Assembly (NCBI GenBank): GCA_902798745.1
Contig: CADBXM010000004.1
Span: forward strand, 56,805 to 120,804
Reading direction: 5' to 3'
Origin: an uncultured Eubacteriales bacterium
GTDB lineage: Bacteria; Bacillota; Clostridia; Peptostreptococcales; Anaerovoracaceae
Length of the DNA: 64,000 bases
Shown here in pieces: positions 1 to 64,000 of the stretch. Under the pieces are notes generated by a model. The model did no database searches, was not told the DNA's origin, and saw nothing but the letters and a program-made list of their open reading frames with translations. The translations under genes and the position numbers were made by a program. The stretch's first letter is position 1. The number at the start of each line of letters is the position of its first letter.

Positions 1-524
1 TTAAGGACCCTGCCTCTTTTCAGATATGCTCCCGTATAGGATCTTTCCGCGGTATCCAGCATTATGCCCCTATAATCATCCTGTTCCGCCATATCAAGCC
101 AGGTTCCAATTGACTCTCTCAGCAGTTCATTCGGGTGCGATGCAGTAACAGCAAGAATGAGGCTCTTGACTTTGTCCGGATGTCGAATCGCCATCTGCTG
201 CGCGATCATCCCACCCTGAGAGACACCAAATATGTCTGCTGATTCTATGCTTAAAGCGTCCATGATAGCATCCATATCATCTGCCATGTCACCGGTAGTA
301 AAGCCGGCATACATATTGTTTCGTCTGCTGAAGACGTATACCTTGAAATGCTCTGCGAAAGCCCTGTACATCACTGCAAATGGGACAGCAACACCTTTTG
401 CGGTCTTGAATCCGTCTCCTACTCCCGGCAGCATAATCAACGGATCATGCCCCTTTCCAAAGCAGATATAGTCACAGTTCAGGTCATTTAGTTCTATATG
501 TTCATTGCGCGCCTTATATATCAT
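1..524 (-). CDS. alpha/beta hydrolase, C-terminus beyond window
   Basis: Open frame of 174 codons running off the left edge, so the C-terminus is missing. The start at 524 is the first ATG of the frame and the protein begins MIYKARNEHIELNDL. An LPGVGDG stretch near residue 33 resembles the oxyanion-hole loop, and GVSQGGM near residue 100 matches the GxSxG nucleophile elbow, with Ser as nucleophile. The following QQMAIRHPDKVKSLIL is typical of this fold. No signal peptide or membrane segment is visible, so it is probably cytoplasmic. The substrate cannot be told from the sequence; esterase, lipase-like or C-C hydrolase roles are all possible. The Asp and His of the triad would lie partly outside the window. 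Confidence 0.85.
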   Translation of the reverse strand, partial: MIYKARNEHIELNDLNCDYICFGKGHDPLIMLPGVGDGFKTAKGVAVPFAVMYRAFAEHFKVYVFSRRNNMYAGFTTGDMADDMDAIMDALSIESADIFGVSQGGMIAQQMAIRHPDKVKSLILAVTASHPNELLRESIGTWLDMAEQDDYRGIMLDTAERSYTGAYLKRGRVL

Positions 525-586
525 CTACAAGCCTCATAACTAGACCCTTTTCGCCAGATTTTGTCTAACAAAAAGGGCGGGCACTT

Positions 587-859
587 TCAATCGTCTTCAT
601 TTATGTTTCTGTACAGGCCGTTGATGCTCTTGTTGGCATGTTCTGTAATATGCTTGCTTATAAGGCGGTCTCTGAGATCTTTGATCGCTATCATCTCATC
701 GGCGATATCTTCGAGCCGTTTCTTAGGTCCTGACACATAGCTCATCATCCGCTCCGCAGTAAAATCGGTGCTCATCTCAGCACATATAAGCCTGGAAAAC
801 TCCTCAGGGTATCCCTTCCGTAACATCAGTTCATACAACAATTTACTCTTATTACTCAT
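587..859 (-). CDS. small hypothetical protein
   Basis: A 90-residue protein starting MSNKSKLLYELMLRKG. I chose the ATG at 859 because a GGGAG ribosome site lies 8 bases upstream; an ATG 18 bases earlier has no such site. The protein is charged and mainly helical by eye, with no signal peptide, membrane segment or known motif. The N-terminal part (LLYELMLRKGYPEEFSRLI) looks like an amphipathic helix. I do not recognise the family. It has its own probable extended -10 promoter at 903-911 and stands alone between the partial hydrolase and a non-coding stretch. Confidence 0.7.
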   Translation of the reverse strand: MSNKSKLLYELMLRKGYPEEFSRLICAEMSTDFTAERMMSYVSGPKKRLEDIADEMIAIKDLRDRLISKHITEHANKSINGLYRNINEDD

Positions 860-902
860 ATTAGCTTCTCCCTGCAAATTGGAATTTGTAAGAATCTATT
901 TT

Positions 903-911
903 AGTATAGCA
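903..911 (-). promoter_or_regulatory. extended -10 promoter of the small hypothetical gene
   Basis: On the minus strand the sequence reads TGCTATACT, an extended -10 element, about 45 bases before the start codon at 859. No good -35 hexamer is seen, which is common with extended -10 promoters. CRP-like inverted repeats lie further upstream at 997-1017. Confidence 0.4.
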
Positions 912-1064
912 TACTAATATCCGAGCGTTTAACTTCCGAACTGATTCCAGGGAACATGTCACTTTTGTCACGTCTTTTCAGTCGATTTCAAGAAAAAGCG
1001 TGAATTTTGTCACGTCTATCTTTAAAAAGCACACTAGAAGCATGACGAAGTTTCATAAAGAGAG

Positions 1065-1175
1065 TTGAAAAAACAGCTGGATTACGGCTTTATTCACGAG
1101 AGTGGATATTATTTCATAGATTTATCTGATATTATCCAAGAATCATTGATTTCGGAGGTTCTCGCAAATCAATGA
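1065..1175 (+). pseudogene. possible remnant of a coding region
   Basis: After a TAA at 1056, a plus-strand frame reads LKKQLDYGFIHESGYYFIDLSD and continues for a few residues to a TGA at 1173. The composition looks like genuine protein, but there is no ATG and no ribosome site. It may be the last piece of a lost gene. The family is not recognised. Confidence 0.25.
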
Positions 1176-1333
1176 GTTGCCTTGCGGTCACGCTTGTATG
1201 TTGAAATAAGGAGCGGAGACGTGACAAATATCACGTCTATTCAGGGAAAAACGGAAATTTGCGTGACCGAAGGAGCGTATTATTATACATTTGCTTTGAG
1301 TATGACAACCATTGGTACAATATGTCGGAAAGA

Positions 1334-1366
1334 TAAAGGCGCGATCCGCATTATGCAGATCACGCC
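1334..1366 (-). terminator. terminator after the short lysS tail copy
   Basis: On the minus strand a 12-pair stem (arms 1338-1349 and 1355-1366, including G-U pairs) with a 5-base loop is followed by TTTATCTTT. The stem corresponds to the terminators at 3864-3901 and 16722-16760, with compensatory base changes between copies. Confidence 0.75.
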
Positions 1367-1412
1367 TTAATTTATTGTTTTGATAATTCCCTTTCCGGGG
1401 AGTTTGCCAGTA

Positions 1413-1488
1413 CTAGTACAGCTTCGCGCCTGCCGGGATCCTGTCATCTACTAGCAGGAGGTTGAGCATCTCCCCGCCGTCCATAATC
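1413..1488 (-). pseudogene. lysS 3'-end remnant (last ~25 codons)
   Basis: The last roughly 75 bases of lysS, encoding the ...DDRIPAGAKLY end with a TAG stop, are repeated here. Similarity to the copy at 3948 continues past the stop through about 50 bases into the terminator. Upstream the similarity fades at about 1488, three bases from the end of the KAP-like NTPase gene. It cannot make a protein on its own. It is the shortest of three lysS tails in the window and most likely marks an old insertion or recombination boundary. Confidence 0.8.
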
Positions 1489-1490
1489 GT

Positions 1491-2657
1491 TTATTGAGAA
1501 ATATTCTCATGCCCGTATTGTGTCTCAATTACTTCATTTGTCTTTTCTATCGCAGAAGCCTTTTGTGGTGCTTTGTCATATATGTCGGTCATTTCCTCCA
1601 AATATCTCTCGCTGTCCCAGATGCCGCTCTCGATCCATTCGCGCTCGGCTTCTGTCATCAGCTCCGGGGAGTACTTCGAATAGAGCTGCTTGATATCACT
1701 GTCATCGATTTCCAGTGTATGCTCCCCGTTTTTGTAGATTCCGCTCTTCGAAGCAAGGAAGAACGCAAGGAAGGAATACAGGCATCCATCTGGGACCTCC
1801 AGTCCTTGGCTATCCATATGATAGTAGATGCGGAAGAAACTCTCTAAACCTTTCGTTAGACTGCGTAAATTGTGACACTTGGCGTTATTTCTCGAAATAA
1901 TGCCTTTCGCTGTTATGTCATCTTCGGATATGAACGCATCCAGGACCAGAGCCTCGCGCTCTGCCAAAAACTCTGCGTACTCCGGTGACGGCCACGTCCT
2001 TTCGCTTATGATCGAATGGACGATCGAAGAATAGTCAGGGATATGATAGATTGACTGAGATACCGTTTTCTCCCTGAGCATGTGATATGTGGCGTCGTCC
2101 ATTTCCATCTTTTTTATGAAGAATTCTTCATTTGCCGAGATGATCGTATTGAAATTGCTGTTCTCACAGTAGTCGTTGATAACGCCAAGCAGCTCCAACG
2201 GATTCATGTTGGTCCTCTCAAAGTCATCGTACACAAGGACTACACGTTTTTTTTCGTGTGCCCTGATATCCTCGATCTCGTTCTTTATAGGGAGAAGATC
2301 GAGCGCGTTCACCGAAGTCATGACATTGCCGGCACTGCCCGCGATCGGATTAATGACTCTGATCACTCCGTTGAGAGCCGTCCAGAATCCCTTTGTATTT
2401 TCCTTGGCCCTTTTTAGTGTCCCCAGGAGAGGCAGGCAGGCTTCAAACCACTTCTGTCTTACGCTGTCCTGCAGATCCTTCTGATCGTTCATGCCGAACA
2501 GTGATACTTTGACTATGATATGCGTGTCCTTCAGAGCCCCAGCCAGGTCTTTCTCGATCAGATATGTCTTACCGCAGCCCCATTCTCCCAGAAGCAGCAT
2601 GGCGCCCACAGGGTCGTCTTCGTTGCAATAATGGATGAGTTCACTTAATGTGCTCAT
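1491..2657 (-). CDS. KAP-like P-loop NTPase
   Basis: A 388-residue protein. The start at 2657 (MSTLSELIHYC) follows AAGGAGG at 6 bases, better than an upstream ATG at 2684. GEWGCGKT near residue 26 is a Walker A motif, and VVLVYDDFER near residue 140 is a Walker B followed by the D-x-x-R seen in KAP-family NTPases. A Gly/Ala/Val-rich stretch (about residues 100-120) could be a weak membrane-associating segment, which some KAP proteins have. The C-terminal half is helical with no known domain. KAP NTPases occur in membrane-linked roles and in some phage-defence loci; no partner gene is present here, so its role is open. Its 3' end abuts a lysS remnant, suggesting it arrived by insertion. Confidence 0.7.
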   Translation of the reverse strand: MSTLSELIHYCNEDDPVGAMLLLGEWGCGKTYLIEKDLAGALKDTHIIVKVSLFGMNDQKDLQDSVRQKWFEACLPLLGTLKRAKENTKGFWTALNGVIRVINPIAGSAGNVMTSVNALDLLPIKNEIEDIRAHEKKRVVLVYDDFERTNMNPLELLGVINDYCENSNFNTIISANEEFFIKKMEMDDATYHMLREKTVSQSIYHIPDYSSIVHSIISERTWPSPEYAEFLAEREALVLDAFISEDDITAKGIISRNNAKCHNLRSLTKGLESFFRIYYHMDSQGLEVPDGCLYSFLAFFLASKSGIYKNGEHTLEIDDSDIKQLYSKYSPELMTEAEREWIESGIWDSERYLEEMTDIYDKAPQKASAIEKTNEVIETQYGHENISQ

Positions 2658-2736
2658 AAGCGTCCTCCTTTTTTTCTTTATCATCTATGGGTGCTGTACG
2701 CATATTGCGAATTAATAATACCACCCGAAGCATATA

Positions 2737-2764
2737 GGGTAGTCCCTCGGGGTAATATGCGGTA
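2737..2764 (+). repeat. GGGTAGT-type motif, copy 1
   Basis: GGGTAGTCCCTCGGGGTAAT then ATGCGGTA. It lies 80 bases upstream of the KAP-like gene. Similar to 4507-4533 and 16401-16427. Confidence 0.5.
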
Positions 2765-2858
2765 CAGTCAGTAACTAAAAATCTCCCGGCTCTACCACCT
2801 TTCAGTAAAAAAACCATGTCGGAAGGTATTACGCGATGGAGTCGCTGATGATCGTATT

Positions 2859-3584
2859 TTATCTATCGAAATTAAAATAATAGTAGAATTTCGTTTTATC
2901 CGGACCCTCTAATAGAACATTTGCATCCAATGCTTTGTACTTTTTGGTGAATGAGATCGCTTTTCCTTTTTTTATCTTGCTCTTTAGCTTACTGATGTTG
3001 ACCGGTTCAAAAACGTCGCGCTTCTTGAACTTTTCGCCACTGGCTTTGATAATCTTCCAACCCTTCTCAGGAACGACCTTTATAGTGATGCTTGTTTTCC
3101 TTTTGCTGCATTTTGAAATGTACTGGTATCTTTTGCTTCCCTTTAAAGATACTTTCTTGCCGTTTATTTTAATGCTCTTTATAGGATTCGGATAATCAAC
3201 TATAGTGACCGTGTTATTTATGGTCTTTATTTTGCCCTTGACTTTGTAATTGATGCTTAATGTCACTTCTCCGGGCTTCTTGCCCTTGAGATAGTATAAA
3301 TAATGTTTCCCGCCTCTGTGCTTCCATCCATATTCCTTTCTGACTTTGGCCATGGATGGATCACTTAATGTGACGCTATTGATGTTCATTACATCGGTTG
3401 CGTCTTCAAGCACGATCTGACCTTCTTCACCTACATAGATCTGGTCCATAACCGGGGTGGCGGAACCACGTACAGATGAAGTTACACCATACGCGCTTGC
3501 TTCTCCGGTACCGAAAACCAGCATACCAAAAGCGACAATGACCGTTATCGCAAGCGACATCACCCTCTGAAATCCTCTACCCAT
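2859..3584 (-). CDS. secreted Ig-like (Big-type) surface protein
   Basis: A 241-residue protein with a signal peptide: positive start MGRGFQRV, hydrophobic core to about residue 25, and probable cleavage after GEASA. AGGAGGG lies 7 bases before the ATG. The mature part is Lys-, Gly- and Thr-rich beta-type sequence. Residues 45-130 resemble a bacterial Ig-like (Big) domain (VTLSDPSMAKVRKEYG, then KPGEVTLSINYKVKGK). The second half (KSIKINGKKVSLKGSKRY) looks like a related repeat. No LPxTG or other anchor is seen, so it may be released or held by charge. It is flanked by two lysS tail copies, hence probably accessory. Function unknown. Confidence 0.75.
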   Translation of the reverse strand: MGRGFQRVMSLAITVIVAFGMLVFGTGEASAYGVTSSVRGSATPVMDQIYVGEEGQIVLEDATDVMNINSVTLSDPSMAKVRKEYGWKHRGGKHYLYYLKGKKPGEVTLSINYKVKGKIKTINNTVTIVDYPNPIKSIKINGKKVSLKGSKRYQYISKCSKRKTSITIKVVPEKGWKIIKASGEKFKKRDVFEPVNISKLKSKIKKGKAISFTKKYKALDANVLLEGPDKTKFYYYFNFDR

Positions 3585-3863
3585 TTATTCACCCTCCTAG
3601 TTTCTTCTTTGATCCGCATTTAGCTCTACGCAATTCGAAATGTTTCGAATTGCACACATACATTTCAACGGTACCTGAAGATCGTTTTATCGTGCACCTG
3701 AGCAAATCTTTCACCTAATAATAGCAAACCTGAACAATTAATAACAACTTGTCGAAACAGAGTGTTCCCTAAAAATCACATGTCTCCGCGATGGAGGTGC
3801 GATTACTGCTCACATCTTTCATAGCGACTCCTTTGTTTTCGCAATTGAGAAAATCAAAGCAAA
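3585..3863. other. intergenic region with operator-like palindrome
   Basis: Upstream region of the secreted protein gene. The main feature is a perfect inverted repeat with 11-base arms and a 2-base centre at 3630-3653. No gene is seen; a plus-strand frame at 3791-4000 overlaps the lysS tail copy and has no supporting features. Confidence 0.5.
3630..3653. promoter_or_regulatory. 24-base perfect inverted repeat, possible operator
   Basis: Arms GCAATTCGAAA and TTTCGAATTGC separated by TG. It lies about 46 bases before the start codon of the secreted protein gene (3584) and has no T-run, so an operator for a dimeric regulator is more likely than a terminator. Confidence 0.5.
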
Positions 3864-3901
3864 GAAAAGGGCATAATCTGCCGCATATAGCAAATCATGC
3901 C
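3864..3901 (-). terminator. terminator after the lysS tRBD copy
   Basis: Minus-strand stem with arms 3870-3881 and 3890-3901, fully paired if G-U pairs are allowed, followed by CTTTTCTTT. It matches the terminators of the other two lysS tails in position and in compensatory changes. Confidence 0.75.
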
Positions 3902-3947
3902 TTGATTGATTGTTTAGATAATTCCCTGTCCGGGGAATTTGCTGGTA

Positions 3948-4370
3948 CTAGTACAACTTCGCGCCTGCTGGGATCCTGTCGTCTACGAGCAGGAGGTTGA
4001 GCATCTCCTCGCCGTCATACTCGTTGACTGCGCTGATCAGCATTCCGTTGGAGTACTCTCCCATCATCTTTCTCGGAGGAAGGTTCACGATCGCTATCGC
4101 AGTCTTTCCAACGAGTTCAGAAGGATCGTAGTACTTCTTGATACCGCTGAGGATCACTCTGTCCTCGCCGGATCCGTCGTTCAGGACGAACTTCAGCAGC
4201 TTGTCAGACTTCTTCACTTCTTCACAGCTCTTGATCTTGACTGCTCTGAAATCCGACTTGCTGAATGTATCGAAGTCCACTTCCTCTTCAAAGAGTGGCT
4301 CTACCTTGACCTTGCTGAAATCGATCTCGACGCGCTCTTTCTTGGCTCCGCCCTTGCCTTCCGGCTTCAT
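3948..4370 (-). CDS. stand-alone copy of the LysRS tRNA-binding domain
   Basis: A 140-residue frame identical at 139 positions to the last 140 residues of LysRS at 16938-18887 (the one change is Asp to Glu near the C-terminus). It covers the linker and the EMAPII/Trbp111-type OB-fold tRNA-binding domain. By eye the DNA differs at some 35-40 of 423 positions, nearly all silent, including one serine codon changed between the AGC and TCC families. So this is not a fresh in-place duplication; it comes from a diverged lysS. Similarity begins 6-7 bases before the ATG, which is an internal Met of LysRS. No ribosome site precedes it, so translation is doubtful. Free Trbp111-like domains are known to bind tRNA, so function cannot be ruled out; a displaced gene end at an insertion site is the simpler reading. 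Confidence 0.7.
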   Translation of the reverse strand: MKPEGKGGAKKERVEIDFSKVKVEPLFEEEVDFDTFSKSDFRAVKIKSCEEVKKSDKLLKFVLNDGSGEDRVILSGIKKYYDPSELVGKTAIAIVNLPPRKMMGEYSNGMLISAVNEYDGEEMLNLLLVDDRIPAGAKLY

Positions 4371-4418
4371 TGTCGGGAGTATAATACCTATGAGTTATTA
4401 TCACAAAGGAGGACGCAC

Positions 4419-4472
4419 ATGGATCACCCTGCCACATGTATTGACTGGCTCAGACCGTTTTTAGGAGGCTGA
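4419..4472 (+). CDS. possible 17-residue peptide with strong ribosome site
   Basis: Plus strand: AAAGGAGG lies 6 bases before an ATG that opens a 17-codon frame (MDHPATCIDWLRPFLGG) ending in TGA. A perfect TATAAT lies at 4380-4385, but the best -35 (TTGCCT) is 20 bases away. It may be a true small peptide, or the 5' end of a gene truncated by the recombination next to it. The family is not recognised. Confidence 0.3.
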   Translation: MDHPATCIDWLRPFLGG

Positions 4473-4506
4473 GTTATATGCCATTTTACCACGCACCAGC
4501 CCGGTG

Positions 4507-4533
4507 GGGTAGTAAACGGGGTAAAATGGGGTA
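4507..4533 (+). repeat. GGGTAGT-type motif, copy 2
   Basis: GGGTAGTAAACGGGGTAAAA then TGGGGTA. It lies between the lysS tRBD copy and the glycine-zipper-like gene. Confidence 0.5.
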
Positions 4534-4593
4534 GTATTTTTAATCTGTGTTTGGTTCCCCAATTTCCATTATTTACATTATATAATTGATTTT

Positions 4594-5193
4594 TTAGCCG
4601 AAACTAAACGGAAGATTGTTCTGCGTAGCGAAGGTATTAAACGCAGCTTTAACATCCGCAGCCTTTTCTGGGATGTTCTCCTGTGCATACTCTATTGTAG
4701 CATTAGCTATTGCTTTCGCCTTATCTCCAAGAATCTCAGCACCCTTAGCACCATGTTCTACCGCTAGCTTATAAGCTTCAGTTGACAAAGCACAACCTAC
4801 CATACCACCAACAATTGTCCCTGCTCCTGGCATAACAGCGGTACCAACTGCTGCACCCGCCATATATCCACCATAACCTGCTGCCTTCTCTCCCAGTTGA
4901 TATGCAACTTCAGACAACTCCATTTCGCCTCTGAAGTATGCGGATCCAACTTCAACTGTTTTTATTCCCATGGCAATTCCCTCTGCCGGTATGCCAATCG
5001 ACGAAGCAGATTGTAGCAGTTCGCTTCCAGTTTTTTCTGCTAATATTGATATCCCCTTTTCTGCTGAACCAATGCCAAATCCGATAAAAGCTCCTTTTCC
5101 TGAATCCTTGGCGGTGTTTTCTACCATCTCTTCAGCGGTTATTTCCCCCACTGAGAATTTCGAATAATTTTCAACGGCAGAATCTACGCACAT
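4594..5193 (-). CDS. glycine-zipper-like hypothetical protein, perhaps N-truncated
   Basis: A 199-residue frame rich in Gly and Ala. Two stretches (about residues 34-45, GAFIGFGIGSAEKG, and 107-135, YGGYMAGAAVGTAVMPGAGT onward) look like glycine-zipper membrane-inserting segments. The rest is amphipathic helix with repeated AxxxA spacing, ending NLPFSFG. No ribosome site precedes the ATG, and the frame stays open only 7 codons upstream to a stop. It could be the C-terminal remnant of a larger protein. Such sequences occur in toxin- or bacteriocin-like proteins and in phage-linked proteins; nothing here decides. It lies between the lysS tail copy and the catabolic cluster. Confidence 0.5.
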   Translation of the reverse strand: MCVDSAVENYSKFSVGEITAEEMVENTAKDSGKGAFIGFGIGSAEKGISILAEKTGSELLQSASSIGIPAEGIAMGIKTVEVGSAYFRGEMELSEVAYQLGEKAAGYGGYMAGAAVGTAVMPGAGTIVGGMVGCALSTEAYKLAVEHGAKGAEILGDKAKAIANATIEYAQENIPEKAADVKAAFNTFATQNNLPFSFG

Positions 5194-5323
5194 TATTAAA
5201 GCGGTACAAAAGCGTCATCGATAAAAATCAATGGGATTTCCGAGAAAGCGCTATCTTTGTTATAGGAAATTTCGCTCGTGTCCCAGATCTCTCGCCAAAC
5301 AGTCAAAATGGAGCACTTTCGCG

Positions 5324-6160
5324 CTACAACTGATACATTTTTCTCTCCCCGGGGCTTATCTGCGTGATGTAATCATATGCCGTTCCTTCCCGTTTATAAT
5401 TAGCGTGATCCATTTCGGCAAATATGAGTCTCTCATCGAGGATCTCTTTGTCCATGTCATCTACCGGACTGCTGAGCAGTTCCACTGACGGTTCATACAG
5501 ACCCGACCTGCCTGTGTACTCGAACTTATCGTCATTGCCGGTAAAGTTGCAGTATGCCACCGGAACAGAATTCTCTACTGCTCTGATCAGTGAGAAACGA
5601 GCATGCAGCCTGTGGAACGGCGCCATGTTGGCAGCGATGCATACGATGAGATCCGCGCCTTTTACCGCAAGCCTCCTTGCAGGTTCCGGAAATTCTATGT
5701 CATAACATATCAGCATCCCTATCCTGCCTATATCCGTGTCGAATACCGGATAACCGGATCCGGGAGTAAAATTCTCTTTTTCTCCTTCGAACAGTCTGGT
5801 CTTGGCGTATGTGCCCTTGAGCCTCCCTTCACTGTCTATTAAGTTAGCGCTGTTATATATCTTTCCGTTCCTTGATTCAGGATACCCGTATATCACATTG
5901 ATTCTGTTTTCCGTGGCAAATTTTGCCATTGTTTCAAAGGAAGGGCCATCGGCGGTCTCGCATACCGACCGGAGTCGTTCACCGGCTTCATACCCGGCAA
6001 TATACATCTCCGGGAACACAACAAGTATAGCCCCGCCTGCTGCAGCTGCCTTTACTGCCTCCGCGGCTCTTTTGAGATTATGCTCCCTGCCCTGTTTGTC
6101 CGAGGTCGTCTGAACCAGACAGATCCTGAACTTATTCGGTGTGTTTCTTTCCGTATACAT
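5324..6160 (-). CDS. carbon-nitrogen hydrolase (nitrilase superfamily)
   Basis: A 278-residue protein with the full nitrilase-superfamily triad: Glu in VVFPEMY (about 51), Lys in GTYAKTRLF (about 120) and Cys in MLICYDIEFPE (about 152). The family hydrolyses amides, nitriles or carbamoyl groups. It starts inside the end of the upstream transporter gene (29-base overlap), with AAGGGA 7 bases before the ATG, so the two are translated together. Context is an Amadori-compound cluster with a polyamine/opine-type importer. I infer an amidase role, perhaps deamidating a Gln- or Asn-derived product as FraE asparaginase does in the Salmonella fructose-asparagine pathway. N-carbamoylputrescine amidase is an alternative. 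Confidence 0.85.
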   Translation of the reverse strand: MYTERNTPNKFRICLVQTTSDKQGREHNLKRAAEAVKAAAAGGAILVVFPEMYIAGYEAGERLRSVCETADGPSFETMAKFATENRINVIYGYPESRNGKIYNSANLIDSEGRLKGTYAKTRLFEGEKENFTPGSGYPVFDTDIGRIGMLICYDIEFPEPARRLAVKGADLIVCIAANMAPFHRLHARFSLIRAVENSVPVAYCNFTGNDDKFEYTGRSGLYEPSVELLSSPVDDMDKEILDERLIFAEMDHANYKREGTAYDYITQISPGERKMYQL

Positions 6161-7568
6161 CTCTGAATCCCTTCATATCTACCTCGCCGCCGCTCCTCTT
6201 TACCTCAAGGGCAGCCATGATGTCCGTAAATCTCGATTCGTTTATCGGATACTTTATCATCAGCAACCCCACAAGTATCATAGCTGCTCCGGGTATGAAC
6301 GTGAAGCATGTGCTTATAGAGCTGAGTGCTGATGCAGTCTGTGCCTCTAGTGAAGCATCGAATCCACCGGACTCAAGAATGATGCCGAGCGCCTGTGAAG
6401 CGATCGCGACCGACAGTGATTCTGAAAGAGCCTGAAGCGATATCACCTGCCCTGAATGCTTTACCCCTGATGCCAACTCTTCTACCTCGCATGAATCATA
6501 GATCATCGACGGCATCAACTGCCAGTAGCATGTGTTCCCGACGGAGTAGATCAGACATATGATGCATATGCCAACGAATGATCCAAGCGGCAAAAAACGT
6601 CCAGTCATCATGATAAGGCCGGTAAGACCTATCCCGCCCGCAAAGATGGTTTTTTTGTCAGTCGCAGCGCTCAGCTTTGCGATGAACGGAGTAAATACTA
6701 TGCCAGAGACTGTGATCAGCAGCATTATGAGAGATATCTGGCCCGCGCTGAGTCCGGCGTTATATGTAAAGAAGTACACTCTGTCCGACATGAAGAATGT
6801 ATTTGCCACAAGATAGAGGAGGCTCACACCAACTATATACTGGATAGGCCTGACTTTTATGATCTTCATGTAATCTCTTATTATGCTTCCAAAAATGCTG
6901 AGATCAGGCCTGTTGCTGTATCCGTCCGGCTTTACGAAATCAGGATCATCACTCTCATGGATACCCAGCGCACAGATCAAGAGGGCTGCTCCACTTATGA
7001 TACCGACAATAAGTCCCATGACAGACCATGAGCTGTTCTGGCCCAGCCCCCCCTTCATAAGAAAATCGACCAGAATGGTGGGGACAACCATCCCGAGGGC
7101 CATGCCTACCTGATTGAACACGTAGGCATAAGATCTCAGCACGGTCCTTTCGTTATAATCTTCTGTCAGGTCCGATCCCCATGCCATGTAAGGCACAAAG
7201 AACGATGAAAATGTCATTTGAAACAGCAGCATGACCGCGAAAAAATAGATGACCTTGGCTGTATAGCTGATATCAAGTGATGTGAACAGCAGCCACATAG
7301 TCAAAGCCACAGGCAGGGAAGCAAAGATCAGATACGGCTTTCTCTTGCCGTATTTTGAGAGAGTGTTGTCTGACAGGTATCCCGCTACAGGTCCGCACAT
7401 GACCTCCCATATCGATCCGACGGCCATTATGAGACCGGCAATGCCCGGCTTAAGACCCGCTACAGATGTAAGGAAAAACATCATAAAGGTCCCTTCAATG
7501 GTGTACATCGCGTTGTCAGCAACGCCGCCTATTCCGTATAAAAGTTTCGTTTTGAATCCCAGTTTCAT
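6132..7568 (-). CDS. GPH-family (MFS) sugar:cation symporter
   Basis: A 478-residue integral membrane protein with about 12 hydrophobic segments. The GPH signature is clear: FKTKLLYGIGGVADNAMY at the N-terminus, GYLSDNTLSKYGKRKPYLIF between TM2 and TM3, and GSDLTEDYNERTVLRSY after TM4. I use the ATG at 7568 (MKLGFKTK), the usual family start; an upstream ATG at 7604 would lie inside the terminator hairpin. GPH transporters carry glycosides, pentosides or hexuronides with H+ or Na+. It sits after potD and overlaps the nitrilase gene. It probably imports a sugar or sugar-amine handled by this cluster, possibly a second route beside the ABC importer. Confidence 0.85.
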   Translation of the reverse strand: MKLGFKTKLLYGIGGVADNAMYTIEGTFMMFFLTSVAGLKPGIAGLIMAVGSIWEVMCGPVAGYLSDNTLSKYGKRKPYLIFASLPVALTMWLLFTSLDISYTAKVIYFFAVMLLFQMTFSSFFVPYMAWGSDLTEDYNERTVLRSYAYVFNQVGMALGMVVPTILVDFLMKGGLGQNSSWSVMGLIVGIISGAALLICALGIHESDDPDFVKPDGYSNRPDLSIFGSIIRDYMKIIKVRPIQYIVGVSLLYLVANTFFMSDRVYFFTYNAGLSAGQISLIMLLITVSGIVFTPFIAKLSAATDKKTIFAGGIGLTGLIMMTGRFLPLGSFVGICIICLIYSVGNTCYWQLMPSMIYDSCEVEELASGVKHSGQVISLQALSESLSVAIASQALGIILESGGFDASLEAQTASALSSISTCFTFIPGAAMILVGLLMIKYPINESRFTDIMAALEVKRSGGEVDMKGFRDVYGKKHTE

Positions 7569-7582
7569 CGTTACAGCATAAT

Positions 7583-7620
7583 ACCTTTTAAAGGGCTGCG
7601 GCATTACAGCCGCAGCCCTT
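7583..7620 (-). terminator. terminator after potD
   Basis: A GC-rich stem (AAGGGCTGCGG with CCGCAGCCCTT) is followed on the minus strand by TTAAAAGG, a weak T-run. It lies 52 bases after the potD stop. Readthrough into the symporter and nitrilase genes is likely, as no separate promoter is obvious. Confidence 0.6.
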
Positions 7621-7671
7621 GATTCCTTTTGCCTTTTTCTAAAGATGTTTACTTATACCCCGTTCAGGATA

Positions 7672-8739
7672 TTATTCCTCGCTCTTCAGACGTGTGTAGA
7701 ACTTGTCATATGTCTTCATGGCATCGCCGACATCGAGCTGCAGGAAGTAATTTTCCTTGATCTCCTTAGGGATATCGATATTCTTGGCAAGCTTATACGA
7801 ATCATCACAGAGCTCGACAGCTGCACTATTAGGGCATGTATATGCATGTCCGTCCATGATGTTAGCAGCCATGTTCTCAGGATCGAGCATGAAGTTGAGG
7901 AATGCCTCCGCATTAGCTTTGTTTTTCGCTCCCTTAGGAATGACGAATTCATCGACTCCAAGCTGTACAGCGTCAGTCAGATTCGCTACCTCAAGATCAG
8001 GGTTGTCCTCGAGAGCTCTTCCGAACATGCCATCGAATACGAATCCTACTGAGCAGCCGCCGCTTACGAGCTCTTTTTCTGCGTCATCGCTGTTGAGATA
8101 TTTTACATTCTTCATGTATTTCTGCAGCCAGCCATAAGCTTCTTCGATCTCCGCGTCATTCGTGCTGTTAGGATCGTAGCCGAGCGCCTCGAGAGCCATA
8201 GGGAACAGGTTCCTGATGCCGTCTACGGAAGTGATCTGTCCCTCGAACGCAGGGTCGAGCAGATCGTTGTACGATGTGATCTCCTTAGGGCATGTCTCAG
8301 GGTTGTAGACTACGTATATGTAGTTCATGAAATACGGGATCGCGTACTTTGTGTCAGGGTCGAACGATCTGCCCTTGTACGCGTCATCGAGATACTGGAA
8401 GTTCTCCATGGACGAGGTGTCGATCTCCTCAAGGTAGCCACCCTCGATCAGAGATGTCATGTCAGCGTCGCAAGGCATCACCAGGTCGTACTCATCACCG
8501 CCGCCTGCCGTGATCTTGGCAACAGCTTCCTCCGACGAGTTCATGTAAGAGAAGTTTACGGTGATCCCTGTCTCCTCTTCGAACTTATCTACAAAGTCTT
8601 CCGACATGTACTCGGACCACATGTAGATATTCAGTTCTCCCGCGTCCTCTGTGTCACTGCTGCCGCCTCCGCATGCTGTAAATGACATAACAGTCACGAA
8701 CGCGAGCATGATGACCAGAGCTTTCTTGATCTTCATCAT
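7672..8739 (-). CDS. potD: PotD-like substrate-binding lipoprotein
   Basis: A 355-residue lipoprotein. After a hydrophobic signal comes the lipobox FTAC with Cys at 23, then a Gly/Ser linker. The mature part matches extracellular solute-binding proteins of the spermidine/putrescine type: LNIYMWSEYMSEDFVDKFEEET, YDLVMPCDADMTSLIEGGYL and YAIPYFMNYIYVVYNP. It captures the ligand outside the cell for PotABC. Polyamine is the annotation-level guess. The neighbours are Amadori-degrading enzymes, and the same transporter family includes the Agrobacterium mannopine importer, so fructosyl- or other sugar-amino compounds are plausible ligands. Confidence 0.9.
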   Translation of the reverse strand: MMKIKKALVIMLAFVTVMSFTACGGGSSDTEDAGELNIYMWSEYMSEDFVDKFEEETGITVNFSYMNSSEEAVAKITAGGGDEYDLVMPCDADMTSLIEGGYLEEIDTSSMENFQYLDDAYKGRSFDPDTKYAIPYFMNYIYVVYNPETCPKEITSYNDLLDPAFEGQITSVDGIRNLFPMALEALGYDPNSTNDAEIEEAYGWLQKYMKNVKYLNSDDAEKELVSGGCSVGFVFDGMFGRALEDNPDLEVANLTDAVQLGVDEFVIPKGAKNKANAEAFLNFMLDPENMAANIMDGHAYTCPNSAAVELCDDSYKLAKNIDIPKEIKENYFLQLDVGDAMKTYDKFYTRLKSEE

Positions 8740-8759
8740 GATATTCCTCCTTTAAGCGC

Positions 8760-9597
8760 TTAGAAGTAAGATTTAACGTTATTTTCAGCTCTCTTCTTCA
8801 GGATCGCCTGCGTAAGGCTGTTGAGCAGGAGTCCAAGAATAAGCACAGCTATCATTACAGTCGCCAGAGCGTTGACCTCAGGAGAGAGCCCCACCTTGAC
8901 GAGTGACAATATCTTTACAGGAAGCGTAGTCGACTTAGGGCCCGCTACAAAGTTCGATATGATGACGTCGTCGATCGAAAGAGTAAACGACATGAAGCAA
9001 CTGGAGAGTATCCCCGGCACCAGCATTGGCAGTGTGACCCTCATGAATGTGGTGAGCCTGTTTGCTCCAAGATCCATGGACGCTTCCTCTATCGACTGAT
9101 CCATCCCCGCAAGCCTTCCCCGCATTATTATTACGACGAACGGTATACAGAAGGTCACGTGGGCCATCACTATGGCCGCCATGCCCAGAGGCATATTGGC
9201 AGTCTCGTACAGCATCAGAAGCGCGATACCCAGAACGACTTCCGGTATCACGACCGGAATGTACAGAGCCCCGTTTATGAGCTTCTTGATCTTGAATTCG
9301 AACCTCACCAGGCCAAACGCTCCTATGGTGCCTATAATGACAGATATGATGGTCGCCAATACCGCTATGGCGAGCGATATCCACAGATACTGTATCAGGT
9401 CGGAATCTGTGAACAGCTTCTCATACCATTTGAAGGTAAAGCCTTTCCAGTAATAATTTCTCTTCTGATCGTTGAAAGAAAATACGATCATTACGATGAT
9501 AGGCAGATAAATGAACGCGAATACTATCAGCGAGAAGATAGTCATCTTCAGATTGAAAGATCTTTTTTTGCGCTCTATGCGCCCTACTCTGTCTTTC
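8760..9597 (-). CDS. potC: ABC importer permease PotC-like
   Basis: A 279-residue permease with six predicted membrane segments. The EAA loop reads EEASMDLGANRLTTFMRVTL (about residues 168-187) and would dock on PotA. GGAGGT precedes the ATG, which directly follows the TAG of potB with no gap, so translation is coupled. It forms the membrane channel together with PotB. Family: binding-protein-dependent transport inner membrane component of the polyamine/opine/phosphonate group. Confidence 0.9.
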
Positions 9598-9599
9598 AT

Positions 9600-10487
9600 C
9601 TAGAACACCTCCTCAAGATCATCAAGACTGGCGACCCTGGTGTAGATCCACATCATTATCAGTGTCATAAGGATCATGAGTATAGCCAGGCTCGCTCCGA
9701 ACGGCCAGTTCTTTGTGACAAGGAACTGGTTCCGTATCAGTGAGCCTATCAGCATTACCTTGCCGCCTCCCAAAGCCTCAGGTACGTAGTACATTCCGAG
9801 CGAAGGTATGAACACCAGCAATATGCAGCCGACGATGCCTGGCATCGTAAGAGGTATGGTCACCTTGCGGAACGTCGTGAAAGCATTGGCTCCGAGGTCT
9901 TTCGATGCTTCAAGGAGCGATTTGTCGAGCTTCTCTATCGACGTATAGAGAGGGAGCACCGAAAACGGCAGCATTGCCGTAAGAAGCCCAACTATGACGA
10001 TCCCATCGCTGTACAAAAGATCCAGAGGCGCCTCGATCGCTCCTATCTTTAAGAGAAAGTTGTTTATAGGTCCGTTGGTGGCTCCAAGCAGATTGTAGCT
10101 GTAAAGCCTTACGAGCGAGTTAGTCCAGTATGGGATCATTACAAGCATGATAAGCTTGGCTGCCGTCGCCGACGGTTTGCCCGCTATATAGTACGCGAGC
10201 GGATATCCAAGAAGCAGGCATATAACTGTAGTGAGGACAGCCAGCTTGAAGGATTTCCATATGACCTTCAGATATAACGGCTCCATCATTTCTTTGTAAT
10301 TCGCGAGTGTAAAGGTGAAGTCTATGCCTCCGTATACGTTTCTCGACATAAAACTTATAACGACTACATAGATCATGGGCAGCAGCACGAATACGATCAT
10401 CCAGAACGAGACCGGACCTGCCGTGGCTATGGCCGGCGCGTTGCGCCGCCCCCAGCTCATCCTCTTGGTCTTGATGGTGTCTTCCAT
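9600..10487 (-). CDS. potB: ABC importer permease PotB-like
   Basis: A 295-residue permease. I start at 10487 (MEDTIKTKRMSWGRRN) because AAGGAGG lies 6 bases upstream; the longer frame to 10571 runs into potA. Six membrane segments, starting with FWMIVFVLLPMIYVVVISF. The EAA-type loop EASKDLGANAFTTFRKVTIP is near residue 200. It pairs with PotC. The gene begins 10 bases after the potA stop. Confidence 0.9.
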   Translation of the reverse strand: MEDTIKTKRMSWGRRNAPAIATAGPVSFWMIVFVLLPMIYVVVISFMSRNVYGGIDFTFTLANYKEMMEPLYLKVIWKSFKLAVLTTVICLLLGYPLAYYIAGKPSATAAKLIMLVMIPYWTNSLVRLYSYNLLGATNGPINNFLLKIGAIEAPLDLLYSDGIVIVGLLTAMLPFSVLPLYTSIEKLDKSLLEASKDLGANAFTTFRKVTIPLTMPGIVGCILLVFIPSLGMYYVPEALGGGKVMLIGSLIRNQFLVTKNWPFGASLAILMILMTLIMMWIYTRVASLDDLEEVF

Positions 10488-10497
10488 GATATCCTCC

Positions 10498-11571
10498 TTA
10501 CACGCTCTCTTTGATGCCGTAAGCATCATCGTTTTCCCAATGCAACCAGATGGTGTCACCCTCACGGACATTGCTGTCCTGTTTGGTACGGTTGATCTTT
10601 ATCTCCTGACCATTATCGAGGAACGCGTACATCTTATACTGTGAGCCTATGAATATGACATTCTTGACTGTCGCCTTGATATCGAAGCCCTCAACAGGCT
10701 CAAGCGAATATCCCATAACTTCTGGCCGCACGCAGGCTGTTATGGCATCGCCGGCACTGAAGCCTTCTGCATCAAGCTTCATCCTTCCGCCGTCCACCAA
10801 TTTTGCGCATACTGTATTGCCATCCACCGACTCTACTACGCCGTCAAAGAGATTCGACTCTCCGATAAAGTTAGCTACAAACTTGCTTGCGGGATGTTTG
10901 TATATCTCATCAGGCGTATCGAGCTGCTCGATTACGCCCTTCTGCAGTACAGCTATACGGTCGCTCATCGTCATGGCTTCTTCCTGATCGTGTGTTACAT
11001 ACACGAAGGTTATGTTGAGCTTCTGCTGCAATCTCTTGAGCTCTATTTGCATCTGTTTTCTGAGCTGAAGATCGAGCGCTCCGAGAGGCTCGTCAAGCAG
11101 AAGTACCTTAGGCCTGTTGATCAGGGCTCTCGCGATCGCGACCCTCTGCTTCTGACCACCGGACATCATATCCGGCTTGCGCCCCTCAAAGCCCATGAGC
11201 TGCACAAGCTCGAGCATCTCTTTTACACGCTCCTTGATCTCATCCTTAGGCACTTTTGCGACCGTAAGTCCGTACGCTATGTTGTCATAAACGGTCATGT
11301 GCGGGAAGAGAGCGTAGCTCTGGAACACCGTGTTTACATTTCTTTCGAATGGCTCTTTGTCTTCGACACGTTCGCCTTCGACTTTTATCATTCCGTTCGT
11401 TGCTTCTTCGAAACCGGCTATCATTCTCAGGATGGTAGTCTTGCCGCATCCCGATGGGCCAAGCAGAGTAAGGAATTCGCCCTGCTCTATGTTCAGATAC
11501 AGATCCTGTATGACGTGGTTATCTCCGAAATACTTGTTTACTTTCTCAAGCTGTACTATATGCTCTGCCAT
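10498..11571 (-). CDS. potA: ABC importer ATPase PotA-like
   Basis: A 357-residue ATP-binding subunit. Walker A GPSGCGKT (about 38-45), ABC signature MSGGQKQRVAIARAL (about 136), Walker B VLLLDEPLGALD, and the His switch in YVTHDQEEAM. A C-terminal TOBE domain (about 280-345) includes ACVRPEVM and FIGSQYKMYAFLDNG. It powers uptake by PotBCD. Gene order frlB-potA-B-C-D with gaps under 35 bases indicates a single transcript with the deglycase gene. Confidence 0.93.
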   Translation of the reverse strand: MAEHIVQLEKVNKYFGDNHVIQDLYLNIEQGEFLTLLGPSGCGKTTILRMIAGFEEATNGMIKVEGERVEDKEPFERNVNTVFQSYALFPHMTVYDNIAYGLTVAKVPKDEIKERVKEMLELVQLMGFEGRKPDMMSGGQKQRVAIARALINRPKVLLLDEPLGALDLQLRKQMQIELKRLQQKLNITFVYVTHDQEEAMTMSDRIAVLQKGVIEQLDTPDEIYKHPASKFVANFIGESNLFDGVVESVDGNTVCAKLVDGGRMKLDAEGFSAGDAITACVRPEVMGYSLEPVEGFDIKATVKNVIFIGSQYKMYAFLDNGQEIKINRTKQDSNVREGDTIWLHWENDDAYGIKESV

Positions 11572-11604
11572 CTGCTTCCTCCTATGCCGCCGACGCTCAG
11601 CTTA

Positions 11605-12621
11605 TCAATACTCAAACTGACGGTAATATCTCCTGAACTGCAGGCTGTGGCCCGTATTGAGTTCATAGTGCGCAGCCAGTCTCTCTGTCGCCAGCGCTGT
11701 AAGCACCATAGGCGAGCAGATCACTTTGAATCTGTCATCGATGCCCTCAAATCTGTAGTCGTTGACGTCTATGACCGTTAGCATGTCAGTGTGATCTTTG
11801 GCAAAACGCTCCACACGCTCATCGAGCGGACGGTATTCATCAACTCCCTTGAAAAGGAACACCGGAACGCCGTCTTCAACAAGCTCCAGGGTGCCATGGA
11901 AAAAGTCCGCTGATGTTACCGACTTTGTGCGGACCCACTGCATCTCTTCAAGGATGCACATCGAGAAAAGATAGGTCTCGCCCCACAGGATGCCCGAGCT
12001 TACAAAGATGTTATATGGCTGACGCGCATACTTCTTTGCGATAGCTGCCGCATCAGTTTCAAATTCTTCGCGGAACCTGAGGAGGTTTTTATGAAGGACC
12101 TTCATCTGGTCGGCCCAGTCAACATATTCGTCGAACTCGCCTCTGTCATACAGGAGCCTGAGAGCGAACATGAAATACATCAGATATGAATCCTCGCAGT
12201 CACCGCAGGCATTGTATACGGCCCTCTTGAGCAGCTTTGCCAAAGGCGTCTCGCTGTTCTTGGTAAATCCCACAACATCGATGCCCTTCTCATTACACAT
12301 CTTCACAGCCTCAACGATCTCCTTCGTATCTCCGGATGCTGACGCTGTGACAACCAGTGACCTTTCCGTAAGGAAATCCTTGTCCTCTCTTACCATAAGC
12401 TCCGCGGCATTGCAGAGATAGACAGGCACATCAGACCTATGCTTAATAAAATGAACGACTGGGTACCACTCTGCCCAGGTCCCTCCGATACCTATTGCTA
12501 CGATATTGTCATAGCCCCTCTGATGAAGCTCATCCGCCATTTTTTCGATGTTTTCTCTCTGGGCGTAGGTAGTCTCGCCATCCCTGAGATATTTCTCCGC
12601 GTCAAAGTTTCTTAAACTCAT
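11605..12621 (-). CDS. frlB: SIS-domain deglycase, FrlB-like
   Basis: A 338-residue SIS-domain protein. The start at 12621 (MSLRNFDAEKYL) has GAGGAG 7 bases upstream. The first SIS half contains IVAIGIGGTWAEW and LVVTASASGDTKEIVEAVK. The second has SADFFHGTLELVEDGVPVFLF, and the C-terminus reads LQFRRYYRQFEY. These regions closely resemble fructoselysine-6-phosphate deglycase FrlB of E. coli as I know it, and the related FraB. It would split a 6-phosphorylated Amadori compound into glucose 6-phosphate and a free amine or amino acid. Neighbouring frlD-like kinase and frlC-like epimerase support this. The exact amino acid moiety is unknown. Confidence 0.85.
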   Translation of the reverse strand: MSLRNFDAEKYLRDGETTYAQRENIEKMADELHQRGYDNIVAIGIGGTWAEWYPVVHFIKHRSDVPVYLCNAAELMVREDKDFLTERSLVVTASASGDTKEIVEAVKMCNEKGIDVVGFTKNSETPLAKLLKRAVYNACGDCEDSYLMYFMFALRLLYDRGEFDEYVDWADQMKVLHKNLLRFREEFETDAAAIAKKYARQPYNIFVSSGILWGETYLFSMCILEEMQWVRTKSVTSADFFHGTLELVEDGVPVFLFKGVDEYRPLDERVERFAKDHTDMLTVIDVNDYRFEGIDDRFKVICSPMVLTALATERLAAHYELNTGHSLQFRRYYRQFEY

Positions 12622-12673
12622 GATAATTCTCCTCGATAAACCTTCTTCGCCATTAACTTCCATGTACGTTCTC

Positions 12674-12705
12674 ATTATATTTGCAGACTTTTGCCGCGTG
12701 GCGGC
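12674..12705 (-). promoter_or_regulatory. frlB promoter with operator-like inverted repeat
   Basis: On the minus strand a perfect TATAAT (12674-12679) lies about 53 bases before the frlB start. The -35 position has no good hexamer but is covered by a perfect inverted repeat GCCGC-N3-GCGGC (12693-12705). A repressor or activator site there would suit a controlled catabolic operon. Confidence 0.5.
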
Positions 12706-12710
12706 CTGGC

Positions 12711-12763
12711 AAAAAATAAAAACAGACCTCTGTCGGGTATTTTCTATACCACATAGGTCTGTT
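12711..12763 (-). terminator. terminator after the gntR pair, with nested GGTAT repeat
   Basis: Minus-strand stem AACAGACCT/AGGTCTGTT (outer arms 12755-12763 and 12721-12729) followed by TTTATTTTTT. The inner part contains GGTAT-N5-ATACC (12736-12750), similar in form to HutC-subfamily operators. It separates the frlC-frlD-gntR unit from frlB-potABCD. Confidence 0.7.
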
Positions 12764-12845
12764 TCTCTGAAAAATCGCTTATTTCTTTGTGTTTATATAT
12801 CGTAAATTACTATACCAGAGTTTTACTCCCTCAAGACATTGCCCT

Positions 12846-13571
12846 TCATATCCGGGCAGTGAATTTGAATTCCGTCTTATCACAGCGTATATAGCTCTCG
12901 GTATACTCCACGATACGCCGTTCAGAATCTATCCCTATCAGCTCAAAGTAGAACGAGGGGTCGTCCACCGGCAGTTCCAGGTACCTCGCCTCTTTAGGAG
13001 AAAGCCTTGTTACCCTCAGCACCTGATCAAATTTTTCAGGCATATGTCCGTTGGCATCCATATAGTCGTATAAAGACACCATGCTGAAATCCAGTTCCTC
13101 TATATCGGGGAAAATGCTCTTAGGAACATAAGTATATTCAATGGCGAGCGGCTCATCATTACCGTAACGCACTCTGTGAAGAGCAAACACCGGCTCACCT
13201 TCCTGAAGGTCAAGTTTGCTTTCAAGGAACCTGTTGCCTGTGATGGTACCGCAGGCCAGCACCACATTGCTTATTTTTATGCCATACGAACGCACCAGGG
13301 CCGATATCCCCTTGTTTCCCTGCACCGCAGCGCCGTTTATATCCATAGGGCTTTCCTTGTTTTTATGTATGAACGTGCCCTTTCCCCTGATGCGATATAC
13401 CATGCCCTGCTCTTCAAGCTTTTTGAGAGCATATTTTATGGTGGATCGCTTTACGTCATACTTTGCCGCAAGTTCCCTTTCACCGGGGATCGCCTCTCCA
13501 TCCAGCCATCCCCCGTAATCCTCGACTATCCGATCCCTTATTCTCTTATACAGTCCTTTTTCCCTAGCCAT
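12846..13571 (-). CDS. GntR/HutC-family transcriptional regulator
   Basis: A 241-residue regulator. The N-terminal winged helix is GntR-type (IPGERELAAKYDVKRSTIKY, then KKLEEQGMVYRIRGKGTFI). A UTRA ligand-binding domain follows from about residue 85 to the end, with LDLQEGEPVFALHRVRYGND and the typical IVEYTESYIR. HutC-type members sense sugar phosphates or small metabolites; FrlR of the fructoselysine operon belongs here. It is 22 bases downstream of a second GntR gene and next to frlB, so control of this cluster is the natural inference. Confidence 0.9.
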   Translation of the reverse strand: MAREKGLYKRIRDRIVEDYGGWLDGEAIPGERELAAKYDVKRSTIKYALKKLEEQGMVYRIRGKGTFIHKNKESPMDINGAAVQGNKGISALVRSYGIKISNVVLACGTITGNRFLESKLDLQEGEPVFALHRVRYGNDEPLAIEYTYVPKSIFPDIEELDFSMVSLYDYMDANGHMPEKFDQVLRVTRLSPKEARYLELPVDDPSFYFELIGIDSERRIVEYTESYIRCDKTEFKFTARI

Positions 13572-13593
13572 AGCTGTTCTCGCCGGTTAGATC

Positions 13594-14313
13594 CTATGCG
13601 AAATCCTTTATGCGAAATTCTATACTGTCCGTCTTAAGTACATTATCAAAGAACTCGATCAGCCTTCCCTTTCTATCATAAACCAGACCCTCGTATCTTA
13701 TCAGAGGCTCATCCTTCTTCACTTTCAGAAGCTCAGCCTCCATATCTGTAGCGTATACCTGCGTCAGTCTCTGATGCGAGCTTACAAGACTTATCCTGAA
13801 TTTCTGTCTGAGGGTGGAGGAAAGAGATTTCTGGTCTACATCCTGCTGGGTAAGGCCGGGCACGTGCTCTGCTATGATGTATGAGCGTTCAACAGACATG
13901 GCTCTGTCATTCTCGTATCTGAGGCGCATTATGCTGTAGCATAGAGTTCCCTCAGGCAGCAGTGTTTTTTCAGACAGTTTTTCGCCCATGCTCAATATCT
14001 CGAAGTTCAGAAGTACAGCCTTGCTTTCTCTGCCGATGTTCTCTATCGACTTCTTGACAGAACGGAAATTGTTCAGATCGAACTCGATCCTCTTGGGTGC
14101 TACAAAACAACCCTGACGAGTTCTTTTTACAAGAACGCCCTTCTTCACAAGGATCTCGAGGGCGCATCTTACAGTGTCCCTCTGTACACCAAAGTCCTCG
14201 GCCAGCGCCCTTTCAGAAGGCAGTCTTGCCCCTTCTTTCAGGCGCTGATCGATTATCCTTCGTTCTAACTCGCGCGATATTTCTTCATCTTTGAACAATA
14301 TCCGCCTGCGCAT
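13594..14313 (-). CDS. second GntR/HutC-family regulator
   Basis: A 239-residue regulator with the same layout as its neighbour: GntR winged helix (LPSERALAEDFGVQRDTVRC, LEILVKKGVLVKRTRQG) and a UTRA domain (LLPEGTLCYSIMRLRYENDR; LIEFFDNVLKTDSIEFRI). The two differ clearly, so they are not a recent duplication. Two regulators may answer to two ligands or control the two transcription units separately. It follows frlD by 27 bases. Confidence 0.9.
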   Translation of the reverse strand: MRRRILFKDEEISRELERRIIDQRLKEGARLPSERALAEDFGVQRDTVRCALEILVKKGVLVKRTRQGCFVAPKRIEFDLNNFRSVKKSIENIGRESKAVLLNFEILSMGEKLSEKTLLPEGTLCYSIMRLRYENDRAMSVERSYIIAEHVPGLTQQDVDQKSLSSTLRQKFRISLVSSHQRLTQVYATDMEAELLKVKKDEPLIRYEGLVYDRKGRLIEFFDNVLKTDSIEFRIKDFA

Positions 14314-14340
14314 ATCCTGCCCGCCTTTCTATTGCCGCAA

Positions 14341-15198
14341 CTACTCTATCGTGGCGCCAAAGCCGTATGCTCCTTCAACAAGGCAGTTTCGCGCTGAAAA
14401 ATCCGCCGCGTAATCAAACGCTCTGTCCAGCGCTTCTCTGCTCAATTCGCCGGTCTCAAGCAGTCCGTTACGCATTATGGACACCACGAACGAAGCGAAA
14501 AATGAGTCCCCAGCTCCCATGGTATCGACCGGTTCCAGCAGCTTTACCACGCCCTGATGCTTTGAATCTCCGTCATAGAGCACCTGCCCCTTCTTTCCGT
14601 TGGTCACAAGGACATACTTTATATCGTAGCTTCTTACCTCAGCAGCAAGAACTTCCCTCTCCTCTTCTGTCATCTCTTCCGCGGAAAACAGAGCCATATC
14701 TATGTAAGGACATACTTTATCGAGATATTCCTTAGTTCTGTATTCAGGCTCACACGAGAAATCAAAGGTGCGGAAAGCTTTCTGATCTGCCAGCTTACAC
14801 ATCTCGTCTTCCATATAAGCGTAACATCCGCAATGTATCACATCGAATCCACGAAGGTAATCCAGATGATCTTCTGTGAGCTTCAGTGGGCGATGCACCC
14901 CGTTTCCTCCGTAACTGACACCGGCAAACACCCTGTCGCCCTCAACGAGTCTTACATCACACCTCTCGGTCACACAGCCGGAAACCAAAGGACTCATTGA
15001 AACATCAACGCCCAGCTGCAGGAGCGAATCTCTGACGAGTCTGCCTTCTCTATCATCTGCTATTATGCCCAGATACGCGCTCTCTTCTCCGCACTGAGAA
15101 GAGAATACCGCGAAGTTTACAGCATTGCCGCCCGGAAACATTCTGTTTTTATTTATATAACGGTCGACCACATTATCGCCTATGCCTATCAATTTCAT
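14341..15198 (-). CDS. frlD: PfkB-family kinase, FrlD-like
   Basis: A 285-residue ribokinase/PfkB-family sugar kinase. The N-terminus MKLIGIGDNVVDRYINKN and the FPGGNAVNFAVF motif match FrlD-type fructoselysine 6-kinases. The C-terminal DTMGAGDSFFASF is PfkB signature 2, with Asp as catalytic base. It would phosphorylate the Amadori compound at C6 before FrlB cleaves it. Its ATG overlaps the frlC stop (ATGA), showing tight coupling. Confidence 0.87.
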   Translation of the reverse strand: MKLIGIGDNVVDRYINKNRMFPGGNAVNFAVFSSQCGEESAYLGIIADDREGRLVRDSLLQLGVDVSMSPLVSGCVTERCDVRLVEGDRVFAGVSYGGNGVHRPLKLTEDHLDYLRGFDVIHCGCYAYMEDEMCKLADQKAFRTFDFSCEPEYRTKEYLDKVCPYIDMALFSAEEMTEEEREVLAAEVRSYDIKYVLVTNGKKGQVLYDGDSKHQGVVKLLEPVDTMGAGDSFFASFVVSIMRNGLLETGELSREALDRAFDYAADFSARNCLVEGAYGFGATIE

Positions 15199-16034
15199 AC
15201 AGCCAATACTCCTTTTCTAAAGTATTTTTTTACCGCTTCGATGTTCTTTACGTATGCATCATTGGGATGCATGGTATAGGCTGCGTCCGCTGTCTCAAAG
15301 GTGATATACCCCTCATAGCTACTGAGCGCCCTTAGATGTGCGGCAAGATCCTGAGTGCCGTCGCCCCATGCCATATGCCCTGACGGATCACCGTCATTCA
15401 GGTGTATTTGGCCTATGCGGTCCCCAAACTCGTCTATATAATCTTGAAGGGTCTCTCCGGCCACGCATACAGGGACAGTATCCACGCAAACGGTCAGATT
15501 TGGTGTTCTGAATGTATCCATTACTTTCTTGAGCGTATCAAGATCAGTTACCAGATTGGATTCGAAAGGCTGCAGGATCTCATAAGCTATCGTTACGCCT
15601 TCACTCTCCGCTTTGGAGAGAAGAATGTCTGTAGAGTCAAGCGAACGTTTCCAGGCCTCATCAGCTGATTCGTCATAATTGCCCCAGCCGGGAGTGAGAA
15701 GCATTCTGTACGCGCCAAAACCGGCCGCATCCTCTATGCAGCGGCTGAAGTACTCTATACTCTTTTTTCTTATATTGTCTTCTTTTGCGGCAATGTTAAA
15801 AGGATAGACACACTGCTCCGGAGTGAAGCAGACCATACTAAGACCGTACTCTGCGAATTTTTTTCTTATGAACTTTTGCTGTTCCGTCTGATTCGCAAAG
15901 TGATCGTAATGAGGGATCCCGCCCCACAACTCGATGTTGCGGAATCCGATCTCAGACATGCTGCGCAAGAAAAAATCCAGACTGTAATGACCGTACAGCA
16001 GGTTCATGGCAGCAAATTGTTCAAAGTTCAACAT
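15195..16034 (-). CDS. frlC: sugar phosphate isomerase/epimerase, FrlC-like
   Basis: A 279-residue TIM-barrel protein of the xylose-isomerase-like superfamily. The ATG at 16034 is preceded by GAGGTG at 6 bases; a GTG 9 bases earlier is possible. Motifs include IELWGGIPHYDHF, the metal-binding Glu of IAYEILQPFESN, VCVDTVPVC, GQIHLNDGD and ITFETADAAY. FrlC of E. coli interconverts fructoselysine and psicoselysine, and the position beside frlD supports that call. First gene of the cluster. Confidence 0.82.
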   Translation of the reverse strand: MLNFEQFAAMNLLYGHYSLDFFLRSMSEIGFRNIELWGGIPHYDHFANQTEQQKFIRKKFAEYGLSMVCFTPEQCVYPFNIAAKEDNIRKKSIEYFSRCIEDAAGFGAYRMLLTPGWGNYDESADEAWKRSLDSTDILLSKAESEGVTIAYEILQPFESNLVTDLDTLKKVMDTFRTPNLTVCVDTVPVCVAGETLQDYIDEFGDRIGQIHLNDGDPSGHMAWGDGTQDLAAHLRALSSYEGYITFETADAAYTMHPNDAYVKNIEAVKKYFRKGVLAV

Positions 16035-16094
16035 ATTGACCACCTCATCATTTTTAGTAAGAACGTGTACATGGATAGTAAATGACGAATGTGA

Positions 16095-16143
16095 TCTTTT
16101 TTATTAAAATACACCGATGGTCTCAATCCGTCAACCATCGGTG
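16095..16143 (-). terminator. terminator upstream of frlC
   Basis: Stem CACCGATGGT/ACCATCGGTG (16112-16121 and 16134-16143) with a 12-base loop, followed on the minus strand by TATTTTAATAAAAAAG. The T-run is broken. It would stop transcripts from the degraded region between lysS and frlC. A possible frlC promoter (TTTACT-17-TACTAA) follows it. Confidence 0.55.
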
Positions 16144-16461
16144 CGTGCATTTTGCTACAGGATATGAGCTTGTGTAATGGCTCTTTCCGTAAGATCAAAG
16201 TAGAACACTTTCGTGCTGTAGTTATGCTTAGCCAGCCTCGACATGATATTCCACCGCGCTTCGTGCACGCGGGAGCATCTGGGTAATGGTGATTTACATC
16301 GCTCCCAGACATGTACAGGGTAGTCAACCCGTGTATCGGCTGGGCAAGCCCTATTATTATGTTCCAGATATTTCCCTTTTTTTCGCCTAATCGGCAAACG
16401 GGGTAGTGCCCGGGATAAAATGGGATACGCTATATCTCCTCCTGCAGCAACACTCCATTGG
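16144..16461. other. degraded region between lysS and frlC
   Basis: No intact gene. A minus-strand 80-codon frame at 16155-16397 has no ribosome site, but its end (STKVFYFDLTERAITQ) resembles the sequence just after the nitrilase gene (SAKVLHFDCLARD, 5280-5330). A GGGTAGT-type 27-base motif lies at 16401-16427. Probably relics of an inserted element. Confidence 0.4.
16401..16427 (+). repeat. GGGTAGT-type motif, copy 3
   Basis: GGGTAGTGCCCGGGATAAAA then TGGGATA. It lies between the antitoxin-like remnant and frlC. Confidence 0.5.
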
Positions 16462-16644
16462 CTAGTTCATTTTCAGCAAATCATAAATATATGCAGATCC
16501 CTCCAGATACAGTCCTGTTTCATCATCCTGAATAAGCTCATACACCTTAGACTTGTACAAGAGCGTCATAGCATCAATGATACTGATATCGTTATCCTGA
16601 ACATGATGCGATACCTCCTTCTGGATATATTTAATAATCGATCG
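16462..16644 (-). pseudogene. N-truncated small protein, antitoxin-like
   Basis: The minus-strand frame from 16644 to the TAG at 16462 reads RSIIKYIQKEVSHHVQDNDI onward and ends EGSAYIYDLLKMN. The core DAMTLLYKSKVYELIQDDET then GLYLEGSAYIYDL is typical of small (60-80 residue) clostridial proteins often found in toxin-antitoxin-like pairs. There is no ATG in frame, and a TGA lies directly upstream, so the N-terminus seems lost. A good ribosome site (AGAAGGAGG) inside it leads to a 12-codon out-of-frame peptide only. The family call is from memory of similar proteins and is tentative. Confidence 0.45.
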
Positions 16645-16721
16645 TCAGATATTGCAAATGTGCAATAAGGAGTCCGCCACTGCGTAGTTCCCCTTGTTGC
16701 CAGTGTGCAAATCCGGGCAAA

Positions 16722-16760
16722 GAAAAAGGCATTATCTGCTTGTTTTCCGCAAATAATGCC
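16722..16760 (-). terminator. lysS terminator
   Basis: Minus-strand stem with arms 16728-16739 and 16749-16760 (12 pairs with one G-U), 9-base loop, then TTTTTC. It lies about 180 bases after the lysS stop and is the counterpart of the terminators at 1334-1366 and 3864-3901. Confidence 0.85.
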
Positions 16761-16937
16761 TGCTTTTCAATTCGCTTTCTTATTGTTGCGACACCGGTCG
16801 CATCTCTCTTAATTGTATAGTGGTTGAGATGCTCCCTGCGTATGCATTCGCCTCGTACGCTCGCCGGCACCCCGGTGCCGTCTATGCTCGCTGCCTTCTC
16901 AGCTTCGGCATTCTGCCTCGCTTCGTCGGACTCGGCT
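16761..16937 (-). other. GC-rich hairpin-rich segment between lysS stop and terminator
   Basis: Absent from the two other lysS tails, which have about 50 unrelated bases instead. On the minus strand it contains the hairpins CGGCACC-GG-GGTGCCG (near 16870) and TGCGAC-CGGT-GTCGCA (near 16795). No credible gene. Possibly an inserted repeat or a structured 3' RNA. Confidence 0.4.
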
Positions 16938-18887
16938 TCAGTACAGCTTTGCGCCTGCCGGGATCCTGTCGTCCACGAGCAGGAGATTGAGCATCTCATC
17001 TCCGTCATACTCGTTGACGGCGCTGATCAGCATGCCGTTTGAGTACTCGCCCATCATCTTGCGCGGAGGAAGGTTCACGATAGCGATCGCTGTCTTTCCT
17101 ACGAGCTCGGAAGGGTCATAGTACTTCTTGATGCCGCTGAGGATGACTCTGTCCTCGCCGGATCCGTCGTTCAGGACGAACTTCAGCAGCTTGTCTGACT
17201 TCTTCACTTCCTCGCAGGATTTGATCTTCACTGCTCTGAAATCCGACTTGCTGAATGTGTCGAAGTCCACTTCCTCTTCGAAGAGCGGCTCTACCTTGAC
17301 CTTGCTGAAATCGATCTCGACGCGCTCCTTCTTTGCTCCGCCCTTGCCTTCCGGCTTCATTGTCGGGAAGAGCTGGACGTCTCTGATAGTTGCGCTGTCG
17401 GTCAGCAGCATAACGAGTCTGTCGACGCCGATGCCGATGCCGCCCGTTGGCGGCAGGCCGACTTCGAGAGCATTGACGAAGTCGGTATCCATAGGATGGG
17501 CCTCGTCGTCGATACCCAGGTCGAGCTGTCTCTGCTGCTCTGCGAATCTCTCATACTGGTCGATTGGGTCGTTGAGCTCACTGAACGCGTTCGACATCTC
17601 CCAGCCGTTGATGTATGACTCAAATCTTCTTGTGATGCGAGGGTCCTTAGGATCCTTCTTTGCCAGTGGGGAAACCTCCACCGGATGTCCGCAAACGAAG
17701 CATGGCCCGTCGAGGAATCCTGGGATGTCCTCGCAGTAATCTTCGAACATCTCGGCGATGATCTTGCCGCGGCTCCACTCGGTTTCGTCTCCGAGCTCCA
17801 TGCCGTATTTCTTAGCGGCTTCGATAGCCTCTTCATCGCTGTCGATCTTGTCGAACGGGATGCCTGTAGTCTTGATGACTGCCTCTGTCATGTCGATCTT
17901 GTTCCAAGGCGGAGTCACGTCGAATTCCTTATCGCCGTATTTGATGATCGGTGTACCGTTGACAGTCATAGCACACTTGTAGGTCACCTGCTCCATGAGA
18001 TCCATCATGGTCTCGAGGTTGCAGTACGCCTTGTATGCCTCCATCGATGTGAACTCAGGGCTGTGGTTCTTGTCCATACCCTCGTTTCTGAAGACCTTGC
18101 CGATCTCATATACACCGTCGAGCCCGCCGACGATGAGCCTCTTGAGGTGAAGCTCGAGCGAGATGCGGAGCGTCATGTCGAGATCCAGAGTGTTATGGTG
18201 TGTAAGGAAAGGCCTTGCAGCCGCGCCGCCTGCGATGTTGCCGAGCACAGGTGTTTCGACCTCGATGAGATCATAATCCTCTTCGAGCACTTTACGCATC
18301 GTGCTGATGATCTTAGCGCGCTTCATGAACGTGTCTCTTACATCCTCATTCATGATGAGGTCGACATATCTCTGGCGGTATCTCAGGTCGGTATCCTTGA
18401 GTCCGTGCCACTTGTTAGGCAGCACCTGCAGCGACTTGCACAGGAGAGTTACTTCATGAGCCCTTACGCTGACCTCACCGGTCTTTGTCTTGAAGACCTC
18501 GCCCTTGACGCCGATGATGTCACCGGTGTCATAAGTCTTGAATACGTTGTATTCGTCCTGCCCGATGTTGTCGCGCGCCACGAAGATCTGGATGCGGCCT
18601 TGCTTGTCCTGCATGTCGACGAAAGCGACTTTGCCCATGCGTCGGAACGCCATGATACGGCCCGCTACTCTGACTTCCTGGTCTTCCATAGCCTCGAAGT
18701 TGTCCCTGATGTCTTTCGACCATGCGGTCACATCAAAGGTCTCCTCGCGGAAAGGGTCCCTGCCCATCTCACGAAGCTCTTCGAGTTTCTTTCTTTTGAT
18801 CTGCCTCTGTTCACCGATCTCCTTTTCGGTAAGCTCACGCTCCACGGCTTCAACAGCAGACTTTACTTCATTTTTGATATCAGCCAT
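16938..18887 (-). CDS. lysS: lysyl-tRNA synthetase (class II) with C-terminal tRNA-binding domain
   Basis: A 649-residue enzyme charging tRNA-Lys. An N-terminal anticodon-binding OB-fold (about 65-165: VRVAGRIMAFRRMGKVAFVD) is followed by the class II core: motif 2 FRNEGMDKNHSPEFTSMEAY and motif 3 GIGIGVDRLVML. Usual LysRS ends near residue 500. Here a linker and an EMAPII/Trbp111-type tRNA-binding domain follow (about 545-649), an arrangement known in some clostridia and common in MetRS. The ATG overlaps the greA stop by one base (TAATG). The last 140 codons are repeated at 3948-4370 and the last 25 at 1413-1488. Confidence 0.97.
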   Translation of the reverse strand: MADIKNEVKSAVEAVERELTEKEIGEQRQIKRKKLEELREMGRDPFREETFDVTAWSKDIRDNFEAMEDQEVRVAGRIMAFRRMGKVAFVDMQDKQGRIQIFVARDNIGQDEYNVFKTYDTGDIIGVKGEVFKTKTGEVSVRAHEVTLLCKSLQVLPNKWHGLKDTDLRYRQRYVDLIMNEDVRDTFMKRAKIISTMRKVLEEDYDLIEVETPVLGNIAGGAAARPFLTHHNTLDLDMTLRISLELHLKRLIVGGLDGVYEIGKVFRNEGMDKNHSPEFTSMEAYKAYCNLETMMDLMEQVTYKCAMTVNGTPIIKYGDKEFDVTPPWNKIDMTEAVIKTTGIPFDKIDSDEEAIEAAKKYGMELGDETEWSRGKIIAEMFEDYCEDIPGFLDGPCFVCGHPVEVSPLAKKDPKDPRITRRFESYINGWEMSNAFSELNDPIDQYERFAEQQRQLDLGIDDEAHPMDTDFVNALEVGLPPTGGIGIGVDRLVMLLTDSATIRDVQLFPTMKPEGKGGAKKERVEIDFSKVKVEPLFEEEVDFDTFSKSDFRAVKIKSCEEVKKSDKLLKFVLNDGSGEDRVILSGIKKYYDPSELVGKTAIAIVNLPPRKMMGEYSNGMLISAVNEYDGDEMLNLLLVDDRIPAGAKLY

Positions 18888-19366
18888 TATCTCTTGACCT
18901 CCACGACCTGATACTTAGCAATGCCGTCAGGAACAGGGAATTCCACCTTGTCTCCGGCGTGATGGCCGAGAAGATGCTGACCTACGAGCGAAGCGTTGGA
19001 AAGCTTGCCATTGAGAGGATCTGCCTCTGTGGTTCCCACTATCTTATATGTCATGGTCTCCTTTGTGACCAGATCTTTTACCGTTACGGTGCGTCCTGTC
19101 TGAACAGAGTCGTCGTTGTCATCTGTCTCGTCTACGATGACCGCTGTACGTAGGATCTCCTCGATGCTGGAGATGCGCTCTTCTGTTTCAGCCTGTGCGT
19201 CCTTCGCTGCGTCGTACTCAGCGTTCTCACTGATGTCTCCGAGCGAGATGGCCTCTTTGAGCCTTGCTGCGTTCTCCTTACGAACTACAGTGATAAGATG
19301 TTCGAGTTCGGCATTTAGATTGTCGTAACCCTCTCTTGTCATTTCATTGTTCTTGTTGGCTGCCAT
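18887..19366 (-). CDS. greA: transcription elongation factor GreA
   Basis: A 159-residue GreA. The start at 19366 (MAANKNNEMTREGYD) follows AAGGGAAGG. The N-terminal coiled coil contains GDISENAEYDAAKDAQAETE, with the acidic tip residues needed for transcript cleavage in stalled RNA polymerase. The C-terminal FKBP-like domain ends ...AKYQVVEVKR. Its start lies inside the end of the upstream racemase gene and its stop overlaps lysS, so the genes are co-translated. Confidence 0.95.
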   Translation of the reverse strand: MAANKNNEMTREGYDNLNAELEHLITVVRKENAARLKEAISLGDISENAEYDAAKDAQAETEERISSIEEILRTAVIVDETDDNDDSVQTGRTVTVKDLVTKETMTYKIVGTTEADPLNGKLSNASLVGQHLLGHHAGDKVEFPVPDGIAKYQVVEVKR

Positions 19367-20474
19367 TTTGTTTCCTTCCCTTCTGGTGTTCTTTATAAAC
19401 ATTCTCACTCGCGGTGAGTCTGAGTATTGCCGTATATTTGAGTTTGAATTTTACCTTATCGCCGACTTTCAGCTCTTTGCCGCTGTCTTCGATATCCATT
19501 ATGGTGTGATCTCCGCTCGCCATGGTGACCTCCGCTCCTTCGAGCATAGGTACTATGTCTCCGATGTCGCCGTAGTCCGCCCTTCCGATCGCGAGAAGCA
19601 CGCGCTTTCTATTGCCTCTGTCGACATACTTCGCTCTTTCGCCAAACGCGTTGACTCCGAGTTCGCCTACAGGATGTGTTGGCTTGACTCCCGCCTCTAT
19701 CACCTCTGCTTCGAGGGTGAAGACTTCATCGCTCAGCACATCGGCCTCTTCTCTGCCGTAGCATGTCCTGTAGTCTTCGAGCGGCCCGCATAGTACCAGA
19801 GCGCCTATCCTCAGATTGTTGATCTTATGAGGGATAACCCCGTCTATCACCGGCATCAAGCTCGAAGTCGCTCCTCCCGATACTATTTCCAGAGGCCTTC
19901 CGATCGTATCCTCGACGGCCTCAGCCAATCCGGCCAGGGTCTCCATCTTCTCCTTGGTAGGAACAACGGATCCCACGCAGCCGAGATTTGTGCCTATCCC
20001 GGCCAAAAGCACATGCGGAAGTTCATCCTCTATGTGCTTTGCTGTCCTTACAAACTCAGTTCTCTCAAAGATCCCCTCTCTGAGATCGCCGAGATCCGCC
20101 ATGAGTATGACGCTGTGCTTCATGTCCTTCGCCGCGAGCACTCTTTCGAGAGCATCGAGCGTATCCATACTGCTCTGCAGGCTGTATCCGCACAGCTCTG
20201 CCATTTCTTCGAGCTCGGATATCATCGGTACTCTTATCATCATGAGTGGGAGCTTGACCCCCGCTTCACGGGCACGTTTCAACTGTTCGAGTCTTGACGA
20301 CGCTATCCACTTTGCGCCGCAGCTCTCGTAGTCGAGCGCCACAGAAGTCATGCCGGTCGAGCCTTTTATGACTCCCGCTACACCAATGCCTGCTTTGTCG
20401 CACCATCCGATGACGGTCTCCATATTGCTCCGAAGAGCTTCGTGATCGATTGTAAGGAGTGGATAATGTTTCAT
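19344..20474 (-). CDS. PLP-dependent racemase, ornithine racemase-like
   Basis: A 376-residue fold-type III PLP enzyme (alanine racemase N-terminal domain). GVAGVIKGSTG (about 31-41) carries the probable PLP lysine. MADLGDLREGIFERTE is characteristic of the Orr/YhfX group, which includes clostridial ornithine racemase. SGGATSSLMPVIDG and NNLRIGALVLCG bind the cofactor phosphate region. Substrate is inferred only. It overlaps greA by 23 bases and abuts the acyl-CoA synthetase gene (shared base 20474). Confidence 0.8.
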   Translation of the reverse strand: MKHYPLLTIDHEALRSNMETVIGWCDKAGIGVAGVIKGSTGMTSVALDYESCGAKWIASSRLEQLKRAREAGVKLPLMMIRVPMISELEEMAELCGYSLQSSMDTLDALERVLAAKDMKHSVILMADLGDLREGIFERTEFVRTAKHIEDELPHVLLAGIGTNLGCVGSVVPTKEKMETLAGLAEAVEDTIGRPLEIVSGGATSSLMPVIDGVIPHKINNLRIGALVLCGPLEDYRTCYGREEADVLSDEVFTLEAEVIEAGVKPTHPVGELGVNAFGERAKYVDRGNRKRVLLAIGRADYGDIGDIVPMLEGAEVTMASGDHTIMDIEDSGKELKVGDKVKFKLKYTAILRLTASENVYKEHQKGRKQNGSQQEQ

Positions 20475-22357
20475 TAGTCCGCGAGTTTGTTTTCCTCTAC
20501 GAAGCGCCTTATCTTCATGCCGGTCGTCTTGTTGAATTCGCCCTTCTTGAGCACGACATGCTTGACTCTTTTCCAGTCAGGCCATTCAGCATTGACTCTG
20601 TCTACCTCGCTGCTTACGAGCGACAGCACAGCGCCTTCGTCTTCAGCCATATCTCCTATGGCTTCTCTTACGTTTTCCATGTCAGGTCTCAGCGTCACAT
20701 AGATCCCGCGCTGCATCCTGTCTTCGTTATCTTCATCTGCCCAGACCATGCATTCCTCGATGTAAGGGCTGCGGGCTATCTTCTCCTCGAGCTCTTCAGG
20801 GAATACGTTCTTGCCGTTAGCAGCGATGATAACGTTTTTGGCGCGGCCCGTGATATACACATAGCCGTCCTTGTCGATATGTCCGATGTCTCCGGTGTGA
20901 TACCAACCGTCGTACATCGCGGCCTCGGTCGCCTCAGGGTTCTTATAGTAACCCATCATCACCTGAGGGCCTTTGAAGCAGATCTCGCCGTTTCCGTCCT
21001 CATCTTTGTTGATGACTTTGTACTCCATGAACTGGAAGAGCTTACCTGCCGATTCGTTTCTCATGTACTTCCACTGGTCAGGATTGAGTGCCACCATAGG
21101 CGAGGTCTCTGTAAGACCGTAGCCCTGGAGACACGGGATACCCATGCTGCGGAAGAATGCCAGCACCTTAGGGTCTACTCTCGCGCCGCCGGCGATGAAC
21201 ATGTCGATGTTGCCGCCGAACTGAGCCATGATCTTGTTAGCGATAGGCTTCGCGATATTAATTCCGATCTTGCTGGTGATGTTGTTGATCGCAAAGATGG
21301 TGTTGACCAGTTTGTCCCTGCCCTGTTTCTTCAGAGTCTTCTGGATGGTGTTGTAGAATTTCTCGTAAATCAGAGGCACGGCGAGCAGGAATGTCGGATG
21401 CACCATCTGCATGTCCTTTGTGATGTACTTAAGGCCTCTGCAGAACGCCATCGACGCTCCCATGAAGATGCCCTCTAGCATCGTGCATGTGCACTCGTAT
21501 GTATGATGTATCGGAAGCACGCTGAAGAATATATCGCTAGGAGCTACTTCCAGATATGTCTGTGCGATCAGGACGTCTGTGCAGAGGTTTCTGTGCGAAA
21601 GCATTACGCCCTTGCTGACTCCGGTCGTTCCGGAAGTGAATACGATGGATGCCATATCGGATGCTTTTACTCTTGCGTCGAGATAGCTCCTATCGCCTTC
21701 CGCGATCTTTGCTCTTCCTTCCTCTCTCAAGAGGTTCCACGAATACAGTCCCTTCTTAGGATCCTCATGGGCTTCCTTGTTGACCCCCATGATCACCTTG
21801 AGTCCTTTTTTCTCAGCTTTTATCTCTTTGAAGATATCGTAGTATTTATCCTGGCAGCAGACTACGGCTTTGATGTCTCCCATATCCACTAGATTGGCGA
21901 GCTCTTCCTTTGTGAGCTCCTTATCGAGAGGCACCGCTACTCCAACGCCGCCTGTCACTGCGAAGTACGACTCAGCCCACTCGTAACAGTTGGCTCCGAT
22001 GAGTCCGACATGCGCCCCTTTGAGCCCGAGTCCCAGCATAGCTGTTCCGAGTGCTCTTACATCGTCTCTGACCTGTCCGTATGAGAACTCCGTGTAATGA
22101 TTATCCCCCGGCATGATCTGGTGATAAAGCACTTTGTCGCCGAATGCCTCGACGCCAGTCTCCATCATCATTTTCAAATCAGTGATCGGTCTTCCGATCC
22201 TGTACATTACCTCAGGTACATCGCTTCTTTTGATCTCATCGACATACCACTGCATGTCTGCGAGTTCTGCCGCTTTAAGTTCTTTGTACTCGTCTTCCGT
22301 CATATCGTACGGATCGACGTCCTTATACTTTGCGATAACGTCTTTATAACTCCCCAT
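20474..22357 (-). CDS. long-chain acyl-CoA synthetase (AMP-forming)
   Basis: A 627-residue member of the adenylate-forming family. The start at 22357 (MGSYKDVIAKYKDVDPYD) is preferred because the longer frame begins within a terminator hairpin; AAGGA lies 12 bases upstream. Motifs: P-loop VFTSGTTGVSKGVML, YGLTETSPM, YHTGDIGHIDKDGYV, and a C-terminal Lys region FNKTTGMKIRR for adenylation. It activates fatty acids to acyl-CoA through acyl-AMP. First gene of the unit leading to greA-lysS; a metabolic link to those genes is not evident. Confidence 0.9.
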   Translation of the reverse strand: MGSYKDVIAKYKDVDPYDMTEDEYKELKAAELADMQWYVDEIKRSDVPEVMYRIGRPITDLKMMMETGVEAFGDKVLYHQIMPGDNHYTEFSYGQVRDDVRALGTAMLGLGLKGAHVGLIGANCYEWAESYFAVTGGVGVAVPLDKELTKEELANLVDMGDIKAVVCCQDKYYDIFKEIKAEKKGLKVIMGVNKEAHEDPKKGLYSWNLLREEGRAKIAEGDRSYLDARVKASDMASIVFTSGTTGVSKGVMLSHRNLCTDVLIAQTYLEVAPSDIFFSVLPIHHTYECTCTMLEGIFMGASMAFCRGLKYITKDMQMVHPTFLLAVPLIYEKFYNTIQKTLKKQGRDKLVNTIFAINNITSKIGINIAKPIANKIMAQFGGNIDMFIAGGARVDPKVLAFFRSMGIPCLQGYGLTETSPMVALNPDQWKYMRNESAGKLFQFMEYKVINKDEDGNGEICFKGPQVMMGYYKNPEATEAAMYDGWYHTGDIGHIDKDGYVYITGRAKNVIIAANGKNVFPEELEEKIARSPYIEECMVWADEDNEDRMQRGIYVTLRPDMENVREAIGDMAEDEGAVLSLVSSEVDRVNAEWPDWKRVKHVVLKKGEFNKTTGMKIRRFVEENKLAD

Positions 22358-22412
22358 CAGTTTATTTTGTCCTTCTCTTTCCGGTCTTAGTCCTGACCCT
22401 ATTTTCAACTCA

Positions 22413-22459
22413 TAAAAAAATCGTGAAGCCACCTTTTGTCTCCCGGTGGCTCGCACGAT
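22413..22459 (-). terminator. terminator after ybaK, at the promoter of the next unit
   Basis: Minus-strand stem ATCGTG..AGCCACC with GGTGGCT..ACGAT (arms 22445-22459 and 22420-22433), then seven T. It lies about 65 bases after the ybaK stop. A promoter (TTGACA 22484-22489, 18-base spacer, TAAAAT 22460-22465) directly adjoins it, so new transcripts would start within the 5' arm. Confidence 0.75.
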
Positions 22460-22489
22460 ATTTTAGCATTATATCACTTGCAATGTCAA
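22460..22489 (-). promoter_or_regulatory. promoter of acyl-CoA synthetase-orr-greA-lysS unit
   Basis: A perfect -35 TTGACA at 22484-22489 and -10 TAAAAT at 22460-22465 with 18 bases between. It lies between ybaK and the synthetase gene, with about 95 bases of leader. Confidence 0.65.
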
Positions 22490-22522
22490 CGAAACTGCAC
22501 CATTCCGATCTACCAAAAAACA

Positions 22523-23002
22523 TCAGTTTTCGGGCAGTTTGGAGACATCTATCCATTCAAGCGCATTTGACAGTTCAAAGAGTTCATCAGGTGTGAAACC
22601 CGCAGCGCTGTTCGAGGACCCACATGCCGGATAGACCGTGTCAAAACGTCTAAGAGATTCGTCGCAATAGATGCGTACATCCTCACGCGTAACGCCGAAA
22701 GCGCACACCCCTCCTATCTCATGATTTGTGTATTCCGGCACTTCGTCAGGCGAAAGCATCTTTGCCTTCTCACCGAAGTATTCCTTATACTTCTTATTGT
22801 CTACCTTCGCGTCGCCGGCCACCTGGACTAAAACTCCGCTTCCGTCTTTCAGCTTGAAGCTCAGAGTCTTGCAAATCCTTGCCGGTTCAGTGCCAACAGC
22901 CTCAGCCGCCAGCTCCACAGTGGCGCTCGAGACATCGAATTCCATTATCCTGTCTCCGTAACCCTTCGATTCAAGATATGCCCTCGCGATCTCTATAGAC
23001 AT
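22523..23002 (-). CDS. YbaK/ProX-type aminoacyl-tRNA deacylase
   Basis: A 159-residue single-domain protein of the YbaK/prolyl-tRNA editing family, which removes wrongly attached amino acids from tRNA. Seen are the conserved Lys in CKTLSFKLKDG, the loop GDAKVDNKKYKEYFG, and GGVCAFGV followed by CGSSNSAAGF near the end. Whether it edits Cys-, Ala- or Pro-tRNA cannot be told. It follows brnQ by about 48 bases. Confidence 0.9.
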   Translation of the reverse strand: MSIEIARAYLESKGYGDRIMEFDVSSATVELAAEAVGTEPARICKTLSFKLKDGSGVLVQVAGDAKVDNKKYKEYFGEKAKMLSPDEVPEYTNHEIGGVCAFGVTREDVRIYCDESLRRFDTVYPACGSSNSAAGFTPDELFELSNALEWIDVSKLPEN

Positions 23003-23050
23003 ATGTAGGCGACTCCTTTCCTTTCGCAGGCGGGTGTATCCGCCTTTTTA

Positions 23051-24397
23051 TCAGGCTGCGGCTTTTCCCGATTTGCCCTTGTTGACCAGTGCCAGCGCGA
23101 CACCGAGTACGAGTCCTATGATTGCAGGCACTACCCAACCGAGGCTGAGGTCGAAGAACGGGAACACTTTACTGCCGAATTCGGCCGCCGCGCTAACTCC
23201 GAGTGCTTTAAGGAAATCGACTACAGCAGGCACCGCAGTGAAAATGGTGACGCATATGTAAACGTATCTGCTCCCACCAAAGAGCTTCTCGCAAAGCGCC
23301 AGTATTATCAGTGTGACGCAGAGCGGATATATCAGCATCAGAACAGGAACAGCATACTTGATTATCGCTGTCAGTCCCACGTTGGATATGATGAAGCTGA
23401 ACAGAGTGAACACCATTGCCCAGCCTCTGTAGTTGAGCTTGCCCGGGATGAGTTTGAGGAACATCTCGGCGCAGCTGCTGACCAGGCCTATCGCAGTCTT
23501 GAGACAAGCGAATGTGATGGTGAACGCGAGCACAAAGCTTCCGAGCCCTCCGAGGTAATGACCGGAGATCTGCGTCAGAGCGATCGCTCCGTTGTCAGAA
23601 AGCTCGAAGATCCCTCTCGACTGAGCTCCCATGATTATGGTCAATGCATAGATGATTATCATCAGGATACCTGTAAGAACTCCTGATTTGAGGGCTTCTT
23701 TCGCTACGTCATTATCGTCGTCAACTCCGAGGTCGCGTATGATATTGATCACCACGATGCCGAACGCGAGCCCCGCAATGGCGTCCATCGTACCGTAACC
23801 TTCGACAAATCCGTTAAAAAGAGCTCCGCTTTCATATCCCTCTACAGGAGCGACTTCAGAGACCGCAGCGCCCGGATGGATCAACGACACCACTACCAGT
23901 ATGCCGAGGAAAACCAGGAACAGCGGGTTGATCACCTTGCCGATCCATACAGTCAACTTGCCCGGCTTCAGCGAGAAGTAAAGCACGAAGGCAAAGAATA
24001 TGAATGTGAATACGAGCTGCCATATCCTCAGCCCAGCGTCCCCTGTCAGAGGGGCGACACCCGTTGTAAATGATACGGAGGCGCATCTCGGTATGGCAAA
24101 GAGCGGTCCTATAGTGAGATATAGTATGAGAGTGAACCACCAGCCATACTTCTTTCCGACTTTGCCCGAGAGCTGATACAGATTGTCAGAGTGTGTGTTT
24201 CCGATAGCAGCTACCGCCAGGATAGGGATAGTGACTGCCGTTATACAGAATCCGATAATGGCCGGCACGGAATTAGAGCCTGCCATCTGTCCCAGATGTA
24301 CCGGGAATATCAGGTTGCCCGCGCCGAAGAACATGCCGAACAGCGTGCTGGCAACCACGATGGTCTCACGTGTAGTGAGCGATCTTCTCTTCTTCAT
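23051..24397 (-). CDS. brnQ: branched-chain amino acid carrier BrnQ
   Basis: A 448-residue membrane protein with about 12 hydrophobic segments. The N-terminal FGMFFGAGNLIFPVHLGQMAG is the hallmark of the BrnQ/LIVCS family, cation-coupled importers of Leu, Ile and Val. YLTIGPLFAIPRCASVSFTTG is also typical. The C-terminus ends in a short lysine-rich tail. Located between ybaK and recR. Confidence 0.95.
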   Translation of the reverse strand: MKKRRSLTTRETIVVASTLFGMFFGAGNLIFPVHLGQMAGSNSVPAIIGFCITAVTIPILAVAAIGNTHSDNLYQLSGKVGKKYGWWFTLILYLTIGPLFAIPRCASVSFTTGVAPLTGDAGLRIWQLVFTFIFFAFVLYFSLKPGKLTVWIGKVINPLFLVFLGILVVVSLIHPGAAVSEVAPVEGYESGALFNGFVEGYGTMDAIAGLAFGIVVINIIRDLGVDDDNDVAKEALKSGVLTGILMIIIYALTIIMGAQSRGIFELSDNGAIALTQISGHYLGGLGSFVLAFTITFACLKTAIGLVSSCAEMFLKLIPGKLNYRGWAMVFTLFSFIISNVGLTAIIKYAVPVLMLIYPLCVTLIILALCEKLFGGSRYVYICVTIFTAVPAVVDFLKALGVSAAAEFGSKVFPFFDLSLGWVVPAIIGLVLGVALALVNKGKSGKAAA

Positions 24398-24430
24398 AGT
24401 GAATACTCTCCCTTATATGTTATCGGAGCC

Positions 24431-25033
24431 TCACAGCTCCCTGCGTCCTTCTATCGCTTTGAGCAGAGTCACCTCGTCAGCATATTCGAGATCTCCTCCG
24501 ACCGGTATGCCGTGAGCGATGCGTGTTACTTTTATCCCTGCGGGCTTGAGCAGCCTGGCTATATACATTGCAGTCGCCTCGCCCTCAATGTTCGGATTTG
24601 TCGCGATGATCACTTCGCTCACTTCATCCGAAGACTGGAGTCTCTCAATAAGGCTCTTCAGATTGATATCTGCCGGGCCGATCCCATCCGCCGGGGATAT
24701 CGTGCCGTGCAGAACATGGTAAAGCCCGTTGTACTCCCTTATCCGCTCCATCGCCATTACATCCTGCGGAGTCTCGACCACGCAGATGAGCGATTTATCT
24801 CTTGAGGCATCTGAACAAATACCACAGAGTTCCTTATCTGTCAGATTGCCGCAGACCTCGCAGTAATGAAGACTGCGCTTGGCTTCCATGATCGATTCTG
24901 CCAAAGCCTCTGCCTCGCGGTCACTAAGACTCAGGACATGAAAAGCAAGCCTCTGGGCGGTCTTTCCGCCTATGCCCGGGAGCTTGCCGAGTTCATTTAT
25001 AAGTTTATTCAGTGAACGCGGATAATGTCTCAT
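24431..25033 (-). CDS. recR: recombination protein RecR
   Basis: A 200-residue protein of recombinational repair acting with RecF and RecO. An N-terminal helix-hairpin-helix ([20 protein letters not shown]), a four-Cys zinc finger ([16 protein letters not shown]) and a Toprim domain ([31 protein letters not shown]) are all present at normal length. It forms the classic dnaX-ybaB-recR set, 6 bases after ybaB. Confidence 0.97.
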
Positions 25034-25039
25034 CTTTCT

Positions 25040-25420
25040 TTAAAGGCCCGGGATACCGAGTCCGCCACCAAAGCCGCCAGTGATGCTGTTCATCTCGTTT
25101 TCCTCGAGCTCTTCCACCTGGCGCAGAGCTTCATTCACAGCAGCTATCACGAGATCCTGCAGCATTTCGACATCATCAGGATCAACGACATCCTTGTCGA
25201 TGGTCAGCTTTGTGATCTCTTTCTTGCCGTTCACAGTTACCTCGATGGCGCCGCCGCCTGCAGTCGTCGTGATCTCCTTTTCGGCGAGTTCAGCCTGCTT
25301 CTGCTCCATCTCGGCCTGCATGGCCTGAAGCTGTCTTAACTGCTTCTGCATATCCTTACCGCCGCCCATGCCGCCTTGTCTGTTCTTAGGCTTTTTGCCG
25401 GCTTTCATTCCTTTACCCAT
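25040..25420 (-). CDS. nucleoid-associated protein YbaB/EbfC
   Basis: A 126-residue protein. The N-terminal 25 residues are Gly/Lys-rich, then comes the YbaB/EbfC core: a coiled-coil helix (MQKQLRQLQAMQAEMEQKQA), EITTTAGGGAIEVTVNGKKE and VVDPDDVEMLQDLVIAAVNE. It binds DNA as a dimer. The C-terminal tail is Gly-rich. It lies 9 bases after dnaX. Confidence 0.95.
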   Translation of the reverse strand: MGKGMKAGKKPKNRQGGMGGGKDMQKQLRQLQAMQAEMEQKQAELAEKEITTTAGGGAIEVTVNGKKEITKLTIDKDVVDPDDVEMLQDLVIAAVNEALRQVEELEENEMNSITGGFGGGLGIPGL

Positions 25421-25429
25421 CGTTTCCTC

Positions 25430-27028
25430 CTATGCTTCTATTGTCGGTGTTATGCCGAATAAACTTTCGATGTCTTCGGCTATTTCGTTCTGATCTATAT
25501 CGTCCTCTATTATTCTTGAGGTCTCTGCTTCTGTTGCTGCGTTATCGCGCCCGCTTTTCCCGCCCGGGTCTCCGCCTCTCAGCGTAACAAACACCTCGTT
25601 TCCGTACAGAGCTTTCACAATACGGGATATTTCATGAGATTTGTCATCGGCGATCTTTAGCTTACCGGGACTGACGTTTACCAGCAGCTCTCCTGAATCG
25701 TATTCTATGCCTCTTGAGTTCCTTCCGACCAGGCTCATAAAGCTTGGCTCTGACGCTGACAGTTCTCTCACTATCCTGTCCCACATCTCCGCAGGGTCAC
25801 CCGGTTCCTCTCTCTGAAGGACAGGTGCAGGTTCCGGTTCAGGTGAAGGGGTGGCCGGCTTTACTTGAGGTATCGAAGCCGGCTCTGTGTTTAAAGCCTT
25901 TACGGGTTTTATAGGCACTTTCTGCATCGGGACTGCCTCTCCGGCATCAGGGGATGCCAGCCTCACCGCTGCGGTCTCGAGCAGTATCCTCGGCCTCTCG
26001 GAGTACCTTCCGAGATTGATATATTCGGATATGAGTCTGATGGCTCTTTCTATATGATCCGCGTCAAGTTGCGAAGCCTGATCTCTCAGCCTGGCTATAT
26101 TTTCACTCGATGCTCTTACTATGCGCTCCGCCTTGCCTACATACCTGACAACCATCAGATCTCTGTAATGCTTGAGCCAGTCCTTCAGTATCTGCCTTGA
26201 GTCCTTGCCGCGCTTCAGTATCTCATCTATATATACGAGAGCCTTGCCCGCATCGCCCGCGATCACCGCTCCTGTGAGCGCTAAGAAGAAATCCTCTCCG
26301 GCAGCGCCCGTGTATTCGAGCACAGCCGCCCTTGTCAGTTCTTTGTCCCCACCGGCTATGCACTGCTCCAATATGCTGAGCGCGTCCCTTACCGATCCGT
26401 CTGCTCTCGAAGCTATCGTTGCAAGCGCGTCAGGCGTTGCGTTTATTCCACGCTTCGAGCATATCCTCTGCATGCCCTCTATCAGTTCATCCTCGGTGAC
26501 TCTCCTGAAGTTGAGCTGCATGCAGCGCGATCTGATAGTAGCTCTCACTTTCTGAGGGTCTGTGGTCGCAAGGATGAATATGGCGTGCTCAGGTGGCTCT
26601 TCCAGAGTTTTAAGGAAAGCGTTCTCAGCGGCGGTCGAAAGCATATGCACCTCGTCGATGATATACACTTTGTATTTGCCGGCAGCCGGAGGGTACTTCA
26701 CCATTTCTATTATGGCTCTGAGGTCATCGACTCCGTTGTTTGATGCCGCGTCGAGCTCTATGACGTCGGGGAATCTACCCTCTCTTATGGACTCGCAGCT
26801 CTCACACTTGCCGCACGGAGGAAGCTCGGCATCTCCGACACAGTTGACCGCTTTGGCAAGTATCCTCGCCGTGCTGGTCTTGCCCGTGCCGTGAGTTCCG
26901 GCAAACAAATAAGCCTGGCTCACCGTGCCTGTCCTGATCTGGTTTTCAAGGATCTTCACGATGTGCTTCTGGCCTATTATGTCTTCGAATACTTCCGGCC
27001 TCTCGGCCCTGTACAGTGCAAGCTGCAT
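25430..27028 (-). CDS. dnaX: DNA polymerase III subunit gamma/tau
   Basis: A 532-residue clamp-loader ATPase. Walker A GTHGTGKT (about 45), a four-Cys zinc module (CVGDAELPPCGKCESC), Walker B VYIIDEVHML and sensor ATTDPQKVRATIRSRC. Domains I-III span to about residue 365. A Pro-rich linker (about 375-415) leads to a short C-terminal domain. Shorter than E. coli tau, as usual in Clostridia. Directly downstream of the SRP RNA gene. Confidence 0.96.
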   Translation of the reverse strand: MQLALYRAERPEVFEDIIGQKHIVKILENQIRTGTVSQAYLFAGTHGTGKTSTARILAKAVNCVGDAELPPCGKCESCESIREGRFPDVIELDAASNNGVDDLRAIIEMVKYPPAAGKYKVYIIDEVHMLSTAAENAFLKTLEEPPEHAIFILATTDPQKVRATIRSRCMQLNFRRVTEDELIEGMQRICSKRGINATPDALATIASRADGSVRDALSILEQCIAGGDKELTRAAVLEYTGAAGEDFFLALTGAVIAGDAGKALVYIDEILKRGKDSRQILKDWLKHYRDLMVVRYVGKAERIVRASSENIARLRDQASQLDADHIERAIRLISEYINLGRYSERPRILLETAAVRLASPDAGEAVPMQKVPIKPVKALNTEPASIPQVKPATPSPEPEPAPVLQREEPGDPAEMWDRIVRELSASEPSFMSLVGRNSRGIEYDSGELLVNVSPGKLKIADDKSHEISRIVKALYGNEVFVTLRGGDPGGKSGRDNAATEAETSRIIEDDIDQNEIAEDIESLFGITPTIEA

Positions 27029-27075
27029 ATCCGCTCCTATAAAGCCCTTCGCCTTTTACGCTTTCATTGCTTTAA

Positions 27076-27222
27076 CAAAAAACAGTGGGCGATCTGCAGT
27101 ACGCAGAGGCTGGTCTGCGGCACACAAGACAGATCGCTTAATGCTGCTACCTCTCGGTCCTGACATGATTCACGGAGCCCTGTTGCGCAGGGCCCCCGCG
27201 CACAGCAGGTCACCCACCGACT
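27076..27222 (-). ncRNA. ffs: signal recognition particle RNA
   Basis: The minus strand contains the SRP domain IV core GTCAGGACCGAGAGGTAGCA followed by GC, the symmetric and asymmetric loops that bind Ffh. Flanking sequence (27105-27200) folds back as a long helix: GGGCCCTGCGCAACAGGGCTC forms one arm hairpin. The 3' end is CAGATCGCCCACTG followed by six T. An extended -10 (TGTTACAAT, 27229-27237) sets the 5' end near 27222. Its place just before dnaX is normal for Gram-positive bacteria. Ends are estimates. Confidence 0.92.
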
Positions 27223-27228
27223 TAGGAT

Positions 27229-27237
27229 ATTGTAACA
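27229..27237 (-). promoter_or_regulatory. extended -10 promoter of SRP RNA
   Basis: Minus-strand TGTTACAAT about 7 bases before the SRP RNA start. No clear -35. It lies directly next to the stop of the upstream membrane-protein gene. Confidence 0.6.
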
Positions 27238-27240
27238 CAT

Positions 27241-29385
27241 CTAGAGCATGATTTCACTCTTGGCCTTACTTTCGGCTATAAGATTATTCAGCCACAAGGC
27301 CGGCTTGTAGAATGCAAGCCCAAACATGATGAAAATGACAAAGAATATCATGAGTATGCCAAGGCATCTCCAGTACACATCACCGTACATCCCTCCTATG
27401 CATTCCCTCATCGCATCCATGGAATAGCGGAACGGCATGAACGGATACATCGCTTTGAACACAGGCGGAAGCACTTCTACAGGGTATGTCCCTCCCGATC
27501 CTGCTACCTGGAGCACGAGCAGTATGACTCCCGCTCCCATGCCTATGTTATCGAGCGCAAATACGAGCCCGTAGTTGATCATCATGAACACAAGACCGTT
27601 CACGCATGCCGCAAGCACGAACAACAGCGGATGTCGGCACTGTATGTGCACATAGAGAAGATCTCCGAGCGCCACAATCAAAGCCTGAGCGATCCCTATC
27701 ATGAGATAAATGCCAAATCTTCCAAAGAAGCTCTCATGCAGCCTAAGACTTTCGAGATCGTCTCTCTTCTTTACCTTCACTTTTATCAGTACGGCCGTGA
27801 GCAACGCTCCCACCCACTGGGCAAGCACCGTATAGAAAGGCGCCATGGCAGATCCGTAGGTTTCTATCGGCCAAATGATTTCGGTCTTCATCTTGACCGG
27901 ATTAGCCAGATATTCAGCGACTGCTGCCTCATCATTGCCCATCATCTTGCTGATCTCATTGAGCAGTTCGTTTCCCGAAGCATCGTTCAGGAGCGACGCG
28001 ATCGAGTCAGCTCCGTTTTTCAGCTCACTGAGGCCGGCAGAGGTGCTGTCTATGCTTTTTTTGAGTTTCCCGAGCGAGCTTGTGTAGGAATCCATAGTGT
28101 TGCTCAGAGAACTGAGATCTTTGTCAGCAGATGACATAGCCTTCCTGAATGATGCCAGTGATGTTCTGGTGTTGGATAGCGCGGTGCTTATATTCTTATC
28201 GATATCCGTCCTGATCTGCTTTTCTATATCCTCAGTAAGGCTTATGGCTTTATCGATGAGCTCGGATATCCTGTTCAATGCCGCTTCGCGCTGAGTATAG
28301 TCCATACTTTCGTTCAATGCGGACAGTTCTGTTGATATGTCACCCATAGTAGCCGAAAGATCCGTAAATTCCGAAGCGAGCGCAGTGAAGCCCTTGCCTT
28401 CAAGATATTCGGCCTGCTTGGCTGTATCTGACTTAGCCTGATCGGCCTTCTTTACCCAGCCGTTCCTGTCATGTTCAAGGAAAGTCTTATAGGCGATATC
28501 GCTGGCGCTCAGCGCCTCGATGAGGGCAGTCTTCATGGTCTTCAGTGATGAAGCCGTATCCTTCGCCTTAGTTGCAGCGTTTTTGATCGCCTCAGTATTC
28601 ACTTTTTTATCTTTCTCGAGTTCCTTCGCTGCTGCCTCGAGCAGCTTGTCATTGGCAGCGATGACGTCCTGGGTGCTTCCAATGAAATTATCTGACACCT
28701 CTAAGAGATTTCCCGATGCGTCAGTAAGGCCCGCAGCAGAATTGGCAAGCGTGACACAGCTGTTGATATCACCGCTCAATTCTTCGATCCTGTCAGACAG
28801 GTCTCCAAGCAGCTCGGTCGGATCCGTCCCGTTTGCTTCAGCAACCGATGCCGCGTCGCTGACATAAGATGCCAAGGTCTCGACGAAGGCTGCGTTGACT
28901 TCTTCCTGAAGCGCAGTCTTAGCCTTGCCCGTGATCTTCGGTGCTATCGCGTTTTTCTTTTCGTTCTCATAATATCTGATGACCGGAGTCGTCAAATCGC
29001 CATGTGTAAAACTCAGCACATCCTGTGAGAAGTTTTCAGGCACAATCAGAGCGGCATAATAATCGCCTGCAAGAACGCCCGCTTTCGCGGCCTCTTCATC
29101 ATCCGTGAACACCCATCCTATATCGTCATTTGCCTCCAGGGCATCGATTATCTTTTCACCGACGTTGATATTAAGCCCCGAAAACTTCGCTCCTTCATCT
29201 GCATTGGCTACAGCGACGGGTATCCTTCCGGTCGCCTCTGAATCATAAGGAGACCAGTTTGAGAGTATGTTGAACCAGGCGTAGGAGCACGGCACGAGGC
29301 AAAGCCCCATGATCACTATTATCGCCACTACGCTTCCGGTTATTTTTTTTAGATCATGTCTGGCTATATTGAGGATGTTCTTCAT
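27241..29385 (-). CDS. YhgE/Pip-family membrane protein (second copy)
   Basis: A 714-residue protein. One N-terminal membrane segment (about 15-35) is followed by the YhgE/Pip N-terminal domain (IPVAVANADEGAKFSGLNIN, DDIGWVFTDDEEAAKAGVLA, YYAALIVPENFSQDVLSF). A long extracellular helical region (about 200-500) carries coiled-coil and Thr/Ser-rich sequence. Five or six membrane segments at the C-terminus resemble ABC-2 permeases (LLVLQVAGSGGTYPVEVLPP). The family includes phage infection protein Pip and relates to the ESX/EsaA group. Transported substrate unknown. Its ATG overlaps the preceding gene by 4 bases. Confidence 0.88.
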   Translation of the reverse strand: MKNILNIARHDLKKITGSVVAIIVIMGLCLVPCSYAWFNILSNWSPYDSEATGRIPVAVANADEGAKFSGLNINVGEKIIDALEANDDIGWVFTDDEEAAKAGVLAGDYYAALIVPENFSQDVLSFTHGDLTTPVIRYYENEKKNAIAPKITGKAKTALQEEVNAAFVETLASYVSDAASVAEANGTDPTELLGDLSDRIEELSGDINSCVTLANSAAGLTDASGNLLEVSDNFIGSTQDVIAANDKLLEAAAKELEKDKKVNTEAIKNAATKAKDTASSLKTMKTALIEALSASDIAYKTFLEHDRNGWVKKADQAKSDTAKQAEYLEGKGFTALASEFTDLSATMGDISTELSALNESMDYTQREAALNRISELIDKAISLTEDIEKQIRTDIDKNISTALSNTRTSLASFRKAMSSADKDLSSLSNTMDSYTSSLGKLKKSIDSTSAGLSELKNGADSIASLLNDASGNELLNEISKMMGNDEAAVAEYLANPVKMKTEIIWPIETYGSAMAPFYTVLAQWVGALLTAVLIKVKVKKRDDLESLRLHESFFGRFGIYLMIGIAQALIVALGDLLYVHIQCRHPLLFVLAACVNGLVFMMINYGLVFALDNIGMGAGVILLVLQVAGSGGTYPVEVLPPVFKAMYPFMPFRYSMDAMRECIGGMYGDVYWRCLGILMIFFVIFIMFGLAFYKPALWLNNLIAESKAKSEIML

Positions 29386-29879
29386 GCTTCATCCTCGCTT
29401 CCCGGCGTCTGCACTGTTTCTTCTGTCGCTGCCTTATCTACTACAGAAGTTTCACGAAGCGAATGGAAGCGCTCTTGCAATTCGTTGCGCCTTTCGTTGA
29501 GACGTTCCATTACTTCGTCACGCCTGTCGTCTATTCGCTCCTGCACCCTGTCTCTTACCATCTCTGAGTCCGGAAAGAGATCGTCCCAGCCTGAGTCTCT
29601 CTCAGTGACTTCTTCAAGCGTCTTTTCAATTGAACTGTCTATATACTCGATACCGATCAGATATATGGAGATTGCGAACATACCGATGACCCAAATGATG
29701 AGGAATGTGGCCCTGTCACTTTCGGTCATATATCTGATGACGATCATTCCCACGGTAAAGACAGCGAGGAATATCAGTCCGATCCTGATCCTCTTCTTAT
29801 TGCTCGCATGCAAAGTGTTGCCGCGTTCAAGCAGCCTGTTGAACAGTTCTTCATAGTGTTTTTCCTGCATCCTGTCCAT
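29382..29879 (-). CDS. small two-TM protein between YhgE/Pip genes
   Basis: A 165-residue protein. Two adjacent membrane segments (about 33-50 and 58-76) separate a short N-terminal helix from a long charged C-terminal helix full of Glu and Arg (RDRVQERIDDRRDEVMERLN), a likely coiled coil. No known family. It overlaps the flanking YhgE/Pip genes by 1 and 4 bases, so it is translated with them and may be an accessory subunit of their complex. Confidence 0.75.
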   Translation of the reverse strand: MDRMQEKHYEELFNRLLERGNTLHASNKKRIRIGLIFLAVFTVGMIVIRYMTESDRATFLIIWVIGMFAISIYLIGIEYIDSSIEKTLEEVTERDSGWDDLFPDSEMVRDRVQERIDDRRDEVMERLNERRNELQERFHSLRETSVVDKAATEETVQTPGSEDEA

Positions 29880-31951
29880 CAGAGCAACTCCGTTTCTTCC
29901 AGCTTATCAGACACGAATCTGTTGATGCCGATAAATGGCTTCCTTACAAGTAGACCGATCAAAAGACCGATAATACCGAATACCGCAAGCTCGGCGAGAT
30001 ATCTGTACATATCTAGTTCGTGCATTCCGCAGAGTGCTTCCCTCATAGCGTTTATCGCGTATGGGAATGGGAAGAATTTATATACTTTGCCGAATACCGG
30101 TGGAAGTATCTCTATAGGATATGATCCGCTCGAGCCTGCTATCTGAACTACCATAAGTATGACGACTATGGCCTTGCCCACATCGCCAAATGATAGCGTC
30201 AGCGCATATATCAGAAGGTTGAATATGAAGCTCGTTACCGCCGCAGTGAGCCACATGAGCCACGGATGTACCGGATCGCAGCCGAGGAGGAGTATATCTC
30301 CCGCAACTATGATGCCGGCCTGTATCTGGCCAAGAATAAAGAATAATATATAGCGCCCGAAGAATGCCTGTGTCTCCGTAACGTTAGGGTATTTCTTTCT
30401 GTCTATATGTGTCTTGAGTATGGCAACGAGTATTACTCCGCCTACCCAGATCGCAAGCACAGAATAGAACGGTGCCATTGCCGCGCCGTACGACGCTACC
30501 GAATAAACATCTATTACCTCTACATCGACCAGTGACGAGAAGAATTCTGCGTACTTGTTCGGATCCCCTCCCAGGAGTGTCACCAAAAGTGCCAGCTTGT
30601 CGTCATCAGAAACGGCTTCGACCTTGTCGATAATGTCATCTATCTTGTCGGAAGTAGCCCTGAACATGGTCTGCATCTGCAACAAAGCATTATCCAGTTC
30701 GGAAACTGTATCGTCCGCGCCCTTCAGCACCGGACTTATATCCTTGAGCATAGCGGACATGCTCTCCATAAGAGGCTGCATCAGATCGAGCGTTCTGTCT
30801 ATAGACTCGATCAGTGAATCCACCGACTCGCTCAGGGATGTCTGGCTCAAAGTCTTCAGCTCTGCCACGACTGCCGATGCCTCTTCAGGGCTCAGAGACG
30901 CGTTGAGAAGAGTATCTATATCGCTGATCATGCTAGTCAGCACCGCTCTTATGGCCTTGATCGCCGGAGTTCCATTTGTATCCGGGAACATGGCAAGCAG
31001 ACCCTCAAGGTCTGACTTGAGTGCCGTCGCTTGTTTTACCATATCATCACGCAGAGCCTGTTTATCGGCATCGCTGAGACCGCCCTGGTTAAGTTTTTGT
31101 ACTGTTTTTTCCAGAGCTGCCCGCTTTTCTTCTATGCTCTTCTCTCTGCTCTTGAGCACCTTGCTCAGCACCTCCAGGCTGTTCCTCGCGTTCATGAGAT
31201 CACTGCGTGCGTTCTTCGCGGATTTCTTCGCCGACTTGCCTGCCTTTGTGAGTTTGCCGTCGGCGTTGGACAATCCTAAATGTATCTTTCCGCTGTTCCC
31301 CGTGAACGAACTTATCGCCGAGTCGTACTCATCAAGGGTCTTCTTAAGGTGCTTCAGCCTCGCGATGATGTTATCGGCAGTTTCGCTGTCTGACAGTTCA
31401 TCAGCTATGTCATTGGTCTCGTTGAATATCTGTCCGAAAACAGTCTGTAGATATTTCGTCTTAATGGAATCCTGCAAGGTCGAAGCTGCAGTCTCCGTTA
31501 TCTTTGACGCTACTGCGTTCTTCTTGGCGTTCTCGTAGTATGTCAAAGGCTCTTTGTCATCGATCAAGGCCTGCTCGAAGTTGTACATGTCATATGTAAA
31601 GTTGTCTTCGAATATGATGGCCGCATAGTATTCACCCGATTTGACCCCGTTTATCGCGTCAGTCGGTGAGCCCGGGAACTGCCATCCTATTTTGTCAGAG
31701 TCTTTCATCTCCTCGAATACTTCTTCGGCCATATTGACATGACTTCCGTCTTCGAGGTCTATGCCGGTATCATAGGAAGCAAGCGCGATTTTTATATCAC
31801 CCGTATTGGCATAAGGATCGCCGTTTGCATATATATTGACCCATGCATACAGCGCCGGAAGCACGGAAATGGCCACAATAACAGCAGACGCGAAAAAGCG
31901 TCTGCTGAGCAGCTTTATATCATCCCTGAATATTTTAAGGATCGTTTTCAA
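29879..31951 (-). CDS. YhgE/Pip-family membrane protein (first copy)
   Basis: A 690-residue protein with the same plan as the gene at 27241: N-terminal membrane segment, YhgE/Pip domain (IALASYDTGIDLEDGSHVNM, YYAAIIFEDNFTYDMYNFEQ), a helical extracellular stalk, and a C-terminal ABC-2-like membrane domain (VVQIAGSSGSYPIEILPPVF). The two are diverged paralogues, probably acting as a heteromeric pair. First gene of a three-gene operon lying after the ATP synthase terminator. Confidence 0.88.
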   Translation of the reverse strand: MKTILKIFRDDIKLLSRRFFASAVIVAISVLPALYAWVNIYANGDPYANTGDIKIALASYDTGIDLEDGSHVNMAEEVFEEMKDSDKIGWQFPGSPTDAINGVKSGEYYAAIIFEDNFTYDMYNFEQALIDDKEPLTYYENAKKNAVASKITETAASTLQDSIKTKYLQTVFGQIFNETNDIADELSDSETADNIIARLKHLKKTLDEYDSAISSFTGNSGKIHLGLSNADGKLTKAGKSAKKSAKNARSDLMNARNSLEVLSKVLKSREKSIEEKRAALEKTVQKLNQGGLSDADKQALRDDMVKQATALKSDLEGLLAMFPDTNGTPAIKAIRAVLTSMISDIDTLLNASLSPEEASAVVAELKTLSQTSLSESVDSLIESIDRTLDLMQPLMESMSAMLKDISPVLKGADDTVSELDNALLQMQTMFRATSDKIDDIIDKVEAVSDDDKLALLVTLLGGDPNKYAEFFSSLVDVEVIDVYSVASYGAAMAPFYSVLAIWVGGVILVAILKTHIDRKKYPNVTETQAFFGRYILFFILGQIQAGIIVAGDILLLGCDPVHPWLMWLTAAVTSFIFNLLIYALTLSFGDVGKAIVVILMVVQIAGSSGSYPIEILPPVFGKVYKFFPFPYAINAMREALCGMHELDMYRYLAELAVFGIIGLLIGLLVRKPFIGINRFVSDKLEETELL

Positions 31952-31972
31952 ATCGCACTTCCCTCTATTACT

Positions 31973-32007
31973 GAAAAAACAGCCTGCGGTCTTTATTTAC
32001 CACAGGC
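31973..32007 (-). terminator. ATP synthase operon terminator
   Basis: Minus-strand stem GCCTGTGGT/ACCGCAGGC (one G-U) with an 8-base loop, then TGTTTTTT, about 37 bases after the atpC stop. Confidence 0.85.
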
Positions 32008-32043
32008 CACTTTCAAAAGTATTCAATACTTATTCGATTCAAG

Positions 32044-32481
32044 TTACAGGTTATGTTTGTTCCTGGATGCTTTGATCCTGCTCATAGCTCTTGAAAGCTC
32101 TGCAGCTGCAAGCTCAGCATCACGGTTTGAATTGGCGCGCTTTATAGCCTCTCTGGCTTTTTCCTCAGCGCGTCTTGCCCTGGCTTCGTCTACTTCCTCA
32201 GGTCTCTCTGCTGTATCCACCAGAATAATGACTTCACCGTTCTCTACTTTGAGGAGACCATCGGACACGACTATAGTCTGCCTGCCGGACTGCGATTCTC
32301 CTTCTTCGCCCGTCCCGACCGGCTCATATTCGATGATGCCCGGGATTATCGCCATGATAACATTGGCGTGATGCGCCATTATGCCCACGCTTCCCTCAGT
32401 TGTAGGAAGGCTTACTATCTCAGCTTCGCCTTCATATACCATATGATCGCTTGCCAGTATCTGTAATTTGAAAGTATTCAT
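32044..32481 (-). CDS. atpC: ATP synthase epsilon subunit
   Basis: A 145-residue subunit of the F1 central stalk. The N-terminal beta-sandwich includes FKLQILASDHMVYEGEAEIV and GSVGIMAHHANVIMAI. The C-terminal helical hairpin (EARARRAEEKAREAIKRANS) can inhibit ATP hydrolysis. Slightly longer than usual. It follows atpD by 73 bases and ends the operon. Confidence 0.95.
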   Translation of the reverse strand: MNTFKLQILASDHMVYEGEAEIVSLPTTEGSVGIMAHHANVIMAIIPGIIEYEPVGTGEEGESQSGRQTIVVSDGLLKVENGEVIILVDTAERPEEVDEARARRAEEKAREAIKRANSNRDAELAAAELSRAMSRIKASRNKHNL

Positions 32482-32554
32482 CTTGTTTATCTTTTACGTT
32501 AAGCCGCAGACAGGCGAGAGCCGTGTACCCGCGAGTACAATTATGAGACTACTC

Positions 32555-33943
<1,389 letters not shown>

Positions 33944-34843
33944 TTAACCTCTCTTACTTTTAAGGCTACGCGCACCCGATGAGATCTCTGTGATCTCCTG
34001 AGTGATCGCATTCTGCCTGATATGATTGTATTCAAGCCTCAGACTTGCGAGCAACTCGCTCGCGTTCTCGTTTGCGGCATCCATCGCCATCATTCTTGCG
34101 CTCTGCTCTGAAGAATAACTGTTGACCAGCGCCGAATAAACGTAGCCAACCAGATATGACTGTATGCTCCTTGAAAGCACGGTCTCCACATCAGGCTCGT
34201 ATTCGAATACCGTAGACGCGTCGGAAGCACGCTCATCACCCTGCGGAACAAAATCGTCCTTATCGAAAGGGATCAGCCTGTCATGCATGGCTGTGCCCGG
34301 GCTCATACCTCCGGAATACTCCGTATAGCATACATAGAGCCTGTCAAAAGCTCCGCCATCGAATTCGTCGAGCAACTCGCGTGTGATGTCTCTGGCCATA
34401 GCCAAAGACGGCTCGTTCATCGAGTGCTCAAAAGTCTCACAAACATTCGAGCCGCGGCTCCTGAAAAATCTCCAGCCGTAATCTCCGACTATGTAGAGCT
34501 TGTATTCGTTGCTCCGTTCCATAAGAGCCAAAGTATCCTTAACGACGCTCTGGTTGTATGCTCCGGCAAGGCCTTTGTCGGCGGTGATCACGAGGATGCC
34601 GTTCCTGCCGCCATGCGATGATTCATCGATACTCGAATCAAAGTATTTGCTCCTCAGCCCTGTTCCAAACGCGAACATCCTGCGGATCTCGCGACGAAGC
34701 AAGTCAAAGTAAGGCTTGGTCTCCTCCGCCTCTTTACGAGCTCTTCTCATCTTTGTGGACGAGATGAGGTACATGGCGTTGGTGATCTTCTGTGTATCGC
34801 CTACACTTTTTATTCTGTTTTTGATTTCTTTAGTAGATGCCAT
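33944..34843 (-). CDS. atpG: ATP synthase gamma subunit
   Basis: A 299-residue rotor shaft subunit. The N-terminal helix (EIKNRIKSVGDTQKITNAMY) and C-terminal helix (EYNHIRQNAITQEITEISSG) form the coiled coil inside the alpha-beta ring. The central Rossmann-like domain includes ILVITADKGLAGAYN. It lies 6 bases after atpA. Confidence 0.97.
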   Translation of the reverse strand: MASTKEIKNRIKSVGDTQKITNAMYLISSTKMRRARKEAEETKPYFDLLRREIRRMFAFGTGLRSKYFDSSIDESSHGGRNGILVITADKGLAGAYNQSVVKDTLALMERSNEYKLYIVGDYGWRFFRSRGSNVCETFEHSMNEPSLAMARDITRELLDEFDGGAFDRLYVCYTEYSGGMSPGTAMHDRLIPFDKDDFVPQGDERASDASTVFEYEPDVETVLSRSIQSYLVGYVYSALVNSYSSEQSARMMAMDAANENASELLASLRLEYNHIRQNAITQEITEISSGARSLKSKRG

Positions 34844-34849
34844 CGATTA

Positions 34850-36592
34850 TTAGTAGCCCGCTTTTTCACGAAAATCCTTTGAGATATCGATGATATCAGC
34901 CTTCAGGTCGTCATCCAGCTGACCGCTCGAATCGATACGGTCGCAGATGTCATGATGCTCTGTCTCGAACATCTCGTTGAGTTCGTCAATGAAATTGTTG
35001 ATCTCTCCGACCGGAATGCCTTCCATCGTGTGAGCGAGCGCCATTACAAGAGTGATTACCTGCTCGTGCTGGCTCTTCGGCTTATACTGAGGCTGCCTGA
35101 GCATGCGCATAAGGCCCTGGCCATAATCGAGCTGTCTCTTTGTCTGATCGTCGAGGTCGGATGCGAACTGCGTGAACACCTCCATCTCACGATACTGAGC
35201 GAGGTCGATCCTGAGTGTACCTGCAGCCTTCTTCATGGCTTTTGTCTGAGCGTCTCCTCCTACACGGGATACCGAAAGTCCTACGTTTACCGCAGGTCTC
35301 TGGCCCGAGAAGAAGAGGTCGGACTCAAGGAAGATCTGACCATCTGTGATCGAGATGATGTTTGTCGGAATGTATGCCGATACGTCGCCCGCTTGCGTCT
35401 CTACGATAGGAAGCGCTGTGATCGAACCTCCTCCGATACTATCTGAAAGCCTTGCAGCTCTCTCAAGAAGTCTTGAATGCAGATAGAATACGTCTCCCGG
35501 ATAAGCCTCACGTCCAGGCGATCTGTCAAGCAACAGAGACAGAGCTCTGTATGCTACAGCGTGCTTTGAAAGGTCGTCGTATACGATCAGTACGTCCTTG
35601 CCCTTATTCATGAAGTACTCCGCCATGGCGCAGCCAGCGTATGGCGCTATGTACTGGAGAGGGGCAGGGTCGCTCGCAGACGCGCACACGATAATGGAGT
35701 GATCCATTGCTCCGTGCTTGATAAGTGTCTGCTGTATCCTTACTACGGACGATGTCTTCTGTCCGATAGCTACATAAATACAGATACAGTTCTTACCGTT
35801 CTGGTTGATTATGGCGTCGGTCGCGATAGCTGTCTTACCTGTCTGACGGTCTCCGATGATGAGCTCTCTCTGTCCACGTCCGATAGGGAACATGGAGTCG
35901 ATGGAGAAAATACCCGTTTCAAGCGGAGTATCTACAGGCTGCCTGTCGATGATAGGCGGTGCCTGAGCTTCTACAGGCATATAGCCCGAAGCTTCGATCT
36001 CGCCGAGCCCGTCAATAGGAGTTCCGAGCGAGTCAACGACTCTCCCGAGGAAGCCCTCGCCGACCGGTGTACCCGCTGTCTTGCCTGTTCTCTTCACGGC
36101 AGAACCCTGTGTAACGTCTTCATCACTGCTGAAGAGCACGCAGCCGATCTCTGTGCCTCGGATATCCTGTACCATGCCTCTTACGCCGCCCGCGAAGAGG
36201 AGGATCTCTCCGAATGTAGCGTGGTCAAGCCCGCCTACGGTAGCGATACCGTCTCCTACGGTAAGGACTTCTCCTACCTGCTCCGCCATCAACTCAGGCG
36301 TCCAGCTTGAGATGGATTCCTTCAGAAGAGGAATGATATTGCCGTTATCGGTAGGCACTTTGACGAGCGTGTCTCTCAGCTGACGGAACCTGCCGCCAAC
36401 AGACCAGTCGTAAATGTCCGAACCTACTTCAAGTCGGAAGCCGCCCGGGAATGCGTCTGATTCTACCCATTCCAGAGGGACTTCCTGCCCATATTTATTT
36501 TTAAGGAAGCGTCCGAATCTGTCCTGCTGCTCTTTGCTCGGCTCAGCTGCCGAATACAGCAATCCTTTCAGGACTTTGTCTTCATTACTCAT
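34850..36592 (-). CDS. atpA: delta C-terminal domain fused to ATP synthase alpha subunit
   Basis: A 580-residue protein, some 75-80 residues longer than usual alpha. Residues about 10-75 (SAAEPSKEQQDRFGRFLK ... FPGGFRLEVGSDIYDWSVGG) match the C-terminal domain of the delta/OSCP subunit, whose usual pattern is GG-x-x-hydrophobic-x-G-D-x-x-x-D-x-S-x-x-x-R-L. Normal alpha follows from about 88: VGEVLTVGDGIATVGG, P-loop GDRQTGKT, VLIVYDDLSKHAVAY and the arginine-finger region VGLSVSRVGGDAQ. No separate atpH exists in the operon; atpF overlaps this gene by 4 bases, exactly where atpH normally lies. The six-helix N-terminal domain of delta is absent. The fusion would tie the stator directly to one end of each alpha. 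Confidence 0.9.
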   Translation of the reverse strand: MSNEDKVLKGLLYSAAEPSKEQQDRFGRFLKNKYGQEVPLEWVESDAFPGGFRLEVGSDIYDWSVGGRFRQLRDTLVKVPTDNGNIIPLLKESISSWTPELMAEQVGEVLTVGDGIATVGGLDHATFGEILLFAGGVRGMVQDIRGTEIGCVLFSSDEDVTQGSAVKRTGKTAGTPVGEGFLGRVVDSLGTPIDGLGEIEASGYMPVEAQAPPIIDRQPVDTPLETGIFSIDSMFPIGRGQRELIIGDRQTGKTAIATDAIINQNGKNCICIYVAIGQKTSSVVRIQQTLIKHGAMDHSIIVCASASDPAPLQYIAPYAGCAMAEYFMNKGKDVLIVYDDLSKHAVAYRALSLLLDRSPGREAYPGDVFYLHSRLLERAARLSDSIGGGSITALPIVETQAGDVSAYIPTNIISITDGQIFLESDLFFSGQRPAVNVGLSVSRVGGDAQTKAMKKAAGTLRIDLAQYREMEVFTQFASDLDDQTKRQLDYGQGLMRMLRQPQYKPKSQHEQVITLVMALAHTMEGIPVGEINNFIDELNEMFETEHHDICDRIDSSGQLDDDLKADIIDISKDFREKAGY

Positions 36593-37080
36593 TTATCCGC
36601 CTCCTCTGCAGCATCGAGGAATTGGTCGAATGCATCCGAAGCAGTCTGCTCCAGAGTGAGTTTCTCCATGGCCTCTGTGACCATGTCTGTGATCTCTTTC
36701 TGTGCAGAAGCGATGATCTCGTTCTTCTCTCTCTCAGCTTCAACGCGCGCATCAGAAACTATCTTCTCAGCCTCTGTCTTTGCCGCAGTCACTCTGCGCT
36801 CACGCTCAGCTTCGACCTCTTTACCCATCTTGCTCTTGACTTCCTTCATCTCATCGGAGAAAGCTTTCTTCTTCTCTTCGTAAGAAGTTTTTTCGCTTTC
36901 AGCCTCTGCGAGAGTCTGCTCAGCCTTCTGGTCGATCTCTGCGTAGTGATCGACTCTCTTCTGCATGAAGTTCTTTACAGGCTTGTACAGAAGAATGTAA
37001 AGGCATCCGAAGAGTATCGTGAAGTTAAACAGATGGAGCAATATTTGCTGCCAGTCTATATTAAGTGGTACTCCTGTCAT
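36589..37080 (-). CDS. atpF: ATP synthase b subunit
   Basis: A 163-residue peripheral stalk subunit. One N-terminal membrane segment (FNFTILFGCLYILLYKPV, about 18-35) is followed by a long charged coiled coil (EAERERRVTAAKTEAEKIVS). The C-terminus, normally contacting delta, ends AFDQFLDAAEEADK. Its stop overlaps the fused delta-alpha gene by 4 bases. Confidence 0.95.
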   Translation of the reverse strand: MTGVPLNIDWQQILLHLFNFTILFGCLYILLYKPVKNFMQKRVDHYAEIDQKAEQTLAEAESEKTSYEEKKKAFSDEMKEVKSKMGKEVEAERERRVTAAKTEAEKIVSDARVEAEREKNEIIASAQKEITDMVTEAMEKLTLEQTASDAFDQFLDAAEEADK

Positions 37081-37090
37081 TTTTACTCTC

Positions 37091-37510
37091 CTACAGTACG
37101 AAGATGATAAGTATTACTACGAGCAGCGCGTAAATGATCGCCGTCTCAATGAATACAAGTCCCAACATGAAGTTGGTTCGTATCTTGCCTTCTGCCTCTG
37201 GTTGTCTCGCAATACCCTGTGATGCGCCGGATGCAGCAACTCCCATACCGATACCGCCGCCGCCTGCAGCAACACCGATCGCGATACCTGTCGCTATGGA
37301 CTTGAGACCAATGAGTGTGTTTTCGCTGTCCGCGGAAGCTGCGTTTGTGATATAGCCGTCTTCGGACTGTTCCGCAGTGATCTGCGATGCGTCAGCGACC
37401 GATCCGGAATCAGCGAATACGGTGACTATCGCAAATGTCGCCATGAGTACGATCATGACTCCGAGAACGATTGCGATTCTTGAAAGTGCCTTTCTGCTCA
37501 GATTTAACAT
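37091..37510 (-). CDS. atpE: ATP synthase c subunit with N-terminal extension
   Basis: A 139-residue protein; usual c subunits have 75-90. The C-terminal 75 residues are a normal hairpin: GIAIGVAAGGGGIGMGVAAS, the ARQPEA loop, and TM2 with the ion-binding Glu in GLVFIETAIIY. Before it come a hydrophobic segment (about 12-32, ending TVFA) and a polar Ser/Ala/Asp-rich stretch. This may be a cleaved signal peptide or a third membrane helix. At the TM1 position where Na+-type rotors have Gln, Met is found, which favours H+ coupling. Confidence 0.92.
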   Translation of the reverse strand: MLNLSRKALSRIAIVLGVMIVLMATFAIVTVFADSGSVADASQITAEQSEDGYITNAASADSENTLIGLKSIATGIAIGVAAGGGGIGMGVAASGASQGIARQPEAEGKIRTNFMLGLVFIETAIIYALLVVILIIFVL

Positions 37511-37623
37511 TTTGACTTCTCCTTCAGAAATTGTTTCTCCCCTCTCGGGGTTTTTTAAATTTGCTGCGTATAAAGTGATAATTCATTAATATGCGGCAAA
37601 TGCATTAACTTGTTTATATACTG

Positions 37624-38502
37624 CTAAGCGGCAGCTTCGTCTTTTACAACAGTCTGACGTTTCTTGCCGTCTTTGCGCCTTTGTTTCTTCTCTTTCGGTG
37701 GCTTTGGCGTGTTGTCCGATACCTGTCCATAGAAGAGCGAGCAGAGCATCGTAAGTACGTATGCCTGGATCAGCGCGTGGAGCAGAGTGAACATTACTCC
37801 TACCAGTACAGGCAGCACATAGCTTAGAGATGTGTAATAGTATACAAGCTCTGTAACCAGTGCACCCGAGAGCAGCGCTCCGAAAAGTCGGAAGGAGAGG
37901 GAGATAGGAAGCGAGTACTCTTTGAGAGTCTTGCCTATGCCCTTTACTCCATTACCGGCGATACCGCCCGACATTATGATGAGATAAGTAAGACATCCCA
38001 TCATTATTGCTCCGTTGATGTCCGAGAGCGGAGCCGGCAGCGATATTGATCGACCTGTGGTCGTGATCGCCTGTACTCCGAAGAGCTCGAACAGCGTGCC
38101 TGTGAATATGTATGCACCTGCGGCAAATATGTATGCGCCAAGGAAGCCGTTGATCTTGGAATTCTCCTTTGCCATATTGTCAAAGAGTCCGACCACTGTC
38201 TCGAGCACCAGCTGTATCTTGCCAGGCACCATAGTGAAGCGCGGTATGATGAATATCCTGCATATAAGCGCCAGCACTATTAGGAAGCTCGATACGATGA
38301 CACCCGCCATCATGCCCGGATTGACATCCATGATCCCAAACAGGCTTACTTTGTTGACGTCGTGCAGCACGGCATCTCTCATCATCTCCTGAATGGTCTC
38401 TTCTTCGCCTTCCCCGCCTCCGGTGAGTATGGCACCGACCATGAATATCAGCGCGATGATGCCGAATATGATGCCGGCCTTTCTACGCTCAGCCTTAGTC
38501 AT
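37624..38502 (-). CDS. atpB: ATP synthase a subunit
   Basis: A 292-residue membrane stator subunit. The essential arginine is in PISLSFRLFGALLSGALV, and GVMFTLLHALIQAYVLTMLCS forms the last helix facing the c ring. The C-terminal tail is long and very basic (KPPKEKKQRRKDGKKRQ). First gene of the operon; no atpI lies upstream, where a vapBC pair diverges. AAGGAG precedes the start. Confidence 0.96.
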   Translation of the reverse strand: MTKAERRKAGIIFGIIALIFMVGAILTGGGEGEEETIQEMMRDAVLHDVNKVSLFGIMDVNPGMMAGVIVSSFLIVLALICRIFIIPRFTMVPGKIQLVLETVVGLFDNMAKENSKINGFLGAYIFAAGAYIFTGTLFELFGVQAITTTGRSISLPAPLSDINGAIMMGCLTYLIIMSGGIAGNGVKGIGKTLKEYSLPISLSFRLFGALLSGALVTELVYYYTSLSYVLPVLVGVMFTLLHALIQAYVLTMLCSLFYGQVSDNTPKPPKEKKQRRKDGKKRQTVVKDEAAA

Positions 38503-38536
38503 ATTGTTTCTCCTTAATTATCTCAGTCTACGTGGT

Positions 38537-38565
38537 ATTCTAACACTTTGCCGACCCTTTTTAAA
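38537..38565 (-). promoter_or_regulatory. promoter of the ATP synthase operon
   Basis: -10 TAGAAT (38537-38542), preceded by TG, and -35 TTTAAA (38560-38565) with 17 bases between. It leaves a leader of about 30 bases before atpB. Confidence 0.6.
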
Positions 38566-38625
38566 TCATTTATTTAACAATTACGGGTTGACTACAGTAA
38601 ATTGTAGATTGACTCAAAAAAGCGT

Positions 38626-38675
38626 TTGCATTATTATTTGTATATACATTATGTGTGTACATACTGTGTGTACAT
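38626..38675 (+). promoter_or_regulatory. vapBC promoter with three operator repeats, 13-base period
   Basis: TGTATATACAT at 38639, TGTGTGTACAT at 38652 and again at 38665: three 11-base repeats each 13 bases apart. A -35 TTGCAT at 38626-38631 and a weak -10 (38649-38654) fall on the repeats. Binding of VapB/VapBC here would block its own promoter. Confidence 0.65.
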
Positions 38676-38695
38676 TTTAACGGAGGCTACGGCTA

Positions 38696-38932
38696 ATGGC
38701 TACTACAAAAGTATTTAAAAACGGCAACAGCCAGGCGATACGCATTCCAAGTGAGATGCATACCGACCGCAAAGATCTGATAATAAAAAAGATAGGCGAA
38801 ACATATATTGCCTATCCTGTTGATGATCCATGGCTTCCCCTCAGACAAGTGATTGGCACTTTCCCTCAGGAATACATGCTTGATCGCGAACAACCTGCCT
38901 GGGGAATGGTGGCAGAGAAAGAGGAATTCTGA
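38696..38932 (+). CDS. vapB: VapB-type antitoxin (AbrB/MazE fold)
   Basis: A 78-residue protein. The N-terminal AbrB/SpoVT-like DNA-binding fold is typical of VapB: TKVFKNGNSQAIRIPSEM, then LIIKKIGETYIAYPVDD. The C-terminal part (PQEYMLDREQPAWGMVAEKE) would wrap and inhibit the toxin. GGAGG lies about 10 bases before the ATG. Its stop overlaps the toxin start by one base. One of few plus-strand genes here. Confidence 0.9.
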   Translation: MATTKVFKNGNSQAIRIPSEMHTDRKDLIIKKIGETYIAYPVDDPWLPLRQVIGTFPQEYMLDREQPAWGMVAEKEEF

Positions 38933-39336
38933 TGTATCTGCTCGACACTGATATTTGCATCTATTTGATGAAGGATTCTTTCCCCGCCCTCACAAAGCGT
39001 CTTTTAAGCGAGGATCCTAACAATGCCGCCATCTCAGCCATCACGGTATATGAACTTGAATACGGTGCGGCAAAGAGTCGTTGGAGTGAGCGTACACGTG
39101 ACGCACTTTATTCTTTTCTTGCGCCTTTCAACATTATCCCATTTGATGCCGGTGATGCTGCCGCAGCCGGTCAGCTCCGATCTTTTCTTGCTCAGCAAGG
39201 GTCACCCATTGGTCCATATGACATTCAGATAGCGGCTCAGGCTTTCGCGCGTGACATGACCGTTGTGACTCACAATATCCGGGAGTTTTCTCGCGTTCCC
39301 GATCTTAAGATCGAAGACTGGGTCAAATTGTCGTGA
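38932..39336 (+). CDS. vapC: VapC-type PIN-domain toxin ribonuclease
   Basis: A 134-residue PIN-domain protein. Acidic metal-binding residues are seen in MYLLDTDICIYLM (Asp5), TVYELEYGAA (Glu) and GPYDIQIAAQAFA (Asp), with the closing THNIREFSRVPDLKIEDW. VapC toxins cleave specific tRNAs, often initiator tRNA, or rRNA. Complete and next to its antitoxin, so probably active. Converges on rplQ across a shared terminator. Confidence 0.92.
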   Translation: MYLLDTDICIYLMKDSFPALTKRLLSEDPNNAAISAITVYELEYGAAKSRWSERTRDALYSFLAPFNIIPFDAGDAAAAGQLRSFLAQQGSPIGPYDIQIAAQAFARDMTVVTHNIREFSRVPDLKIEDWVKLS

Positions 39337-39361
39337 TCATGGATTTAAAAATGTATAGCAC

Positions 39362-39395
39362 AAAAAAACTGCGCCGGTGATCCGACGCAGTTTTT
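39362..39395. terminator. bidirectional terminator between vapC and rplQ
   Basis: Stem ACTGCG..CGG/CCG..CGCAGT with A-run before and T-run after, so it can act on both strands, ending vapBC and the long ribosomal operon. Confidence 0.85.
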
Positions 39396-39408
39396 GATTA
39401 GTGTTTTA

Positions 39409-39753
39409 TTATACCAGCTCGAGGTAAACTACTTCAGCGTTATCTCCCTGCCTAGGTCCCAGCTTGAGGATACGTGTGTATCCGCCGTTGCGTTCCGCAT
39501 AGCCCGGAGCGATCTCATCGAAGAGTTTTGTCACAACATCTTCGTCAAACAGATAAGCAAGGCACTGTCTTCTCGCGTGAAGGTCGCCCTTCTTTGCGAT
39601 AGTGATCAGCTTCTCAGCCTGACGGCCGGCTTCCTTAGCTCTCATATCTGTTGTTGTGATCCTGCCTTCTCTGAAGAGATCGGTTACCAGGTTTCTCAGC
39701 ATGGATTTTCTGTGTGCAGAATCTCTGCCCAGCTTTTTATAACCTTTCATCAA
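39409..39753 (-). CDS. rplQ: ribosomal protein L17
   Basis: A 114-residue protein, normal length. [20 protein letters not shown] and the closing [16 protein letters not shown] are typical. Last gene of the ribosomal array, 14 bases after rpoA. Confidence 0.97.
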
Positions 39754-39767
39754 TCTGCTCCTTTCGA

Positions 39768-40715
39768 TTACTCTTCATCGCTCGGCTTTAAGGAAAGGCC
39801 CAGCTCAGCGAGTTTGTTCTTTACTTCTACCAGCGACTTCATTCCGAGGTTTCTCACCTTCATCATATCCTCCTCAGTCTTCTGAGTGAGCTCCTCAACA
39901 GTGTTGATGTTAGCTCTCTTGAGGCAGTTGAAGGAACGTACGGACAGCTCAAGCTCTTCGATAGCCATGACGAGAGCTTTTTCCTTGCGATCCTCGTCCT
40001 TTTCTATCATGAACTTCATGTCGCTGACTTCTTCACCAAGGCTTATGAACAGCTCAAGGTGCTCCTGGATGATCTTGGCTCCGATCGACACTCCTTCTTC
40101 AGGAGCGATGGATCCGTCTGTCCAGATTTCTATGATCAGTCTGTCAAAGTCTGTGACCTGACCGACTCTTGTGTTTTCAACCGTGAAGTTGACTTTCTTG
40201 ACCGGCGTGAAAATGGAGTCGACAGGGATCACCGCGATAGGTGTGTCCTCAGTCTTGTTCTGCTCGGCAGGAACATAGCCCTTGCCTGTAGCGATATGCA
40301 TCTCCATGACCAGTGTTGCGTTCTCAGCCAGTGTTGCGATATGGAGATCAGGATTGAAAATCTCAGTATCCGAATCTACCAGTATGTCCTTGGCTGTGAC
40401 TTCGCAAGGGCCTACGGCATTGATGATGGCTCTTCTGTCCTCATCGCCGTCCACCTTGACTGCCAGTCTTTTGAGGTTGAGTATAATCTCTGTGACATCC
40501 TCTTTTACGCCAGGGATCGTCGAGAATTCATGAAGGATCCCGTCGATCTTGACGCTTGTGATAGCTGCTCCCGGAAGCGAGCTGAGAAGTACTCTTCTCA
40601 TGCAGTTGCCGAGAGTGGTTCCGTATCCTCTCTCAAGAGGTTCGATCACGAATTTACCGTAACGTCCGTTTTCATCAACTTCTTTGGTAATAGTTGGCTT
40701 GATAATTTCGATCAT
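39768..40715 (-). CDS. rpoA: RNA polymerase alpha subunit
   Basis: A 315-residue subunit. The N-terminal assembly domain contains [20 protein letters not shown]. The C-terminal domain, which binds UP elements and activators, contains [20 protein letters not shown] and [20 protein letters not shown]. 67 bases separate it from rpsD. Confidence 0.98.
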
Positions 40716-40782
40716 GCTCTTCCTCCTGGATCATTCAATTGTACGACTGCTTATTAGCGCCGGAATATACCGGCTCAAGCTA

Positions 40783-41370
40783 CTATCTTGAATAGTACTC
40801 TACGATGTAGTGCTCTTCGATAGGAAGGTCGACGTCCGCTCTCTCAGGAGTTCTGATGATCCTGCCCTCGAATTTGTCGAGGTTGAGATCGATCCAGGCA
40901 GGTGTTGTGATGATCATCTCTCTAAGCTCTGTGAACTTAGGTGACGACTGTGACTTAGCCTTTACGGATACGACATCACCAGCCTTGAGCTCCATTGAAG
41001 GGATATCTGCCTTCTTGCCGTTGACCAGGAAGTGACCGTGGTTTACGAGCTGACGAGCTTCTCTTCTCGTAGCCGCGAATCCCATTCTGAACACAACGTT
41101 GTCCAGTCTGCTCTCGAGCATGATGAGAAGGTTTTCACCTGCTCCGCCTTTTCTCTTAGAAGCCTTTTCAAACAGGTTTCTGAACTGAGTCTCGGAAAGG
41201 CCATATGTGAATCTTACCTTCTGCTTCTCTGTCAGCTGGATACCGTATTCGCTCTTTTTGCGGCGGCGAACTGCGCCATGTCTCTTGGACTTTTTATTTA
41301 CACCCAGGTACTGAGGCTCGATGCCGAGAGCTCTTGCTCTCTTCAGTACAGGTCCTCTATCTCTTGACAT
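40783..41370 (-). CDS. rpsD: ribosomal protein S4
   Basis: A 195-residue protein, without the N-terminal zinc Cys residues (non-zinc form). The S4 RNA-binding domain (ESRLDNVVFRMGFAATRREA, VNHGHFLVNGKKADIP) is complete. S4 nucleates 30S assembly. It lies inside the alpha operon, whose rpsM leader is structured (42171-42393). Confidence 0.97.
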   Translation of the reverse strand: MSRDRGPVLKRARALGIEPQYLGVNKKSKRHGAVRRRKKSEYGIQLTEKQKVRFTYGLSETQFRNLFEKASKRKGGAGENLLIMLESRLDNVVFRMGFAATRREARQLVNHGHFLVNGKKADIPSMELKAGDVVSVKAKSQSSPKFTELREMIITTPAWIDLNLDKFEGRIIRTPERADVDLPIEEHYIVEYYSR

Positions 41371-41392
41371 ATATTATGATCCTCCTTCCCGA

Positions 41393-41785
41393 TTAGGCTC
41401 TTCTCTTCTTAGGCGGTCTGCAACCATTGTGTGGGATCGGTGTTACGTCCTTGATCATGGTTACCTTAAGGCCTGCAGTCTCGAGTGCTCTTACTGCGGA
41501 ATCTCTGCCGGATCCCGGTCCCTTAACGTAGACTTCAACTGTCTTGAGACCGTGTTCCATAGCCGCCTTAGCCGCTGCTGTAGCTGCTTCTGCCGCTGCG
41601 AAAGGTGTGCTCTTACGGGAGCCTCTGAAACCGTTCGAACCTGCGGAAGACCAGCTGAGAGCGTTTCCGTCCATGTCGGTGAGTGTGATTAACGTATTGT
41701 TGAAGGTGGACTGGATATGAGCCTGGCCTCTTTCAACGTTCTTACGTTCTCTTCTTTTCTTTCTTACTGTTTTCTTTACAGCCAT
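41393..41785 (-). CDS. rpsK: ribosomal protein S11
   Basis: A 130-residue protein of normal length with a basic N-terminus. [19 protein letters not shown] and the C-terminal [18 protein letters not shown] are hallmark sequences. It lies 22 bases before rpsD. Confidence 0.98.
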
Positions 41786-41804
41786 AACTTATACCTCCTT
41801 CCCC

Positions 41805-42170
41805 TTATTTCTTCTTTCCTGCAAGACGCTTTGGTCCCTTGCGAGTCCTTGCATTTGTCTTGGTCTTCTGACCCCTTACAGGGAGTCCTCTTCTGTGTCT
41901 GATACCTCTGTAAGATCCGATCTCCATGAGTCTCTTGATGTTGAGGGAAGTCTCTCTTCTGAGATCACCTTCTACCATGTAATCAGCATCGATAACTCTT
42001 CTGATCTTACCGGCGTCTTCTTCTGTCAGATCTCTGACTCTGATGTCTGGATCTACTCCAGCTTTTTCGAGAATAGCTCTCGATGTTGTGAGACCGATTC
42101 CGTAGATGTATGTGAGACCGTATTCGATCCTCTTATCTCTAGGCAGGTCTACTCCGGCAATTCTTGCCAT
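41805..42170 (-). CDS. rpsM: ribosomal protein S13
   Basis: A 121-residue protein. The start at 42170 ([14 protein letters not shown]) follows AAAGGAGG; a longer frame upstream crosses the structured leader. The H2TH region ([16 protein letters not shown]) and the C-terminal tail ([16 protein letters not shown]) are intact. Confidence 0.97.
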
Positions 42171-42393
42171 TCTGTTCCTCCTTTCCCATCTTCCGTCGCC
42201 TTTCCGGGGGCGATACAGACGGGTGTTCATTTGATTTGTTAAGCTTTTTGACCTGCAGACCCGGCTCTGCAGAGCTTATTGACATAGTCTGTATCGTGCG
42301 AATACCCAAGGCACAATACTCCCTTGGGTTTCACGCGAACGCTTTATAATAGCATTTTTATCAGCTATTTAATTGTATTTTTTTCTGTACTTA
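42171..42393 (-). promoter_or_regulatory. structured leader before rpsM, possible S4-binding site
   Basis: A 223-base gap, unusual in this compact array. It contains a perfect 10-base inverted repeat (42211-42220 with 42287-42296), a perfect 8-base hairpin (42304-42311 with 42322-42329) and the GCTCTGCAGAGC palindrome. A -10-like TATTATAAA lies near 42342-42350. In Bacillus and E. coli, S4 represses the alpha operon through a structured rpsM leader; S4 is encoded downstream here. That role is inference. Confidence 0.55.
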
Positions 42394-42507
42394 CTAGCCC
42401 TGACGCTGCTTATGCTTAGGGTTTTCGCAGATCACCATTACACGACCGTGTCTCTTGATGACTTTGCACTTGTCGCACATTGGCTTAACAGATGCTCTAA
42501 CTTTCAT
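42394..42507 (-). CDS. rpmJ: ribosomal protein L36
   Basis: A 37-residue protein read directly from the minus strand: [20 protein letters not shown] and so on to KHKQRQG. It is the zinc-type form, with Cys-x2-Cys then Cys-x4-His. It lies 34 bases after infA. Confidence 0.96.
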
Positions 42508-42541
42508 TGTTATTTACCTCCCATTACGGCATGCCGTTACT

Positions 42542-42760
42542 TTACTTCTCTCTCCAGGTTATTCTTCCTCTTGTCAGATCGTAAGGCGATAATTCGACCT
42601 TAACTCTGTCACCCGGCAGAATACGGATATAGTTCATCCTGATTTTGCCGGAAATGTGAGCCAGTATCTCGAAGTCATTGTCGAGCTTCACCTTGAACAT
42701 TGCATTAGGCTGAGCGTCGATCACAGTGCCCATCGCCTCTATAGTGTTGTTCTTAGCCAT
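42542..42760 (-). CDS. infA: translation initiation factor IF-1
   Basis: A 72-residue single OB-fold protein. [20 protein letters not shown] and [20 protein letters not shown] are standard. It blocks the A site during initiation. It follows map by 13 bases. Confidence 0.98.
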
Positions 42761-42773
42761 TACTTCCCTCCTG

Positions 42774-43520
42774 TTACAGAGTTAAAATCTCAGGTTCGCC
42801 GTCAGTAACGAGTATAGTGTTTTCGTAGTGTGCCGATTTCTTTCCATCGGTAGTGACTACTGTCCACTCATTCGCGAGGACCCTTACTTCGTAGGTCCCG
42901 AGCGCGATCATCGGCTCTACAGCCAATGTCATGTTGCGCTCTATCCTGGCTCCCTTGCCGGCCTTTCCGTAATTCGGAATATATGGGTCTTCGTGAAGCC
43001 TGGAACCTGTGCCGTGCCCGGTATAGTCTCTTATGATACCCATACCGAAGCCCTCGGCATATGTCTGTATAGCGTGTCCGATGTCTCCGATCCTATAGCC
43101 CTCCATGGCATATTTGATGCCTTCGAAAAAGCTCTGTCTCGTTACATCTATAAGATGCTGATCCTCTTTGCTGATCTTTCCAACAGCGTATGTGCGAGCT
43201 GCGTCACTATTGTATCCCTTCCATGTGGCACCTACATCTATGCTTACGATGTCGCCTTCCTTCAGGATGCGGGACGCGTTCGGTATCCCGTGGATTACTT
43301 CCTCATTCACCGATACACACGCAGCTGCGGGAAATCCGCCGTAGCCTTTGAATGTCGGGTGCATGCCGTGAGCTTCTATCCTCTTCTCGGCAAAGTCGGA
43401 GATGTCCTTAGTGGACAGTCCCGGCTTTACAAAGTCTTCGAGGTCTTTCAGAAGCTCGGCTGTCACCTTGCAAGGCTCTCTCATCAGTTCTATCTCGCGT
43501 TTCGACTTGATAACTATCAT
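42774..43520 (-). CDS. map: methionine aminopeptidase type I
   Basis: A 248-residue metalloprotease removing the initiator Met. Metal ligands are visible: Asp in [19 protein letters not shown], His in [14 protein letters not shown], and Glu in [10 protein letters not shown] and [10 protein letters not shown]. No N-terminal zinc finger (short type Ia). Three bases after adk. Confidence 0.97.
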
Positions 43521-43523
43521 GTC

Positions 43524-44168
43524 TTACTCTCCGCACTCTCTGACGATGTCCTCGAATACTTCTTTCGGATCCTTCTCCGCGTCGAAGTTCTTAAGGACGC
43601 CCGACTTGGTATAGTACTCGATCAGAGGAGCTGTAGACTCTTCATAGACTTCGATCCTCTTCATAGCGGTCTCAGCCGTGTCGTCCGCTCTCTGAATGAG
43701 CTCTCCGCCGCACTTGTCGCAAATGCCTTCAGTCTTAGGCGGGAAATTCTTGATGTGATAGCTCGCGCCACATGCTTTACACAGCCTTCTGCCGGTCAGT
43801 CTCTCCATAAGAGTATCGTATCCGACTTCGAAGTTGATGACCGCGTCGAGTTTTGTCCCCAGCTCTCCGAGGAACTCGTCCAGCTGTTCAGCCTGAGCGA
43901 TCGTGCGAGGAAAGCCATCAAGCAGATAACCGTTTGCACAGTCTTCCTGCATGAGTCTGTCCTTTACAAGATCTACCACCAGCTCGTCGGGAACCAGACC
44001 GCCGGCGTTCATGTACTCCTGCGCCTTTTTCCCGAGCTCGGTGCCCTCTTTGATGTTCTTGCGGAAAATGTCTCCGGTCGAAATCTGTGGAACACCATAT
44101 TTTTTAACGAGTCTTATGGCCTGGGTGCCTTTGCCCGCACCCGGAGGTCCCAGCAATACCGCTCTCAT
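43524..44168 (-). CDS. adk: adenylate kinase
   Basis: A 214-residue enzyme making 2 ADP from ATP and AMP. P-loop GPPGAGKGTQA, NMP-binding region and DGFPRTIAQAEQL. The LID carries a zinc site, CKACGASYH ... CDKCGGELIQRADD, as in Gram-positive enzymes. Located between secY and map. Confidence 0.98.
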   Translation of the reverse strand: MRAVLLGPPGAGKGTQAIRLVKKYGVPQISTGDIFRKNIKEGTELGKKAQEYMNAGGLVPDELVVDLVKDRLMQEDCANGYLLDGFPRTIAQAEQLDEFLGELGTKLDAVINFEVGYDTLMERLTGRRLCKACGASYHIKNFPPKTEGICDKCGGELIQRADDTAETAMKRIEVYEESTAPLIEYYTKSGVLKNFDAEKDPKEVFEDIVRECGE

Positions 44169-44178
44169 AATTCACCTC

Positions 44179-45459
44179 TTAACGAAGGAATCCTTCGTAG
44201 TTTCTCATCAGCATCTGATTCTCAAGCTGCTGTACTATATCGAGCGCTACACCTACCATGATCAGGAGCGATGTACCACCGAAGCTGAAATTGAACGGTG
44301 TGAACACGCTTACGATAGTAGGGATAGTCGCTACCGCTGCCAGGAATACTCCGCCTGCGAAGCAGAGCCTTGAGCTGATCCTGGACAGGTACTCTACAGT
44401 AGCAGCGCCTGGTCTGATGCCCGGAATGAATCCGCCATTCTGTCTCATGTTGTCAGCTACATCTGTAGGATTGAACATGATGGCAGTATAGAAGTATGTG
44501 AAGAATACCGTCAGTACGATATTCAGTCCGGCATAGATCCAAACTCCCGGATTGCCCGATGGCGAGAGATACTTTGTCACGAAGTCGGTGAACGCCGAGT
44601 TCGGAGCGAAGTATGTGATCGTCAGCGGGAACTGCAGAAGCGATATCGAGAAGATGATAGGAATAACGCCTGCCTGGTTTACCTTGATAGGAATATGCGA
44701 GGACTGGCCTCCGTACATCTTACGTCCGACAACACGCTTTGCGTACTGGACCGGGATCTTTCTGACACCCTGCTGCATCTCTATGATCACCATAGTTACG
44801 AGCACAGCCACAATGAGGAGTGCGATGACAGCTACTACCGAAACAGCGCCGTCTCTTACCTGTGCGGCTACGCCTCTTACCGCGGACGGGAGTCTGGCGA
44901 CGATACCACCGAAGATGATCATCGAGATACCGTTGCCGATTCCGTACTCATTGATCTGCTCACCGAGCCACATCAGGAATGCGGTACCTGCGGTAAGCAC
45001 GATTATGATCGTAATCATGTTGAATGGGCTCTTGTCTACGATGGCCTGTCTGAACAGTCCGACAGTAAGTCCGACTGCCTGGATAAGTCCGAGCACTACC
45101 GTCATGTAACGGGTGATCGTAGCCATCTTTTTACGTCCCTCGGAGCCTTCCTTTGCAAGTCTCTCAAAGTAAGGGAACGCGATAGTCAGGAGCTGAACGA
45201 TGATCGACGCGGTGATGTATGGTGTGATACTCAGCGCAAATATCGTGAAGTTGCTGAACGCTCCGCCTGAGAACAGGTCGAAGAGATCGAGCAGACCCGT
45301 TTCACCTGAGAACATACGCGCAAGATATTCTCTGTCGATACCCGGGACCGGAATGTTGGAACCGATCCTGAATACCAGCAGCATCAGAAGAGTGAAGATG
45401 ATCTTGGATCTGATCTCCGGAATTTTCCATGCCTTAGAGAATGTCTTTACGAATTCCAT
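44179..45459 (-). CDS. secY: protein translocase subunit SecY
   Basis: A 426-residue channel protein with ten membrane segments. RIGSNIPVPGIDREYLAR near the start, the plug region, and GFIPGIRPGAATVEYLSRIS in a cytosolic loop are typical. It shares one base with rplO. Confidence 0.98.
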   Translation of the reverse strand: MEFVKTFSKAWKIPEIRSKIIFTLLMLLVFRIGSNIPVPGIDREYLARMFSGETGLLDLFDLFSGGAFSNFTIFALSITPYITASIIVQLLTIAFPYFERLAKEGSEGRKKMATITRYMTVVLGLIQAVGLTVGLFRQAIVDKSPFNMITIIIVLTAGTAFLMWLGEQINEYGIGNGISMIIFGGIVARLPSAVRGVAAQVRDGAVSVVAVIALLIVAVLVTMVIIEMQQGVRKIPVQYAKRVVGRKMYGGQSSHIPIKVNQAGVIPIIFSISLLQFPLTITYFAPNSAFTDFVTKYLSPSGNPGVWIYAGLNIVLTVFFTYFYTAIMFNPTDVADNMRQNGGFIPGIRPGAATVEYLSRISSRLCFAGGVFLAAVATIPTIVSVFTPFNFSFGGTSLLIMVGVALDIVQQLENQMLMRNYEGFLR

Positions 45460-45899
45460 CAGATGACCTCTGCCTTTCCGCCTGCCTTCTCGATCTTCTC
45501 AACAGCGCTCTTGCTGAACTTCTCAGCCTTTACAGTAAGCTTCTTCTGGAGCTCGCCGTTTCCGAGTACCTTTACTCCGTCAAGAGCCTTGCCAACGAGG
45601 CCGCTCTCGAGCAGTGCCTTAAGGTCTACTACTGCGCCGTCCTCGAATTTGTTGAGATCCTGGACGTTTACTTCAGCATATTTCTTTGCCCATTTGTTGT
45701 TGAAGCCTCTCTTAGGGAGTCTTCTGTAGAGTGGCATCTGGCCACCCTCGAAGCCGAGTCTTACTCCGCCGCCGCTTCTTGAATTCTGACCGTTCATACC
45801 TCTGCCGGCAGTTGTACCCTGACCGGTTCCCTGGCCGCGGCCGATTCTCTTAGGCGCCTTTGTGGAGCCCTCAGGCTTTTTAAGTTCATGAAGTCTCAT
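45459..45899 (-). CDS. rplO: ribosomal protein L15
   Basis: A 146-residue protein of normal length. N-terminal [20 protein letters not shown], then the Gly/Arg-rich [20 protein letters not shown]. Overlaps secY by one base. Confidence 0.97.
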
Positions 45900-45913
45900 G
45901 GCCTTTGCCCTCC

Positions 45914-46093
45914 TTACAGCTCTTCTACTTTGAGCAGATGCGATACCTTATTGATAGCTCCTCTTGTTGCAGGAGAATCCTCAAGCTCTACCGAGTGGTT
46001 GAGTTTTCTCAGCCCGAGTGCCTCAACGGTCTTTCTCTGCTTAGGCTGACAAGCGATAGGGCTCTTAACCAGTGTGATTTTAAGCTTTCCCAT
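45914..46093 (-). CDS. rpmD: ribosomal protein L30
   Basis: A 59-residue protein read from the minus strand: [20 protein letters not shown], then [20 protein letters not shown] and an end in [11 protein letters not shown]. Normal length. Between rpsE (11-base gap) and rplO (14-base gap). Confidence 0.96.
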
Positions 46094-46104
46094 TTCCTTG
46101 CCTC

Positions 46105-46608
46105 CTATCCGATAATTTCTTCAGGGCTCTTGCCACGGCGCTTAGCTACTTCCTCTACGGTCGTGAGGTTCTTAAGACCCTCCATAGTAGCTCTGGCCAT
46201 GTTGCCCGTGTTGCTTGTTCCGAGTGATTTAGCTCTTACGTCCTTGATGCCTGCAGCTTCGAGTACCGTACGAACGGATGATCCGGCGATAACGCCTGTA
46301 CCCTTTGCCGATGGCATGATGAGGACTTTGCCCGCTCCGAACTCTCCGACTGTCTGGTGAGGAACTGTAGTTCCTACAGTCGGTACGTATATCAATTTCT
46401 TCTTTGCATCTTCAGTCGCTTTTCTTACGGCTTCAGGGATCTCGATAGCTTTGCCGAGTCCCATGCCTACGTGACCTTCGCCGTCGCCGACTACTACGGT
46501 AACGGAGAATCTCATGTTGCGTCCGCCCTTAACGGTCTTGGCTACACGTCTGATATCAACGATCTCTTCCGTAAGCTCCAGCTTGGATGCGTCTACTTTA
46601 CTCTGCAT
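46105..46608 (-). CDS. rpsE: ribosomal protein S5
   Basis: A 167-residue protein. The double-stranded RNA-binding part ([20 protein letters not shown]) and [20 protein letters not shown] are intact. It acts in decoding accuracy. Confidence 0.98.
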
Positions 46609-46622
46609 TTACGTATCCTCCC

Positions 46623-46988
46623 TTAGAATTCCAATCCGGCTTCACGTGCTGCGTCAGCGAGTTCTTTTACTCTTCCGTGGAAGAGGTATCCGCCTCTGTC
46701 GAAGCACACTTCCTTGATTCCGGCCTTAACAGCCTTCTCACCGATAGCCTTGCCGACCTGTGCAGCAGCTTCCTTGTTGCCGCCGTAAGCGATGCTCTTC
46801 TTGAGATCCTTGTCGAGCGACGAAGCGCTGACGAGAGTCTTTCCGTTTACATCATCGATGATCTGTGCCGAAATGTTGGCGTTTGATCTGAAAACGCACA
46901 TTCTAGGCTTCTCAGGAGTTCCGAAAACGTGCTTACGAACTCTTTGATGTCTCTTGAGTCTTCTGTCATTTCTGCTCTTATCTGCCAT
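46623..46988 (-). CDS. rplR: ribosomal protein L18
   Basis: A 121-residue 5S rRNA-binding protein. [20 protein letters not shown] and the C-terminal [20 protein letters not shown] are typical. 16 bases after rplF. Confidence 0.98.
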
Positions 46989-47004
46989 TTTCTTTCCTCC
47001 TTTC

Positions 47005-47553
47005 CTATGCTGTTGCTACTCCGGCTTTGCCTTCCTTCTTGTGGACGACTTCTCCATCGTAGAGGACACCCTTGCCCTTGTATGGTTCAGGTGGTCTCCA
47101 CGCTCTGATATCAGCTGCGTAGTTGCCTACCTGCGCCTTGTCGATGCCCTTGATCAGGACAGTGTTGGCGTCCGGAGCCTCAGTTGTGATACCTTCAGGA
47201 TCTTCGAGCTCGATCGGATGGGAATATCCGAGCTTGAGGACAAGCTTCTTGCCCTGCTTTGCTGCGGAGTATCCGACTCCTACGATAACGAGCTTCTTCT
47301 CGTATCCGTTTGTGACGCCTGTGACCATGTTGTCGATCAGGGTCCTTGCCAGACCGTGCTGCGATCTGTTTTCTCTTCCGTCATCAGGTCTCTCGACTGT
47401 GAGCACGCCGTCTTCGATCTTGATGGCCATGTTTTCACTGACCTTCGAAGAAAGCTCACCCTTAGGTCCCTTGACTGTGATGAGGTTACCTTCGCCTACC
47501 GTTACTTCTACGCCGGCAGGGATAGTTATAGGTCTAACACCAATTCTTGACAT
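47005..47553 (-). CDS. rplF: ribosomal protein L6
   Basis: A 182-residue protein with both L6 repeats. [20 protein letters not shown] and the signature [20 protein letters not shown]. Complete. Confidence 0.98.
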
Positions 47554-47565
47554 ATTGTCTACCTC

Positions 47566-47964
47566 CTACCAAACATAACAAATAACTTCTCCGCCTACTC
47601 CGAGCTTGCGGGCTTCCTTATCGGTGATAACACCCTTGGAAGTCGAGAGGATGGCGATGCCGAGTCCGCCGAGGACCTTAGGCACTCTGTCAGCCTTAGC
47701 ATAAACTCTGAGTCCAGGCTTTGATATCTTCTTGATTCCGTAGATCGTCTTCTCACGGTTTGGGCCGTACTTGAGATCTACTCTGATCGTGCCCTGTACA
47801 TTGTTGTCGAGCACTTCATAGCCACTGATGAATCCTTCGTTGAGGAGGATCTCCGCGATCGACTTCTTCATCTTTGAAGCCGGAATGTCTACGGAAGCGT
47901 GACCAGCTGTGTTTGCGTTTCTGATCCTTGTCAGCATATCCGCAATTGGGTCTGTCATTGACAT
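47566..47964 (-). CDS. rpsH: ribosomal protein S8
   Basis: A 132-residue 16S rRNA-binding protein. [20 protein letters not shown] and the C-terminal [20 protein letters not shown] are standard. S8 commonly regulates the spc operon; the 75-base gap before it is the only longer spacer nearby. Confidence 0.98.
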
Positions 47965-48039
47965 AACAGTAAAATCTCCTTTCTTAACGTGGTTCCCTGC
48001 ACTTTTCTACATATATATACAGGGCCTGCGAAAATTATC

Positions 48040-48225
48040 TTACCAGCTTGCTTTCTTAACGCCAGGGATCTCGCCCTTGTATGCAAGCTCTCTGAAGCAG
48101 ATACGGCAGATGCCGTACTTCTTGAGTACCGAATGCGGTCTTCCGCAAACTTTGCATCTTGTATAAGCCCTTGTTGAATATTTAGGCTTTCTTGTCTGCT
48201 TAACCTTCAGTGAAGTCTTTGCCAT
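48040..48225 (-). CDS. rpsZ: ribosomal protein S14, zinc type
   Basis: A 61-residue protein of the short zinc-containing class: [20 protein letters not shown] holds the four Cys ligands. This form is typical of Gram-positive bacteria. 14 bases after rplE. Confidence 0.97.
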
Positions 48226-48239
48226 GCGTTCCTCCTATA

Positions 48240-48791
48240 CTAGTTAGCACTCTTCTCAAATGGCATTCCCATGAGCTCGAGCAGAGCCTGAGCTTCCTCA
48301 TCAGTCTTCGCTGTTGTTGTGAAGACGATGTTCATGCCTTTGATAGTGTCTACGTCATCGTAAACGATCTCAGGGAATATGAGCTGCTCCTTGAGACCCA
48401 TGGAGTAATTGCCTCTGCCGTCAAACGAGTTCCTCGAAAGGCCCTTGAAGTCCCTTACTCTAGGAAGGGAAATGTTGAACAGCTTGTCAGCAAATGTGTA
48501 CATTCTGTCGCCTCTGAGAGTGACCTTGGCGCCAACCGGCATGCCCTCTCTGACCTTGAAGTTAGCGATGGACTTTCTTGCCTTTGTGACTACAGGTCTC
48601 TGACCTGCGATGAGTGCGATCTCCTTGACCGCGCTCTCGAGCACCTTAGCGTTGTCCTTAGCTTCGCTGAGTCCCATGTTGATGGTGATCTTGGTCAGTT
48701 TTGGCACTTCCATCGGATTGGAGTAGCCAAACTTGTCCTGCATAGCTTTAAAAACTTCATTTCTGTATTTGTCTTTAAGTCTGATTTCCAT
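48240..48791 (-). CDS. rplE: ribosomal protein L5
   Basis: A 183-residue 5S rRNA-binding protein of normal length. [20 protein letters not shown] and [20 protein letters not shown] are signature regions. Confidence 0.98.
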
Positions 48792-48806
48792 TTAGCTCCT
48801 CCTTTC

Positions 48807-49112
48807 TTAGTCGATTACCTTGCCGCTCTTCTTCGAGACTCTGACTTTCTTGCCATCCTCAACCTTGTAGCCGATCCTGGTGGCTGTCTTTGCGTCCTTG
48901 TCATAGAACATGACGTTGGATGCATCGATAGGGCCTTCCATGTGCTTGATCTCGGAAGCGGATGTTCTTGTTGCCTTGGCATGCTTTGTCTGCATGTTTA
49001 CGCCCTCAACAACTACTTTGTTTTTCTTAGGGATCGTTCTGAGGACTGTGCCTGTCTTGCCCTTGTCCTTACCAGCGATCACTACTACTGTATCGTCTTT
49101 CTTGATCTGCAT
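48807..49112 (-). CDS. rplX: ribosomal protein L24
   Basis: A 101-residue protein. The ATG at 49112 (MQIKKDDTVVVIAGKDKGK) has AGGAGG 8 bases upstream; a GTG 9 bases earlier overlaps that site. KOW motif VVVIAGKDKGKTGTV is present. Confidence 0.97.
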   Translation of the reverse strand: MQIKKDDTVVVIAGKDKGKTGTVLRTIPKKNKVVVEGVNMQTKHAKATRTSASEIKHMEGPIDASNVMFYDKDAKTATRIGYKVEDGKKVRVSKKSGKVID

Positions 49113-49124
49113 CTCTTGCACCTC

Positions 49125-49400
49125 CTACAGTACTTCCGGTGCCAGGGACACGATCTTCATGAAACCGCAGTCTTATGAACCGTCAGCTCTTCTTGTGCCG
49201 CGCTTGGTCCTAACAACTACTGCTTTAACAACTTCGCCCTTCTTGACGGCTCCGCCCGGAGTAGCGTCCTTTACGGTGCATACGATGATGTCACCGATGT
49301 TCGCGTACTTGCGGCCTGTGCCTCCGAGGACTCTGATGCAGAGCAGCTCTTTAGCTCCGGAATTGTCGGCAACTCTTAATCTGCTTTCTGTCTGGATCAT
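49125..49400 (-). pseudogene. rplN: ribosomal protein L14 gene with internal deletion
   Basis: The first 75 codons are normal L14 ([20 protein letters not shown] to [11 protein letters not shown]) and then meet a TAA at 49173-49175. Directly after, in another frame, the expected C-terminus is present: CGFMKIVSLAPEVL and TAG at 49125-49127. L14 is normally 122 residues, so about 32 codons (the IIKEDKxPRGTRIFGPVARELR region) are missing, with loss of frame. L14 is essential, so an assembly or sequencing gap is more likely than a real null allele. Flanking gaps to rplX and rpsQ are normal. Confidence 0.9.
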
Positions 49401-49414
49401 TTTACGTTGCCTCC

Positions 49415-49625
49415 TTACTTAGCTTTCTCTACGATCTTGACAAGTCTCCATCTCTTGTCCTTGGACAGAGGTCTTGTCTCCATGATCATGACCTTATCGC
49501 CGACTCTTAACGCCCTTGCCGTAAAGAGGGTGTCTGACGATCTCTTCTGTAGCGACTACGACAGTCTTATCCATCTTATCGCTTGTAACGATTCCGACTC
49601 TCGTCTTTCTTCTGTTTCTTTCCAT
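49415..49625 (-). pseudogene. rpsQ: ribosomal protein S17 gene with internal deletion
   Basis: Starts [20 protein letters not shown] and runs to [10 protein letters not shown], then leaves frame and stops at 49494-49496 after 43 codons. In another frame the rest of S17 follows: [20 protein letters not shown] to a TAA at 49415. Normal S17 is about 85 residues; roughly 15 codons between the two parts (the KLKAHDE region) and the frame are lost. The total length of 211 bases is not a multiple of three. S17 is a core 30S protein. Confidence 0.9.
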
Positions 49626-49644
49626 TTGTCAAACTCCTCCTTTC

Positions 49645-49845
49645 CTATGCGTTCTTTCCCTGCTCGACCTCTCTGATGATGGTCTTGACTCTTGCGATAT
49701 CTCTTCTTACTTCTCTCATCCTTACAGGATTCTCCAGCTGACCTGTTACATGCTGGAATCTCAGGTTGAAGAGCTCCTGCTTCATTCTTTCGAGTTCAGC
49801 AGTTCTTTCCTGATCTGTCATCTTTCTGATTTTGTTCAGATCCAT
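49645..49845 (-). CDS. rpmC: ribosomal protein L29
   Basis: A 66-residue two-helix protein at the exit tunnel. [20 protein letters not shown] is the family signature. Shares one base with rplP. Confidence 0.97.
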
Positions 49846-50270
49846 TATTCAGCTCCTCCTTCCTGACCTTTTACGACGAACTTGCACTTGATAGGGAGCT
49901 TGTGAGCGGCCAGTCTCATAGCCTCTCTTGCCTGCTCCTCAGTAACTCCGTCGATCTCAAACATTACTCTGCCCGGCTTTACTACTGCTACCCAGTATTC
50001 AGGTGCGCCCTTACCGGAACCCATACGTACGCCGATAGGCTTCTTACTTACAGGCTTATGTGGGAAGATCTTGATGTAGACCTTACCACCTCTCTTGATG
50101 GACCTTGTCATAGCTACACGAGCGGCCTCGATCTGCTTGGAGTCAATCCAGCCACGACCATCTGCAGCCAGTCCATATGAACCGTATGCTACTGCATTGC
50201 CCTTAGTTGCAATGCCCTTCATTCTGCCACGGTGCTGTTTTCTACGCTTAACACGTTTTGGCATTAACAT
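49845..50270 (-). CDS. rplP: ribosomal protein L16
   Basis: A 141-residue protein. [20 protein letters not shown] and the signatures KPISxxx-type [20 protein letters not shown] are normal. Complete. Confidence 0.98.
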
Positions 50271-50292
50271 GGCGAGTTTCTCCTTTCCTTAT

Positions 50293-51192
50293 CTATGCTT
50301 CGCTCTCTGCTGCAGGTGCTTCCGCCTGAGCTTCAACCTGTGGTGCCTCTACCTGAGGTTCTTCTACAGGAGCTGCCTTAGGAGCCTTGCGGACTCTTGT
50401 TGTCGCAGGCTTTACTTCAGGCTTTGCTTCACGACCGTCGAACCTTCTTCCGTCTCTTCTGTCAGACCTTCTGTCGGATCTTCTGCCGTCTCTGCGGTCG
50501 CCTCTGCGGCCCTTCCTGTCTCTTCTGTCCTCAGCCTTTGGAACTGCATCCTTGAGGCCCTTGTCGAGAATCTCGCCGTGGTTGATCCATACCTTTACGC
50601 CGATCTTTCCGTAAGTGGTGTCGGCTTCAGCGAATCCATAGTCGATGTCTGCTCTCAGTGTGTGCAGAGGTACATTTCCTTCGCTGTACTTTTCGCTTCT
50701 GGCGATCTCAGCTCCGCCAAGTCTGCCGGAGCAAACGATCTTGATGCCCTTGGCGCCGGCCTTCATAGTTCTGCTGATAGGCTGCTTCATGGCTCTTCTG
50801 AAGGAAGTTCTTCTCTCGAGGCTCTGAGCTACGCTCTCAGCTGTGAGCTGTGCGTCGAGCTCTGTTCTTCTTACCTCTTCGATGCTGACTTCTACCTTCT
50901 TGCCGGTCAGCTTGACGAGTCCCTTCTTGAACTCATCGATGCCTTCGCCGGATCTTCCGATAACCATACCAGGTCTTGCGCACATAACGATGACTTTGAC
51001 CTCGTCAGCGCCCTTACGCTCGATAACTGTGTTCGAAACGCCTGCGTTGTACAGTTTCTTCTTTACGTATGTTCTGATCTGATTGTCTTCTACCAGGAGA
51101 TCTGCAAACTTTGTCTTATCGGCATACCACTTGGAGCTCCAGTCCTTATTGACGCCGACTCTCATTCCATGAGGATTAACTTTCTGACCCAT
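50293..51192 (-). CDS. rpsC: ribosomal protein S3 with long C-terminal tail
   Basis: A 299-residue protein; S3 is normally about 215-230. The KH domain ([20 protein letters not shown]) and C-terminal domain ([20 protein letters not shown]) are normal. From about residue 220 a tail of repeated Arg/Asp ([20 protein letters not shown]) gives way to a Pro/Glu/Ala segment ([20 protein letters not shown]). The tail is low complexity and probably flexible on the 30S surface. Overlaps rplV by one base. Confidence 0.97.
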
Positions 51193-51596
51193 TAGCGAAC
51201 CTCCTCCTTCTCAGATTTTTCTTCCTTTGGCTCTTCTGCCTCAGGTGCCGGTTTTGCGGCTGCCTCTCTCTCCTTGAGAACCACGTTGATGTGGCTTGTT
51301 CTCTTAAGGATCATTCCGGCTCTGCCCTGTGCGCCCGGTCTCCAGCGCTTCATTGTAGGACCCTGATTAGCGTTGATCTCTGCTACGTAGAGAGCGTCAG
51401 GGTTCATCTCGTGGTTGTTCTCAGCATTGGCTGCTGCGGACTGTACCACTTTCTCCACCAGCTCAGCACCCTTGCCAGGTGTGAACTTGAGGATCGTGAG
51501 TGCTTCGTTCAAGTCCTTACCTCTTACCAGGTCGACAACAGGTTTGAGCTTGCTCGAAGACATTCTTACATACTTGGCTACTGCTTTAGCTTCCAT
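51192..51596 (-). CDS. rplV: ribosomal protein L22 with acidic tail
   Basis: A 134-residue protein. Start [16 protein letters not shown] at 51596, after AAAGGAG; a longer frame has no ribosome site. The L22 core ends near residue 110 ([13 protein letters not shown]). It is followed by an acidic, Pro/Glu-rich tail ([20 protein letters not shown]) not usual in L22. Confidence 0.96.
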
Positions 51597-51627
51597 AGTA
51601 TAGCTTCTCCTTTCTGTTGCTTTCTGA

Positions 51628-51897
51628 TTAGAGCTTGCGGTCACCGGAGTGACCTCTGAATGTTCTGGTCGGAGCAAACTCGCCGAGCTTGTGTCCTACC
51701 ATATCCTCTGTGATGTATACAGGCACATGCTTGCGTCCATCATGGACAGCGATCGTGTGACCGATCATCTGAGGGAAAATAGTTGATGATCTTGACCATG
51801 TCTTGAGTACGGTCTTTTCGTTGGCTGCGTTCATAGCCTCGATTCTTTCAAGAAGCTTCTTTTCTACGAACGGGCCTTTCTTAAGCGATCTTCCCAT
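51628..51897 (-). CDS. rpsS: ribosomal protein S19
   Basis: An 89-residue protein. [20 protein letters not shown] and [20 protein letters not shown] are signature ends. Confidence 0.98.
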
Positions 51898-51911
51898 TAA
51901 TTTGCTCCTCC

Positions 51912-52745
51912 CTACTTGCCATTGCGTCTTCTGACGATGTACTTGTTAGACTCTTTGTTCTTCTTACGTGTCTTGTAACCGAGTGTCGGCTTGCCCCAAG
52001 GAGTGACAGGACCTTTACGTCCGATTGGAGCTCTACCTTCACCACCACCGTGTGGGTGGTCGTTAGGGTTCATTACGGAACCTCTGACTGTAGGTCTCCA
52101 TCCCATGTGTCTCTTGCGGCCAGCTTTACCGATCTGGATGTTGCCGTGATCGATGTTGCCGACTTCGCCTACTGTGGCTCTGCAGTTCATTCTTACCATT
52201 CTTACTTCGCCGGATGGGAGTCTCACCTGAGCGTACTCACCTTCCTTGGCCATCAGCTGAGCTCCGTTACCGGCTGCTCTTACCAGCTGTCCGCCCTTGC
52301 CCGGCTTAAGCTCGATGTTGTGAATGATCGTGCCGAGAGGAATGTTTGCGATCGGGAGAGCGTTGCCCGGCTTGATATCAGCGTTAGGGCCCGATTCGAT
52401 CACATCGCCGACCTTGAGGCCGTTAGGAGCGATGATGTATCTCTTCTCTCCGTCTGCGTATACAACGAGTGCGATGTTAGCTGTTCTGTTAGGATCGTAC
52501 TCGATTGTCTTAACTGTTGCAGGGATATCGTCCTTCTGTCTCTTGAAGTCGATGATCCTGTATTTTGGTCTGTAACCGCCGCCTCTGTGTCTGACGGTGA
52601 TCTTGCCTCTTACGTTTCTGCCGGAATGCTTCTTAAGTGTGACTGTAAGAGACTTTTCAGGCTTATCGGTTGTGATCTCTTCGAATGTGGAGACCGTCAT
52701 TCCTCTAAGGCCCGGAGTCGTTGGTTTATATTTTCTGATTCCCAT
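51912..52745 (-). CDS. rplB: ribosomal protein L2
   Basis: A 277-residue protein at the peptidyl-transferase centre. Conserved [20 protein letters not shown] includes the key His. [20 protein letters not shown] start is standard. Confidence 0.99.
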
Positions 52746-52763
52746 TTCCTACTGCCTCCTTAA

Positions 52764-53054
52764 TTACATATCCGAGAAGAGCTCGATTTCCTTGCTGTCT
52801 GGTGTGAGCGTTACGATTGCCTTCTTATATGAAGAAGTTGTTCCGAACGTTCTTCCGAGTCTCTTTCTCTTGCCGCTTACGTTCATTACGTTGACCTTGG
52901 CTACGTCTACGCCGAAGATCTCCTCGATAGCCTTGCGGACCTCAGTCTTGTTGGAAGTCGATGCTACCTTGAACACGTATTTCTTTTCCGCTGCCATATC
53001 CATGCTGTTCTCAGTGATGATAGGAGCGAGGATCACGTCGTATCCGGTCTTCAT
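52764..53054 (-). CDS. rplW: ribosomal protein L23
   Basis: A 96-residue exit-tunnel protein, docking site for SRP and trigger factor. Contains [20 protein letters not shown]. Shares one base with rplD. Confidence 0.98.
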
Positions 53055-53677
53055 TATGCGTACACCTCCTCGATCTTCTTGGCTGCCGCCTCTGTGAGCA
53101 CGAGTGTGTAATGATTTACGATCTCATATACGTTCATTGTGCTTACGAGTGCAGTCCTGACGCCAGGGATATTGTGAGCGGATCTGACTACGTTGTCGTC
53201 CTTCTCGTCCATGACGATCAGTGCCTTCTTATCTGCCTTGATGTTCTCGAGCACTTTGACCATTTCCTTTGTCTTTGGCTCTGTGAACTTGAACTCGTTT
53301 ACTACGATGAGCTCGTTGTCAGCTACCTTTGCGGAGAGAGCCGACTTGAGAGCGAGTTTCTTGAGCTTTCTGTTGAGTGAGTATCTGTAGCTTCTTGGCT
53401 TTGGTGCGAATACCACTCCGCCGCCGACCTGTGTAGGGTCTGTCGAGCTACCCTGTCTGTGGCGTCCTGTTCCCTTCTGTCTGAAAGGCTTGCGTCCGCC
53501 TCCTCTTACTTCAGATCTTGTCTTGGCAGACTGGGTTCCCTGTCTCTGGTTTGCCAGGTAATTCTTGACTACGGCCTGAACTGCGAATTCATTAGGCTCG
53601 ATTCCGAAGATCTCGTCGGAAAGAGTAATGTCTCCTACCTTCTTGCCGTTAACGTCTACTACGTTAAGCTTTGCCAT
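53054..53677 (-). CDS. rplD: ribosomal protein L4
   Basis: A 207-residue protein. The exit-tunnel loop [20 protein letters not shown] is intact. L4 is the known autogenous regulator of S10 operons in several bacteria; the long rpsJ leader here could be its target. Confidence 0.98.
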
Positions 53678-53697
53678 TTCAGTTCCTCCTTTCTGCC

Positions 53698-54333
53698 TTA
53701 CTTATCCTGACCCTTGACCGCAGGTCTGATCTTGAGGAGTCCGCCCTTCTTTCCCGGAACGGCGCCCTTGATCAGCAGCAGGTTGCGATCTTCGAGTTTC
53801 TTTACGAGTACTACGTTCTGTACAGTCACTGTGTCGCGTCCCATTCTTCCCGGAGCCTCATTGCCCTTGAAGATCCTGGATGGATATGTACCTGCGGCCA
53901 GAGCTCCCGGAAGCCTCTTGTGCTTTGAGCCGTGGCTCATAGGTCCTCTGCGGTGACCGTGTCTCTTGATGTTACCCTGTGTTCCTTTACCTTTGGATGT
54001 ACCTGTAACATCGAGCTTCATGCCTTCTTCGAAGTCAGCCACTGTGATGACCTGGCCTACTTCGTAAGTCTCGCCCTCGCCCGGCTTGAACTCTGCGAGG
54101 TGCTTCTTTGTGTCAACGCCGGCCTTTGCATAGTGGCCTGTGATTGGCTTGTTGACTCTCTGCGGCTTCTGATCTTCATAGCCCACCTGGACTGCGTCAT
54201 AGCCGTCTGTCTCGACAGTCTTGATCTGTACGACTGTCTCCGGGCCTGCCTCTACGACAGTGACCGGGATGACTGTTCCGTCTTCAGCGAAGATCTGAGT
54301 CATGCCGATCTTCTTTCCCAGCAGTGTTTTCAT
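53698..54333 (-). CDS. rplC: ribosomal protein L3
   Basis: A 211-residue protein. MKTLLGKKIGMTQIFAEDGT and the Gln methylation-site region GNIKRHGHRRGPMSHGSKHK are standard. Confidence 0.98.
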   Translation of the reverse strand: MKTLLGKKIGMTQIFAEDGTVIPVTVVEAGPETVVQIKTVETDGYDAVQVGYEDQKPQRVNKPITGHYAKAGVDTKKHLAEFKPGEGETYEVGQVITVADFEEGMKLDVTGTSKGKGTQGNIKRHGHRRGPMSHGSKHKRLPGALAAGTYPSRIFKGNEAPGRMGRDTVTVQNVVLVKKLEDRNLLLIKGAVPGKKGGLLKIRPAVKGQDK

Positions 54334-54451
54334 ATGTTTGTTTCCTCCTTGTTCTTACAGCGGATCGCTCAGGTTTGTCTCTTTGCCGTGTCTGGGTCGG
54401 CAGACCTCACTTGCGATCTTACTAACAACTCCGGATTAGAGTTATTGACGA
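54334..54451 (-). other. rpsJ-rplC spacer with long hairpin
   Basis: A 118-base spacer, long for this operon. GATCGC and GCGATC at its outer ends, with GAGGTxTG and CAxACCT inside, form an extended imperfect hairpin (about 54364-54419). No T-run follows, so it is not a terminator. It may be an RNA-processing or regulatory element. Confidence 0.4.
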
Positions 54452-54763
54452 TTAGAGTTTTACGTAGATGTCTACGCCTGCAGGTGCGTCGAGCTTCTGG
54501 AGAGCCTCAACAGTCTTGTTTGTTGCGTTTGTAACGTCGATGAGTCTCTTGTGTGTTCTCTGCTCGAACTGCTCTCTGCTGTCTTTGTACTTATGGACCG
54601 CTCTGATGATTGTGACTACTTCCTTCTCTGTAGGGAGTGGAATAGGTCCGCTGACATCAGCGCCTGTCTTCTTGACTGTGTCTACGATCTTCGCAGCATA
54701 CTTGTCGAGAAGAGCGTGGTCATAAGCCTTCATTCTGATTCTGATCTTCTGTAATTCGCTCAT
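54452..54763 (-). CDS. rpsJ: ribosomal protein S10
   Basis: A 103-residue protein, also NusE in antitermination. [20 protein letters not shown] and [20 protein letters not shown] are signatures. AGGAGG precedes the ATG. First gene of the array. Confidence 0.98.
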
Positions 54764-55050
54764 TACTTTCCTCCTGTTAAAAGATTCGTACTAATTTTCG
54801 CTATGCTTGTACAGGACTTCGCCTGCGCCTTCGCTTCGCGGGCTGCCATGCAACTCTCTGGCACACCTTGGAATTTCAGCGTTTTCTCGATGTTTGCTCT
54901 ATGCTTTAGGTCTCTTACACTCTCGTGCGCGTTTCCTATGCCTGAGCTCACAACAAAACAGCGAAACCCTTCGCCCTCATCGTGTGAGGACTTCTCAGCA
55001 GAAATTATCCGCTAGCACGGTAACTTCCTGCTTCTTCGCGTTTAACAAGC
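54764..55050 (-). promoter_or_regulatory. long 5' leader of the S10 operon
   Basis: About 286 bases between the predicted start of transcription and rpsJ. It contains small hairpins (CCTCA-N5-TGAGG and GCGAA-N4-TTCGC near 54960-54990) and a GC-rich stretch (54815-54850). A 62-codon frame within it has no ribosome site and looks random. L4- or other feedback control by leader RNA is possible. Confidence 0.45.
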
Positions 55051-55056
55051 CTTTGA

Positions 55057-55085
55057 ATTATATATATATGGGGTTTCTAATGCAA
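55057..55085 (-). promoter_or_regulatory. strong promoter of the S10 operon
   Basis: Perfect -10 TATAAT (55057-55062), -35 TTGCAT (55080-55085), 17-base spacer, and an A/T-rich stretch upstream (55086-55130) that could act as UP element. Confidence 0.85.
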
Positions 55086-55294
55086 GGAGTTTTTGAAAAA
55101 TTTTTTGATACTTTTTTGAGAAATTTTTAGGCTAAGATGCTTGATTTGCAAGGGATTGAGGGTTGCGACACCTAACACGCAGGCCAGCGTTTACCATACG
55201 CCCTATATACAGACATTGCGCGAGTGTCGACCACTATATATTGATTTGCAGAAAATATAGATCATGAAAGATCGTGGAAAGCGGTCAGGCTGTC

Positions 55295-56656
55295 TTAAAT
55301 GACCTTAAATGACTTCCATTTGCCGCTTCTCCAGCGCAGTACGCATATGACGCCCTTGATGCACCAGTCGAGTCCCATCGCGATGGCGATACCGATGACT
55401 CCGAGTTTCATCCAGAGTCCGAGGATGAATGACAGGAGTGTCCTGCATACGATAGTGGAGAATATCGACGCCCACATGGTGAACCTCGCGTCTCCCGTTG
55501 CCCTGATACCTGCTGAAAGCGGATGTGAGAAAGGCTGAGCGAACGATGCGAACACGTTGTGGATGATCACTACTATCCATAAAAGATGCTTTGTCTCAGC
55601 AGATACGGAATAAAGCGGGAGTATCAGCGGTGTCAAAGCAAGTATAAAGAAGTTCCAGAATGTCGACAAAAGCAGGGACAGCCTGACTATCTTCTTCATG
55701 TACCATTCCACGGCCTCAATGTCGCCTGCTCCCATGCACTGTCCTATGACGGTGGTTGAGATCGGGTTCATGACGACACACATAGACGCGGACAGTGACC
55801 ATATAGTCTGGCCTATTCCGTTAGCTGCTATGTGCGCGGTCCCGAAAGTCGCGGTCAGTGTGCCGAGCAGCACTCTGGCCAGCTGGAACAGAGTATTCTC
55901 TACTGCGTTAGGAGCAGCTATGCGGGATATACGCGTGATCATCTGCCTGTCCGGCTTCAGAGCATCACTGATGGAAAGCGTAACATCGGCTTCCTTTCTG
56001 GTGCAGAGAGCCGTCATCACTATAGCGGCGAAATACCACGATATCGTTGTCGGCCAGGCCACGCCGGCAGCTCCCGCATGCAGCACGAAAATACCGATGG
56101 CATTTCCCGCTACGTTCAGGAGGTTCATTCCGAACGACACGTACATCGTTGTTCTTGTTCGGCCCATGGATCTGTACAGAGCTGTTCCGGCATTATAAAG
56201 AGCGTTTGCCGGGAACGAGAGCGTGACGATCCAGAGATATGTGCGGCAGGCATCCATGACTTCAGGGTCTACGGTCGGATACATGATGCCGAGAAGTCCC
56301 CTTCCGACGACCAGCATAAAGGCCATAGCCACTATCGACACGACTCCGGCAATGAAATAGATCTGCGATGCCGCGTGGTCGGAGTTCTTCTTTTCACCGT
56401 GCCCTATATATTGAGATACTACAACAGCGCCTCCCGTGCCTAATGCAGTAAAGAGGTAGATAAAGATCGTGTAGATCATTGTATCCAGCGAAACGCCCGA
56501 CACAGTCGCCTCTCCGGCATAGCTTACCATCATAGTATCTGCTATGCCGACGACCATCTGAAGCAGATGCTCGATCATCAGCGGGATGATCATCGAGGCG
56601 AGCCTTTTGTCGGAGAACATCTGGTTTTTTGGTAATGGTTTTGGATCTAAGAACAT
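55295..56656 (-). CDS. MATE-family multidrug/cation exporter
   Basis: A 453-residue protein with twelve membrane segments. MIIPLMIEHLLQMVVGIADT is the classic MATE TM1 and the second half repeats the pattern. MATE proteins expel cationic drugs or metabolites in exchange for Na+ or H+. Substrate unknown. Transcribed in the same direction as its neighbours but with its own spacing on both sides. Confidence 0.92.
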   Translation of the reverse strand: MFLDPKPLPKNQMFSDKRLASMIIPLMIEHLLQMVVGIADTMMVSYAGEATVSGVSLDTMIYTIFIYLFTALGTGGAVVVSQYIGHGEKKNSDHAASQIYFIAGVVSIVAMAFMLVVGRGLLGIMYPTVDPEVMDACRTYLWIVTLSFPANALYNAGTALYRSMGRTRTTMYVSFGMNLLNVAGNAIGIFVLHAGAAGVAWPTTISWYFAAIVMTALCTRKEADVTLSISDALKPDRQMITRISRIAAPNAVENTLFQLARVLLGTLTATFGTAHIAANGIGQTIWSLSASMCVVMNPISTTVIGQCMGAGDIEAVEWYMKKIVRLSLLLSTFWNFFILALTPLILPLYSVSAETKHLLWIVVIIHNVFASFAQPFSHPLSAGIRATGDARFTMWASIFSTIVCRTLLSFILGLWMKLGVIGIAIAMGLDWCIKGVICVLRWRSGKWKSFKVI

Positions 56657-56753
56657 TATGCTGGTTTGATAACGCTTTGCGAGATAACGCTTTGCGATTA
56701 GTTCTATTCACTGCAACTGTTGCAGCGCCCTTATTTTACTTTTCCCAGCGCAA

Positions 56754-57734
56754 TCATTCAAGGTCACAGGCGGCATTATCTTCATTAGAGCCATCTGTTG
56801 AATCGGGTTCTGTGTCGCCAGGTGGTCTTCCGCAAACTGCGATCTTCAGACTGTCCGACTCGCATATATAAAGATCGTCGGAAAGCACCTCCTCTTCATC
56901 TACCACGCTGCGGTTGGCAGACCATATCATCTGCGATATGTTTTTCGGGTCGGCATCTGCTGTCACAGGCAGCAGCAAAAGTTCATGCACCGATGAAGGG
57001 ATCACATAGAAGTCGCCGAGCATCTCACGCAGCCTGTCCATCACTCCCGTATAGAACAGCGCAGCAGCTCCCCAGAACATATCTCTGTTTGAGAGTATGT
57101 AGACGTCGAAGTCTTCGGCTGCAGAACCGTCTCGCCCTGCGCCAAGCAACTCTGTCCTTTCTTCGGGCGGGGTATATATCATATCCGGAAGCCCGAACAG
57201 CACCGCCTCGTCCTCAGGAACATTGTCAAGGGCGATCTCAAAGAGTTCATCATCCGTGATGTCCGAGTCTATCATCATTTCTTTTGTGACCATCGCCCTG
57301 AAATCCCCGCGCACCACATCCGCGATCAGCATGAGTCCTCCGCCGACGTCCATATACGGAGCGGTCTCAGCGATTTTGTGATTCCTTTCCTTTGAAAGAA
57401 GCCTCGGTCGTATATCCGACACCATATCTTTAAGATCGAAATCGTCCTCGGGGAACGGTAGCGATATATCGAAGCTCTGCATTATAGATTCGACCGCTTC
57501 ATGAGCGATTTTGTCGATTGGGTGCCCCTGGGTGTAACGGGCATACAGGTCTTCTGCGTATAACGTGGGCGCGACCCTGTTCCCTTCCTTTATAAACCGG
57601 AGGCCGGTAAGGGTTCCCTTTTGGGGTTTATTCACGGTGCCTTTTTCTATTTCAATAGAGTCGCCCGGTTCCGACCTAAGCACAGTTTTGCAATCGGTGA
57701 TCAGTTCTTCTGTAAATTCAGTAAAGCTAAGCAT
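56754..57734 (-). CDS. DUF5688-like hypothetical protein
   Basis: A 326-residue soluble protein. Start MLSFTEFTEELI at 57734, after AAAGGAG. The pattern KGTLTGLRFIKEGNRVAPTL-YAEDLYARYTQG near residue 38 and SSVHELLLLPVTADADP near residue 250 fits DUF5688, a family of unknown function common in gut Clostridia. The tail (residues 300-326) is acidic. TCCCTAATT-type direct repeats lie about 200 bases upstream. Confidence 0.75.
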   Translation of the reverse strand: MLSFTEFTEELITDCKTVLRSEPGDSIEIEKGTVNKPQKGTLTGLRFIKEGNRVAPTLYAEDLYARYTQGHPIDKIAHEAVESIMQSFDISLPFPEDDFDLKDMVSDIRPRLLSKERNHKIAETAPYMDVGGGLMLIADVVRGDFRAMVTKEMMIDSDITDDELFEIALDNVPEDEAVLFGLPDMIYTPPEERTELLGAGRDGSAAEDFDVYILSNRDMFWGAAALFYTGVMDRLREMLGDFYVIPSSVHELLLLPVTADADPKNISQMIWSANRSVVDEEEVLSDDLYICESDSLKIAVCGRPPGDTEPDSTDGSNEDNAACDLE

Positions 57735-57928
57735 TCTTTCTCCTTTCCCATTGGCGGTCGGCTGACGCGCCGGCATTTTAACCTTCTTTACTAATACTTG
57801 GTATTGTTGTCCGGATGATTCAGTATGCCCGGGATCGGAGGATTCTCTCAAACTACATAAAAGAACGCTTCAATGCTTGAAGCAGTAAGCGGTGCAGACC
57901 CTGATTCGAACAAGCCGTGTGGGTTTAT

Positions 57929-57964
57929 TGCGGGAATTAGGGATAAAAATGCTGAAATCGGGGA
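57929..57964 (-). repeat. direct repeat pair, 21-base period (copy 1)
   Basis: On the minus strand: TCCCCGATTTCAGCA, TTTTTA spacer, TCCCTAATTCCCGCA. It lies between the HIT terminator and the DUF5688-like gene. Confidence 0.7.
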
Positions 57965-57965
57965 T

Positions 57966-58003
57966 AAAAAAAGAGCGGCTGCTGCAAAACAGTCAGTCGC
58001 TCT
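57966..58003 (-). terminator. terminator after the HIT gene
   Basis: Minus-strand stem AGAGCG..CTG..CTG with CAG..AG..CGCTCT (arms 57990-58003 and 57972-57984, two mismatches), then seven T. Confidence 0.8.
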
Positions 58004-58023
58004 GCGTTTTCCCTTAGGCCATT

Positions 58024-58365
58024 TTAGCCCGGTGGCCACTGCATGGCACGTTTACCCAGTATGTGTATGTGAAGATGTTTCACGGTCTGCTGACCATCTT
58101 CGCCTGTGTTGATAACACAGCGATAACCGTTCTCAAGGCCTTCTTTCGCGCAGACTTCTTTGATCTTCAGCATCATGTGAGCCATGAGCTCAGCGTGTTC
58201 GTCACCGAGATCATCCAATGAAGCCACGTGGATCTTAGGAACCATGAGCATATGCACAGGTGCCTGTGGGGCTGTGTCGCGGAACACCGCGATCTTATCA
58301 TCCTCATATACCATGTCGGTAGGGATGTCGCCGTTTGCCAGTTTGCAGAAAATGCAGTCATCCAT
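58024..58365 (-). CDS. HIT-family hydrolase
   Basis: A 113-residue histidine-triad protein. Start MDDCIFCKLANGDIPTD at 58365, after AGGAGG; longer frames lack a site. The active-site triad is HLHIHILG near the C-terminus, and PVHMLMVPKIHVASLDDL is typical of Hint-type nucleoside phosphoramidases. The Cys pair CIFC suggests a zinc-containing Hint. Confidence 0.93.
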   Translation of the reverse strand: MDDCIFCKLANGDIPTDMVYEDDKIAVFRDTAPQAPVHMLMVPKIHVASLDDLGDEHAELMAHMMLKIKEVCAKEGLENGYRCVINTGEDGQQTVKHLHIHILGKRAMQWPPG

Positions 58366-58472
58366 ATCCCTTAACCTCCTGATTACTTTAACGCCAATGC
58401 GTTGTGCTTCCGCTCTTATTTTACTCTTATCCATAATAATCATTCAAGTTTAACGCCTGTCTTTTTCGGCTA

Positions 58473-58979
58473 TCAGGCCCTGTCTCTCTCTGGTCTTTTT
58501 TTACTTATATTATCGCCGATCATAGTAAGCAGATACCCTGCCGCAATGAACATGACCGCAGATATTTTGCCCAGAACAGTCCCAAACGGTCCCACCAGAT
58601 ATCCTATCCTCGGAATGTGGAACGACACCTTGCCTTCTATTCTTTCATAAGGCGCAGGGCTTAGGTCGTTGCCCGTGTTCGCATCGCCCTTTGTAACAAT
58701 TTCCCCGTCAGCAACATGGTTTTCCACCACTCTGTGAGTCACAGGCGTATCGTTGTGATTTGCATTGTAGAACACTATAACATCCCCCGGTTCCAGCTCG
58801 GAAGGTTCGACCGGTTTCGAAAAGACGAGACTTCCCACAGGAATTGCCGGTTCCATGCTTCCGCTCACTACAACATACTGACTGAAGCCCAGTAGATGCG
58901 GAACAAAAACAGCTAAGCCAAGCACTATCATAACGACCATTGTGGCCGTTCCTATAAAACTAATGATTTTACCAATCAT
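58473..58979 (-). CDS. signal peptidase I, SipW/ER type
   Basis: A 168-residue membrane protease. Catalytic Ser in VSGSMEPAIPVGS; the usual Lys is replaced by His in TPVTHRVVE, as in SipW and archaeal/ER enzymes. One membrane segment at each end. In Bacillus SipW processes TasA-type biofilm proteins; no such substrate gene is adjacent here. Confidence 0.88.
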   Translation of the reverse strand: MIGKIISFIGTATMVVMIVLGLAVFVPHLLGFSQYVVVSGSMEPAIPVGSLVFSKPVEPSELEPGDVIVFYNANHNDTPVTHRVVENHVADGEIVTKGDANTGNDLSPAPYERIEGKVSFHIPRIGYLVGPFGTVLGKISAVMFIAAGYLLTMIGDNISKKRPERDRA

Positions 58980-59159
58980 ACTGTTATTCTTTGAATCCTT
59001 CTTTAACGTCTGTGAAGCTCCACGAAGAGCAGAGCATCAATACCGCTTGTCGTCTGCTATACGCCTGAGGCGCATCCAGAAAAGAATTGTACCACTTTGG
59101 CAGGCGTAAAACCATGTTTCGATCGGTTTTGCGGTCGGATGATCACAGGAGCATGGCCA

Positions 59160-60509
59160 TCAGACCGGCTCCGCGAGAATGCCGTCACCGAAAGCTTCGA
59201 CGAGCTTGACATCGCAAAACTCCCCGGAATCGGCCTCTGCAGACTTATCCTTAATGTATATCTTCACATAGCTATCCGTATAACCCTCGGCGTAGCCATC
59301 CCGTATTTCTTCGACCAGTACCCGCCGTGTGCTTCCGATCAGGCCCGAGATGAAAGCGGACGCTGTTTCTTCAGCTTGTTTTTCAAGCGTAGCTGCTCTC
59401 TTATTCTTGACTTCGCCCGGAACCACATCAGGCATCCTCTCTCCCGGAGTGCCCTTTCGAGGCGAATAGCGGAATACGTGCACCTTGCCGAATCCCGCTC
59501 TTCTCACAACATCCAGTGTGTCTTCAAAGTCATCTTCGGTCTCGCCCGGGAATCCCACTATAATATCTGTAGTGATGCCGTAGTGCGGGTCGAAGTCTCT
59601 CAGAGCTTTTACGATATCAAGGTATTCATCGCGCGTGTAGTGGCGATTCATAGCAGCAAGCACTTTGTTGCTGCCGCTCTGTATCGAAAGATGGAGATGA
59701 TGGCATAGCTTTTCATAGCCGAGCAGCTTAAGCACATCATCCTTGTCCACAACGGTAGGCTCTAGGGAACTGAGGCGTATCCTGAACTCCCCTTCAAGCG
59801 CGTCTATCCTTTTAATGATAGTCTCCATTCCGGAGAGGCCCTCTTCATCTGCTTCACGCGTAAAATCGAAGCCCGGCTCCGTGCCGTACAGGGCTGTGTT
59901 TATTCCGGTGAGCACTATCTCTCTGCATCCCTTGTCGATGAGAGCCTTCGCCTCTGCTACCACCTGCTCCGGCGCTCTGCTCCTCACCCTGCCCCTGGCA
60001 TAAGGGATGAGGCAGTACGCGCAGAATCGGTTGCAGCCCTCTTCTATCTTTATATATGCGCGCGACATCGATGACTCATCCGATGTGACGATGCCCATAT
60101 CCTCGTAGCCCGTGAGCTCATCGTATGAGAGGACATGAGAGTATGCTATTCTGTCTTCTGCCTTTGCCGCCCCATAAAGAGCCGCGGCTTCTTCGGCGAT
60201 CTCAGTCTTTAGCGCGTTGCCTATTACGAGGTCGACCTCGGGCATCGAAGCCACTTCGTCTGCCGCCACCTGAGCATAACATCCGGTCACTACGATAACT
60301 GCGTCGGGATTGACACGTTTTGCTCTGCGGATGAACTGCCTGGATTTTCTGTCAGCGATATTTGTCACTGTGCAGGTGTTTATCACATATACATCTGCGA
60401 ACTCATCTTCGCTTACTATTTCCGCGCCACGAGAAACGAAGGCCTCTTTGATGGCCTCCGTCTCGTATTGATTTACTTTACAGCCCAGTGTGTGGAATGC
60501 TGCTTTCAT
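59160..60509 (-). CDS. mtaB: tRNA t6A37 methylthiotransferase MtaB
   Basis: A 449-residue radical-SAM enzyme. Cys ligands of the auxiliary cluster are in HTLGCKVNQYE, INTCTVTN and VTGCYAQV; the radical-SAM CxxxCxxC is CNRFCAYC. A TRAM domain ends the protein. The start and CKVNQYE motif favour MtaB over MiaB. It adds a methylthio group to t6A at position 37 of tRNA. Confidence 0.92.
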   Translation of the reverse strand: MKAAFHTLGCKVNQYETEAIKEAFVSRGAEIVSEDEFADVYVINTCTVTNIADRKSRQFIRRAKRVNPDAVIVVTGCYAQVAADEVASMPEVDLVIGNALKTEIAEEAAALYGAAKAEDRIAYSHVLSYDELTGYEDMGIVTSDESSMSRAYIKIEEGCNRFCAYCLIPYARGRVRSRAPEQVVAEAKALIDKGCREIVLTGINTALYGTEPGFDFTREADEEGLSGMETIIKRIDALEGEFRIRLSSLEPTVVDKDDVLKLLGYEKLCHHLHLSIQSGSNKVLAAMNRHYTRDEYLDIVKALRDFDPHYGITTDIIVGFPGETEDDFEDTLDVVRRAGFGKVHVFRYSPRKGTPGERMPDVVPGEVKNKRAATLEKQAEETASAFISGLIGSTRRVLVEEIRDGYAEGYTDSYVKIYIKDKSAEADSGEFCDVKLVEAFGDGILAEPV

Positions 60510-60557
60510 GTGTGCTCCATTTTATAAGTAGTGTCCCGATGTCCTCAAATCAAATTG

Positions 60558-60586
60558 AGTCTATCATCCGGACTCCGGGTGGTCAA
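60558..60586 (-). promoter_or_regulatory. promoter of mtaB
   Basis: -35 TTGACC (60581-60586) and -10 TAGACT (60558-60563) with 17 bases between, about 48 bases before the start codon. Confidence 0.6.
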
Positions 60587-60608
60587 CCGCATTCCCATTG
60601 CTGATTTG

Positions 60609-60944
60609 TTATGCCAAAGCGACCTCTGCTGCTTGTGTCTCCTGCGCTGCCTGAGCACACGCCGGTGCCGCCTCCTCTCCTATATCAATATTATACCTCT
60701 CCGCAAGGGCTCTCGTGAGCTTCTCTGCTTCTTCCTCAAAAAGCGTGATGCCCCTCGACATCCTTGTGTGCCCGGGATCCCATTCACGCACGTCGACCTT
60801 GCCTGCCCCACCGTTCCACGCGACGATGTTGACTTCCTTTGTCCAACCATTCTCCTTGCTGCCGAGGACACCGATGCGCTCCTTTATCTCAAAACGGACC
60901 TCATCACCGTTCCTCTGCTGATTATTGCTGTTATTGTTCGCCAT
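60609..60944 (-). CDS. YdbC/PC4-like single-stranded DNA-binding protein
   Basis: A 111-residue protein. The core FEIKERIGVLGSKENGWTKE and REWDPGHTRMSRGITLFEEE match the YdbC family, a PC4-like fold that binds single-stranded nucleic acid. A 15-residue Asn/Gln-rich start and an Ala-rich tail (EEAAPACAQAAQETQAAEVA) flank it. Stands alone. Confidence 0.88.
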   Translation of the reverse strand: MANNNSNNQQRNGDEVRFEIKERIGVLGSKENGWTKEVNIVAWNGGAGKVDVREWDPGHTRMSRGITLFEEEAEKLTRALAERYNIDIGEEAAPACAQAAQETQAAEVALA

Positions 60945-61172
60945 ACTTCTTTCTCCTTTAATTCTCTGAAGTCTGCATTACTGTTTATCGATCGCGCTTT
61001 CGATGTGCTTTAATGCTATAGAAAATGAAGTGTTTTGTCGAACAATAATCTCCCTAATTCCTGCAAAAAATTCCCTAATTTTTGCACGCGCTCAGAAAAA
61101 CTCCGAGTGCAGCTTTCGGTTCGGTTTTCGGTGCGATTTTAGAACAATTCTCCGTAAATAAACCCGCACAAC
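60945..61172. other. intergenic region with paired TCCCTAATT repeats
   Basis: No gene. A pair of 15-base direct repeats lies at 61051-61065 and 61072-61086. The same arrangement in reverse orientation is found at 57929-57964. Confidence 0.5.
61051..61086 (+). repeat. direct repeat pair, 21-base period (copy 2)
   Basis: TCCCTAATTCCTGCA, AAAAAT spacer, TCCCTAATTTTTGCA. Same period and near-same sequence as the pair at 57929-57964. Confidence 0.7.
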
Positions 61173-61196
61173 AAAAGGCTCCGCCGAAGCAGAGCC
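61173..61196 (-). terminator. terminator of the surface-protein gene
   Basis: Minus-strand stem GGCTCTGC-TTCG-GCGGAGCC (one G-U, stable UUCG loop) followed by TTTTGTT. Confidence 0.9.
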
Positions 61197-61257
61197 CTTC
61201 AGTAATTACATGTTCCAGATACGCCCTTTCTTAAACAGGGTATTGTGACAGCAGTCG

Positions 61258-61704
61258 TTAATTAACAGTTACAGTGATTGCTTTCCTCGCGCCGTTAACA
61301 GCTATCACATAGACCTTGCATTTGCCTGTGGCCTTCGCTGTGATCTTGCCGCCCTTGCCAACTGTCGCGATCTTCTTGTTTTCGCTGACATAGCGCAGCT
61401 TAGGAGCATGCCATGAAGGCATGAATTTCTTGCCCTTCTGAAGCTTTGTCACGCTCGCTTTGATCTTATAAGTCTTTCCTTTTTTGAGTGAAACGCTCTT
61501 TTTCTTTACAGTCACGCTCTTTGCGTTTGTATAATTCTTATTTCCGCCGGAAGTATATGCGTGGATCGTAGGGCTTGTCTTCACATAAGACTTCTTGCCG
61601 TCCTTCATTACATAGGCTTTGACGTATGCTTTGTATGCTTTTCCTTTAAGGATCCTTGCCGTCGTGACTGCAGCGCGAGAAGAAGATATCATAGCCTTCT
61701 GCAC
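61258..61704 (-). CDS. C-terminal part of the surface protein (shifted frame)
   Basis: A 148-codon frame that continues the large surface protein in another frame. From LKGKAYKAYVKAYVMKDGKK it reads as the end of a fibronectin-type III-like domain and then a Lys-rich Ig-like (Big) domain: SVSLKKGKTYKIKASVTKLQ, then SENKKIATVGKGGKITAKAT. There is no ribosome site or sensible start near 61704, so it is very probably not separately expressed. It overlaps the end of the upstream frame by 59 bases. Confidence 0.75.
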   Translation of the reverse strand: MQKAMISSSRAAVTTARILKGKAYKAYVKAYVMKDGKKSYVKTSPTIHAYTSGGNKNYTNAKSVTVKKKSVSLKKGKTYKIKASVTKLQKGKKFMPSWHAPKLRYVSENKKIATVGKGGKITAKATGKCKVYVIAVNGARKAITVTVN

Positions 61705-63679
61705 CGCTGACCTTGTTCCACGACATCACGAGGCTCGTTTTGCCCTTTGCGGTAAGCTCAGCGAGGATCACTCCGTATACAGGCTCGGCATTCTTGGTCC
61801 ATTTGGCCCATACCGTCTTGTCACCGACGCTTCCTGCCGGGATGCTCTTGACAGCCGACCCGGTCAGCTTCTCGTTGTCGAACCAGCCCTTGAATGTGTA
61901 ACCGCTGCGTGTCGGAGCGGCAAGGGTGACCGCCGGTCCGTAGACATTATAAACTGCCGGATTCGCGGACGCGTTCGTGCCGCCGTTCAGGTTGTACTTG
62001 ATCTTGTATTTCTCGTACAGAAGATTCGTAACGTCATGTTCACCGTTGCCAAACTTCCATCCGTTGTCTTTTTCAGAAAGCGCCAGCAGGATGCCGAAAC
62101 CGTTCGCAGCCTTGTAGTCCCTGATTTTATAGTACGCTTTTGCCGCGTTCCCGGACGGAAGATGGATACCTACCTGGCCTGTTCCGTTCTTGGTGATCGG
62201 GAATGTCGTGAGCACTTTTGTCTTGCCCGGTATGCGAACTTCGACCTTTGCCGGGAACTTGTCTTCCGTGAAAAATGCGCTCTCGCTACCGACATGAGCG
62301 GTCCCGAGGAATTCCTCGCTTATGTTCAGTGCCGTCGCTGGGATGTCGGCGACTGCGAACTTCTCATCGAAAGCCGTGCGCTTCGGACACGCTATGTCGC
62401 TGACCGCGACTACTGTGGTTTCAGGGCCGATATACAGGGTCTCAAGATGAGCTTTTGACTTAGTCTCTCCATCTAAAAAATATTCATCTATAAAATTTAC
62501 ATCAACACCTGTTCCAATGCCGTTCGCGCCCGACTCGGCATAGGCGTACACATTGGCATTGCCATCGATAACGACCGACCCCAGCGGATCAGTGGTCCCG
62601 GTCTCATAATCATGGGAGCACCAATATCGCCCAAGACCTATGGCCGCACCACTGGCATTTTTAGGTTCGTAACCGCTGCGGCTGTCTTTAGTGGCTATAG
62701 CGACTACTTTGGCATTGCCGCGTATGGTGACATTGCAGAAAGCGTGATCAGGGTCATATTGACTGTCTTTGGTGACGCCTCTGCCGGTACCTATGCCAGC
62801 GCCGCCGCAGCCTCCTATGGCGATCACGTCTGCATCACCTTCGATGACGATATTGCCGGATGACGCCCCATATCCGCCGCCGATGCCGGCAGCGCAACTA
62901 TTTGTAAAGCCTTCACCGCGCAGTGTATTCGGATCATATGGATCCAAGTTGTCGAAATCGACCGGGCAAACGGCTGCCCTGACGGTGCCGCCTTTGATCG
63001 TGATATTGCCGCCCTGATAGAAGCCTACTCCGGGATTTTGAGCTCCGCCTGAAGTCCCATACCCCGAGCCGATACCGGCAGCCCAACTGGTCCCTATAGC
63101 CGTTATGTCTCCGCCATATATATTGATTTCCGAGACTGAGGAATGATTTCCGGAGCCGATGCCGGCTCCTTTGTTGCCGCCTGTAGCAGTTATTTTACCG
63201 CTGTATATGTTGATAATGCCGCATGGCGGGTTTTCTCCGTTGCCATATCCTATACCCCCGATGCCGGCGCTGGTATTGCCTCCGGTCACTTCCAGCCTCG
63301 AGCCGTCCAGCCCATAGATATTTACAGCAGCGCCATTTTCTACCTCGATGCCCGCGCATGTTTTACTTGGATTAGCGACAAGAATGTTTTCTCCTTCAAA
63401 GACAAGGTTCACGGTTGCTCCGTTTGTTATCTTTATCGGCGCGCCGGCATCTGTGCCTGTATTGTCATGATTGATGCCGCTGATCTTGACCGTCTTGTTC
63501 TGATCGATGACAAGTGTGCCGTCCCATTCATTATCCTCTGTATATGTCACATCTGCAGAAGGTATGACGAAGCTTTCCGCATAGGCCCTGCCGGCGTCAT
63601 AAGGCACGAGCGGCATCATGGCAAACGACATAATCGTTGCAATGATGATTGTGAATGTTCTTTTCTTTATTGTATTCAT
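61646..63679 (-). CDS. large secreted surface protein, frame broken at the C-terminus
   Basis: 677 codons from the ATG at 63679 (MNTIKKRTFTIIIATIMSFA), preceded by GGAGGG. Signal peptide to about residue 34 (cleavage after AYA). Residues 40-410 are Gly-rich beta-helix-like repeats with recurring GAGIGSG or AGIGGGYG units, as in carbohydrate-binding or adhesin-type proteins. An InlB/Flg_new repeat follows (YNLNGGTNASANPAVYN to GYTFKGWFDNEKL). A fibronectin III-like start (VMSWNKVSGAEGYDIFF) ends abruptly in RCSHDGKDP and stop. The remainder is in another frame at 61258-61704. No sorting signal is seen. Confidence 0.85.
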   Translation of the reverse strand: MNTIKKRTFTIIIATIMSFAMMPLVPYDAGRAYAESFVIPSADVTYTEDNEWDGTLVIDQNKTVKISGINHDNTGTDAGAPIKITNGATVNLVFEGENILVANPSKTCAGIEVENGAAVNIYGLDGSRLEVTGGNTSAGIGGIGYGNGENPPCGIINIYSGKITATGGNKGAGIGSGNHSSVSEINIYGGDITAIGTSWAAGIGSGYGTSGGAQNPGVGFYQGGNITIKGGTVRAAVCPVDFDNLDPYDPNTLRGEGFTNSCAAGIGGGYGASSGNIVIEGDADVIAIGGCGGAGIGTGRGVTKDSQYDPDHAFCNVTIRGNAKVVAIATKDSRSGYEPKNASGAAIGLGRYWCSHDYETGTTDPLGSVVIDGNANVYAYAESGANGIGTGVDVNFIDEYFLDGETKSKAHLETLYIGPETTVVAVSDIACPKRTAFDEKFAVADIPATALNISEEFLGTAHVGSESAFFTEDKFPAKVEVRIPGKTKVLTTFPITKNGTGQVGIHLPSGNAAKAYYKIRDYKAANGFGILLALSEKDNGWKFGNGEHDVTNLLYEKYKIKYNLNGGTNASANPAVYNVYGPAVTLAAPTRSGYTFKGWFDNEKLTGSAVKSIPAGSVGDKTVWAKWTKNAEPVYGVILAELTAKGKTSLVMSWNKVSGAEGYDIFFSRCSHDGKDP

Positions 63680-64000
63680 AGAGATGCCCTCCCCGATTTG
63701 CCGTCTGTCTTCTGAAATAAGCAAAGAGATACCGCAAAGCGGTATCCCTCCTTTGACATTATACATTACTGGTTATTATTTGCGTATTATTTTTTTATTA
63801 ATAGTCCAGCGGCGAAGAGAATTAGTGCAGGATGCGTTGAGTCTTAGTGTTGTCAGGTTTTGGGTATAGAAAAACTCCGGTGAGTTGATTCCCACCGGAG
63901 TAAAAGTTTTCTTTTTGAATTGCGATGGATTTTCGTTCACAGCGAGGCGGCAAGCGTCTGAGGAACGGAGCGTACCTTGATCGTACGTGAGTACCGAAGA
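63680..64000. other. upstream region of the surface gene and window end
   Basis: On the minus strand a perfect TATAAT lies at 63758-63763 with a poor -35. Between it and the gene is a small hairpin, ATACCGC-TT-TGCGGTAT (63728-63744). A terminator from an upstream gene is at 63870-63901. The last 60 bases are GC-rich and contain inverted GCGTAC/GTACGT elements; the element continues beyond the window. Confidence 0.45.
63870..63901 (-). terminator. terminator of a gene beyond the right edge
   Basis: Minus-strand stem ACTCCGGTG/CACCGGAGT with a 10-base loop, followed by TTTTC. Confidence 0.75.

Follow-up and report, generated by a model that had tools for sequence, protein, structure and literature searches.

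Fusion of a delta C-terminal domain with alpha in F-type ATP synthases of anaerobic Clostridia, and its possible bearing on the number of stator stalks

The stretch of DNA analyzed here (64,000 nucleotides; hereafter the window) comes from the draft genome of an uncultured Eubacteriales bacterium of the gut. Its minus strand encodes an F-type ATP synthase in an operon that runs from 38502 to 32044 in the order a-c-b-alpha-gamma-beta-epsilon. Genes for a, c, b, gamma, beta, and epsilon are all found, with a single atpB and a single atpF, and atpH is absent from the operon. The gene atpB (37624..38502; Pfam PF00119) encodes an a subunit of 292 aa in which the sequence and comparison with relatives indicate an extra N-terminal hydrophobic segment. 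The c subunit encoded by atpE (37091..37510; PF00137) has 139 aa, with a long N-terminal extension in the alignment. Next is atpF (36589..37080; b, 163 aa), which ends at 36589 and overlaps atpA (34850..36592) by 4 bases (ATGA). The Shine-Dalgarno sequence of atpA, AGGAGG (36600..36605), lies within the 3' end of atpF, 7 nt 5' of the alpha start. The remaining genes are atpG (gamma, 33944..34843; PF00231), atpD (beta, 32555..33940; PF00006), and atpC (epsilon, 32044..32481; PF02823). Divergent from the operon, at 38696-39336 on the plus strand, a PIN-domain gene (PF01850) stands directly 3' of a small MazE-like gene that scores under the Pfam cut-off, and the two are likely a toxin-antitoxin pair.

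The product of atpA, called from its open reading frame and from TIGR and Pfam profiles, has 580 residues and joins a delta C-terminal domain to a full alpha subunit. Residues 4-76 (36365..36583) match positions 99-172 of the 172-position delta/OSCP family profile PF00213, with 31.5 bits against a cut-off of 22.3 (E 2.2e-7); the match is confined to the second half of the profile, and the same residues match, at the level of sequence, the delta subunits of solved ATP synthases. A short linker (residues 77-85, 36338..36364, placed by alignment) leads to the retained N-terminal helix of alpha (residues 86-97, 36302..36337, a helix by homology). The alpha core (residues 105-576, 34865..36280) has an intact P-loop GDRQTGKT and VSRVGG. 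The three alpha domains (PF02874, PF00006, and PF00306) score above cut-off within residues 105-574, and the atpA equivalog model TIGR00962 covers residues 85-576 with 723.4 bits against a cut-off of 484.45, which places the protein among F-type alpha subunits. Judged by these matches, delta is here reduced to its C-terminal domain, predicted to bind b, and fused to the N-terminus of alpha. No OSCP match was found in atpF up to E 1, and thus a b-delta fusion of the mycobacterial type is not present. The first-pass annotation of this DNA had described a 580-residue alpha whose first ~75 residues match the delta/OSCP C-terminal domain, a 4-base overlap with atpF, and an operon lacking both atpH and the delta N-terminal domain. 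The profile match, the coordinates, and the gene content, together with the genome searches given below, agree with that description.

The genome of the window is a 41-contig draft estimated to be 93% complete. A search of this draft with PF00213 gave the fused atpA as the sole match. A profile of the delta N-terminal domain (A3, 17 rows) was run on 38 genomes, consisting of 34 with the fused gene and four controls with an ordinary delta. All four controls matched, three of which had contributed rows to the profile (G061 had not), and no match at E<=0.1 was obtained in the draft of the window or in 29 of the 34 fused genomes. One further fused genome gave a chance-level match (G637, E 0.0997), and the other four (G386, G514, G604, and G455) carry a complete delta of 180-191 aa elsewhere, presumably belonging to a second, ordinary enzyme. 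These four deltas were detected without being in the profile, which shows that it reaches foreign deltas. The six-helix N-terminal domain that binds the N-termini of alpha is thus found neither in the fused gene nor in the draft, and the proposed search for a separate atpH, by either profile, came back empty. For the single genome this absence is strong but, the assembly being a draft, not absolute; for the group it is secure through recurrence in relatives. One alternative is an ordinary single stator, completed by a strongly diverged N-terminal domain whose gene lies elsewhere. A profile may miss helical domains that have diverged very far, and the draft is incomplete, but the profile did find deltas foreign to it, and the engineered enzyme discussed below functions without this domain (PMC12229609), so that we regard this alternative as highly improbable. 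The same genome contains a second rotary ATPase (G000:C1:109830-112197), seen as two neighboring open frames (593 and 462 aa) with weak similarity to alpha; it is probably of the V/A type, where type and subunit names are judged from size.

The fused alpha is found again in numerous anaerobic gut bacteria of the genus, the order, and the class, as a survey of atpA length and atpH presence in related genomes revealed (all genome counts include the genome of the window). In the genus, 36 of 47 genomes carry it, with the copy in G014 cut at a contig edge; its presence in 35 further genomes speaks against an assembly error. The remaining 11 comprise three genomes with a separate atpH and alpha (G005, G013, and G061), one with an assembly gap (G031), and seven with either no match or weak ones to subunits of other rotary ATPases. 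In the order, 30 of 393 genomes have a fused frame, 579-616 aa in length. At class level, fusions with only the C-terminal domain (CTD-only fusions) were found in 22 of 391 genomes, one of them with a shortened frame (G507, 509 aa), and fusions of a full-length delta to alpha in three of 391. Among 299 genomes of the phylum, CTD-only fusions outside the class were found only in G1071 and G1001. The surveys of order, class, and phylum used a profile built from the genus of the window, and their counts are lower bounds. Genome G1001 has both a CTD-only fusion (L252) and a separate delta beside an ordinary alpha (L253); this separate delta bears a long low-complexity tail. In G059, a stand-alone delta (L053, minus strand, 121-aa frame) matches only positions 1-20 and 81-170 of the profile, so that this unfused delta, too, lacks the greater part of the N-terminal domain.

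A pattern scan of named genomes gave 111 relatives, and the set described here consists of the best 80. The delta C-terminal domain is fused to alpha in all 80 and YDWS is present in all 80, figures that describe a selected set and not a random sample, since the patterns contained YDWS and [ND]IIPLLKE. The N-terminus is visible in 78 of these best 80 loci, in each case without the delta N-terminal domain, and two loci start at contig ends. In this same set, atpF is the next gene upstream in 78 of 80, with a distance to the fused frame of no more than 87 nt, and atpB-atpE-atpF lie upstream in 77 of 80. The set overlaps with the genus survey, as the alpha of 34 of the 80 loci is also present among the 35 genus loci compared. 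Among 19 named genomes searched, 13 have the fused delta domain only and six have an additional complete delta elsewhere. Strains in which no second delta was found include Flintibacter muris DSM 110149, Anaeromassilibacillus senegalensis An867, and Pseudoflavonifractor sp. 60.

Trees were calculated from the alpha core, which omits the fused part, using hand-chosen rows. The first contained 97 rows (L018 yielded no alpha); for the second, 13 near-duplicates and the N-ATPase outgroup were removed and five rows were added, including L253, which is partial (36% of columns). Most CTD-only alphas (47 of 50 in the second tree) fall in one large clade (SH-aLRT 99) that also takes in three separate-delta and three full-fusion rows. 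Ordinary alphas, whether from the same order, from the genus, or from second operons, are placed outside it. Within the genus, the alphas of G005, G013, and G061 are ordinary and group with other families of the order, whereas those of the window and its relatives belong to the fused clade. The fused operon thus probably reached the genus by transfer and displaced an ordinary operon, and was not born in the genus. Separate-delta rows (L201, L206, and L212) and full-length delta-alpha fusions (L199, L213, and L249) are placed low in the clade, and DWS, the motif of the fused domain, already occurs in the separate delta of L201. This arrangement suggests a route from a separate delta through a full delta-alpha fusion to loss of the N-terminal domain, with a direction that depends on a root formed by one long outgroup row; the full-length fusions are plausible surviving intermediates. 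Full-length fusions were recognized by profile in L052 (G047), L199 (G729), and L213 (G562) and by eye in L249 (G659), with frames of 671-703 aa. L052 lies outside the main clade on a long branch and is probably an independent fusion.

Three CTD-only fusions, L250 and the pair L251-L252, lie outside the clade and have DGS or DAS as in ordinary delta. A constraint that holds all 50 CTD-only rows together was rejected (AU p 0.00026; the free tree had been seen beforehand), and a constraint on the 47 rows without L250, L251, and L252 was not (p 0.66). At least two origins are thus required, and three appear on the tree; on these alignments the CTD-only fusion has arisen more than once. The trees had also hinted at two losses within the large clade, a suggestion that was dropped because the 47-row constraint gave p 0.66 and a better likelihood. 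The better likelihood means, in addition, that the quick tree was not optimal.

The membrane part of the enzyme differs in the main fused clade. Among the rows listed, with starts picked by rule, the a subunit is longer, often 270-300 aa, and has the extra N-terminal hydrophobic segment; c is longer as well, in most rows about 109-147 aa, and its N-terminus is signal-like. In these rows a also has a conserved stretch such as MRDAVLHE, lacks ~13 residues before the RLFG helix, and reads RLFGA or RLFGS in the main fused clade versus RLFGN or RLYGN in separate-delta relatives. Ordinary short a and c subunits were found, among the rows listed, in the separate-delta and full-fusion relatives L232-L236 and also in the fused L237 and L238. 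Two kinds of Fo are thus combined with the fusion. The unusual a and c could be taken as signs of a decaying or purely hydrolytic, uncoupled F1. The operon is complete from a to epsilon, however; its P-loops are intact, the arginine of a and the glutamate of c are in place, and dN/dS in the alpha core is about 0.05 for the closest pair. An uncoupled F1 is considered very improbable.

The fused domain itself is under purifying selection. Against the closest relative its dN/dS is 0.06 (dN 0.034, dS 0.544), and over six pairs the ratio is about 0.06-0.15, with dS >1 in two of the pairs. In an alignment of 34 genus rows, 25 of the first 96 positions are invariant (M1 partly reflecting the choice of start), including G50 G51 F52, Y61 D62 W63 S64, and I86 I87 P88 L89. 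Among the best 80 of 111 named loci, 79 have a span of 28-30 residues from DWS to the PL motif of the alpha helix, and one was not parsed. Such a near-constant span is suggestive of a fixed geometry, as opposed to a floppy tether.

A shorter alpha, made from an internal start or by proteolysis, would leave just one of the three alphas with a delta domain. Candidate start codons between the two domains were inspected with their upstream bases in 20 sequences, and a script was applied to 78 of the best 80 of 111 named loci (two contig-edge loci dropped), ending before residue 102. An in-frame ATG, GTG, or TTG occurs between the domains in 52 of the 78 loci, in 10 of them with a Shine-Dalgarno-like stretch of at least 5 bases, and an ATG at residue 102 is present in 23 of the 80 loci and in the window, with at most 4 Shine-Dalgarno-like bases. 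No such start is conserved, however: 26 of the 78 loci lack a candidate codon between the domains, 40 have only codons with at most 3 Shine-Dalgarno-like bases, and the candidates stand at differing positions among loci. For the real start, the script took the best of several upstream codons, which flatters it (at least 4 Shine-Dalgarno bases in 77 of 78). In the window, the GTG of the linker and the TTG/ATG at residues 101-102 lack a Shine-Dalgarno sequence, and initiation at 102 would delete the N-terminal helix of alpha. A truncated alpha is thus considered very unlikely.

Ueno et al. (2025; PMC12229609), in the part of the paper available, have described an engineered enzyme of this kind, in which the N-terminal domain of Bacillus PS3 delta was deleted and the rest fused to alpha. 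The resulting deltaDeltaN-alpha FoF1 carried as many as three stalks, every one with its own a-subunit, as seen by cryo-EM. Its H+/ATP ratio was 5.8+/-0.4 against 3.0+/-0.2, and ATP was synthesized at about half the pmf. On average the design carried about two stalks, fewer in cryo-EM, and its ATP-driven pumping was below that of the wild type. They have argued that the delta N-terminal domain, which sits on the three-fold axis, normally limits the stalks to one. In ordinary enzymes, the alpha N-terminal helix contacts delta (PMC12229609). They have also pointed to natural delta-alpha fusions without the N-terminal domain in an Acidaminococcus fermentans operon and in UniProt entries G4Q3K6 and A0A1I2C5T3, leaving proof open. 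These natural sequences have, by that description, the same architecture as the window enzyme, a likeness of description and not of compared sequences. In its architecture, the window enzyme is of the type defined by Ueno et al., with a delta C-terminal domain, a short linker, and alpha, and without the delta N-terminal domain or atpH.

One solved chain, 9jc1_I, has 580 residues and a molecule name that combines delta and alpha. Among the matches listed (22 in one search; 60 of 68 in another), it alone aligns with the window protein over its delta part as well as its alpha part. From its name and length, it is taken to be the design of Ueno et al. The two proteins have the same domain order and the same length of 580 residues, and both enzymes lack the delta N-terminal domain and atpH. 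In the alignment with 9jc1_I, the natural linker differs in sequence and is shorter by 3 residues, and the natural delta motif is YDWS where 9jc1_I has YDGS. The window enzyme also has a different Fo, with long a and c, and it keeps the epsilon C-terminal domain, which is deleted in the design (PMC12229609).

Other enzymes without a free delta follow different plans. In N-ATPases, delta has been reported as absent or fused with b (PMC11738941, PMC5709465, in the parts available). They share with the window the lack of a free delta in the operon, and in L061 the delta C-terminal domain rides on b; the domain is on b there and on alpha here, and the gene order there begins with beta-epsilon. The window alpha reaches only 598.8 bits with the N-ATPase alpha model TIGR03324 (cut-off 750.5) and is thus not an N-ATPase alpha. 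L061 (G055) is an N-ATPase-like operon with a 255-aa b frame that has a delta-like C-terminus, and the same genome contains a complete delta elsewhere. The b-delta fusion chain 7jg5_d (445 aa) likewise carries a delta domain on another stator partner, which in that case is b. We take this chain to be mycobacterial, with the whole delta kept and one copy per enzyme. A study of 62 Butyrivibrio genomes reported all F-type subunits (PMC4478896), a statement which, in the part available, is uninformative on fusion. In the full-text literature searched, no paper besides PMC12229609 was recognized as describing fusions of the delta C-terminal domain to alpha. Within that literature, a few sequences with this architecture have been published before, and the new elements are its breadth, convergence, intermediates, and distinct Fo.

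The first-pass annotation had inferred three delta domains per complex and a stator built differently, and the behavior of the engineered enzyme supports this for the natural one (PMC12229609). The architecture may further allow several stalks and not just a different one. Since a head contains three alphas, it would offer three equivalent docking sites for b2, and the delta N-terminal domain that would limit the stalks to one is gone. There could then be as many as three b2-a stators on one enzyme, with every a moving ions across a shared c-ring. More stators would mean more ions used per ATP, which would permit ATP synthesis on a low ion gradient such as that generated by Rnf. We somewhat favor the reading that this is a natural multi-stalk, low-gradient ATP synthase with an average of more than one stalk per enzyme. 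It draws on the domain match with the missing atpH and N-terminal domain, the PS3 design, the alignment with 9jc1_I, the fixed linker, the low dN/dS, and the repeated origin. Against it stand the extra hydrophobic segment on a, which would need room around the c-ring and counts mildly against three stalks, the complete delta elsewhere in six of the 19 named genomes, the place of the window's genome as the one of 35 fused genomes without rnfC, and the average of about two stalks with weaker pumping in the design. A report on the stoichiometry of a natural member was not found in the literature searched.

The main competing explanation is a single stalk, in which just one of the three delta domains binds b2, either because a and b are limiting or because there is no room for a second a, and the fusion saves a gene and ties the stalk covalently to alpha. 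The single atpB and atpF of the operon and the added segment on a are in line with it, but the three sites are identical in sequence, and the engineered enzyme took up more stalks spontaneously in E. coli (PMC12229609). A single stalk is a distinct possibility that we nevertheless consider somewhat unlikely. Shine-Dalgarno energies of a, b, alpha, gamma, and beta were compared between fused (n 86-92) and separate-delta (n 11-12) operons, with starts guessed by rule and many rows from one genus. In this rough comparison, atpF was somewhat weaker in fused operons (-7.5 vs. -9.7 in ordinary ones), as a single stalk with limiting b might have it, but atpB was equal (-8.2 in both); gamma gave -3.5 vs. 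-8.6, and alpha and beta were about equal. No conclusion is drawn from these energies.

The number of ions used per ATP determines the smallest gradient that can still make ATP, and in known enzymes it varies with the size of the c-ring. Ueno et al. have shown with their design that stalk number can change it as well and have suggested that nature may exploit this (PMC12229609, in the part available). To the one genus and two database entries named there, the present survey adds a large clade that includes named strains, and as no other delta was found in several of these, the stalk question is answerable by purifying one enzyme. A convergent origin would suggest an adaptive trait. On a wider scale, these enzymes could form a broad, repeatedly evolved multi-stalk class in anaerobic gut and rumen Clostridia, with up to three b2-a stators per rotor, about 2-3 times the ions per ATP of an ordinary enzyme, and ATP made from small fermentation gradients, the evolutionary route being visible in living species and a and c of the main clade remodeled to match; this wider reading is offered tentatively, as a serious candidate that falls a little short of probable. 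Annotation by presence of atpH may call such enzymes incomplete.

Rnf was found above cut-off in 34 of 35 fused genomes and in all eight of the other genomes tested, two of which have a full-length fusion. Rnf was considered as a marker of fused enzymes and set aside as not discriminating; its presence shows just that a gradient source is at hand. No rnfC above cut-off was found in the 93%-complete draft of the window, and 42 of the 43 tested genomes, relatives included, have rnfC, so that its lack in this genome is a loss or a draft gap. As to the ion, the alignment places a methionine in the c subunit at the position of the glutamine of Na+-binding c subunits, the Na+ motif with its glutamine being assumed here. 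A missing residue of the Na+ set has been taken to indicate H+ (PMC11738941, in the part available), and by that rule protons are the likelier coupling ion of the window enzyme.
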